Source of the DNA: Bacteriovoracaceae bacterium
Lineage (GTDB): Bacteria > Bdellovibrionota > Bacteriovoracia > Bacteriovoracales > Bacteriovoracaceae
Reading direction: 5' to 3'
Assembly: GCA_021732585.1 (NCBI GenBank)
Contig: JAKFUR010000031.1
Coordinates: 1 to 42,531 of the forward strand
Length of the DNA stretch: 42,531 nt
Part shown: positions 1-42,531 of the stretch, one piece after another
How positions within the stretch are numbered: position 1 is the stretch's first letter
How the letters are laid out: every line of letters begins with the position of its first letter
Translations under genes and position numbers: made by a program
Notes under the pieces: generated by a model
The model's database searches: none
Seen by the model: the letters and a program-made list of their open reading frames with translations, nothing else
What the model was told of the DNA's origin: nothing

Positions 1-199
1 AGAAGTGAAGATGAAGCTCTTCAAGAACATGTCGAACCGTGCGGCCACGCTCCTCAAGGAAGATTTGGAGAGTTTGGGCCCAACGAAGGTTTCGGACGTG
101 GAAAAAGCGCAGCAAGAAATCGTTGCGCAGCTTAAAGATCTCGAAGCGAAAGGCAAAGCGATCATTGCACGCGGTGGCGAAGGCGACTCGTTCGTCTGA
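1..199 (+). CDS. fliG: Flagellar motor switch protein FliG, C-terminal fragment (truncated by window start)
   Basis: MKLFKNMSNRAATLLKEDLESLGPTKVSDVEKAQQEIV is typical of the FliG C-terminus; followed by fliH and fliI. Confidence 0.9.
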   Translation, partial: EVKMKLFKNMSNRAATLLKEDLESLGPTKVSDVEKAQQEIVAQLKDLEAKGKAIIARGGEGDSFV

Positions 200-223
200 T
201 CGTTTGCCTGTTAAAAGGATACT

Positions 224-1033
224 ATGGATAAGCGTCGAAATACCAATGAGGTCAAGACTTTCAGCTTCAACGCGCTGGAGGGCACGGCCGTGGGTGGAAG
301 CTCAAGCGCCACGCTTTTCGAATTCAAAGATTTGTCCGGTCAAACGGCTATGGGTACTAAGCCTACCGCTAAAATCATTCGCACTGAGCGTGAAGCGGAG
401 TCTAAGAGTCATTTTAAAATCGATTCTGCTGTCCGTGACCTGCGAGGCCTCACGGGTCAAGAACGCGATGACCTTGAAAGCAGCATCAACGTTCAGGTTG
501 AAAAACGTATCAAAGAAATTCGTGAGCAAGCTTATCGAGAAGGGCTAGAAAAGGGTCGCATGGAAGGTGCCGATGCGGCTTTGCAAGAAGCCATGGCGGC
601 CCATGAACAGCAGATTCAGGCCGTGGAAGGCATGGTGGTTGAACTTCGCACACAGTGCGAGTCTCGTCTCGAAAACCATCGCCACGATATCTACGAGATG
701 TCGAAACGCTTGTTGAAATGGCTCGTGCTCAAAGAAGTGCAAGACGACGGCTACGTGCCAAAACTTTTAGAAAAACTAATTCTGGAAATGAATCAGCGCC
801 AGAACCTCATCATCCGCGTGAACCACAAAGACTTCGCCAATATGCCATCAGTGGTAGAAGCCTTGGAGAAGCGCATCGGCAATCTTCCCAATGTGCGCAT
901 TGAGCCTGATATGGATATGAAAGGTCGTGGCATTGTCCTTGAAACAGAAAATGGCATTCTTGATGCCAGTACGGATGCTCTATTCCAGACCATTGATAAG
1001 ATTTATGAGTCTGTGGTGAACCATGGTCGATGA
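224..1033 (+). CDS. fliH: Flagellar assembly protein FliH
   Basis: Position between fliG and fliI; Glu-rich coiled N-terminus and FliH/YscL-like C-terminus (RVNHKDFANM...RIEPDMDMKGRGIVLETENGILDAS). Confidence 0.85.
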   Translation: MDKRRNTNEVKTFSFNALEGTAVGGSSSATLFEFKDLSGQTAMGTKPTAKIIRTEREAESKSHFKIDSAVRDLRGLTGQERDDLESSINVQVEKRIKEIREQAYREGLEKGRMEGADAALQEAMAAHEQQIQAVEGMVVELRTQCESRLENHRHDIYEMSKRLLKWLVLKEVQDDGYVPKLLEKLILEMNQRQNLIIRVNHKDFANMPSVVEALEKRIGNLPNVRIEPDMDMKGRGIVLETENGILDASTDALFQTIDKIYESVVNHGR

Positions 1034-2381
1034 TCTCAATTTACGTGGGCTGGTGAAGTGGACGGAGAATCGCGTCCCTTGGCAGCGCATCGGTAAAATT
1101 GTGGCCACACGAGGCATGGTCTACGAGGCCAGCGTTCCTCGCGCTGTTTTGGGTTCTCACGTGGAGTTTGAAACTGAAGGCGGTGAACGCTCGCTTGGTG
1201 AAGTGGTGGCACTGCAGAATGGTAAGTGCATGGTGATGCCGTACAATGAACTCTCAGGCATCAATTCAGAAACTAAAATTCACTTGAAAGACATCGTGAC
1301 CGAACTCAAAGTCAGCACCGCCATGCTTGGCCGCGTGTTGGATTTCCAAGGTCACCCCATCGACGGCAAAGGCCCGCTGGAAGGAACCTTCGAGACACGC
1401 TCTATTTACGGCACACCCATCAATCCGTTAGATCGTCCGCCTATTCGTGAAGCGCTGGACGTGGGGATTAAATCTATCAATTCATTTATCACCGCTGGCA
1501 AAGGTCAGCGTTTGGCGATTATGGCCGGTTCAGGTGTGGGTAAGTCAGTGCTGATGGGCATGATTGCTCGCAACACCAGTGCCGACATCAACGTCATTGC
1601 CTTGATCGGTGAACGTGGCCGTGAAGTGCTCGAGTTTATCCAATCCGATCTCGGTGAAGAAGGCCTCAAGCGTTCGGTTGTGATCGTCGCGACGTCGGAT
1701 ACGTCGGCCCTGATCCGCACAAAAGCCGCTTACGCAGCGACCACCATCGCTGAATTTTTCCGTGATGAGAAAAAAGATGTGTTGTTGATGATGGATTCCA
1801 TCACACGTTTTGCCATGGCCAATCGTGAAATTTCTCTTTCATCCGGTGAAGCCCCAGGACCGAAAGGCTATTCACCGTCAGTATTTGCCAAACTGCCGAA
1901 GCTCATGGAGCGCGCAGGAACCAAAGCCAACTCCGGCACCATCACAGGAATCTACACCGTCCTCGTCGAGGGTGGGGACATGGATGAGCCGATTGCAGAT
2001 GCCGTTCGTTCGATTTCCGACGGTCACATCTTGCTGTCCCGTGAACTCGCTGCCCGCAACCATTACCCGGCCATTGATGTGCTCGGAAGTGTCTCGCGGG
2101 TTATGCCTAAGGTGGCCACGCGTGAGCACAAGATTGTCGCCAGTCACTTACGTGATCTCATGGCGGCCTATGAGCAGAGTGAAGACTTGATTCTTGTCGG
2201 CGCTTACGCTCGCGGCAGTAACGCTAAAGTGGATAAGGCCATCTCTATCATCGATGACCTCACGAATCTGTTACGCCAAGACGTTGCTGAGCACATGGAC
2301 ATCCCACAACTCTTTGACCAGATGCTCGAGATCGCGCGCAAAGCCGAGCGCGCCGTGGACCCCAGTTTCCAACAGGGGTGA
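1023..2381 (+). CDS. fliI: Flagellar export ATPase FliI
   Basis: Walker A GSGVGKSVLMG, LLMMDSITRFAMANREI, PGPKGYSPSVFAKLPKLMERAG; overlaps fliH by 11 bp. Confidence 0.97.
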   Translation: MVDDLNLRGLVKWTENRVPWQRIGKIVATRGMVYEASVPRAVLGSHVEFETEGGERSLGEVVALQNGKCMVMPYNELSGINSETKIHLKDIVTELKVSTAMLGRVLDFQGHPIDGKGPLEGTFETRSIYGTPINPLDRPPIREALDVGIKSINSFITAGKGQRLAIMAGSGVGKSVLMGMIARNTSADINVIALIGERGREVLEFIQSDLGEEGLKRSVVIVATSDTSALIRTKAAYAATTIAEFFRDEKKDVLLMMDSITRFAMANREISLSSGEAPGPKGYSPSVFAKLPKLMERAGTKANSGTITGIYTVLVEGGDMDEPIADAVRSISDGHILLSRELAARNHYPAIDVLGSVSRVMPKVATREHKIVASHLRDLMAAYEQSEDLILVGAYARGSNAKVDKAISIIDDLTNLLRQDVAEHMDIPQLFDQMLEIARKAERAVDPSFQQG

Positions 2382-2384
2382 TGA

Positions 2385-2846
2385 ATGAAACGCTATCAAT
2401 TTAAACTTGAAGCCGTTCGCAAGATGCGTTCGATGCTGGAAGAGACCTGTCGAAGCGCCTTGGGTATGCTCATGGTCGAACGACAGAATCTCGTCGAGCT
2501 CATTGAAACCATCAAACACGATATCCAAAGTACCTACGCCGAACAAGAGGCAACGCTCGCAGGTGGAATGAAGGCCGGGCATGCGGCGTTTTTTCCTTAC
2601 GCTGTTGCCGGTAAAGAAGCTCGCATCAAAGAAATCGAAAAAGAAATCGCTGCGCTTGATGTGAAAATCGATGAGAAAAAAGCGGAACTCATTCAGCGCC
2701 GTGCCGACCTGAAGTTGATCGAGAATTTGAAAGAGAAAGATCACACGGCCTGGCGTAAAGCTTACAACAAAGAAACAGATCAAAAAGTTGAAGAAATGGT
2801 GCAGCTCTGGGGTGAGAACCTCAAAGTGCAAGGAGACCAAAAATGA
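2385..2846 (+). CDS. fliJ: Flagellar export protein FliJ-like
   Basis: Coiled-coil protein MKRYQFKLEAVRKMR... directly after fliI. Confidence 0.85.
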   Translation: MKRYQFKLEAVRKMRSMLEETCRSALGMLMVERQNLVELIETIKHDIQSTYAEQEATLAGGMKAGHAAFFPYAVAGKEARIKEIEKEIAALDVKIDEKKAELIQRRADLKLIENLKEKDHTAWRKAYNKETDQKVEEMVQLWGENLKVQGDQK

Positions 2847-3373
2847 AATTCCTCATACTCGCTCTCGTGTTGTCGACGACGGCCTGGGCGCAAAACAAAG
2901 CTTCGAAGACCTACACCGAGGCGGAGTTTACTAAAGCCGTCGCCGAGCAGGTCCGCAAAAAAGTCGAAGAGGTGAAGAACAAGAGTGTCACTGATCTCAC
3001 GAAAGAATTAATTACCAAAGAAGAGTCCATTCGCCTCCGTGAACTTGATCTTGAAAAACGCGAAGACCAGATCAAGGTGAATTCTTCTGAGATAGAGAAG
3101 AAGATCATGGCCTTCAATGCCCAACAGACCTCTGTCTTGGGGTGTGTGGAAAGAAACGACGAGGAACTCAAGACCCGTATTACTCAACAGGTTGAGGTGG
3201 TCTCTAACATGCAACCGGCCAAGGCAGCCCAGCTGTTGTCAGTCCAGGATGCAAATATTGCCGTCCAGATCCTGCAAATGCTTGATCCTAAGAAGGCTTC
3301 CAAGATTTTCAACCTGATGGAGAAGGAAGTTTCTGCCCGGCTTCAAAAACAGTACATGGATATGAAAAGATAG
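2843..3373 (+). CDS. MotE/MgtE-N-like periplasmic flagellar protein with signal peptide
   Basis: N-terminal signal MKFLILALVLSTTAWA; coiled-coil; C-terminal QPAKAAQLLSVQDANIAVQILQMLDPKKASKIFNLM typical of MgtE N-domain/MotE proteins; overlaps fliJ by 4 bp. Confidence 0.75.
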   Translation: MKFLILALVLSTTAWAQNKASKTYTEAEFTKAVAEQVRKKVEEVKNKSVTDLTKELITKEESIRLRELDLEKREDQIKVNSSEIEKKIMAFNAQQTSVLGCVERNDEELKTRITQQVEVVSNMQPAKAAQLLSVQDANIAVQILQMLDPKKASKIFNLMEKEVSARLQKQYMDMKR

Positions 3374-3396
3374 CCGAAGCAAAAAGGTAACGCACA

Positions 3397-4626
3397 GTGA
3401 TGACGCCATCTAAAATACAAACGCCCGCACCGAAGCCACAGCCGGCCAAAGTCGCGTCTTCTGAGAGCAGCAATGTTCTTAAGAAGCATGATTCTCACAA
3501 GAGTGAGAAGGTGAAGGAAAAAGATTTCGCGTCAGAGCTCGCCGAGATCGATAACTCAGAAGATATGGAAGGCATGGAAGAAGTAGCCGCCGAGGGTGAA
3601 GAACTCACTCTTGAAGCGAAAGGCGAAGAGTTGGCGAAAGCCCTCAAGGCAAATGGTGACATGCAAGCCGCTCCAGTGAATGCTGAAGAGCTCATGCAGG
3701 TGCTCAATGAGACACCGGCGATCACCGAGCCGACTCCTAAGTTACTCGATCCAAAACTCATCAAACAAGTGAACGAAGTTGTTTTGCCAGAAGGTGCAGA
3801 GCAAGTTGAAACCACTCAGTTGCAATTGAAAGATCTTTTGATGCAGCAGCAAGCTCCTGCCAAAGCAGTAGGTCGCTCACCGGCGATTGATTTTGATAAA
3901 GCCGAAGTCGATTCTCAGTTGTTGAACTTCGAAGATTTCGTAGCTCAAAAAAATACCGTGAAGGGTAAAGCTGTTGCTCCGAATGCTTACGGCATGCCTT
4001 CGAAAACCACAATGAATGCAGAGCAATTGATGGGCGAAAAAGCCGTCGCTGCCAATGAAACGTTGATTCATGGTAATGCCAGCGCCACGACTCAAGGTCA
4101 ACTTGCTCCAGCGATGATGATGGAAACCGCAGGCAATGATACTCTTCGCACTGAAGTGAGTGCTCCAAGCCGCACGTTCAACATGCAGTCTTTGACCAAG
4201 AACCAAGACGCCGACAGCATCCTTACGCAAGTAAGTGATTACATCGTTCAGGCGAAAGCCGCTAAAGAACCAACCGTTCAAATGCGTGTGAATCATCAAG
4301 ACTTAGGTATGCTCGACATCACCGTCAGCCGTACAGCTAACGATATGGTGAGCATTGTTCTTGGAACTCAAGACAATGGCGCGAAGATGTTCCTCGGACA
4401 AAATCGTGAATCATTGATGAGCCATCTTTCTCAAGCGGGCGTGAACGTCAGCGACTTGAAGATGGAACAGAGTTCAAATACAAAAGACAGTAGTAACGGA
4501 CAAAACTCTCAGCAGGGCGGACAGCCAGGCGAGCGTCAGTTCGGATCACAAGAGAATCAGCGTCGTGAGGAACAGCAGCGCCGTCACGACCTTTGGGAAC
4601 TCATTCGCGAAAAGGAAGTAGCATAA
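3397..4626 (+). CDS. fliK: Flagellar hook-length control protein FliK-like
   Basis: Long low-complexity N-terminus; C-terminal VQMRVNHQDLGMLDITVSRTANDMVSIVLGTQDNGAKMFLGQNRESLMSHLSQAGVNVSDLKM resembles Flg_hook domain; located before flgD. Confidence 0.8.
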   Translation: MMTPSKIQTPAPKPQPAKVASSESSNVLKKHDSHKSEKVKEKDFASELAEIDNSEDMEGMEEVAAEGEELTLEAKGEELAKALKANGDMQAAPVNAEELMQVLNETPAITEPTPKLLDPKLIKQVNEVVLPEGAEQVETTQLQLKDLLMQQQAPAKAVGRSPAIDFDKAEVDSQLLNFEDFVAQKNTVKGKAVAPNAYGMPSKTTMNAEQLMGEKAVAANETLIHGNASATTQGQLAPAMMMETAGNDTLRTEVSAPSRTFNMQSLTKNQDADSILTQVSDYIVQAKAAKEPTVQMRVNHQDLGMLDITVSRTANDMVSIVLGTQDNGAKMFLGQNRESLMSHLSQAGVNVSDLKMEQSSNTKDSSNGQNSQQGGQPGERQFGSQENQRREEQQRRHDLWELIREKEVA

Positions 4627-4629
4627 GCT

Positions 4630-5556
4630 ATGCCTGAAATCGGACGCCCCGCAGATCCAGGTCAGTCTCAATACACCGGTGTCACCATGGCGCCGAAAGC
4701 TCTCTCGGCGCGCACTGCCGCCGGCGCAGCCAGATCTAACGAAGAAATTATCAATCGTGCTACCGGCCAAAAGCCGAAGGGCATCCATAAAGATGGTAAG
4801 CATAATGAGATGGGCAAGGATGAATTCCTCAAGCTCCTCACATTCCAGATGCAAAACCAAGATCCGATGAATCCTACGGATCAAAGTAAAATGACAAGTG
4901 AACTCGCGCAGTTCTCTCAACTCGAGCAGCTCTCGAACTTGAACGCGAAGTTCGATTCCATGAACAAGAACCAGATGGTGCAAGACAAATTCTACGCAGC
5001 AAACTTCGTTGGCAAACAAGTTGTCACCAGCGGCGCTTCTTTGAAAGTGACTGAAGAGGGTGGCGATGCGGACGTATTGTTCAAATTAGATAACGACGCT
5101 TCTCGTGTGATGGTTCGTATCCTCGACGAGAAAGGCCAGATCGTTGGCGAAGTTTGGCGTGATGGGATGTCGAAGGGGTCTCACGAAGTCACATGGGATG
5201 GAGTCACCACTGACGGTCAATTGACGGCAAAGGGAACTTATCGCGCGATGGTGAAAGCGTGGGATTCACAAAACCAAGAAATCTCGGCACAGACTCAAGC
5301 AAGTGGTTACGTCACAGGCGTATCATTTGATGAAGGCGAGCCGGTACTTACTGTTGATGGTCAGAAAGTATTTTTGCGTGACGTAGTGTCTTTCCAATCA
5401 GCTCCTCAGGGTGCGATTGGTCACGCGATGCAAAATATGCCCGGTGCACAACAACCGCAAAATAACTTAAGATTGAATCAACAGTCGCCAACTCCGAGCG
5501 CACAGCAAGCAGCCAATGCTTACAAAGCTCAGAGTAACGATGAAATTTACGAGTAG
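4630..5556 (+). CDS. flgD: Flagellar hook assembly (capping) protein FlgD
   Basis: GKDEFLKLLTFQMQNQDPMNPTDQSKMTSELAQFSQLEQLSNLN signature. Confidence 0.95.
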   Translation: MPEIGRPADPGQSQYTGVTMAPKALSARTAAGAARSNEEIINRATGQKPKGIHKDGKHNEMGKDEFLKLLTFQMQNQDPMNPTDQSKMTSELAQFSQLEQLSNLNAKFDSMNKNQMVQDKFYAANFVGKQVVTSGASLKVTEEGGDADVLFKLDNDASRVMVRILDEKGQIVGEVWRDGMSKGSHEVTWDGVTTDGQLTAKGTYRAMVKAWDSQNQEISAQTQASGYVTGVSFDEGEPVLTVDGQKVFLRDVVSFQSAPQGAIGHAMQNMPGAQQPQNNLRLNQQSPTPSAQQAANAYKAQSNDEIYE

Positions 5557-5563
5557 AAAATAA

Positions 5564-5959
5564 ATGTCACGGATTAATGAATTACTGATTCCAAACGTAA
5601 CGAGCTTGCCTGCACAAGGTAAGCCGGATACGTCGAATCGTCTTCAGTCCGGACAGAAGAGTGAATTCGATCAACTGGTGAAAGATGCTGCCGGCGCAAA
5701 AAAAGCGGACGTGCAGATGTCGACCCACGCGACGAAACGTTTACAAGAACGCAACATCGCCTTTGATGGCGCTGAGTATGTGAAGCTGCAAGAAGCCTTG
5801 GGCAAATTGCGGCAGAAGGGCGGTCACGATTCATTGGTGATCACAGACAAAGCCGCGTACGTCATGGACGTCGATAAAGGCATGGTTGTGACGGCAGTGG
5901 ATCGCGAGAGCATGGGTGAGAACGTGTTCACCAAAATTGATTCGACGATCTTTATGTAA
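5564..5959 (+). CDS. TIGR02530-like flagellar operon protein
   Basis: HATKRLQERNIAFDGAEYVKLQEALGKLRQKGGHDSLVITDKAAYVMDV typical of the conserved flagellar operon protein between flgD and flgE. Confidence 0.8.
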   Translation: MSRINELLIPNVTSLPAQGKPDTSNRLQSGQKSEFDQLVKDAAGAKKADVQMSTHATKRLQERNIAFDGAEYVKLQEALGKLRQKGGHDSLVITDKAAYVMDVDKGMVVTAVDRESMGENVFTKIDSTIFM

Positions 5960-5967
5960 TTTGAAAA

Positions 5968-6001
5968 TTAGAATCTAGAATACGGAAGTTCTAGATTTTA
6001 A
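5968..6001 (+). terminator. AT-rich hairpin, possible terminator after the flgD operon
   Basis: TTAGAATCTAGAA / TTCTAGATTTTAA, 13-bp stem (one G-U), loop TACGGAAG. Confidence 0.45.
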
Positions 6002-6021
6002 CGGTAGTAACATTAACTTAT

Positions 6022-6106
6022 GTATTCAGAGTAAGGCTGGTCCTTCCAGGAAGCCCCTCTTCCAAGTCTGTAGTACTTGGGGATCTGAATACGCTGTCTA
6101 GGAGGG
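6022..6106 (+). promoter_or_regulatory. Structured flgE leader RNA candidate (three-way junction plus anti-SD)
   Basis: P1 GTATTCAGA(6022-6030)/TCTGAATAC(6084-6092); P2 CTGG(6037-6040)/CCAG(6046-6049); P3 CCAAGT(6062-6067)/ACTTGG(6075-6080); CCCTCTT(6055-6061) complementary to SD AGGAGGG(6100-6106). Confidence 0.5.
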
Positions 6107-6111
6107 ACTTG

Positions 6112-7392
6112 ATGAGTATTCTTTCGTCTTTTAACATCGGCACAACAGGTTTAAACGCTGCTGGCCAATCCATGAGCGTCATCGGTGATAACATCGCCAA
6201 CGCCGGGACTTTCGGCTTTAAATCTTCTCGTGCAGAATTCCAAGATCTCCTCTCAGCATCGTTAAAGGGTATCCACGGCGGTGACCAAATCGGTTCCGGT
6301 GTGAAACTCGCCCACGTTACTGGCCAGTTCAACCAAGGTACAATTCAGCGTACATCTAACATCACTGACCTTGCCATCAATGGTAACGGCTTCTTCATGG
6401 TAGATGCTCCATTCGGTAACGGTTACACCCGTGACGGCTCATTCCACTTCGACAAGGAAGGCCACATGGTCAACGGCGATGGCCACAAGATCAAAGGCTT
6501 CCAGCCAGACGACAAAGGCAACATGACGAACCAATTGTTGCCAATCAAATTGGGCAACACAACCATTCCAGCTACTCCTACTTCGACAGTGAAGATGTCG
6601 ATGAACTTGGATAGTCGCGAAGACATCAAAGTGTTCGATCCGAAGAACCCATTGAAGACGTCGAACTTCAGTAACTCAATCACTGTCTACGACAACATTG
6701 GTACAGCTCACTTGGTGACCATGTACTTCAACAAGACAGCTGACGGTCAGTGGGATTACCACGCGATGGTTGACGGTGCTGAAGCTCAAGGCGGAAAAGC
6801 TGGCGAGATGGTTGAGATGGCGTCAGGCTCTCTCAAATTCAACCAGAAAGGTGTGTTGGAAGAGGAAGTTGAAAAGAACAACTCATTCAACTTCAGCAAA
6901 GGCGCATTGCCGGGCCAGAAAGTTGCATTCGACTTCGGTCCAAGCGCGAAAGAAGGCGGCACTGGTCTTGAGGCTTCAACTCAGTTCGGTTCGAAGCACT
7001 CTGTGGCTCGCCACACTCAAGATGGTTCAAGCGCTGCAACTTTGGCATCTATGTCATTCAATGACGACGGTGTTCTTACTGCGGTTTACGACAACGGTCA
7101 GCAACGTGACTTGGCCCAGATTGCCATCGCGAAGTTCGAGAACAACGAAGGCCTCTTCAAAACAGGTAAGAACTTGTTCAAAGAGACTCGCAAATCTGGT
7201 CAAGCAACTGTTGGTAAGCCAGGTGCAGACGGTCGCGGCGAAGTGATGTCGAAGTCAATCGAAGCCTCTAACGTGGACATCGCGAAAGAGTTCATCGACT
7301 TGATGGCAGCACAGCGTAACTTCCAGGCCAACACCCGCACCATCACAACATCTGACCAGATGTTGCAAGAAGTGCTCAACATCAAGCGCTAG
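6112..7392 (+). CDS. flgE: Flagellar hook protein FlgE
   Basis: SILSSFNIGTTGLNAAGQSMSVIGDNIANAGTFGFKSSRAEFQDLL N-terminus and EASNVDIAKEFIDLMAAQRNFQANTRTITTSDQMLQEVLNIKR C-terminus; SD AGGAGGG 5 nt before ATG at 6112. Confidence 0.95.
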   Translation: MSILSSFNIGTTGLNAAGQSMSVIGDNIANAGTFGFKSSRAEFQDLLSASLKGIHGGDQIGSGVKLAHVTGQFNQGTIQRTSNITDLAINGNGFFMVDAPFGNGYTRDGSFHFDKEGHMVNGDGHKIKGFQPDDKGNMTNQLLPIKLGNTTIPATPTSTVKMSMNLDSREDIKVFDPKNPLKTSNFSNSITVYDNIGTAHLVTMYFNKTADGQWDYHAMVDGAEAQGGKAGEMVEMASGSLKFNQKGVLEEEVEKNNSFNFSKGALPGQKVAFDFGPSAKEGGTGLEASTQFGSKHSVARHTQDGSSAATLASMSFNDDGVLTAVYDNGQQRDLAQIAIAKFENNEGLFKTGKNLFKETRKSGQATVGKPGADGRGEVMSKSIEASNVDIAKEFIDLMAAQRNFQANTRTITTSDQMLQEVLNIKR

Positions 7393-7430
7393 TAGCTTGA
7401 TGATGATGTGAACTACCGAGTTTAATTCCG

Positions 7431-7461
7431 AGAGGGGCCCCTTTATAGGGGCCTCTTTTTA
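7431..7461 (+). terminator. Rho-independent terminator after flgE
   Basis: AGAGGGGCCCCTTTATAGGGGCCTCTTTTTA, GC-rich stem with a small bulge and T-tract. Confidence 0.85.
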
Positions 7462-7476
7462 TTCTAGACTAGGCAA

Positions 7477-8328
7477 ATGAAAATACTTCTTTTGCTTCTG
7501 CTGGCATCCTGCACCCTTATCACCCGTCCCGAAATCCATCCCTTCGCCACCGATGCCCACATGCACATTCACACACCCGGTGAAGACGATCTGCAATTCA
7601 CCGGCGAGCGTGCTCTGTTTGCCGCGCTGACAGCAGAGCAACGACGGGCAATTGTGCTTTCCTCAGGCTATCAACCTCACATGACCGCAATGAATGCCCG
7701 CAAAGAGAATGCCTTCGTGGCCACTGAAGTTAAAAAGCTTCCCACGCGGCTGGCCGGAGCCTGTGCGGTCAATCCGATGAAAGAGTGGGCGGTGGTGGAG
7801 ATGCAAAAGTGTAGCGATGATGGACTGCGCGTTCTCAAACTACACACCATGGCGTCGGGATTAAAACTGCGGGAGCCCGCGGACCTAACCCGCCTGCAAA
7901 GTATCCTCATCGAAGCCGAGCGCTTGCAAATGACGGTGCTGATTCATGGTAATTTTCCAGAGGCCAGCCGTGGTGATGAGGGTTTGCAGCTTCTGCGCGA
8001 GCTGGAGAAATTCCCGCGCACACGTTTTATCCTGGGTCATCTCTGGGGTCGTGAATTCCGTTGGCTCGAAAGCTTTAAACACCCCAACTTCTTGGTGGAG
8101 GTCTCAGTCGCTCCAGTTTGGATGAAGTTGCCCGAGAGCCGGGAGCATTTAGTGAAAACCATGCGCAAGGTGGGCATGAAAAAGTTTATCTTTGGCTCGG
8201 ATTGGCCGGTCTTCCATCCCTCAGAAATGGTGATGGCGCTTAAGGCCTTGCCCCTTAAAGAAGACGAGTACAAAGCCATCATGTTTACAAATGCTCGTGC
8301 GCTGGATGATCTGTTTCTTAAAGAGTAA
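7477..8328 (+). CDS. Lipoprotein of the amidohydrolase (amidohydrolase_2/TIM-barrel) family
   Basis: Lipobox LLLLLASC; DAHMHIH metal motif; RFILGHLWG; FIFGSDWPVF. Confidence 0.75.
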   Translation: MKILLLLLLASCTLITRPEIHPFATDAHMHIHTPGEDDLQFTGERALFAALTAEQRRAIVLSSGYQPHMTAMNARKENAFVATEVKKLPTRLAGACAVNPMKEWAVVEMQKCSDDGLRVLKLHTMASGLKLREPADLTRLQSILIEAERLQMTVLIHGNFPEASRGDEGLQLLRELEKFPRTRFILGHLWGREFRWLESFKHPNFLVEVSVAPVWMKLPESREHLVKTMRKVGMKKFIFGSDWPVFHPSEMVMALKALPLKEDEYKAIMFTNARALDDLFLKE

Positions 8329-8381
8329 TCAGTACGATAAATGAATTGCATTGGCCCCCAAAGGCCAGATGGGTAAAACTG

Positions 8382-8897
8382 ATGAACATGAGCTATCAAC
8401 TGGCACAGAATAGTGATCTTCCTCAACTGAGTTCCTTTGTGAACCGTGCGTACCGTGGCGATACCGCCCGTCAGGGCTGGACCCATGAAGCCGATCTCTT
8501 GGATGGCACACGGGTGGAGGCCAGCTTACTTGCCGAAGAGCTCGCTCGCGGGGTCAGCCTCGTAATGGCCCATGACTCCGGCGAACTTTTGGGTTGTTAT
8601 CACTTTGAGATGAAAGATGCCCACACCGCCTACGTTGGTATGATTACAGTCGATCCGCTAAAGCAGGGTGGGGGGCTTGGGAAGCAACTTCTCGAAAATG
8701 CCTTCGCTCGTGCTCGTTCATTAGGTGCGCAGTTGATTAAGCTCACCGTCATGTCAGACCGTCTTGAGTTGATTGCCTATTATGAACGGCGCGGTTTCAA
8801 ACTCACGGGTGTCGAATTCACTTTTGAGCCGGGTGATGCACGTTATGGATTGCCGAAAAAAGATCTCGTGCTCCTCGAAATGAGCCGAAATCTCTAA
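8382..8897 (+). CDS. GNAT family N-acetyltransferase
   Basis: YVGMITVDPLKQGGGLGKQLLENAFARARSLGAQLIKLTVMSDRLELIAYYERRGF acetyl-CoA binding motif; start MNMSYQL preferred over the ORF-track start. Confidence 0.85.
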   Translation: MNMSYQLAQNSDLPQLSSFVNRAYRGDTARQGWTHEADLLDGTRVEASLLAEELARGVSLVMAHDSGELLGCYHFEMKDAHTAYVGMITVDPLKQGGGLGKQLLENAFARARSLGAQLIKLTVMSDRLELIAYYERRGFKLTGVEFTFEPGDARYGLPKKDLVLLEMSRNL

Positions 8898-8898
8898 C

Positions 8899-8920
8899 TC
8901 GTTTCCACTAGTGGAAACGA
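8899..8920. repeat. 22-bp perfect palindrome
   Basis: TCGTTTCCACTAGTGGAAACGA, self-complementary over its full length. Confidence 0.9.
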
Positions 8921-8934
8921 CAGTTCAAAGCTGC

Positions 8935-8968
8935 AAAATCTTGAAGTTAGCGCAACAAGATTTTTTCT
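8935..8968 (+). terminator. Hairpin with T-tract, probable terminator
   Basis: AAAATCTTG(8935-8943)/CAAGATTTT(8956-8964) followed by TTC. Confidence 0.65.
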
Positions 8969-8988
8969 TCTGACATCAATAAATGTTA

Positions 8989-9005
8989 CTCCTGGCCCAC
9001 AGGAG
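8989..9005 (+). promoter_or_regulatory. SD-sequestering hairpin of the HNH nuclease gene
   Basis: CTCCTG(8989-8994) GCCCA CAGGAG(9000-9005); 3' arm contains the AGGAG Shine-Dalgarno of the ATG at 9012. Confidence 0.6.
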
Positions 9006-9011
9006 AAAAAC

Positions 9012-9764
9012 ATGAATCTAAAATACCTCACCGACACTGAATTGCTTAAAGAACTCGAACGATATGTTCAGCAAGAGCGGCAATTATCGATAAAAGTACT
9101 CCATCACATGCGCGAAGTGGATCGTCGTCGCCTCTACAGCGATCAAGGATGTAAAAGTCTTTTTGATTATGCCACCAGTAAACTTGGCTACAGCGCGGGA
9201 GCTGCTTATCGGCGTGTGCAGGCCGCGCGGATGCTGGGCGAGATCCCAGAGATCGAAGAGAAGATCCAAGAAGGTCTGCTCAACCTCACCCATATCACGG
9301 ATGCTGCGAGTTTTTTTCGTGAGAATAAAATTCACAAGAAAGAGGAGAAGAAGGAAATCTTGACGCAGGTACAGGGACTGAATAAAAGAGAGACCAACAT
9401 CAAGCTGCATGAGTATGCCAAAAAGCCTTATGTGCGAATGATCCCTGTGGCGCTCTCAGAAGCCACCATTACTAAAGTAGAGCTGTGGCGGGGTTTGCGG
9501 CCGGCGATTCATACGCCCGATGAACTCATCGGAGACGCGTTGGATATTGCCATCACGAAGACCGAGCGTTCTCGGAACGCGGGAAGCCTGAAGAAACAGG
9601 TCTACCAGCGCGACGAAAAAAAGTGCACCATCTGCGGCAGCACTCATAATTTGCAATACGATCACCGACAGCCCAAGGCCCTTGGGGGCGAGAATGTTGT
9701 CGAGAATTTGCGCTTATTGTGTTTTGCATGCAACCAGCGCGCACGGATACGCGCTGGTCTTTAG
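9012..9764 (+). CDS. HNH endonuclease family protein
   Basis: CTICGSTHNLQYDHRQPKALGGENVVENLRLLCFACNQ HNH/Zn motif; DUF222-like helical N-terminus. Confidence 0.88.
   Translation: MNLKYLTDTELLKELERYVQQERQLSIKVLHHMREVDRRRLYSDQGCKSLFDYATSKLGYSAGAAYRRVQAARMLGEIPEIEEKIQEGLLNLTHITDAASFFRENKIHKKEEKKEILTQVQGLNKRETNIKLHEYAKKPYVRMIPVALSEATITKVELWRGLRPAIHTPDELIGDALDIAITKTERSRNAGSLKKQVYQRDEKKCTICGSTHNLQYDHRQPKALGGENVVENLRLLCFACNQRARIRAGL
9733..9762. terminator. Terminator-like hairpin inside the 3' end of the HNH coding sequence
   Basis: ACCAGCGCG(9733-9741) CACGGATA CGCGCTGGT(9750-9758) then CTTTA. Confidence 0.5.
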
Positions 9765-9768
9765 GAAT

Positions 9769-10182
9769 TTAGAATTGGCAGAAGAAACGGATTTGGGTTG
9801 GCGTGCTTTCTTTGATACCGCCGCTGAACTTTAAGATGAACTCACCGGCGACGGCGCCTTCAGTTTTGAACTTTGAGAGATCACACAGAACTTCACCTGA
9901 GAGCACGTCCTCTCCACGAGTCGCAGTAAAACGACGCTTGAGGTTTTTACCTACAGAGTTTTTTGCTGTCATGACTTCTGGAAGTTCAGCTCTGAGTACG
10001 CGGCCGTTGTAGGGAAGACCCAAGGTGAACTCATCCATCTGAACAGGGTAGGTATTGATGCGGCCATCAGCGTATGTTGTTTCGAAAAACCAAAAAGGGA
10101 TTGGATGCTTGGGGGCAGCCGCTGGGCCCGCTGCAAAAGCACTTGTGGCAAAGATGAAACTCAACAGCAAAAGCTTTTTCAT
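9769..10182 (-). CDS. Secreted protein of unknown function
   Basis: Signal peptide MKKLLLLSFIFATSAFAAG; convergent with the HNH gene. Confidence 0.7.
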   Translation of the reverse strand: MKKLLLLSFIFATSAFAAGPAAAPKHPIPFWFFETTYADGRINTYPVQMDEFTLGLPYNGRVLRAELPEVMTAKNSVGKNLKRRFTATRGEDVLSGEVLCDLSKFKTEGAVAGEFILKFSGGIKESTPTQIRFFCQF

Positions 10183-10253
10183 AGGAGTGATCCTTAATAA
10201 TTAATGAGTCTCTAATTTAAGAAACAGAGCAGAAATCGACAAGGTTTTTGTCT

Positions 10254-10484
10254 CTAGCCGTCGTTGCCGATGGCCTCTACAGGACAGGCCGCCATGGCAT
10301 TCTCAGCTTCCTTGAGGTCTTCCGGGGTGGTGGGCTGAAGCATAACGTAGGCATGACCATCATTGTCGTTCATGGCGAAGAAACGAGGAGCTTCCACACA
10401 GCAGGCATCGCAGGCAATGCACTGGTCATCTACATAGTAGATGCCAGTGACATTCATTGAAAATTTGTGCTTTTTATCGGCCAT
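10254..10484 (-). CDS. Small ferredoxin
   Basis: CIACDACCVEAPRFF ... ACPVEAIGND iron-sulfur motif. Confidence 0.9.
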   Translation of the reverse strand: MADKKHKFSMNVTGIYYVDDQCIACDACCVEAPRFFAMNDNDGHAYVMLQPTTPEDLKEAENAMAACPVEAIGNDG

Positions 10485-10493
10485 GGAGACTAT

Positions 10494-11987
10494 CTACAGC
10501 AGAGCAGGGTTCGTGACAACTTTTGCAGTGGCCGTTAGCTCTTTGATCATCTCTTCGCGGAACTTACGGGCAAAGAGCTGCGACTGAGACTGAGCTTCTG
10601 TTTTCAACTGGGTAGCGAGTTTTGTGTTAATGTCGCTATTGGTTTTCTCGCCGACTTTCACCAAGAAGAGGGCGCCTGGTGTAGAAAAATCTAAAATTGT
10701 ACCTGGAGTGGCGGCAAACAGACGCTTGGCTTCGTCAGCGCTGAGGGCGTGCGGACCAACGGTGAGGTCGTATTGGTTCACTTCTGTGCCTGGGAAATGC
10801 ACCAAGTTCATGCGGATTTTGTTGGCAGCGATGGTTTTAGCGTCGTTGTTTTTAAGGGCGGCTTCCAGCATGGCCTTATTGTCGCTCATCAACTTATCGA
10901 GGTCTTGGCCTTTACGCTTTTGCAGAGCTGTGGTGGCCAACTCGACCTTCACTTGCTCAAGAGTCTTCTTCTCTTCGCCTTTTTTGCCTTCAACAAAGAG
11001 CCAGTGGTAACCAAACGATGTTTTGATTGGGCCTACGATCTGACCGACTTTGCTCTTAAAAGCGGCTTCTTCGAACTCAGGGACCATGCGACCGCGACTG
11101 AACCAGCCCAAGTCACCACCGGTTTCTTTGCCAGCGTCTTCTTCTGTCAGGGCCTTGGCTTTTTCAGCAAAGTTTTTAGCGGTGAGAGTGCCGGCCAATT
11201 TATCAGCTTTCGCTTTGGCAGCTGCTTCGTTCTCTGGCTTATCAGCACGGAAAAGGATGTGGCGGGCCTTCACTTCTTCGGGCTTGTTGTATTTGGCGAA
11301 ATTCTCTTGGTACATGTCGTCCAAAAGTTTTTTGTTTTCTGGCTTGTTGGCGAACTCTTGGGCTTCAGCGGCAGAAATATTGACGAGGTTCACGAGTTCA
11401 TTGCGCTCGACGCGCACAGCTTCAGTTTTAACACCGGTCATTTTAAAACGCAGGATGTCACGAGCGTAGCCTTCGGAGACGAGCTGCGAGCTGAAAATCT
11501 GCTCCATTTTACGGCCGGCCACGTCATGGCCGATAGTTTCTTCAAACTGAGAAGGCGAGAACTGGTTTTGCGCTAGCAAGTTGCGATAGAGCACCACGTC
11601 GAATTTACCTTCACGCTGGAAGTAAGGAAGGCGCTTAATCTCTTCTTTCACTTCTGATTCTGAGAGCGTCATGCCGTTCTTAAGACCGTAGGACAGGACT
11701 AGCTTCGATTGGATCAATTGACCAAGAACGGTCTCCTTGATGCCCATCTGTTGAATTTGCGCAGCGGTAATTTTTCCGCCCATCATCTGATTAAAAAAGT
11801 CAATTTGTTGAGAGAGGCGCATCTGGTATTCGCGAGGAGTGATCGATAGACCATCCACTGACGCGACGTCTTGCGGAGAAGCCGAGCCACTGTTGTTGTA
11901 GTCACCGAAGAGGAAACTCACAATGATGAGAATGAAAGCGGTACTCAAGATGAAAGTGGCAATTTTACTCGTGACTGACTTTTGCAT
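10494..11987 (-). CDS. PpiD/SurA-like membrane-anchored peptidyl-prolyl isomerase
   Basis: N-terminal TM, SurA_N-like domain, rotamase segment ARHILFRADKPENE...GGDLGWFSRGRMVPEFEEAAF...GPIKTSFGYHWLFVE. Confidence 0.88.
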   Translation of the reverse strand: MQKSVTSKIATFILSTAFILIIVSFLFGDYNNSGSASPQDVASVDGLSITPREYQMRLSQQIDFFNQMMGGKITAAQIQQMGIKETVLGQLIQSKLVLSYGLKNGMTLSESEVKEEIKRLPYFQREGKFDVVLYRNLLAQNQFSPSQFEETIGHDVAGRKMEQIFSSQLVSEGYARDILRFKMTGVKTEAVRVERNELVNLVNISAAEAQEFANKPENKKLLDDMYQENFAKYNKPEEVKARHILFRADKPENEAAAKAKADKLAGTLTAKNFAEKAKALTEEDAGKETGGDLGWFSRGRMVPEFEEAAFKSKVGQIVGPIKTSFGYHWLFVEGKKGEEKKTLEQVKVELATTALQKRKGQDLDKLMSDNKAMLEAALKNNDAKTIAANKIRMNLVHFPGTEVNQYDLTVGPHALSADEAKRLFAATPGTILDFSTPGALFLVKVGEKTNSDINTKLATQLKTEAQSQSQLFARKFREEMIKELTATAKVVTNPALL

Positions 11988-12122
11988 GGATGACTCCCTA
12001 AGGTTTACAGCTTGGACATTCTAACGGGTGTTCTCCGTTCAGGTCAAAGGAGAATCACTTTTCTTGGCAATGTGCCTCGGCGCGCGTTACTCTTTGTGCA
12101 GTCACTTTCATGAGGATTTCAC

Positions 12123-12998
12123 TTGCGACGGATTGTTTCCGAATCTTCCAAAATTAAGATCATCAATAATTTGCTTGTTTTGGTACTGGCACTCTACGGC
12201 ATTTCCCAAAAGCGCTTTGATTTGGAAGAGATGACTCTCTTTCAACGCCTCGTGGTGGAAGTCGTGGCTCCTGTACAAAAAGGGTTCGCGAACTCGCGCC
12301 AAGAGTTAAGCGATCTCATCAACAACTACGTTCGCATCGTGAATACCAGCAAAGAGAACGTGTACCTTAAAGAGAAGATCGCGCGTATCGAGAGCGATCT
12401 TTTCCAAATGGAAGAAATCCGCCGCGAAAACTTTCGCTTGAAGCAGATGCTGAGTTACTCAGAAGACATCGGCCAAGAAAAGATCCTCGCGCAAGTTATT
12501 GGCTGGGATTCGGCGAACCAGTTTAAAGTTCTGCGCTTGAATCGTGGCTCGAACGACGGCATCCGCGTGATGTCGCCGGTGATCACGCACATGGGCCTTG
12601 TCGGCTACATCTATCGCGTGGGCCCGAACTACTCTGACGTTTTGACGATTCTTGATCCTAACAATCGTGTGGATGCCCTCGTGGAGCGCACGCGCACTCA
12701 TGGCATTGTGGAAGGTGTGTTTAATTACCGTTGCGCGCTCAAGTACATCAATCGCACCGAATCCATCGAAGTGGGCGACCGTCTCATCACGGCCGGTGTC
12801 GGCGGGATTTATCCGAAGGGTGTGAAGGTCGGGATGGTCACTGATATTGACCGTGAGGCTTCAGGCATGACTTTGGGAGTAGAGATTACACCGTCGGTGG
12901 ATTTCCATAAACTCGAAGAAGTCTTGGTGCTGATGCCGAAAGTAGCGACCACAGCGCAGGTGACTACTCCAGAGCCTGAAACTGTGAAGGGGAAATAA
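12123..12998 (+). CDS. mreC: Rod-shape determining protein MreC
   Basis: VIGWDSANQFKVLRLNRGSNDGIRVMSPVITHMGLVGYIYRVGPNYSDVLTILDPNNRVDALVERTRTHGIVEG; TTG start with GAGGA SD. Confidence 0.92.
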   Translation: MRRIVSESSKIKIINNLLVLVLALYGISQKRFDLEEMTLFQRLVVEVVAPVQKGFANSRQELSDLINNYVRIVNTSKENVYLKEKIARIESDLFQMEEIRRENFRLKQMLSYSEDIGQEKILAQVIGWDSANQFKVLRLNRGSNDGIRVMSPVITHMGLVGYIYRVGPNYSDVLTILDPNNRVDALVERTRTHGIVEGVFNYRCALKYINRTESIEVGDRLITAGVGGIYPKGVKVGMVTDIDREASGMTLGVEITPSVDFHKLEEVLVLMPKVATTAQVTTPEPETVKGK

Positions 12999-13000
12999 CC

Positions 13001-13537
13001 ATGCAACCGCGTTTTTCCCGACTCATCCTTTCGACCCTCATCACTCTGGGCATTTTGATCGCCCTGGAAATCGCGACGTCGGCTTTTTTGCCGGCGATCG
13101 GTTGGCGCGAGCATCGCCTCGCTTTTAACGTCGTCATCATCTTGTTCATGGCCTTGAAAGTGACCACGCCGTTGTTGCCTTGGTTTGTAATGCTGCTGCA
13201 ACTTATGCACGCAGCTTTCTCAGTGGAGGGCTGGGCCCTCGGAACACTGGTCGGAATTTTGGTGTCTTTGATCGCCTCTTACTTAAAAGAAATCCTGCAG
13301 TTCTCAAGTGCCATCGCCACCATGATCACGGTTCAGCTTTTCCAACTGGTCTGGTATGTCTCGACAGCAGCGATCATCTGCTTGAAGCTCGGTAACTTCG
13401 AAAAATTCGGCATGATGTTCTGGAATGCCATGCCAGGAACACTGTTGCTGTCGTTGCTCTCACCACTGCTTTTCAAGTTGCTTGATAAAGTGTGGAACAC
13501 AGAGAGTGATGTGGGTCGTTCAGGCGTGGAAATCTAG
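13001..13537 (+). CDS. mreD: Rod-shape determining protein MreD-like
   Basis: Small multi-TM protein between mreC and mrdA. Confidence 0.75.
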   Translation: MQPRFSRLILSTLITLGILIALEIATSAFLPAIGWREHRLAFNVVIILFMALKVTTPLLPWFVMLLQLMHAAFSVEGWALGTLVGILVSLIASYLKEILQFSSAIATMITVQLFQLVWYVSTAAIICLKLGNFEKFGMMFWNAMPGTLLLSLLSPLLFKLLDKVWNTESDVGRSGVEI

Positions 13538-13539
13538 CC

Positions 13540-15489
13540 ATGTTTGGAGAAGAAGAACTCGTCAAAGTCCATAAAACACGAGCGGGGATGATCGGAAACA
13601 TCGTCTTCGCGGCTTTTGGTTTGCTGTTGGCGCGTCTATGGTACCTGCAAGTTTACAAAGGTGAGCAACTCCATCAGTTCTCCATCCAAAACCGTCTTCG
13701 TAAAGAAGTGGTGTGGGCCCCGCGCGGCATGATCCACAGCCGCGATGATCAGCTCTTGGTTGATAACATTCCTCGCTACGACGCCATTCTCACGCCGCAA
13801 TACCTGCTTGAGAAAGAAGTGACGTTGGAGAAGCTCCATAAGATTCTGATGCTCGAGCCGGGCTCAATTGAAAAACTTCTCAAGAAAAATCAAAACCAGG
13901 CCACTTACCGTCCGATCACCATCAAAAAGAATATCGGCTTTGAGGAACTCGCACAAATCGAAAGTTTGAACGCCGAACTTCCGGGCGTGAGTGTGCAGAC
14001 GTTCATCTCGCGCGAATATAAAGATAAAGAAGTGGGCGCGCATTTGCTGGGCTACATTTCAGAAATCAGTCAGCAGCAGTTGCCCAAATTCCGTAAGCGC
14101 GATGCCATGGACTACCGTCTCGGCGACTTCATCGGCCAGTTCGGTATCGAAGAGCAGCTGGATAAATTCCTTCGCGGCGCGAATGGCCATGAATTCGTAG
14201 AAGTGGATTCTCGCGGCCGTCGTAAGCGCTACATCAACACCGATAACTTGTTCAAAGGTATCGAAGACGAGAAACCCAACCAGGGCATGAACGTTAAGCT
14301 CACCATTGATCGCGATATGCAGATGGCGGGTTACGCAGCTCTTGAAGGTAAGGTCGGCAGTATCATTGCCATTGATATTGAATCTGGCGAAGTTCTTGCG
14401 ATGGTCAGTCGCCCGGCCTTCGATCCCTCTCAATTCTCGCGCGGCCTGACACCTGAGTACTGGCGCAGCTTGATTACCAATACTGAAAATCCACTGCGCG
14501 ATCGCAATATTCAAGAACACTACTCACCGGGCTCAACCTTCAAGGCCATCACTGGTATCAGTGCTTTTGAAGAAGGCGTGATCGATGAGAATACGGAAGT
14601 GTTCTGTAACGGGAATCTACGCTTCGGCCGTAAGGTTTATCACTGCTGGAAGCAGGCGGGTCACGGCGCCACCAGTATCACCAAAGCCATTCGCGAATCT
14701 TGTAACGTCTTCTTCCAACGTGCGGCCATGAAGATGAGTATTGATACCATCGCGAAGTACGCCAACATGTTTGGTCTTGGGAAACGCACCGGCATTTCAC
14801 TTCCGCGTGAAGTATCGGGCCTGATTCCGACGGAAGCGTGGAAGCAAAAACGTTATGGCCAAGTTTGGCAGCCCGGTGAAACACTTTCATGTGCCATCGG
14901 TCAGTCGTATGTTCTTGCGAGTACCATTCAAATGGCACAGGCCTACGGCGCTATCGCCAACGGCGGGAAAATTTATCGTCCTTACGTGGTGAAAGACATC
15001 TACACCCCTAAAGGTGAGTTTATTAAGACGTTCACGCCAGAATTGTTGTCTGACTTTAAATTGAAAAATGAGAAGACACTTAAGTACGTCCGCGAAGGTC
15101 TTTTCCAAGTGGTGAACAATCCCAAGGGCACCGCTTTCGCGAGACGAGGCAAGGGAATCATGATGGCGGGTAAAACCGGAACGTCACAAGTTGTCCGCGC
15201 CACGGCCGATAAGGTTTACCAAAAATGTGAGCAGATGGATTACGACTACCGCCACCACGGTGTGTTCGTCGGTTTCGCTCCCTACGATAAGCCACGCATC
15301 GCTGCTGCCGCCTTGGTTGAACACGGCTGTCACGGTTCAAGTGCGGCGACTCCTGTGGTGGAAGCAGTTGTCACTGCCTATATGCAGAAATACCATCCCG
15401 AAAGTTACTTAGAGAATTTAGAGAAAGACAAAGATATCCATGCGCAATGGGTGAAAACACTCAAAGCCGCCGCGCCCGCAGAAGAATAA
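13540..15489 (+). CDS. mrdA: Penicillin-binding protein 2 (MrdA)
   Basis: Transpeptidase motifs STFKA, SCN, KTGTS. Confidence 0.95.
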   Translation: MFGEEELVKVHKTRAGMIGNIVFAAFGLLLARLWYLQVYKGEQLHQFSIQNRLRKEVVWAPRGMIHSRDDQLLVDNIPRYDAILTPQYLLEKEVTLEKLHKILMLEPGSIEKLLKKNQNQATYRPITIKKNIGFEELAQIESLNAELPGVSVQTFISREYKDKEVGAHLLGYISEISQQQLPKFRKRDAMDYRLGDFIGQFGIEEQLDKFLRGANGHEFVEVDSRGRRKRYINTDNLFKGIEDEKPNQGMNVKLTIDRDMQMAGYAALEGKVGSIIAIDIESGEVLAMVSRPAFDPSQFSRGLTPEYWRSLITNTENPLRDRNIQEHYSPGSTFKAITGISAFEEGVIDENTEVFCNGNLRFGRKVYHCWKQAGHGATSITKAIRESCNVFFQRAAMKMSIDTIAKYANMFGLGKRTGISLPREVSGLIPTEAWKQKRYGQVWQPGETLSCAIGQSYVLASTIQMAQAYGAIANGGKIYRPYVVKDIYTPKGEFIKTFTPELLSDFKLKNEKTLKYVREGLFQVVNNPKGTAFARRGKGIMMAGKTGTSQVVRATADKVYQKCEQMDYDYRHHGVFVGFAPYDKPRIAAAALVEHGCHGSSAATPVVEAVVTAYMQKYHPESYLENLEKDKDIHAQWVKTLKAAAPAEE

Positions 15490-15498
15490 AGGACGTCG

Positions 15499-16614
15499 AT
15501 GTACCAGACCCTCCTGCAGTATCTTAAACGCTACGACTTTAGCTTCCTCGGAAGCTTCTTTGCTATTTTCCTCGTGGGTGTGTTGAATCTTTATTCGGCG
15601 ACTCACTCCCAGAGCCATGAAGGTCTGGACATGCTCTACCGTTCGCAGATTATCTGGTGGTTGCTCGCCTCAGTAGTCGCCGTTGTCGTCAGTGTCGTCT
15701 TCAATCCTAAAACCTTCGAGCGTGTGTCGTACTTCGCCTACGGCGTAACGTTCTTCCTCTTGATCCTCGTTATGGTGATGGGGGATGTGGGCATGGGAGC
15801 GCAACGTTGGTTGCAACTCGGACCTATTCGTATGCAGCCTTCCGAGTTCATGAAACTTGGGTTGGCGATGGCCCTCGCTCGCTATTTCGCTCGCGTCCAA
15901 CCTGAAAAAGAGCTGACCTTCCGCGATCTCCTCATTCCCGGCATCATCGCCGGTGTTCCTGCCATTATGGTTATTCTGCAACCGGACCTTGGTACCGGCA
16001 TGCTGTTACTTTTGATCTTCGCCATGATGATTTTCTACAAACGTCTTAAGTGGAGAACCATCATCACGTTGGTGGTGGGCGCACTGGTAGCTGGTGTGTT
16101 GATGTACAACTTCGGTCTGCGTGAATACCAACGTAAACGTATTCACACGTTCATCGATCCTTATGCTGATGCCAAGGGGTCAGGCTACAACGCCATCCAA
16201 TCTGAAATCGCCATCGGCTCAGGCCGTTTGTTTGGTAAGGGTTTCAAAAACTCTTCCCAGGCTTCATTGCAGTACTTACCAGAAAACCACACGGACTTCG
16301 TGTTCGCGATTTTTAATGAAGAGCATGGCTTTTTTGGATCGGTGTTCTTGGTGGTGCTCTACCTCATCATGTTTATGAGGCTCATCTGGCTCGCCAGTTC
16401 CGTGCAGAGGTTTTACGACTCAGTCCTTGTGGTGGGCATCATGTCCATCTTCTTCTGGCACACCTTCGTGAACATGAGCATGGTGAGTGGGCTGATGCCC
16501 ATTGTGGGTATCCCGTTGCCCATGATGAGTTATGGGGGATCGGCGATGCTGACGTATGGAGTTTGTATTGGCATGGTGACCGCGATCTCCAATTCCCGAA
16601 ACTTCTTCAATTGA
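15499..16614 (+). CDS. rodA: Rod-shape SEDS glycosyltransferase RodA
   Basis: LQPDLGTGMLLLLIF, GSGRLFGKGFKNSSQASLQYLPENHTDFVFAIFNEEHGFFGS, GIPLPMMSYGGSAML. Confidence 0.95.
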   Translation: MYQTLLQYLKRYDFSFLGSFFAIFLVGVLNLYSATHSQSHEGLDMLYRSQIIWWLLASVVAVVVSVVFNPKTFERVSYFAYGVTFFLLILVMVMGDVGMGAQRWLQLGPIRMQPSEFMKLGLAMALARYFARVQPEKELTFRDLLIPGIIAGVPAIMVILQPDLGTGMLLLLIFAMMIFYKRLKWRTIITLVVGALVAGVLMYNFGLREYQRKRIHTFIDPYADAKGSGYNAIQSEIAIGSGRLFGKGFKNSSQASLQYLPENHTDFVFAIFNEEHGFFGSVFLVVLYLIMFMRLIWLASSVQRFYDSVLVVGIMSIFFWHTFVNMSMVSGLMPIVGIPLPMMSYGGSAMLTYGVCIGMVTAISNSRNFFN

Positions 16615-16622
16615 TGACTTCT

Positions 16623-16650
16623 GAAAGCGGCGATCTCCTTCGTCGCTTTC
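16623..16650 (+). terminator. Imperfect hairpin after rodA
   Basis: GAAAGCG-G-CGA ... TCG-T-CGCTTTC; no strong T-tract. Confidence 0.4.
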
Positions 16651-16749
16651 GTCATTCGCACCTGCGGCGTACATATCCGTACGCCTCGGCACTCAATCCT
16701 TAGCTCCTAGGATCTCATCCACTTTGAGAAGTCATGGGCGGGCGGGGAA

Positions 16750-18393
16750 CTAGCGAGTGGGCGCGATTCCTAAGAATCTCTCATCCGTACACTGTAACGG
16801 CGGTCCATCACATTGTTCTGGCGTTCCCATGCAGCTGTTCTGAGGGGCGCCGCAGGTGGTTTCATAGGCCCACGAAGAACAGATGTTGTAATCCGCAGCT
16901 TGGCGGCGACAACTGCCCGCAAGAATGCGATTGAAATGCGCTGGCGCCAACGCGCTGGTGCGAGTTCCGGCCTGGTTCAACACGATACCGGCATCAGAAA
17001 TACTTACGCTGCTTGTTCCGGAACCACCGTAGGTGGAAACTCCGGTCATGATCGCCGGGCATTCGCGACGAGTGAAAGGCCGCGTGAGCTGCGGGCGTCG
17101 CTGTGAAATCCAAGAGCGGCACTTATTCATGGTCGCCGGATCTGTACACTCACAATTGATCCTGCGGACTTCCGCACGGGGTACATCTTCCATGACCACA
17201 ACGGTTGATTCGATCACCAACGACGTGGGAGAGCCAGAAATTTCCCGTGGCCCCGGATTCGGCAGCGCTGCTGCTTGGGCAAGGGTTAGGGTCTGCACCT
17301 CAGAAGCGACTTGGCAGTAGGCCTGCCCACCGCCACCCATGGCTTCACTCAAATCGGGTAACATAAAGACGTTGCGTTCAGCGCTTGAAAGACTTTCCCA
17401 CAGTCCGCGATGCTCTTCTTGAACTGTGCACGTGTTGATGCGCGGAAGTTCGCCAGCCGTTTGGATTTGATTCGACATGAGTGTATTTTGGGTTGGTACC
17501 ACTCGGCACTGATATCCAAGGGCCGGATCTGATTCGGCATACTCATCACACAATCCCACCAAGTGCATCAGTTCATGCATGATCGTAGGGCAGTCGACGG
17601 TACGTGCGTAGTTGTTCGAATTGGCGCGGGGATAGTTGTTATGAACCTGAACGAAATGAACCGGAGCGCGGGGGGCGTCCGCAGGTAGCGCTGCTGTTTC
17701 TGTGGGATTCGTGAGTTGGATGGTGAGTTGCTCACCCCGTGGCCCGCGCATGACGGGATTCCAATCAGCGACACATGAGCGCATGCGGGCCTCTAAGCTG
17801 GCCATGTTTTCTGGTGTGACTTCAGATGTAACAAGATTGACATTGATGCTTAAGCGGTAGGTATTCTGAGCGGTGCGCTCGAGGACATAGCCAGCAGCGA
17901 CGTTTCCATTGGTCGTGTCAACGACACGGGCCTGGCCAACGTTCAGCTCGAGACAATTCACCTCGGCGAGCAGTTCTTCCACCCCACGCTTGCGTGCGAG
18001 GGCCAGGGGATTGGCGGGATCGAGCTGCAGGCAAATCTCGGATGTAATTTCTTGGGGGATGTCCTCTACCGGAAATGCCATGAACACTAGCTCTCTCACA
18101 GCAAGTGTCGCGGCTTCTCGTAAGGGCGCGTCCTCATTAAGCGTCAGGCGGTTGCGATTCCATGGACTACAAGGGGCAGCTCCACAGTCGCGCATACGAG
18201 ATTGCGCGACATGGTGAGCGTATTTTTCCGCAACTTGGCGAGCACACTCAGCTCCTTCGGCACGAACCTGCGCCACGATGGTCGCGCGGTTGCTAATGAG
18301 TTGTTGTTCGAGCTGCTGGCCCGGAAGGTCGTGGGGACATTGGGCCCAGGCGTTGAAGCTTAAACTAAGCGCGAGAAGAAAAAGAATCTTCAT
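16750..18393 (-). CDS. Secreted Cys-rich metzincin-like metalloprotease
   Basis: Signal peptide MKILFLLALSLSFNAWA; HELMHLVGLCDEY matches HExxHxxGxxD. Confidence 0.7.
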   Translation of the reverse strand: MKILFLLALSLSFNAWAQCPHDLPGQQLEQQLISNRATIVAQVRAEGAECARQVAEKYAHHVAQSRMRDCGAAPCSPWNRNRLTLNEDAPLREAATLAVRELVFMAFPVEDIPQEITSEICLQLDPANPLALARKRGVEELLAEVNCLELNVGQARVVDTTNGNVAAGYVLERTAQNTYRLSINVNLVTSEVTPENMASLEARMRSCVADWNPVMRGPRGEQLTIQLTNPTETAALPADAPRAPVHFVQVHNNYPRANSNNYARTVDCPTIMHELMHLVGLCDEYAESDPALGYQCRVVPTQNTLMSNQIQTAGELPRINTCTVQEEHRGLWESLSSAERNVFMLPDLSEAMGGGGQAYCQVASEVQTLTLAQAAALPNPGPREISGSPTSLVIESTVVVMEDVPRAEVRRINCECTDPATMNKCRSWISQRRPQLTRPFTRRECPAIMTGVSTYGGSGTSSVSISDAGIVLNQAGTRTSALAPAHFNRILAGSCRRQAADYNICSSWAYETTCGAPQNSCMGTPEQCDGPPLQCTDERFLGIAPTR

Positions 18394-18962
18394 GGGGTTA
18401 CCTTTGAAAACTGCAGCAATCCTTGGGGGTATTCACACAGCCAAGCCGTGCTATCCCAACGACACTCGAGGGTTTGTGCCGGAAGAACTCGTTGCACAGC
18501 TTTCCCTTCCACCCATTTTTGAATTTTACCGTCGATCACTGTGTGGCCATCGATCGGCTGCCAGCTGGCCTTAAAAAAATCATCTAGAATTCCACGCAGC
18601 TCAACGCCAAAGGGAGTGTTGAGATCCACCACGTGATCATTCAAGCGACCATAGATCGCATGATCTTTTTTCACGGGTAGGTCGCCGAGGAGTTGAGCGC
18701 GCGCTTTGAGTTTTGTATCCAAATCGAGCATGCGCTTTTTGAGCGGCCCAAGAGTTTGCTTGTTGGAAAAAGTTCCTACACCTTTGAGCACCGGCGCGAG
18801 TTCACTATCTTGGACCTTGAGGGTCCAGCCGCTTTTCTCAGCGTCGATCAGCATCGAGCGGCTACCGCCAGGACGCAGGTCGGTCCAGCCGATGGAGGGG
18901 GAGGCCGTAGCTGAAAAAATCCATAAAAATATGACTAAAAAGCCCATGTTTAATCTTTTCAC
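18390..18962 (-). CDS. Secreted protein of unknown function, overlapping the metalloprotease start by 4 bp
   Basis: Signal peptide MKRLNMGFLVIFLWIFSATAS; stop overlaps the downstream ATG. Confidence 0.7.
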   Translation of the reverse strand: MKRLNMGFLVIFLWIFSATASPSIGWTDLRPGGSRSMLIDAEKSGWTLKVQDSELAPVLKGVGTFSNKQTLGPLKKRMLDLDTKLKARAQLLGDLPVKKDHAIYGRLNDHVVDLNTPFGVELRGILDDFFKASWQPIDGHTVIDGKIQKWVEGKAVQRVLPAQTLECRWDSTAWLCEYPQGLLQFSKVTP

Positions 18963-19062
18963 AAAGCCCCACCCTGTACGAGTGGGCAGAGAGTGACATT
19001 TTTACAGAGTCCGCCCCGTCGTCTTAAAAAAGCCCTTATCCTTGAAGAAATAGGAGACCCCC

Positions 19063-19266
19063 ATGCGCTTTCTTTTTGCTGCCCTGATCGCTCTCACTTC
19101 GGTGACCATCGCTCATGCGGAGACGGGGATTCCGACGAAGGAACGCGTGAAATGGGAGCTGTGGGTGGAAGGTTTGCCCGTGCAGGTCTCTGTGTCAGAG
19201 TCAGCTCCCGTCAAAAAAGAGCTCCCCGAAGAGATCACCCGTATCCTGCTTAAGTATCAGTTGTAG
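19063..19266 (+). CDS. Small secreted protein of unknown function
   Basis: Signal-like MRFLFAALIALTSVTIAHAE; upstream GAAGAAATAGGAGACCCCC provides an SD. Confidence 0.65.
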   Translation: MRFLFAALIALTSVTIAHAETGIPTKERVKWELWVEGLPVQVSVSESAPVKKELPEEITRILLKYQL

Positions 19267-19275
19267 GCCAAGCCC

Positions 19276-19298
19276 TATAGTATTATGCTAATACTATA
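19276..19298. promoter_or_regulatory. Probable MarR autoregulatory operator
   Basis: TATAGTATTA TGC TAATACTATA, perfect 10-bp arms, ending on the A of the marR ATG. Confidence 0.75.
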
Positions 19299-19753
19299 TG
19301 CGTCGTATCGCTCACATCGGCAGTCTTCTCAAACAAATCTATCGCCTCTACAGCGTTGAATTGATCCGTCAGCTCCAGTCTCGCGGCTTCACTGATCTGC
19401 GCGCCTCTTTCCTTGAAATCCTCATGTATCTGGTTGAGCACGAAGCCCCGTCCATTAAGATGATCGGCAAGGCCTGCGGTCTTAAAAAACAAACCATGAC
19501 CAGTCACTTGAACGAGCTCGAGCGCCGTGGATACGTCACTCGTCAGCATTCGGAGATCGATAAACGCGAGCAGCTCGTGCGCCTGACGGATTACGGTGAG
19601 AAATTTAAGGTGAACCTACTGCAGGTGGTGAACGATGTTGAGTCGCACTACTCACGTAAGATGGGCGAGGTCGAACTCGATCGGGTGGAGCTGATGCTTG
19701 AAAATCTTCACAGAGAATTGTTAGGAAGTCAGAAGAAGGGAACGCTGATCTAG
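19298..19753 (+). CDS. MarR family transcriptional regulator
   Basis: IKMIGKACGLKKQTMTSHLNELERRGYVTRQHSEIDKREQLVRLTDYGEKF winged-HTH signature. Confidence 0.88.
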   Translation: MRRIAHIGSLLKQIYRLYSVELIRQLQSRGFTDLRASFLEILMYLVEHEAPSIKMIGKACGLKKQTMTSHLNELERRGYVTRQHSEIDKREQLVRLTDYGEKFKVNLLQVVNDVESHYSRKMGEVELDRVELMLENLHRELLGSQKKGTLI

Positions 19754-19773
19754 CGCCCCCTTCGATTGTTCAG

Positions 19774-20241
19774 TTATTGTTGGGTTGCGGAGTCAGCACC
19801 ATCAATTTTCTCAGCAGGAAGGGCGGGGATTTCTTTTGACTCACGTGAAAGCGAGTCCACTACTGATTCCGGTTTCTCGTCCACGCACTCTTTGTTGGCC
19901 CGCTTATAGATCACCGGAACATTCTTGATCTCAGAGCTGTGTCGAGTGATCTCGATTTTTGGATTTACTGAGAAGAATTTTTCGGTCTTGGAATTCAATC
20001 TTTTGTAGGAAACTTGATGTGTCTTGTTGCCGACTTGGAAATAGTAATTCCAATTCTGTGGGATGTTTTCCTTCGAGCTAACAACAAGTTTCTTTTTCTT
20101 GAAGAGCTCTACCTCACCGCAAATAGCGATAGTTTCCGAACCGGGAAGTACCACTTCTGCTTGTTCGGCAGCAAAGACATGTCCAATTCCAGTCAGGAGT
20201 ATAGAAAGAAGAAAAAATTTCATGTGGGTCTCCAGTTGCAT
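19774..20241 (-). CDS. Secreted protein of unknown function
   Basis: Signal peptide MKFFLLSILLTGIGHVFAAEQ; likely start at the internal MKFF. Confidence 0.6.
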   Translation of the reverse strand: MQLETHMKFFLLSILLTGIGHVFAAEQAEVVLPGSETIAICGEVELFKKKKLVVSSKENIPQNWNYYFQVGNKTHQVSYKRLNSKTEKFFSVNPKIEITRHSSEIKNVPVIYKRANKECVDEKPESVVDSLSRESKEIPALPAEKIDGADSATQQ

Positions 20242-20247
20242 TTAGAT

Positions 20248-20784
20248 TTAAGCTGATTTGTCGCTTTGATTGAGAATTTTAAGTTGATGGCCTGGCCAGA
20301 ATTTCCAACCACCCGAAATATTGTTGCAGTTGAAGTAGTTCTTCGAATTCAAAAATTCGCAGGCAAGAATACTGCGCAAGCCTTCCTCAGAAATGATCAT
20401 CAGTGGCGTGCTTTGTTTGGGAACTTCATCCCAGCGCTCGGCAAGCTGTTCGAGAGGAATGTGGAGAGTGGCTTTCGGACGTGGGCCTTCCGGAACGTAA
20501 TCCTGGTGAGACACGTCGAGGAAAATAAAATCAAAACTTGGGTCTTCGAAAAGCTTCCAGGCCTTGTCCGGTGACAGGTCATGGTAAGGACGGCCGTCGT
20601 GGATAAATGCATCCGGTAGGTCCTGGCGATTCTTCACGCGCACGAGGTGCTGGCGTTGGATAGCAAACTTGCGGTCCATGTCTTCCTGCATTCGCATCAT
20701 TTGGCGCTCGAGTGCAGCGACCCGTCCGGTGAGGAGGTTGATGACGTAGAAGATATTGTTTTGCAGCTTATGGAGCAAAGACAT
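20248..20784 (-). CDS. Rhodanese-like domain protein, probably catalytically inactive
   Basis: FDFIFLDVSHQDYVPEGPRPKATLHIPLEQL...PLMIISEEGLRSILACEFLNSKNYFNCNNISGGWKFWPG; Ser where the catalytic Cys is expected. Confidence 0.7.
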   Translation of the reverse strand: MSLLHKLQNNIFYVINLLTGRVAALERQMMRMQEDMDRKFAIQRQHLVRVKNRQDLPDAFIHDGRPYHDLSPDKAWKLFEDPSFDFIFLDVSHQDYVPEGPRPKATLHIPLEQLAERWDEVPKQSTPLMIISEEGLRSILACEFLNSKNYFNCNNISGGWKFWPGHQLKILNQSDKSA

Positions 20785-20815
20785 AGAACTTATCTTACCC
20801 CGCTGCGCCTACCCG

Positions 20816-21718
20816 CTAAAAGAACGGGTAAATCGTGCCGAATTGGATGTGATTCACGATCATCGAAGTCAGGATTGCAGCCGCGAGGAACAATGAGCCC
20901 TCGTAAAAGCCATAACCCCAGTTCTGCTGATCGGTATCTTGGATCGGGGCATCGGCGCCGGCCGCGTAGGTGCGGGTCTTAAAGACGTACTCTAGGCCGC
21001 GCTTAAAGAGAGGATAGATGATCAACGCCAAGAGCATTTTAAGCATGACCTGTACGCAATACATGCTGATATCGTAGTGTTCCTGATCAAAGCTTCCGCC
21101 CACGAGCCAGCTAATTCCTAGAGTGTAACCAGCGTAAGAAAGCGCCACCGAAGGCCGTTGCTGGGTAATTAGGCGATTGAAGTTCAATTTGGTCAGCAGC
21201 GTGTAGTACTTCGAACTGAAGCCCATCACAACCATCGCCAAGAGCCACAGCACAAAAAGAATGACGAGCGAGTTTTCTGATTGGTCCACCACGGTGCGAG
21301 TGACATGAGCAATGGAGAGCGCATGGCTGAGGCAAATAATGGCGTAGGTGAGATTCTGGCGCTTGAGGACTTCGTCTTTGTATTCGAAGTTGTACAGCAC
21401 AATGCTTTCGATCAAAAACAGCGACAATAGGTAGAGCCCGCAGGTGAGCGAGCCCCACACAAAGAAATGAAAGATCGAAAGAAAGATGCCGTGGCTTTCA
21501 TCAAAACCCAAAGAACTTAAAATAATGGTGAAGCCCACCAATCGCGAAAACATGTGGATGGTATCTGCTGGATTTTCCGAAGGGTAGAAGCGCTTAGTGA
21601 CCTGCTTCTTCATGGTTGGATAGAAGAGGAGGTGAGCATACTTGTAGACGAACAAAACGCCACAAACCACGCTCACGAGGATGATGCGGATTAGAAGACG
21701 ATCGAAAATCTCATTCAT
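20816..21718 (-). CDS. Multi-pass membrane protein of unknown function
   Basis: Long ORF with several hydrophobic segments. Confidence 0.7.
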   Translation of the reverse strand: MNEIFDRLLIRIILVSVVCGVLFVYKYAHLLFYPTMKKQVTKRFYPSENPADTIHMFSRLVGFTIILSSLGFDESHGIFLSIFHFFVWGSLTCGLYLLSLFLIESIVLYNFEYKDEVLKRQNLTYAIICLSHALSIAHVTRTVVDQSENSLVILFVLWLLAMVVMGFSSKYYTLLTKLNFNRLITQQRPSVALSYAGYTLGISWLVGGSFDQEHYDISMYCVQVMLKMLLALIIYPLFKRGLEYVFKTRTYAAGADAPIQDTDQQNWGYGFYEGSLFLAAAILTSMIVNHIQFGTIYPFF

Positions 21719-21730
21719 ACAACAGGCCCT

Positions 21731-22390
21731 TTAGAAATTCTCTTTGAGGTACTTTAAGACAAGCGTTTTAAGTTCCACTTTCTGCTGGCGCTCCGGTTTA
21801 AAAAAATTCGGGAAATTCTTGCGTGTCACACGGCCATCAGTTCCAAACTCATTCTCTAGGCCATAGAAAGTTTTCTTGCGCTCGTAGTGTGAAACGTATT
21901 CTTCATAAAACGCCGGGATGGGCCGCCATGTGCCCCAACCGAGGTAGCGCGGGAGATTTTTGTACGCGCGGTAAAAACGCCAACGGACTTGGCCTTTTTT
22001 ATCCGGGCGCCACTCACCAAAGCCACGGTTGCCGACATAAGCCACACCGGGTGGCATGGGAATGGTTTCTTCAACACCTTCTATTCGACGAAACACTGAC
22101 ATGCCAATATTTTTGCGATTCTTGAGCGCAAAATCCCGCGAGGTGCGCACGATCATTTCTTCGACGCCTTGGAAGCCATGAACCAGACGGAGTTTTTGAT
22201 AATAGGTTTTGATCAGAAAGCCGGTGGCATGCGTGTCAGTCAATATTACGGTCACGCTTTGTCCCGGGATCACGCGACTGAGGCCCTTCTCGTTGGGCAT
22301 GTAATCCATTCCCAACTCTGAGGGTGAGAGCGCCTTGGAGAGTCCCAGGTACGCAACCACCAACATGAAGTAGAGGAAAAACTTTTGCAT
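21731..22390 (-). CDS. Protein of unknown function with N-terminal signal/TM
   Basis: MQKFFLYFMLVVAYLGLSKA leader; same-strand cluster with the HD hydrolase. Confidence 0.7.
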   Translation of the reverse strand: MQKFFLYFMLVVAYLGLSKALSPSELGMDYMPNEKGLSRVIPGQSVTVILTDTHATGFLIKTYYQKLRLVHGFQGVEEMIVRTSRDFALKNRKNIGMSVFRRIEGVEETIPMPPGVAYVGNRGFGEWRPDKKGQVRWRFYRAYKNLPRYLGWGTWRPIPAFYEEYVSHYERKKTFYGLENEFGTDGRVTRKNFPNFFKPERQQKVELKTLVLKYLKENF

Positions 22391-23688
22391 TAAATCGCTC
22401 GCACGATCTCGAGCACAGCTTTCTGCTGAGCTGAAGGAAGCTGGTCGTAGTCCAGGTGCAAACGTGTGACTGCATGGCTCTTGGAGTATTTCTCAAAGAG
22501 ATCAGTGGCTTCGTTCACATTGATATGACGGCGTGTGCCTCCCATGGAAGCTTCTCGCAGAACCTTCATCGGATAAGCGTTCGCCGGCGCGGAGTCCGCA
22601 TAGTACTTCGACAAGCGGCCCTTAGAAGAGCACTTGATGTAATCAATGTTCTGCGCTTTGAGGTAATTTTCCAGCGTCTCCATGTGCTGAACTCCTTCAG
22701 CTCCGAAGGTCTCCATCACTTTGCGAGGAATATCATTGCGAACCACTCGCGCTGCCCATGGATCTTTACTCTTGCGTAGGACTTTCCACAAATGCGGATC
22801 ATCGTGCTCAAGGTAAGATTCAATATCAGCAGGAATAGCGTACTCACTGGTGCCTGTCGCTTTGAAGTAGCGCATGAGCATCTGCTCCAGGCAAACGGCG
22901 CGGTAGTGGAAGTACACCATCATGAACATATGGAAACGGCTCAAGAGGAAATCATCGAACGTCGAAACGGCGCGCTCGCTGATGCCTAAGTACATCCGGC
23001 CGCCTTCTTCGCAGGCCTTGAGATTGTCGACGATCCAATCCAGATCAAATTTTCCGTAGCTCACGCCGCAGAAGTAGCTGTCGCGCAGAAGATAATCCAT
23101 GCGATCGCAGTCCATCTCGCTTGAAACTAATTGGTGCAACAGCGGGAACCAGTCCACACCATCCAGCGTGAAGTAGGCCGGATCGCGGGTTTCACCCATG
23201 ACGAGCTCAGCGACCGCTTCAGGAGTGACTCCAAAATCAGCGCGCACATCTTTAAAAGAGGTAGTGAAACTCGAATCAATAATACTTTTGAGAGTGTAGT
23301 CTTCGTGGCTCGCTTGGCGGTCTTTGCCGGGAGCAAAGCGCGTCGGGAGTTTCAAGGCACTCACTAACGGCATGACATGCTCAGTGGTGTGAGACAAGGG
23401 CGCATGGCCAATGTCGTGGAGCAGACAGCCCAAGCGCAAGGTTTGGCGCAGGCGCTGAACTTCTTTATCGTAGAGGCGATCCTTGAAAAGGGCATTAAAA
23501 ACTAACGTGCCTACATTCATCACACCGATGGAATGCAAATAACGTGTGTGGGTGGCGCCGGGAAAAACGAACTCCGAGAAACCCAGTTGCTTGATGTTTC
23601 TGAGGCGTTGGAAAAACGCATGCTCAATAACCGGGGTTTCAGCATCATGAATAGCGATAGAGCCATGGACCGGATCACGAATTTCCAC
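22390..23688 (-). CDS. HD-domain phosphohydrolase (COG1078/dGTPase-like)
   Basis: DPVHGSIAIHDAE, RLRNIKQLGFSEFVFPGATHTRYLHSIGV, LGCLLHDIGHAPLSHTTEH. Confidence 0.9.
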   Translation of the reverse strand: MEIRDPVHGSIAIHDAETPVIEHAFFQRLRNIKQLGFSEFVFPGATHTRYLHSIGVMNVGTLVFNALFKDRLYDKEVQRLRQTLRLGCLLHDIGHAPLSHTTEHVMPLVSALKLPTRFAPGKDRQASHEDYTLKSIIDSSFTTSFKDVRADFGVTPEAVAELVMGETRDPAYFTLDGVDWFPLLHQLVSSEMDCDRMDYLLRDSYFCGVSYGKFDLDWIVDNLKACEEGGRMYLGISERAVSTFDDFLLSRFHMFMMVYFHYRAVCLEQMLMRYFKATGTSEYAIPADIESYLEHDDPHLWKVLRKSKDPWAARVVRNDIPRKVMETFGAEGVQHMETLENYLKAQNIDYIKCSSKGRLSKYYADSAPANAYPMKVLREASMGGTRRHINVNEATDLFEKYSKSHAVTRLHLDYDQLPSAQQKAVLEIVRAI

Positions 23689-23936
23689 TAGAGGCCTTTT
23701 GCGTTGTCAGTCAGCCAGCGAGCAATGTCTTTGCTCTCGAACATCGGAACGCCGTCGATGTAGAGACAGGGAACCGTGCTACGTCCCGTGTCTTTCATGA
23801 GCTTTTCACGGTTCGCCGCTTCTTTACGGATATTTTTTAAGACGACTTTGTCTTTAAGACCAAGATCCGCAACAGTGCGCAGGACCAATTGGCAGTAGGG
23901 ACATTCATCAAAGTAATACAGTTCTAATTTTTTCAT
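23688..23936 (-). CDS. Glutaredoxin-like protein
   Basis: LELYYFDECPYCQLVLR; STVPCLYIDGVPMFESKDIARWL. Confidence 0.9.
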   Translation of the reverse strand: MKKLELYYFDECPYCQLVLRTVADLGLKDKVVLKNIRKEAANREKLMKDTGRSTVPCLYIDGVPMFESKDIARWLTDNAKGL

Positions 23937-23944
23937 AGGGCCTT

Positions 23945-23971
23945 AAAAAAGAAGTGGCCCCTGCGGGCCAC
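23945..23971 (-). terminator. Terminator after the histone-like gene (minus strand)
   Basis: Minus strand reads GTGGCCC GCAG GGGCCAC TTCTTTTTT. Confidence 0.85.
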
Positions 23972-23984
23972 GTCTTAAGTGTAA

Positions 23985-24572
23985 TTAGTAAGACTCGTCG
24001 TCTTCAGCTTCTTCACCCGGTTTCTTCGGGCCTTTGACGTATTCTTCGTCTTCATCAAAGACTTCGTCTTCTTCTTCCGCTTCTTCGGGATTATCGAGGC
24101 CTTCTTCGTAACCCCAGCCGTAGCCGTAGGCGCCTTCTTCTTCCTCTTCACCCGGCGTGAACTCTTCAGCTGGCTTAGCAGTTTTTTCAGCTTTCGGATC
24201 GACTTCGCCTTCTTCTTCTTCGTCGAAGTCGGCGTCGAATTCGTCAGCGCCGTCGGATGCGTAGTCGTCATCAAAAGCTGCGCCTTTGGCGTGAGCAGGA
24301 ACAACGACCGGTACGAGTGGTTTTTTAACTTCTTTCTTTACCGCTGGTTTCGCTGCGGGTTTTGCAGCTGGCTTGACCGCTTTAGTTGGAGCTGCTTTTT
24401 TTGCAGCCACTTTCTTCGCTACTTTTTTTGCGGCTTTCTTCGCTACTTTCTTGGCCACTTTTTTAGCAGCGACTTTCTTCACTGCTTTTTTGGCGACTTT
24501 TTTTCCAGCAGGCTTGGCCTTAGGTTTTGCACTCTTTTTTGCGGGGACTTTCTTTGCTTTTTTGGCTGCCAC
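23985..24572 (-). CDS. Histone H1-like Lys/Ala-rich protein with acidic C-terminal tail
   Basis: MAAKKAKKVPAKKSAKPKAKPAGKKVAKKAVKKVAAKKVAKK... then DEEEEGEVD...GEEEEEGAYGYGWGYEEG...EEAEEEDEVFDEDEEY. Confidence 0.85.
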   Translation of the reverse strand: MAAKKAKKVPAKKSAKPKAKPAGKKVAKKAVKKVAAKKVAKKVAKKAAKKVAKKVAAKKAAPTKAVKPAAKPAAKPAVKKEVKKPLVPVVVPAHAKGAAFDDDYASDGADEFDADFDEEEEGEVDPKAEKTAKPAEEFTPGEEEEEGAYGYGWGYEEGLDNPEEAEEEDEVFDEDEEYVKGPKKPGEEAEDDESY

Positions 24573-24650
24573 AGGGAGGTCCTTTGCTTAATTGAAGGGG
24601 AGGAAAAAACTCTCACTAGTATAGTGGCACACCAATTTGTTGGGCAAGCG

Positions 24651-27395
24651 TCAGTGAGTGACCGTGGCAGGAACACTGAGGGCATTAAGATCTAGAGCGT
24701 TGCGAAAACTATTTTGCCGCACGTCTTCAAACAGCGGGTTAAACCCTGTGAGCATGCCTTCCGAGTACACGGGAGCATTATTAACACTCGAGTTATAGTG
24801 GCCTGAAGATGTCAGTGATCTAAGCGTCACAAGTTTAGTTGAGTAACCGGTTCGCCGCATGGTTTCCTGCTCACCGCTATACGGTGTTCCAAAAAGGCCC
24901 TCTTCAGTGGCTCCGCGCAGCGGCCCTGGCATGTAGCCCGTTAATAATTTATCCCAGGTCGCAATGTCAGCACCGCGTGGATGGCCATCACCTCGATAGG
25001 AGTACTCGATCACATGCATGTGGGGATCGATGCCAAAGTTAGGATTGGTACTGGTATAGAACGCGCTTATGCTTTCCATCAACGAGAGCGGGCAGATGCC
25101 GGGATCTGAAACGCCAAGAGTGTTATCGGTGCTACCGAAATAAAAATGTAAAAATGTTCCCGCGATACTTTTGCACGTTGGCCTGGCGTTTGGATCGTCC
25201 GCCGTCAGTGAATAGTTAAAATCTGAAATCCGATCAGCAGCGTCTTTGTATTTAACCGGATCATCTTCGAAAATGGATTTTGAAACCAGGTTCATGGAGT
25301 CGCGATACTTCCGCATGGCACCCTCTTGCATGCGAATGAAATCTCTGATTTCAGTCCCGACTTCCTCGGCGGTTGTGAAGAGCGCATCGCCATTGGAAGA
25401 AAACAGCGGAGCATAAATGCTGGCTTGATACACAGGGAAGCTGGTGTTGGCGATAGGTGCGAACGGCCCGACAATAAAGCCGAAGGTATCGAGGAAATTC
25501 CCACTCCCGCCAACCGCTTGAAGCGCGAGATCATAGGGAACGGGGACGGTGTAGTTCGCCGCTTCGTAGGCCGTCGGTGCGCGCACATTGTAGATTGAAT
25601 CAGTGATCTCTTGAACGGTCCCCACACCTACAAGGTTTCGCTCAAACATTGTCATTTGCTCGCCCTTGTAAAGACCAGAGGAGTACGAGTCGTCTAGCCC
25701 AGCGCTAAATCTGTCGGGTTTAATCACATTCGTCTGCTGGGCACCTGTGATATAGCTGTTCGGGTTGGTGTTTCCTCTCGCAAAGTCATACACCAAGTTG
25801 GGAATTCCGAAGACAATACTTGGCCCTGAAACTAAGCCACCGATCTGATCGGTAGGCTCAGCGATCCAGAAGCGCTCCGTTTGCGCTGGCCCCTTATTAA
25901 TCGGGATCGCCATGCCGGGAGCAAACACACCATCACCCACCGGTGTGTTGGTGCCCTTGCGTTTAACATCTTTCAAATCAAGCCCGCTGAGATAGGCAGT
26001 CGAGCGACGGTTGTTCGCCGTGGTTCGAGTGGTCATCGCCGTCTCATCAGCGCCACTGCTCGCAGTGAAGAGTGCCGGACCGATTCTTCCACCCATGGGT
26101 TTCGCAGCGGCGTAGGCGGTGAGTTTTGTCGACGGAGTGCTGAAGGGATTGAAGAGGCCTTGGAAATTCGCCTCACCTTTGACTGCGTAGTACGTCACGA
26201 CTTCTGGATTTTTATAAAAACCCATCGGGTAGCCAGGAACGGGGATGGCGATTTTTGAAACGTCACACGCACCTTCAGCTTTCACTACTTGGCCGGCGGC
26301 ATCGATGACGTCATCACGGGCGATGAGCGCCGTGAAAAAAGTGGCGTAGTTCGCGAGTTGTAGCTTGAGATCGAGGTAGTACTTGGGACTTTGTTTTCCT
26401 CGCGTGCCCGAGAGCATGGTGGATAGTGAGTTGTTTCCGAAAGTGACAGGTTGTGGACTGAGTTCGGTCAAGGTGAACGAGGCTTTCATTTCCTCGTTAC
26501 CATTATTCCCTTCGTTGGTCAGATTGCGAAACCCGGACCAGTAGGCTTTCGCCGGCCGCTCATTGCCATAATGGTTTTCACCTTCAAGTGAGATCACGCT
26601 TCGGCAGGTGGTGGTGCCATCAGAAGGGTTGCCACACACGACCTGCGGTGCCCGGTTTACGGCGTATTCAAGCGCACGTGTTCGAATGGCCAGCTCTACC
26701 GCCCGAGGCCAGGCACCCACGCGATCAGCGGCGACCTGGGGAGCATCTTGAAATGCTGTTCCAACAGCATTTTCAGCACGGAGGTTGTAGGCCCACAAGT
26801 TGGTGATGTTGAAGTTCAGCTGCGTGCGCTTCGAGCAGTCACTGGATTTTTCTTTAACAATGGCATCGATGAATGATGACGTTGTCTCGTCGATACCGAC
26901 GAGGTTGGTGGGTTCGAAGCGCGGGATACCGGGGATGGCGTAACGGCGGCAAACGTTGGTGGGGACACCTGCATAGTGCATGCAGACCGAGGGAAAATTA
27001 TAGACGTCTTCGCCGGTGCCGGCCGCCGCTGGAATGTTCGGATCGGGTTGCATGCGGTAGCTGACATTTCCCGAGGCAGGTGGAGCGTCCACACCATCGA
27101 TGTTGAGATTACCCAGCACGTAGTACTTGAACATCCATTCTTTGTAGTTGTTGCGCATTTCCCAGTTCATGTAGCCGATGCGCGTGAGCATGCGCGCTTG
27201 TACAGCAGCTCCTGCGTACGCCGAAGCATCGGTGGCATTCTGCAAATTGATCTTCGCTTTCACGAACAAACCGATGTTGATGACGAAGGCGATGATGGAA
27301 ATCAGAACGATGAGACTGGAGGCGAAGAAGATGCTTATTTGGCCCCGCTCACCGGCGCGTTTTGTCCCTAGAAGGTTAGAAGTGAGCGAAATCAT
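24651..27395 (-). CDS. Large TadG-like (Flp pilus-assembly TadE/G-like) protein
   Basis: RGQISIFFASSLIVLISIIAFVINIGLFVKAKINLQNATDASAYAGAA N-terminus; ATG at 27395 preferred over upstream TTG in the track. Confidence 0.75.
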   Translation of the reverse strand: MISLTSNLLGTKRAGERGQISIFFASSLIVLISIIAFVINIGLFVKAKINLQNATDASAYAGAAVQARMLTRIGYMNWEMRNNYKEWMFKYYVLGNLNIDGVDAPPASGNVSYRMQPDPNIPAAAGTGEDVYNFPSVCMHYAGVPTNVCRRYAIPGIPRFEPTNLVGIDETTSSFIDAIVKEKSSDCSKRTQLNFNITNLWAYNLRAENAVGTAFQDAPQVAADRVGAWPRAVELAIRTRALEYAVNRAPQVVCGNPSDGTTTCRSVISLEGENHYGNERPAKAYWSGFRNLTNEGNNGNEEMKASFTLTELSPQPVTFGNNSLSTMLSGTRGKQSPKYYLDLKLQLANYATFFTALIARDDVIDAAGQVVKAEGACDVSKIAIPVPGYPMGFYKNPEVVTYYAVKGEANFQGLFNPFSTPSTKLTAYAAAKPMGGRIGPALFTASSGADETAMTTRTTANNRRSTAYLSGLDLKDVKRKGTNTPVGDGVFAPGMAIPINKGPAQTERFWIAEPTDQIGGLVSGPSIVFGIPNLVYDFARGNTNPNSYITGAQQTNVIKPDRFSAGLDDSYSSGLYKGEQMTMFERNLVGVGTVQEITDSIYNVRAPTAYEAANYTVPVPYDLALQAVGGSGNFLDTFGFIVGPFAPIANTSFPVYQASIYAPLFSSNGDALFTTAEEVGTEIRDFIRMQEGAMRKYRDSMNLVSKSIFEDDPVKYKDAADRISDFNYSLTADDPNARPTCKSIAGTFLHFYFGSTDNTLGVSDPGICPLSLMESISAFYTSTNPNFGIDPHMHVIEYSYRGDGHPRGADIATWDKLLTGYMPGPLRGATEEGLFGTPYSGEQETMRRTGYSTKLVTLRSLTSSGHYNSSVNNAPVYSEGMLTGFNPLFEDVRQNSFRNALDLNALSVPATVTH

Positions 27396-27542
27396 GTATG
27401 AGTATTTTGGTATGGGATTTGGAAGGTGTAAAGGTATCCCGGCACGCAAGGCCTTGGTCCGGGATGTGGAACGTGTGCTGCTAGGCCGTCCCCCCTCTGT
27501 TTCCCACCGGTTTACACCCCGCCACCAACAGTTTCTTCACCT

Positions 27543-27562
27543 CGGGCCCCGCAGGGGGCCCG
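27543..27562. repeat. Perfect GC hairpin
   Basis: CGGGCCCC GCAG GGGGCCCG in the intergenic region between divergent genes. Confidence 0.7.
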
Positions 27563-27622
27563 GCGGCCATTTGTGCCCACTACAATCTTGCGATTCGCGC
27601 ATGGTTTAATAGCTCTAGAGAG

Positions 27623-28006
27623 GTGAACTTGAAAAAATCTGCCAACCGCGACTGTTACTGCGCCCTGTGCCGCACCCCGCGTGCTCTTCAGTACGATAGT
27701 AATTTGTCAGCTCGTCATTACGGCCAGATTGCTCTCATCACTGTCATTCTCACTTGGGCACTCTTTCCAATCTTGGAATGGAAAACTCTCGGGAGTTTTT
27801 TCATCATGTGGGCGGTTTTTGAGTTCACTCGCAAATCGCTTTATCGTCGTGATGTGAAGTGTGTGACTTGTGGTTTCGATCCTACGTGGTATCGCAAAGA
27901 CGTGCGTATCGCACGCAAGCATGTGGAAAACTTTTTGCGCGACAATCCAGATTCTCCGCTGCTACGCGCGAGAAAATCACAATCGTCGTCAGAAATTTCT
28001 CAGTAG
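27623..28006 (+). CDS. Small membrane protein with Cys pairs, unknown function
   Basis: CYCALC near N-terminus and CVTCG near C-terminus flanking hydrophobic segments; GTG start with AGAGAGG SD. Confidence 0.65.
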   Translation: MNLKKSANRDCYCALCRTPRALQYDSNLSARHYGQIALITVILTWALFPILEWKTLGSFFIMWAVFEFTRKSLYRRDVKCVTCGFDPTWYRKDVRIARKHVENFLRDNPDSPLLRARKSQSSSEISQ

Positions 28007-28033
28007 CCTCCAAAAAATTTATTTGATCACCAG

Positions 28034-28057
28034 AAGCCTTGAAACATTTCAAGGCTT
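28034..28057 (+). terminator. Hairpin after the small membrane protein gene
   Basis: AAGCCTTGAA ACAT TTCAAGGCTT, perfect 10-bp stem. Confidence 0.6.
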
Positions 28058-28216
28058 TCGCTCGTTTCCTTCTTGGCACATTTTCCGCAAGTGACGGCCT
28101 AAGTGAGAACCTGACCGTTTCCGTAGTGCTGCGATTGAAGTAGCCTCTGGGCACGCGAAATTCGTGATGGAAATCACAAACAACAATATGCCTCACCATC
28201 AGGCAAAGGAGATTCT

Positions 28217-28678
28217 ATGAGCGTTAATAAAGTGATCCTACTCGGGCGTTTGGGCCAAGACCCAGAGTTGAAGTACACACCTGGCGGCGCGCCGGTTTGT
28301 AACTTCTCCATCGCCACCACTGAAGCGTGGACCGACAAGGGCGGACAGAAACAAGAAAAAACAGAATGGCACCGTATCGTTGTGTGGGGAAAACTCGCAG
28401 AACTTTGCAACCAGTACCTCTCAAAAGGTCGCCAAGCTTTCGTTGAAGGCCGTTTGCAAACTCGTTCATGGGACGACAAAGACGGCAACAAACGCTACAT
28501 GACTGAAATCAACGCAGCGACTGTGCAATTCATCGGCGGTCCATCTGACAACAAAGGCGGCGAGCGCCATGTTGATACTTCAGCGGGCATGAACCAAGGT
28601 TCTGCACCGATGGACATGAATCAGGATTACAAAGTTTCTACGGAAGCAAACTTCGCTTCTGACGATATCCCGTTCTAG
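28217..28678 (+). CDS. ssb: Single-stranded DNA-binding protein
   Basis: [38 protein letters not shown]...[15 protein letters not shown]...DDIPF tail. Confidence 0.97.
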
Positions 28679-28707
28679 ACTTAAAACTGACCCATTAAGT
28701 TGTCGCT

Positions 28708-28731
28708 AGGCCCACTTCGGTGGGCCTTTCT
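28708..28731 (+). terminator. Rho-independent terminator after ssb
   Basis: AGGCCCAC TTCG GTGGGCCT TTCT. Confidence 0.9.
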
Positions 28732-28789
28732 ATTGGGTTTAAGGCCTTTCAAACACGATAAATTCCCCTCTCATGTTACAATTGTAGCC

Positions 28790-29926
28790 ATGCAGACCTC
28801 CCCAGCTTTACGGAGCTTCTTCTCCGTTCGCTATGACTTGATCGACACCGGAAGTGCGCTTCCCTTCGATCTCTTTGTGAATTCCTCATCGCTCAAAGAG
28901 CGCGAAAAATTCGTGCGTATTTTTCCATCCGGCGAAGCGCTGAGTTTGGATGATCTCGAAAACCTGCGCAAAAAATATCTGCAGATCTACATTCCAGAAG
29001 ATCAGCGCAGCCTCTACATGAAAAGCTTAGTGCAATCCGATCAGCGCGATGACACGCAAAAAGCTCACGTCATTAAAGACTCGGCGTTGGAGTATCTCGG
29101 CCGGATTTTTGATGGCAAACGCGAATTCTCAACTGAGCTACTTGAGGCCGGCATCGAAGGCTGCCGTGAAGTCGTGGAGAATATGGTCGATCTCTTAGGA
29201 GAGTACGGCATTGATGATCTTCGTGGCCTCATCAGTAACTTGAGCTTCCACGATTTTTACACCTACGATCATTCCATCAACGTGTCGATGTACAGCATCA
29301 GCATCTGGAAAGCTGCTCATCCGAAAGCGCCTCGCCAGGACTTGGTCAACATCGGTCTGGGTGGCTTGCTCCATGACTTGGGCAAAGTAAAAATCCCTAC
29401 GCACATTTTGAATAACCCCGGCGGACTAACTGAAGCCGAATATGAGCAAATCAAAATGCATCCGGATTTTGGGTTGGAGCTTCTGCTTTCAGGGCACGTG
29501 AAAGTCCATCACACCATCGACGTGAATGTGATCGCGCGTATTGTGCACGAACATCATGAGAACTGGGATGGTACCGGTTATCCAACCAAGAAACGTGAAG
29601 AAGAAATTCATCCTATGGCGCGTGCATGCACCATCGCTGATTTCTTTGATGCCATCACCACCAAACGCTCTTACAGCCAAGTCATGTTGGTAGCGGATGC
29701 GGTGGGTGTGATGAAGAAGTTTCGCGGAGTGAAGCTCGAGCCATGGCTCTTCGACATCTTTGAGAAGCATGTGGATTATGTGAAGTCAGATATTCGCAAA
29801 GACATTACACTTTCAAATCGCTTTGATCCTACTATTCCATGGGCGCAGTTGCCGATCGAGGAAGTGAAAGCTCTGGCATCCGCTGACTTCGGAAAAATTC
29901 GTGTCGTTACTGAGAAGAAAAAATGA
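28790..29926 (+). CDS. HD-GYP domain protein (putative c-di-GMP phosphodiesterase)
   Basis: GGLLHDLGKVKIP and HEHHENWDGTGYP; start at MQTSPAL because the track's upstream start overlaps the ssb terminator. Confidence 0.9.
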   Translation: MQTSPALRSFFSVRYDLIDTGSALPFDLFVNSSSLKEREKFVRIFPSGEALSLDDLENLRKKYLQIYIPEDQRSLYMKSLVQSDQRDDTQKAHVIKDSALEYLGRIFDGKREFSTELLEAGIEGCREVVENMVDLLGEYGIDDLRGLISNLSFHDFYTYDHSINVSMYSISIWKAAHPKAPRQDLVNIGLGGLLHDLGKVKIPTHILNNPGGLTEAEYEQIKMHPDFGLELLLSGHVKVHHTIDVNVIARIVHEHHENWDGTGYPTKKREEEIHPMARACTIADFFDAITTKRSYSQVMLVADAVGVMKKFRGVKLEPWLFDIFEKHVDYVKSDIRKDITLSNRFDPTIPWAQLPIEEVKALASADFGKIRVVTEKKK

Positions 29927-30519
29927 AAATGCTGATTCTGTTTTTGTTTTTCTTTTCTAGCGTAAGTTTTGCAGCCGAAACGATCAGCGCAGATGTGGCC
30001 AACATTGAATCTCTCGATAAGCGCCCTTATTTTAAGTCTCACCCAGACTGGGTTGGCATCCCGATGCCTTATGGCCCTGTGGAAAAAATTCGCGAAGAAG
30101 TAGAAAAGCGCAAGGGGAAAAAACTTCAGCACCGTAGCGAGGCGCACATCACTGTGATCACGCCTGCGGAGATGCGCATTCTTTCGCAAACGATCAAGGT
30201 GAACACCGTTGAAAAAGTTGTCGTAAAAGAAAGCGCCATGAAAGCACCAGTGAAAGTCTTGTGCCTAAAAAAAGTCACGGTGGTGTTAGGCAAAGCGACA
30301 GAGGAAAGCTGGTTTATCTCTGTTTCGTCACCGGAGCTTTTAGAGTTTCGTAAGCAAGTCTGGCGCCGCTTCGTCGCCAACGGTGGCCTTCCGGATGATT
30401 TTCAATGGAAGCGCTGGTCTCCGCACATCACAGTGGGATTTACATCTCGTGACTTGCATGACGAAGATCGCATCAGCAAAGAAAAAGCGGACTGCTCTTA
30501 CGACCTTAAGGCCCTTTGA
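29923..30519 (+). CDS. Exported 2H-phosphoesterase-like protein
   Basis: Signal peptide MKMLILFLFFFSSVSFAAE; two HxTx motifs HITVI and HITVGF about 93 aa apart. Confidence 0.6.
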   Translation: MKMLILFLFFFSSVSFAAETISADVANIESLDKRPYFKSHPDWVGIPMPYGPVEKIREEVEKRKGKKLQHRSEAHITVITPAEMRILSQTIKVNTVEKVVVKESAMKAPVKVLCLKKVTVVLGKATEESWFISVSSPELLEFRKQVWRRFVANGGLPDDFQWKRWSPHITVGFTSRDLHDEDRISKEKADCSYDLKAL

Positions 30520-31258
30520 GTTGATCCCACAGTAATTTCCCCATCAGCAAAATCACCACGACAGTCAGCGCAGGTTTCACCACGCCCACTGTTTTACGTT
30601 TGGTGAGCTGTGCGCCCATGAATGAACCGATCACAATTGAGAAGCCGCCCACAGCACCCCATTTCCAATCCACCAGACCTTGCATAGCAAAGCCTCCCAG
30701 CGACACGCCGGCCGAGAGTGAGTTAGCGAGCTTTGAAAGCGCCAAGGCGCTCATGAGAGGCATAGACGTGAACCACAAGAGGGCGAGCAGCATAAAGGTG
30801 CCTCCGCCTGGCCCAAAAAAGCCGTCGTATATTCCTACAAGAAGACCCGCGAGCACGAACTTACTGAGCGCCGTGGGCTCAGTTGGCCGCTCGGCGAAGA
30901 GGCGCTCTTTCGACCACACAATCATCAGAATCAGTGGGCACAGAGCGAGCAGCATCCATGCGAAGACGTGGCTCGGGACAAGGCCCGTGAGTTGAGAGCC
31001 GATAAATGAACCGATACTAATCGCGACAAGAAACCACAGGCCTTCACGCCACGGAACGGGGTGATGGCGTTGATACACCCACAACGCCATCACGCATGAG
31101 GCAAAGGCGCCCACTTTATTGGTGGCCACCACATGCGCGCCAGGGCCCATGACAAGCGTCCACATGGGAATGGTGATGAGCCCACCACCGCCAGCGATGG
31201 CATCAATAAAGCCAGCGAGGATGGAGATGAGAGGAACAAAGAGTGGATATGATTCCAT
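30506..31258 (-). CDS. TauE/SafE family sulfite exporter-like permease
   Basis: AGFIDAIAGGGGLITIPMW...GIYDGFFGPGGGTFMLLALLWF. Confidence 0.93.
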   Translation of the reverse strand: MESYPLFVPLISILAGFIDAIAGGGGLITIPMWTLVMGPGAHVVATNKVGAFASCVMALWVYQRHHPVPWREGLWFLVAISIGSFIGSQLTGLVPSHVFAWMLLALCPLILMIVWSKERLFAERPTEPTALSKFVLAGLLVGIYDGFFGPGGGTFMLLALLWFTSMPLMSALALSKLANSLSAGVSLGGFAMQGLVDWKWGAVGGFSIVIGSFMGAQLTKRKTVGVVKPALTVVVILLMGKLLWDQLKGP

Positions 31259-31263
31259 CGAGG

Positions 31264-31292
31264 GGAAAAAAGAAAGGCCCCAGAGGGGCCTT
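31264..31292 (-). terminator. Terminator after secG (minus strand)
   Basis: Minus strand AAGGCCCC TCT GGGGCCTT TCTTTTTTC. Confidence 0.9.
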
Positions 31293-31296
31293 AAAA

Positions 31297-31722
31297 CTAT
31301 TGCTGTGTAGCTTGTTGCGGTTGCGCTTGATTAGGCGCTGAAGGCTGCTGCGTTTGTTGCGCAGGAGCGGCAGCTTGTGGAGCTGCTGCATCTGTTGGGG
31401 CCGGAGCAGAAGCGCCTGCTGCTGGAGCGGACGCATCGCTATTCAAAGGAGCTGCGAGTTCTTGCTCATCATCGAATAAAGATTTTTTTGCTTCACGGCT
31501 CTTGAGCGTCGTAAGAGCGATCGAGTTCAACATGAAACCAATCGCGAGGGCGCTGGTGAGTTTAGTAAAAAAGTTACCTTTGCTTGAGCTAGAGAAAACG
31601 GCTTGAGAAGCTCCGCCCCCCATAATCGCTCCCATCTCAGCGCCTTTACCGAACTGCAAGAGCACGGTGACAACGAGAAGGACGCAGATGATGACATGCA
31701 AAACAATAAGGGTCGTGATCAT
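31297..31722 (-). CDS. secG: Preprotein translocase subunit SecG with long Ala/Pro/Gln-rich tail
   Basis: LLVVTVLLQFGKGAEMGAIMGGGASQAVFSSSSKGNFFTKLTSALAIGFMLNSI. Confidence 0.9.
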   Translation of the reverse strand: MITTLIVLHVIICVLLVVTVLLQFGKGAEMGAIMGGGASQAVFSSSSKGNFFTKLTSALAIGFMLNSIALTTLKSREAKKSLFDDEQELAAPLNSDASAPAAGASAPAPTDAAAPQAAAPAQQTQQPSAPNQAQPQQATQQ

Positions 31723-31778
31723 AAAATCTCCTAGGGGCTATATTTGTAACACGCCCATTCTTATAAAAGAAACCAGTT

Positions 31779-32504
31779 CTACTGACACAGCGCTAGAAAA
31801 TCCGTCGCTTTGAGGCTCGCGCCGCCTACTAAGGCACCGTCGATGTCGGTTTGCCCCATGAGCTCTTTTACATTGTCCGGTTTCACGCTGCCGCCGTAGA
31901 GCAGGCGCACGGCCTGACCCGCAGCAGAGTACATTTCTTTGAGCTCGGTTCGAATCGCCGCATGAACTTCCTGCGCCTGGGCCGGCGTGGCGACTTTGCC
32001 CGTCCCGATCGCCCAAACAGGTTCATAGGCCACAATCAACTGGCCCGGATGCCAGCCGCCGAGATCACTGAGCCCTTGGCGCAACTGTTGTTTTACAACA
32101 GAGAGAGTTTGCCCGGCTTCACGCTCGGTCAGGGTTTCACCCACACAGTAAATCACTGCGAGATTGTGAGAGAGAGCACGTTTTGTTTTCGCGGCACAAG
32201 TGACATTCGTTTCATGGAAAATTTGGCGGCGTTCAGAGTGGCCTACCAAAACAAAACTCGCTCCGAGATCTTTCAACGTCGCCGGAGAGTTTTCGCCCGT
32301 AAAGGCACCGCTGTCTTGCTCGCTGCTATTCTGTGCACCGATTTTGATATCATGGGGAGCGAGGCTCAAAGCGAGACCAATATGCAAAGCTTGCGGAGCA
32401 AGCCAGGCTTCTTGCTGACGGGGACCAGATTTGAGAGCAGAAAAGAACGCACGAACCTGCTCTTGATTCTGATTCATCTTCCAGTTGCCGACGATGAGTT
32501 TCAT
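31779..32504 (-). CDS. tpiA: Triosephosphate isomerase
   Basis: MKLIVGNWKMN, VLVGHSERR, VAYEPVWAIGTGKVATPAQAQEVH, LLYGGSVKPDN. Confidence 0.97.
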   Translation of the reverse strand: MKLIVGNWKMNQNQEQVRAFFSALKSGPRQQEAWLAPQALHIGLALSLAPHDIKIGAQNSSEQDSGAFTGENSPATLKDLGASFVLVGHSERRQIFHETNVTCAAKTKRALSHNLAVIYCVGETLTEREAGQTLSVVKQQLRQGLSDLGGWHPGQLIVAYEPVWAIGTGKVATPAQAQEVHAAIRTELKEMYSAAGQAVRLLYGGSVKPDNVKELMGQTDIDGALVGGASLKATDFLALCQ

Positions 32505-32505
32505 T

Positions 32506-33684
32506 TTAGAGGCCTCGCAAGGCATTCACGCCTGGAAGTTCACCTTTCTCAATGTACTCAAGAGAAGCGCCGCCACCGGTCGAGACGTGGCTGAACTGAT
32601 CAGCGAAGCCGCTCTGTTGAGCAGCGGCCACTGAATCACCGCCGCCGACGACAGTGAACGCACCTGAGTGAGCGATGTAGTTCGCCATTTCCATGGTGCC
32701 CGTTGCGAATTTTGGATTTTCAAACAAACCCATCGGGCCGTTCCAGAAAATCGTCTTAGCACCTTTCAAATGGAGGGCGTACTTGTCGATGGTGGCAGGT
32801 CCAATATCAAGACCCATTTTATCGTTGTTGATGGTCGCTGAGAAACTTGGTTCTGAATCAGGATTGCCGGCCACGATGTGATCGACCGGAAGCTGAATCT
32901 TGCCGCCCTTATCCTGCGCGAGCAATTGTTTGGCGAGAGCGACGTCTTCATCACCGCACAATGATTTACCGACGGCGAGACCCTTGGCCTTCAGGAATGG
33001 GTACGCCATAGCGCCGCCAATCAAAATCTTGTCGACGAGCACGAGCAAACGTTCAATGGTTTTGATTTTGTCAGCGACTTTTGCTCCACCGAGGACAGCA
33101 ACAAAAGGCTTCGCTGGTTTATCCATCAAGTGCCCGAGGGCCTTGATTTCTTTTTCGAGCAACAAACCGGCGTAAGCGCGACCAGAGAAGAACTTGTTCA
33201 CACCAAACACTGAGGCGTGTTTACGGTGAGCAGCGCCGAAGGCGTCGTTCACATATACATCGCCGTAAGTAGAAAGCTTCTCGGCGAACTCTTGATCGTT
33301 CTTTTCCTCGAGAGGGGAGAAGCGCAAGTTTTCCAAGAGAACGATTTTCGTCTCGGGAAGTTGCAAGAACTCTTTCACGCCCACATCAACCGGTCCGGTC
33401 GTGAGCACAACATCGATCCCGAGCTGTTCGGCGAGGTAAGTCGCTACGGGCTCCAGTGAGTATTTCGGATTCACTTGACCGTCTGGACGTCCGAGGTGAC
33501 TCATAAGAATAATTTTCGAAGCACCTTTCTCCAACATGAGACGGATCGTTGGCAAGGCCATGTCGATGCGACTCGCGTCCGTAATGGTACGTGGCTCAGT
33601 TTTAGTGAGCGGCACGTTGAAGTCAAAACGGGCCAAGACTTTTTTGCCTTTGAGGTCAGCGTCTTGGATGGATTTCAGTTGCAT
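32506..33684 (-). CDS. pgk: Phosphoglycerate kinase
   Basis: VLARFDFNVPL, ILMSHLGRPDG, VAVLGGAKVADKI, VVGGGDSVAA, STGGGASLEYIE. Confidence 0.97.
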   Translation of the reverse strand: MQLKSIQDADLKGKKVLARFDFNVPLTKTEPRTITDASRIDMALPTIRLMLEKGASKIILMSHLGRPDGQVNPKYSLEPVATYLAEQLGIDVVLTTGPVDVGVKEFLQLPETKIVLLENLRFSPLEEKNDQEFAEKLSTYGDVYVNDAFGAAHRKHASVFGVNKFFSGRAYAGLLLEKEIKALGHLMDKPAKPFVAVLGGAKVADKIKTIERLLVLVDKILIGGAMAYPFLKAKGLAVGKSLCGDEDVALAKQLLAQDKGGKIQLPVDHIVAGNPDSEPSFSATINNDKMGLDIGPATIDKYALHLKGAKTIFWNGPMGLFENPKFATGTMEMANYIAHSGAFTVVGGGDSVAAAQQSGFADQFSHVSTGGGASLEYIEKGELPGVNALRGL

Positions 33685-33693
33685 GGGTTGTCC

Positions 33694-34716
33694 TTAAAGT
33701 TTTGCGCCAACGAATTTTGCAAGATCAAGAACACGGTTCGAGAAACCCACTTCGTTGTCATACCAGCTCACGACTTTCGCCGTTTTGCCGATGACGTTGG
33801 TGAGCTTCGAATCAAAAATCGAAGAGTCTGGGTTGCCCATGAAATCAACAGAAACCAATTCTTCTTCGGTGTAACCGAGGATGCCTTTCAAAGGACCTTC
33901 GCTGGCGGCTTTCATAGCTGCATTGATGGCTTTCTTATCAGCAGGCTTCGTGAGTGTGACAGTGAGGTCAACCATTGAAACATCGGGAGTCGGAACACGA
34001 ACGGCGTAGCCGTCGAGTTTGCCTGCCATCTCTGGGATCACATCGCCCATGGCTTTAGCTGCGCCCGTTGAAGTCGGGATCATGCTGACAGCTGCTGCCC
34101 GCGCGCGGCGCATGTCGGTGTGTGAGTTGTCGAGAATGTTTTGATCTGAGGTGTACGAGTGGATTGTCGTCATCAAACCGTTCTCGATACCGAAGTTTTC
34201 GTGCAGCACTTTCACGATCGGCGCGAGGCAGTTCGTCGTGCAGCTGGCGTTAGAGATGATGTGGTGATTGGCGGGATCGTACTTGTCGCTGTTTACGCCC
34301 ATCACGAAGGTGCCGTCGAGGTCTTTACCTGGAGCGCACATAATAGCTTTCTTCACTGAGCCGCGAAGATGCTGGCCGAGACCTGGTTTGTCTTTGAAGA
34401 TACCGGTGGCATCGATCACCACTTGCACGCCATGAGCGTCCCAAGGAATCTCGGCTGGGCTCTTGATACCGTAGAAGTGGATTTTTTTGCCGGCAACCAT
34501 CAGGTCGTCGCCATTCAAAGTGACGTCCACAGGAAGTTTCCCGTGGAGAGAATCGTATTTCATTAAATGTACGTAAGGTGCGCGATCACCGGGATTGTTA
34601 ACCGCGACAATTTCGATGTCGAGATCAAGGCCTTTGTGTTGGCGCTTAACCAATTCGCGTAAAATTGTGCGGCCGATGCGGCCCATTCCGTTAATGCCAA
34701 CTTTAACCGTTTTCAT
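33694..34716 (-). CDS. gap: Glyceraldehyde-3-phosphate dehydrogenase
   Basis: KVGINGMGRIGRTILRE, SNASCTTNCLAPIVKVLHENFGI, SWYDNEVGFSNRVLDL. Confidence 0.97.
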   Translation of the reverse strand: MKTVKVGINGMGRIGRTILRELVKRQHKGLDLDIEIVAVNNPGDRAPYVHLMKYDSLHGKLPVDVTLNGDDLMVAGKKIHFYGIKSPAEIPWDAHGVQVVIDATGIFKDKPGLGQHLRGSVKKAIMCAPGKDLDGTFVMGVNSDKYDPANHHIISNASCTTNCLAPIVKVLHENFGIENGLMTTIHSYTSDQNILDNSHTDMRRARAAAVSMIPTSTGAAKAMGDVIPEMAGKLDGYAVRVPTPDVSMVDLTVTLTKPADKKAINAAMKAASEGPLKGILGYTEEELVSVDFMGNPDSSIFDSKLTNVIGKTAKVVSWYDNEVGFSNRVLDLAKFVGAKL

Positions 34717-34936
34717 GAAGTCTCCTTAAGCACCAATTAAGGTGAGAAATGTCTGGATGAGAGGGAGAAATATCTTGGTGCAAATTGCCATGGATAGGGC
34801 CTTTTGTGTAGGGGTTTGAGGGTATTGGCCCATGCTTGCGCGGTGCGCATTAAGTAAAAAGCTCAACAAAACGGCAGAAAGTACCCGGAGGCTCAAGAGC
34901 GGCATGTAATCGTATGATTTAGCCAGGGGAGAACTC

Positions 34937-35683
34937 ATGAAATTAACGTTCATTATCTTAAGTCTATTACTAGTCCTCATGGGCACGCGGGCGATGGCGA
35001 GCGTAAGTTCGATGCCACAAGCGCAGAAGCCGGAAAAAAGTTTCGTCTGCTGGAAAGCGATGCAAACACTCATCAAGCGCGACGGGGTGGGTGAGCAGTG
35101 GCGAGCCAAAATGCGCCCTGATAACACTTTCCGATATACCGCTCCAACCAAGACGCTTTCGCGCTGGTGGACCTTGGAAAAAGAAGCGGGCCACGAAGTG
35201 CTCGTTAAAGAAAGTCCTTACGATCGTTTGATCGTTCGTTATTCCACGTCTCAAAAATGCGCTCCGGAAATCGCTACCATCGCTCTGAACGCGCCAACGA
35301 CCGGCTTCACCGACGCAGAACTCGCCCGCACTTTGAAGAACGCTCAAGGCGGCGGTTTGATCTACTCTTGGTCACCCTTCATGGATCATTCAGTGAGTGG
35401 CATTAAAACGATCCGTGAGGTGGCGGCCAAAAATAATCTCGCACTCACCATCGTGCTTGATCCCAATGTAAAAGAAGCCGACGCGCTGAAGGCCCTCAAG
35501 AAAGAAGGCATCACTGACGTGAAGCTCACCAAGATGCATAGCTTCGAAATGCGCAAGCGCAACACGCTGATGCACTACCCGAACATTCTTATGTATAAAA
35601 GTGGCCGCATCGTCGGGCCGATGGTTCCCGGTATCATGGGACAAACCACTTACTCCCGCGTTGTCGGGAAATACCTGGAGTAG
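34937..35683 (+). CDS. Secreted protein of unknown function
   Basis: Signal peptide MKLTFIILSLLLVLMGTRAMA; 3 bp before the next gene. Confidence 0.7.
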   Translation: MKLTFIILSLLLVLMGTRAMASVSSMPQAQKPEKSFVCWKAMQTLIKRDGVGEQWRAKMRPDNTFRYTAPTKTLSRWWTLEKEAGHEVLVKESPYDRLIVRYSTSQKCAPEIATIALNAPTTGFTDAELARTLKNAQGGGLIYSWSPFMDHSVSGIKTIREVAAKNNLALTIVLDPNVKEADALKALKKEGITDVKLTKMHSFEMRKRNTLMHYPNILMYKSGRIVGPMVPGIMGQTTYSRVVGKYLE

Positions 35684-35686
35684 CCC

Positions 35687-37333
35687 ATGTTACTAATAAC
35701 GATGATGGTGCTGCTTTCTGGAAATGCCAACGCGCAAGGTTTACCGGCCGTCTGTGCGGTGGATAGGGATCTCGCGCAAGAACGCGTGGAGCTCGATTTT
35801 ACTCCCGATTATTTCTTCAAACCGATTCCACGTCAGGGACCACAAGATAATCGAAACGAAGTTTCGATTATTGGCCCAAGTGGTAACCTCGTTCTGGACA
35901 TGAACACTGGTGACTACCGTGCGGTGCCTGGTCCTTACGACGCAGTTCCAACACCTGATGGGCAAATTATCATTACGCCGGGACTCAATTTTTACGATCG
36001 TGATAATTTGAGCACGAATTCAACTCCGTTGCTCGCTGACGGCAACCGTCCGGCAGGTCTCCAAGGTGTCTATCACTCGGCTGGAGTGTTGCCAGGAGTG
36101 CAGACGCCCAACAGAAACTATCGTGTGATCACCGATACTCTGACGACGGGTGACACCAGTATGAACACCTTGATGTTCAAAGATTTCAGATCGACCGTCG
36201 CGGGCGGAAGTCCCAACATGGGGTCAAACGATCAAGCACCTAAACCACTCTGTTCTAACTTGGGTGATGCTCCCTACAAGTTGCCGATGCTTTCAAAAGA
36301 CGGTCAGCAACTCGCGGCCTATGACGTCGAGGCCGGCACGACTAAAATTTTCCGTATCGTGACTGCACCTAACGGCGGCACGCGCTGTGAGATGACTCGT
36401 GATCTAGGATTTGCCACGGGTAAAGTGGAGTTCTCTCCCGATGGAAAAAAAATTACCTTCGCTTCTGACACCAATGACACCAATCCTGGGGGCGTTACTT
36501 GGTATGAGCAACCGAGCTTAAATAGCCAAAACTTTCAAGTCTATGTTGTGGATCTAGAAGAAGATACCGTTCAGCGTATCTCCAATCAGACGCGCGGCAA
36601 CTCATATTATCCATCGTTCACGCATGATAACTCAGTCGTTTTCCTCGAGCAGATGCCGGACTCAACTTACAACGTTGTTCGTGCACCGATTGAGAGCGCC
36701 CCAGCGGTTCGCCTTGCGACTGCAGACAGCATCAACAGCACGAGCTGTGCCAACATCGACGACGATTTCGTCGCGGCCGTGGCGCTAGGATCGCTCTGGA
36801 CGGAAGTTTGCCAAGGAAGCCAAGCGCCGGCGAAATCTCTGCAGGGTCTCGCTTTCACTCCATTGTCACTTGATGGGGATCAATGCCGTCAGCTTGTGCA
36901 GCAGCGCTGGCCGGCTTACCAACAACAGTTGCGCGCGAGTCAGCAGGCGCTGCCGTCGATCACTCCAGATCTCCAATCAGCGCGTGGTGAGGTTTTGAGC
37001 GCTTACTATCAACGCTTTGTTGGCTTGAGCCAAAGCGCTCTCGAGGCTGTATGTCCAGAGGGAGCAGCAGGTCCAGGGCCAGGCGCAAACGTTGTGACGG
37101 CAAAGGGTGTTGGAGAATTCGCAGTGCAAACAAATCCGCTCATCATGTGCTTGCAGTGCCATGCCACAGGCGGGAATCAGTTTGACTTCGCTAACCCTGA
37201 AAACCTCTCCGAAGAAAAAGATCGCATCTTCAGCGCAGTGGCTTCAGAGCACATGCCGTTGGGTGTAGAAATGAAGCCGGAAGAACGTGCGGCGATGTTG
37301 GAATACATCCGCACAGCGATTCCGAGTCCGTAG
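35687..37333 (+). CDS. Secreted TolB/WD40-like beta-propeller protein with C-terminal c-type heme motif
   Basis: GKVEFSPDGKKITFASDTND...YYPSFTHDNSVVFLEQ propeller-type repeats; MCLQCHATGG CxxCH motif. Confidence 0.7.
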   Translation: MLLITMMVLLSGNANAQGLPAVCAVDRDLAQERVELDFTPDYFFKPIPRQGPQDNRNEVSIIGPSGNLVLDMNTGDYRAVPGPYDAVPTPDGQIIITPGLNFYDRDNLSTNSTPLLADGNRPAGLQGVYHSAGVLPGVQTPNRNYRVITDTLTTGDTSMNTLMFKDFRSTVAGGSPNMGSNDQAPKPLCSNLGDAPYKLPMLSKDGQQLAAYDVEAGTTKIFRIVTAPNGGTRCEMTRDLGFATGKVEFSPDGKKITFASDTNDTNPGGVTWYEQPSLNSQNFQVYVVDLEEDTVQRISNQTRGNSYYPSFTHDNSVVFLEQMPDSTYNVVRAPIESAPAVRLATADSINSTSCANIDDDFVAAVALGSLWTEVCQGSQAPAKSLQGLAFTPLSLDGDQCRQLVQQRWPAYQQQLRASQQALPSITPDLQSARGEVLSAYYQRFVGLSQSALEAVCPEGAAGPGPGANVVTAKGVGEFAVQTNPLIMCLQCHATGGNQFDFANPENLSEEKDRIFSAVASEHMPLGVEMKPEERAAMLEYIRTAIPSP

Positions 37334-37335
37334 AA

Positions 37336-38103
37336 TTAGAATCCAAATAATGCGTGGGCGTTGTCCCACGCATGAATAGAAAGCGCCTCTTCGGAGGCGC
37401 TTTTTATTTCCGCCACTTTTTTCAAAACATGCGGCAGATAAAACGGTGCGTTCTCTTTCCCGCGATGGGGAACAGGCGTGAGAAACGGGCTGTCAGTTTC
37501 TAGGAGAATGCGTTCGAGTGGACACAAGCGAACAGCGTCCCGCACATTCTCGGCCTTAGGAAACGTCACCATGCCGTTGAAGCCCAAGTAAAAACCACAA
37601 TCGATCGCCACCTGCGCGAGCTCCATCCCAGACGAGAAACTGTGAACCACGCCTTTCTTTTTGAGTTGGGGCGCGAACTCCTTTAAGAAGACGATCATGT
37701 CTTCATCAGAATCGCGAGAATGGATCACAATCGGTTTATCAGCAGCGACGGCGAGTTCGAGTTGCGCACGAAACCACTTGAGCTGCACGTCTTTGGGTGA
37801 GTTGTTGTAGTGATAATCTAGACCGATCTCACCGATCGCCACCACACGGGGGTGGTGGGCGCGGGAACGGATGCGCTCCAGCACTTCATCGGTCATGTTT
37901 TTGCTGTCGTGGGGATGGATGCCTTGCGTGCACCAGATCTGCGAGTGCGCTTCCGCGAGAGCAATCACGGCGTCGATATTTTCAGGATCAACGCCGATGG
38001 TGACCAGCTTCTCGACCCCCGCCTCTTGGCACAGTCTTAAAGTCTCCTCGAGAGGGCGATCTTTAAGATAGTCCAAGTGGCAGTGGGTCTCGGCAATTTT
38101 CAT
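37336..38103 (-). CDS. TatD family metal-dependent hydrolase
   Basis: ETHCHLDYL, WCTQGIHPHD, AIGEIGLDYHYN, VIHSRDSDED, LLETDSPFLTPVPHRGKEN. Confidence 0.96.
   Translation of the reverse strand: MKIAETHCHLDYLKDRPLEETLRLCQEAGVEKLVTIGVDPENIDAVIALAEAHSQIWCTQGIHPHDSKNMTDEVLERIRSRAHHPRVVAIGEIGLDYHYNNSPKDVQLKWFRAQLELAVAADKPIVIHSRDSDEDMIVFLKEFAPQLKKKGVVHSFSSGMELAQVAIDCGFYLGFNGMVTFPKAENVRDAVRLCPLERILLETDSPFLTPVPHRGKENAPFYLPHVLKKVAEIKSASEEALSIHAWDNAHALFGF
37380..37409 (+). terminator. Plus-strand terminator embedded in the convergent tatD coding region
   Basis: AAAGCGCCTC TTCG GAGGCGCTTT TTATTT. Confidence 0.85.
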
Positions 38104-39242
38104 TTTTTCAACAGGTCATCAAAGATGGCATGGAAGTGTGGATTCGGAATAGAACCTTCGATCTTCTTGCCGTTGATGATGATGGTCGGAGTGCTGCGAA
38201 GATTGAACTTCGTAGCACCGTTGATGGAAGCCAACACCGCATCACGCGTGGTCTGGCCATCAAAGCACGCTGTCAAACCGTGCTTGTCAGCCAGGGCCTT
38301 GAGTGAATCAAGATCAAGTTTCTCTTGGTTCGCGAAGATTTCGTCGTGAACTTCGTTGAATTTCGCTGGATCACAAGCAGCGAGCATGGCCGCGCGACAG
38401 GCGTACTGGTGCATGGCACTTTTAACGCTTGTGTTACACGCGCTATCGAGTGGATAGAAGAAGTACTGAATGTTGATTTTCCCAGCATAACGTCGAGCGA
38501 GTTGAGGCATCTGCTCCGCGACCACTTTACAAAATGGGCACTGGAAGTCTGAGAATACGGAGACGCGAATGGGAGCATCAGCAAAGTTCGGCGTTGAGGC
38601 ATGGATCACAAAAGGTGATACCGGCTCTGGATCCCCATAATCAGCCAGAGTCTTATACTGAGAGACGACTTGGGTAGAAACGTTTGCGAGTTTGCTCGCG
38701 CGACCTGTTGTGTACTGACTCAAGGCCACGCTGCTGGCGATTGTAATGGCCAACCAAATGCCGGCGACTTTGACATCAGGAACCCAGGAGTTGATGCCTT
38801 TTTTCCAGAAGAGCGCCGCTGCGATCCAGCTCAAGACGTAATAAACAGTGCAGACTGGGCAGAGACCACCCAAAGCTACCAAAGAGAAACCGAGCAAGAA
38901 TAAAGTACCCATAGCATTGTACTTTGTGACAGCACTCGCCGTGCGCTCGTAAGCTTCTGAAGCAAAAAGTGATGCGCCAATGAGGAAAAGACCATTGAGC
39001 AAACCCAAAAACGCGATCGGCACACCGGCGAGAGAGGCTACTTTCGAATGTGTTGCTACGTCGCAGTTCCAGAAGGCAGAGACGTCACATAATGTGCTGG
39101 CGCCGCCGAGGCCTGATGGATAAAGCGTGTCATAAAAATGAGTGGTGAGATAAATCCCTGTGGCCATCATCAGCACAGCGTTCAAGATGTGGAGGGCGTG
39201 CATGCCCGTGATGCCTTGGAGGGTGAGACCTTTTTTATCCAT
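38100..39242 (-). CDS. Fused VKOR-DsbA disulfide-forming protein
   Basis: Multi-TM VKOR domain (SAFWNCDVATHS, GLCPVCTVYYVLSW) followed by VFSDFQCPFCKVVAEQMPQLARRY thioredoxin-fold domain; start MDKKGL with AGGAAG SD. Confidence 0.92.
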   Translation of the reverse strand: MDKKGLTLQGITGMHALHILNAVLMMATGIYLTTHFYDTLYPSGLGGASTLCDVSAFWNCDVATHSKVASLAGVPIAFLGLLNGLFLIGASLFASEAYERTASAVTKYNAMGTLFLLGFSLVALGGLCPVCTVYYVLSWIAAALFWKKGINSWVPDVKVAGIWLAITIASSVALSQYTTGRASKLANVSTQVVSQYKTLADYGDPEPVSPFVIHASTPNFADAPIRVSVFSDFQCPFCKVVAEQMPQLARRYAGKINIQYFFYPLDSACNTSVKSAMHQYACRAAMLAACDPAKFNEVHDEIFANQEKLDLDSLKALADKHGLTACFDGQTTRDAVLASINGATKFNLRSTPTIIINGKKIEGSIPNPHFHAIFDDLLKK

Positions 39243-39262
39243 GGTGCTTCCTTTGTTGCTTT

Positions 39263-39850
39263 CTATTGTGCCAGCGGGACGTAGAGATTCCAAATGCGTT
39301 GTGGCGTCTTGTCCCGCCGATAACTTGGATATTTAGTGTTGCAACAGGTGCAAACACCCGAGTCACTTACTTTGATGGTGGGAAACTGGCTTTTGAGTTG
39401 GCGATGGGCCTCCGCCACCAGATCAAAACGCAGAGTTCCATCCGTTCTTTTGATGACTTCACCGTGAGGAAAATGCGAGCCGAACTCACCGGTGACCTCA
39501 AAACAACAGGCGCGAATGCACGGGCCAATAAAAGCCTCCGTGGGCTTTATCTTTTGCACTTCGGAAGTTATCAGGATTCCACCGGCCAATCCGCGCCAGC
39601 CGGCGTGAAGGAGTGCTTGGCCTTGAGTGCCTTCAATCGCCACCGGCATGCAGTCGGCGGTTTTAATCGCCAGCGTTTCTCGTGCGTGGCCCACAATACC
39701 ATCGGCTTCTTGTGACGATAGCTCAGGAGTTTGAGCATCAAGCACTTTTACCGAATGAGTTTGGTGAACATGCGCAAAAGTCGTGTTGGGTTTTTGATCG
39801 AAAGCACGAAACCAACCCTGCATGAGTTTTCTCTCAAACAGCAGGCTCAT
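39263..39850 (-). CDS. PgeF/YfiH laccase-domain family protein
   Basis: VHQTHSVKVLD, EADGIVG, AIKTADCMPV, LLHAGWRGLAGGI, FIGPCIRACCFEV. Confidence 0.94.
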   Translation of the reverse strand: MSLLFERKLMQGWFRAFDQKPNTTFAHVHQTHSVKVLDAQTPELSSQEADGIVGHARETLAIKTADCMPVAIEGTQGQALLHAGWRGLAGGILITSEVQKIKPTEAFIGPCIRACCFEVTGEFGSHFPHGEVIKRTDGTLRFDLVAEAHRQLKSQFPTIKVSDSGVCTCCNTKYPSYRRDKTPQRIWNLYVPLAQ

Positions 39851-40830
39851 ATCCGCTCGACCACTTGTTGCATCGGCGCTGGAAGGGGAGCTTCGAAACG
39901 TAGCTGCTCACCGGTTATAGGATGCTTAAAGCCCAGTACACGCGCGTGAAGTAATTGGTAAGGCCATTCTTTAACGAGAGCAATGACATCTTCCGGCATG
40001 CGCGCCATCTGGTGCGTGACTTCCGCGTAGAGTGGATCGCACACTACAGGCGTTTGTAGAAACTGCGATGCGTGCACTCGGATTTGGTGCGTGCGGCCAG
40101 TCTCTAGTCGAAATTCTGCGTGGTGAAGATTCTTGTTACTCTTCAGCATTCTGAAATGGCTGATGGCTTTCTTGCCGCCTTTAATGAGGCAGCTTTGTTT
40201 TTGTCGGTGAGCAGGGTGACGTCCGATGAACGTCTCAATTTTTCCCGCCTGCATTTTAGGCTGACCCCAAAGCACGGCTTCATAGGTGCGCTCAATGTCG
40301 TGGGCCGAGAAAAGCTGCACGAGACCCTCATGAGCTTTTTGAGTTTTCGCCACTACCATCACACCAGATGTTCCGAGATCGAGACGATGAACGATGCCTG
40401 GGCGTTTCTCGCCGCCGATGCCCGCAAGATCTGGGCAGTGATAAAGAATCGCATTCACCAAAGTTTTATCTGGATGTCCTGGGGCTGGGTGCACACACAG
40501 GCCTGCAGGCTTAATAATGATGATGAGGTGTTCGTCTTCAAACAAAATATCCAAGGGAATATTTTGTGCCACCAACTCAGTGGTAATGACCGGGGGAATC
40601 TCGACTTCGACTTCAGTATTCGCTGCCGGCATTTTATTTAACGAAAGCGTCTTACCATCTACCGTGGTGATGTTTTCATCATCAAAGAGACGTTTGATGG
40701 TACTGCGAGAAAGGTCCGGCAGTTTCGCGACTAACCAGTGGTCGAGGCGACGATAGGTTTCACGGTCTTCTTCTGAGACAATAATGATCCGCGCGTCGAC
40801 CTCAGAGACTTCGGTTTCGGCGCTGGTCAT
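39847..40830 (-). CDS. RluA/RluD-family 23S rRNA pseudouridine synthase
   Basis: S4-like N-terminus; GIVHRLDLGTSGVMVVAKT; ETGRTHQIRVHASQFLQTPVVCDPLY. Confidence 0.95.
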   Translation of the reverse strand: MTSAETEVSEVDARIIIVSEEDRETYRRLDHWLVAKLPDLSRSTIKRLFDDENITTVDGKTLSLNKMPAANTEVEVEIPPVITTELVAQNIPLDILFEDEHLIIIIKPAGLCVHPAPGHPDKTLVNAILYHCPDLAGIGGEKRPGIVHRLDLGTSGVMVVAKTQKAHEGLVQLFSAHDIERTYEAVLWGQPKMQAGKIETFIGRHPAHRQKQSCLIKGGKKAISHFRMLKSNKNLHHAEFRLETGRTHQIRVHASQFLQTPVVCDPLYAEVTHQMARMPEDVIALVKEWPYQLLHARVLGFKHPITGEQLRFEAPLPAPMQQVVERI

Positions 40831-40831
40831 T

Positions 40832-41581
40832 TTATTTCGCGCCTTTCAGACGCTTGATGTGATGAAGGTAAGATGTCGCTACAAGATCCGGATTCAGCTT
40901 CAGCACTTTCGCAAGTTGCGCCACGAATCCACGGGTGTACACATCGGCTGGAAGTTTTGCGATGTTGTCGTTCTCGATGGCCTCGAGGTGCGTTCGAGAA
41001 ATACGAGTCATCTCCACCAGACGGGCCATGTCGACATTTTTATATTCACGAATCTGGCGCAGGTACGGACCAGTGAAGTCGGTCGACTGCTCGATCTTTT
41101 GTTCCATGGCCGGATCTACCGTGTAGTCCAAACCGAATTTTTTCAGCGCTTGCACCTTAGAAACTTTCGCTTCCTGCAAATTAGAACCGTAATCTTCGTA
41201 TTGGAAATTCGGACGGGCTTCTTGTGCCGGCAACTTTGAGTCTTTGAAATCGTCGTTGCGTGCAGGTGCCGGTGCCGGACGCTCCATCACATGCGGGGTC
41301 GCGACCGAATCTTCGAAGGGATTCCGTGGAGCGTGGTTGAAACCACGAACACGATCATACTCGCGGCGTTTTTCTGGGAAACCAAGAATGGCGTAGGCCT
41401 CTTCGATTTGATCGACGATGGCCTGGCATTCAGCTTGTGACATCAACGAGTACAAGGCGACTGAGTCACCAGAGTAAGCATTGCGTGCTCGAGTGTAGGC
41501 GCGCTCGATTTCCTGAGGAGTGGCCCCCATAGCGATCTCGAGAACTTCGTAGTAGTTTTTCTTTTCCGTATCCATGCTCAA
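40832..41581 (-). CDS. J-like domain fused to RodZ-type HTH (HTH_25)
   Basis: NYYEVLEIAMGATPQEIERAYTRARNAY...EEAYAILGFPEKRREYDRVRG (no HPD) and GPYLRQIREYKNVDMARLVEMTRISRTHLEAIENDNIAKLPADVYTRGFVAQLAKVLKL. Confidence 0.85.
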   Translation of the reverse strand: MSMDTEKKNYYEVLEIAMGATPQEIERAYTRARNAYSGDSVALYSLMSQAECQAIVDQIEEAYAILGFPEKRREYDRVRGFNHAPRNPFEDSVATPHVMERPAPAPARNDDFKDSKLPAQEARPNFQYEDYGSNLQEAKVSKVQALKKFGLDYTVDPAMEQKIEQSTDFTGPYLRQIREYKNVDMARLVEMTRISRTHLEAIENDNIAKLPADVYTRGFVAQLAKVLKLNPDLVATSYLHHIKRLKGAK

Positions 41582-41587
41582 TTCCTT

Positions 41588-42531
41588 TTAAGCGACGCCG
41601 AGAAGACGGTGGACGATGCGATCGAAGTGATGCACGAGCTTCGAGTTCGGAAACTCCATCAGGAGTGGTTTGCGTTTTTTTACCGACTGCCAAACGGTGG
41701 CATCGTGATCAAGGTAGCCAACATAGTCCATCTCAATCCCGAAGTAGCGACGGCACACACTCTGGATCGAGAAGCCGATATCGATGTCCGCTTGGCTGCG
41801 CACTTGGTTCAAAATCAAAGAGGGTTGAAAGCGTGCAATCTCTTGGCGCAAACGCATGCCCATCTGTGGATTGATCTCAATAACTTTTTTCACCATGTCC
41901 GTCGGAGAACTGTTGGGTGAAGAAAGTTTCGCGTTCATCGCTTGATTGATGAGTGGTTCGATATCGAGGAAGCCTTCCAACATTTTCAAGCGGCGGTAGT
42001 ATACCGTCTTGATGAAGCGGTAGGTGTTCTCGATGGACGTCGGCTCGGGCAAAGAAACCAAAATACCTTTATCCGCTGTGATGAAAAAATCCACAGTGTT
42101 GAAAGATGTGCCGGCTCCGAGATCAAACAGAATGAAATCCGCATCAATGGAGTGGAGCTTGGAAATGATTTTGTTTTTGTGCATGTGCTTGAGATTGGCG
42201 ATGCCAATTTCATCTTGTGCACCTGAAACAATCATCAAGTTAGGAATCGGCGTCTTCACGAGAAGATCTTCGAAGCGTGTAACTTTTTTTGAAACGTAAT
42301 CAGAGAGAGTGAGTTCAGGAATCGGCAGACCTAAACAGGTGTGAAGATTTGCGCCGCCGAGATCGAGATCTACGGCCACGACTTTGTAACCCATTAAGGC
42401 GAGGCAAATAGATATGTTGGCCGTCACGAGGCTCTTGCCCACGCCGCCTTTACCGCCACCAATGGCCCAAATCTTTTTATTGGATTGTGGGCCTAAAAAA
42501 CCAGCACCCATGCCGGTATCGCCCTTGCCTA
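41588..42531 (-). CDS. MinD/ParA/FlhG-like P-loop ATPase, probably N-terminally truncated by window end
   Basis: WAIGGGKGGVGKSLVTANISICLALMGYKVVAVDLDLGGANLHTCLGLP; frame stays open upstream of ATG 42511 (…GKGDTG-MGAGF). Confidence 0.88.
   Translation of the reverse strand, partial: GKGDTGMGAGFLGPQSNKKIWAIGGGKGGVGKSLVTANISICLALMGYKVVAVDLDLGGANLHTCLGLPIPELTLSDYVSKKVTRFEDLLVKTPIPNLMIVSGAQDEIGIANLKHMHKNKIISKLHSIDADFILFDLGAGTSFNTVDFFITADKGILVSLPEPTSIENTYRFIKTVYYRRLKMLEGFLDIEPLINQAMNAKLSSPNSSPTDMVKKVIEINPQMGMRLRQEIARFQPSLILNQVRSQADIDIGFSIQSVCRRYFGIEMDYVGYLDHDATVWQSVKKRKPLLMEFPNSKLVHHFDRIVHRLLGVA

Follow-up and report, generated by a model that had tools for sequence, protein, structure and literature searches.

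The leader of the hook protein gene flgE contains a cis-acting structured RNA which, on comparison of sequences, is real, undescribed and distributed at the level of the phylum, to which predatory bacteria belong. It probably acts on the Shine-Dalgarno sequence (SD), controlling the timing of hook protein synthesis. The element was found in a 42,531 nt stretch of DNA from a Bacteriovoracaceae bacterium (G000:C3, hereafter the window), where it is located on the forward strand and consists of a three-way junction (P1-P3) followed by a small hairpin holding the SD in its loop (P4). An initial annotation had placed an undescribed structured RNA with a three-way junction in this leader, and conservation and covariation together with the lack of an Rfam match bear this out. 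Its closing stem, second hairpin and coordinates stand, whereas the pairing of its first hairpin had to be replaced and the linker-SD pseudoknot, on which its riboswitch-like mechanism was built, is not conserved. Control at the SD, as it had proposed, is likely, the route being the P4 hairpin and not the linker.

The regulated gene flgE spans positions 6112-7392 (+; Pfam FlgE_D2, Flg_bbr_C, LlgE_F_G_D1 and Flg_bb_rod). The mechanical open reading frame begins at TTG 6109; the start of the relatives agrees with ATG 6112. According to Pfam the gene order is fliK, flgD, a small putative flagellar gene (PF12611, 5564-5959, +) and flgE, and the gap of ~150 bp between the latter two contains the leader RNA. 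Sequence and coordinates of this gap were found correct on re-reading. Directly 3’ of the PF12611 gene lies an inverted repeat (AATCTAGAA...TTCTAGATTTT, 5970-6000), which might serve as a weak terminator or else belong to an upstream stem. Two relatives of the same genus (L003, L004) show hairpins at this position too, with a differing sequence.

Relatives were collected via FlgE. For the window's family (Bacteriovoracaceae) 100 leaders were compared, 98 of them distinct. Read by eye, the leaders of relatives share the strikingly conserved block GGCUGGUCCUUUCCGGAAGCC, a hairpin with the loop CUGUAGU and then UCUAGGAGGGAC ahead of the start codon. The stems between these blocks vary in sequence while the pairing is kept. 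P1 closes the junction by its 5’ strand GUAUUCAGA (6022-6030, +) and its 3’ strand UCUGAAUAC (6084-6092, +). Six inner pairs were modelled, all of them with double changes and 87% of cells paired among the 98 distinct leaders; the stem annotated as GTATTCAGA/TCTGAATAC is thus real and covaries. P2 is the hairpin GGCU-GG-UCC-UUCCA-GGA-AGCC (6035-6055, +). It consists of an outer helix (6035-6038/6052-6055), an unpaired GG (6039-6040) and an inner helix (6041-6043/6049-6051). The outer helix shows double changes in 4/4 pairs, the inner UCC/GGA is almost invariant, and 99.6% of cells are paired. The motif GGUCC occurs in all 100 family leaders. The annotated first hairpin, CTGG/CCAG (6037-6049), was therefore mispaired, with GGCU pairing to AGCC and UCC to GGA instead. 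P3 (6060-6067/6075-6082, +) carries the conserved loop CUGUAGU (6068-6074) and covaries at eight of eight pairs, with 89% of cells paired in the same 98 leaders; it extends the hairpin originally seen at 6062-6067/6075-6080.

Taken together, P1-P2-P3 is paired in 92.0% of cells with double changes in 18 of 21 pairs (98 distinct leaders). The covariation score amounts to 0.670 in an alignment that was fitted to the structure and therefore leans towards it; shuffled data give 0.221 (0/500), and slid pairings do not exceed 0.191. RNAalifold with no structure imposed, applied to a plain MAFFT alignment of 9 leaders that was hand-trimmed to the P1 stems, returned the same P1, P2 and P3 with double changes in 14 of 19 pairs. 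The folding energy is unremarkable (z -0.35 for 6010-6130, z -1.87 for 6022-6092) and uninformative as a test. Hence chance is excluded by the comparative evidence, not by energy.

A covariance model built from four seeds matched at 26 of 30 flgE loci (E 1e-27 to 7e-5). After refinement, 113 of the 129 family genomes gave a match, a strong one in ~107, with essentially a single site in each genome, located immediately 5’ of flgE. A covariance model of the relatives' flgE upstream regions had been suggested with the initial annotation as a check, and the leaders show both conservation and covariation. The order to which the family belongs holds no genomes beyond those covered. A degenerate 21-base pattern searched against 84,980 species gave 37 matches. 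Two of them (L163, L189) lack the SD element and were set aside; the other 35 come from records named Bacteriovoracaceae, Halobacteriovorax or similar, or from MAGs with looser labels. All 34 true matches with readable downstream sequence lead straight into flgE, while L190 stops at a contig edge. Weak additional covariance matches (20-28 bits; L144-L152, L157) were rejected as plain, AT-rich hairpins, most of which match on both strands. Likewise, the weak matches in two genomes of another family (G188, G155) resemble terminators (GGCUUCC...GGAAGCC followed by a U-run) more than homologues.

Three genomes of the window's family (G005, G022 and G028; loci L013, L024 and L028) have flgE, CsrA and FliW and no element. 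There flgE lies close behind another gene or after a repeat-rich spacer, which suggests that the element was lost after rearrangement. In genome G016 (L019/L058) an element that looks decayed, its P3 loop being broken, is located roughly 300 nt 5’ of flgE; the genome retains the P4 hairpin GUCUAGGAGGGAC at flgE itself.

The Rfam scan gave nothing in the window at gathering threshold and, at the locus, no relevant match with E up to 10. In 20 relatives nothing relevant appeared up to E 1, and matches at lax thresholds were by chance. A resemblance to the c-di-GMP-I or purine riboswitches had already been denied by eye, in agreement with the scan. No paper on this RNA was found in the literature searched.

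P4 (GUCU-AGGAG-GGAC, 6096-6108, +), which exposes the SD in its loop, had gone unnoticed in the initial annotation and was found on comparison of the leaders. It is identical in 86 of the 98 distinct family leaders. Three leaders show independent compensatory changes in its stem, namely AUCC/GGAU (L113), GUUC/GAAC (L090) and GCCU/GGGC (L017). The linker between the junction and P4 has a median length of about 9 nt (range 3-66). A GGA within the loop of a short hairpin, as typical for CsrA sites, is present in P4, with stem and loop backed by covariation. The stricter C-ANGGAN-G hexaloop is not formed in the window's family, as the loop AGGAG comprises 5 nt and is closed by a U-G pair. Moreover the base two positions before GGA is U or C in 96/98 and A in only 2/98 family leaders; therefore the ANGGA of the best CsrA sites is missing here. 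One genome has a second flgE copy of 50% identity (L209, G013:C3) which is preceded by the SD hairpin UGUUC-AGGAG-GAACA with no P2/P3 upstream, indicating that P4 can occur alone. Similarly, P4 precedes flgE without P2/P3 in L240.

Two other classes of the phylum have divergent homologues 5’ of flgE. One is the class of G041, which we take to be Bdellovibrionia with its large Bdellovibrio-like genus. Its leaders show P2, with covarying outer and inner helices and an asymmetric loop of GGN against a purine, as well as P3 and P4. P2 and P4 were recovered by RNAalifold without any imposed structure, and the full structure exhibits double changes in 17 of 22 pairs (score 0.423 vs 0.201). A model of this form gave exactly one match each in 103 of the 144 genomes of the class, coinciding with the flgE coordinates wherever flgE was located. 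The same model matches 34 of 58 genomes of the third class (G057), again one each. All 12 leaders fetched from there precede flgE, and most have a P4 of the type GACGC-AAGGAG-GCGUC. On family leaders the Bdellovibrionia model scores weakly (best 18.1 bits, E 0.0045), so that homology of both forms rests on position, the P2 motif and P4. Of the upstream module, all three classes have the asymmetric P2 loop in common. Beyond the window's family, P1 was seen in L202 and L206 alone, and the P3 loop of the family is not kept in the other classes.

The homologous P4 hairpin of the other classes covaries as well, and the score for P4 stems is 0.480 vs 0.153. The strict C-ANGGAN-G hexaloop at the SD with a stem of at least 3 bp, i.e. 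the geometry of a CsrA site, is found in 55 of 70 Bdellovibrionia leaders. Among GGAG sites inside the fetched loci of this class, which served as control, it occurs at 1 of 644 other sites and at none of 68 SD-like sites. Two further traits were seen in this class. P3 loops such as those of L214, L218 and L243 follow the repeat pattern GANNGANUGA, unlike the CUGUAGU of the family, and may thereby mark a clade-specific partner. Immediately 3’ of P2, UCC or UUC is frequent (leaders L213-L280) and could form a kissing interaction with the GGA of the P4 loop.

CsrA/RsmE is known to target the SELEX consensus RUACARGGAUGU with an ANGGAN hexaloop (PMC7652899), and CsrA sites have been described as CANGGANG apical hexaloops (PMC4894983). 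In Campylobacter jejuni the flgE mRNA is enriched in CsrA co-immunoprecipitation, while several other CsrA-bound flagellar proteins were unchanged in a csrA deletion (PMC4894983). In the genome of the window csrA and fliW are adjacent (G000:C74), and CsrA and FliW are each found in 119 of 129 family genomes. Co-occurrence was dropped as a test, since both are near universal and also present in element-free genomes, and hence does not discriminate. Control by CsrA/FliW is the reading we favour, because the ANGGAN loops of P4 in Bdellovibrionia are a published CsrA target and because csrA and fliW are neighbours in the genome of the window and present in nearly all relatives. According to this reading, to which we give an even chance, the cis-acting leader (6022-6108) controls translation of flgE, with CsrA repressing at P4 and FliW relieving the repression. 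P4 would represent the output: a CsrA-type protein bound to the GGA of its loop would block the ribosome, and FliW, encoded beside csrA, would take CsrA off at the point when the flagellum can accept hook or filament subunits. Within the window's family P4 resembles a CsrA site in its design despite the missing A. As this A belongs to ANGGA, family P4 does not qualify as a CsrA site by the feature tested, and we infer the action of CsrA there. P2/P3 has no CsrA-like GGA loop, and CsrA alone thus does not explain the upstream module. This module, with its near-invariant nucleotides, may serve as a further docking site to which a protein or ligand attaches, be it the other face of the CsrA dimer or a different partner, flagellar or a small molecule. 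In the family only, the 5’ arm of P2 (GUCCUUUC) could in addition pair over 8 bp with GGAGGGAC, giving a competing state in which the SD is sequestered.

The SD could alternatively be masked by upstream pairing. In the initial annotation this role was assigned to a pseudoknot of the linker CCCTCTT (6055-6061) with the SD AGGAGGG (6100-6106). The 7 bp complementarity is present in the window, and the UCC/UUC after P2 in many Bdellovibrionia leaders could meet the GGA in a similar manner. Within the family, however, shuffling the linkers leaves their complementarity to the SD about as high (mean longest run 3.37 bp vs 3.10 bp when shuffled), 7 bp are reached in only 2 of 100 leaders and the mean predicted pairing across the family leaders is zero, which renders this pseudoknot very improbable. 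Another candidate, missed at first, is the 5’ arm of P2 (GUCCUUCC(A), 6040-6048, +) with its 8 bp complementarity to GGAGGGAC. A run of 8-9 bp is found in 85 of 100 family leaders compared to 5.3% of shuffles, and a pairing probability above 0.5 is predicted in 38 of 98. The arm and the SD are altered together only in L017. P2 arm pairing may represent a second state within the window's family; as a general mechanism it was rejected for the phylum, being absent in the other classes. It would also suit a small-molecule riboswitch, in which the aptamer is the three-way junction, including the invariant GGUCC/GGA and the CUGUAGU loop, and the ligand chooses whether the P2 arm finds its partner inside P2 or in the SD. 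The P1-P2-P3 leader is indeed a conserved, structured leader domain with covariation, as expected for a riboswitch, and its unpaired and loop nucleotides are near-invariant in the family. However, such an RNA usually conserves its ligand pocket best, whereas P1, the P3 loop and the P2:SD pairing are not kept in the other classes. Moreover the element serves a single gene with one copy per genome, and L090 loses the P2:SD pairing but keeps P4. We thus regard a riboswitch as unlikely.

The asymmetric P2 loop, present in all three classes as expected of a protein site, could also be bound by another RNA-binding protein, e.g. of flagellar export or assembly, exerting feedback on hook synthesis while P4 would set the basal rate only. 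That flgE is the sole gene with the element fits such a feedback. No candidate protein is named by this explanation, though, and P4 precedes flgE without P2/P3 in the two loci mentioned above, so that we consider it rather unlikely. Finally, the flgE message might be cut out of the transcript of the upstream operon, with the folded leader protecting or setting its 5’ end and thereby raising hook output. The hook protein has to be supplied in higher copy number than the products of the neighbouring genes, and the element lies in a short gap behind a flagellar gene in which no sigma-70 promoter-like site was found. A role in processing or stability would nevertheless leave the covarying SD hairpin with its ANGGAN loop in two other classes unexplained, and appears quite improbable to us.

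What is new is a statistically strong structured RNA family tied to the single gene flgE in three classes of one phylum. Control by CsrA/FliW as such is known, best for flagellin. With a conserved SD hairpin at flgE, this checkpoint would be shifted to hook assembly. In its widest form, the element would be a phylum-wide RNA class acting as a two-input gate for the hook, with CsrA/FliW at the SD hairpin and a ligand or assembly protein at P2/P3. We hold this to be doubtful; if true, a predator would restrict the making of hook subunits to the proper stage of its flagellar assembly or attack cycle. The attack phase of these bacteria depends on swimming, and an SD hairpin of this kind would make tractable mutants accessible in Bdellovibrio. 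A search for a new RNA-binding protein or ligand could start concretely from the upstream module with its near-invariant nucleotides.

Among known RNAs, the GUCCY-hairpin (PMC2864571) has a name that fits the GUCCU contained in P2. The merRNA of Bdellovibrio bacteriovorus (PMC3627812) is a structured RNA of the same phylum with a link to the attack phase. It is, however, an abundant separate c-di-GMP-riboswitch sRNA with no conserved gene downstream, whereas the flgE leader matches no c-di-GMP model. Translational riboswitches sequestering the SD (c-di-GMP-I/GEMM and others) likewise place a junction near the SD with a possible alternative SD pairing; in contrast, the flgE leader has no Rfam similarity to them and holds the SD in a local hairpin loop. 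The flg-Rhizobiales motif (RF01736; PMC2864571) is also a candidate cis-regulatory RNA named for flagellar genes, but is listed only under Rhizobiales and without Rfam match in the window or 20 relatives. The CsrA/FliW-controlled leaders of flaA in Campylobacter jejuni and hag in Bacillus subtilis resemble the flgE leader by the SD-overlapping GGA in a short hairpin loop, by a flagellar structural gene as target with csrA and fliW adjacent and, in the two sister classes, by the C-ANGGAN-G hexaloop. They differ in that the family loop AGGAG lacks the defining A and in that their target is flagellin instead of the hook gene. Moreover, the flgE leader adds a large, conserved upstream module in the form of a three-way junction or two hairpins.
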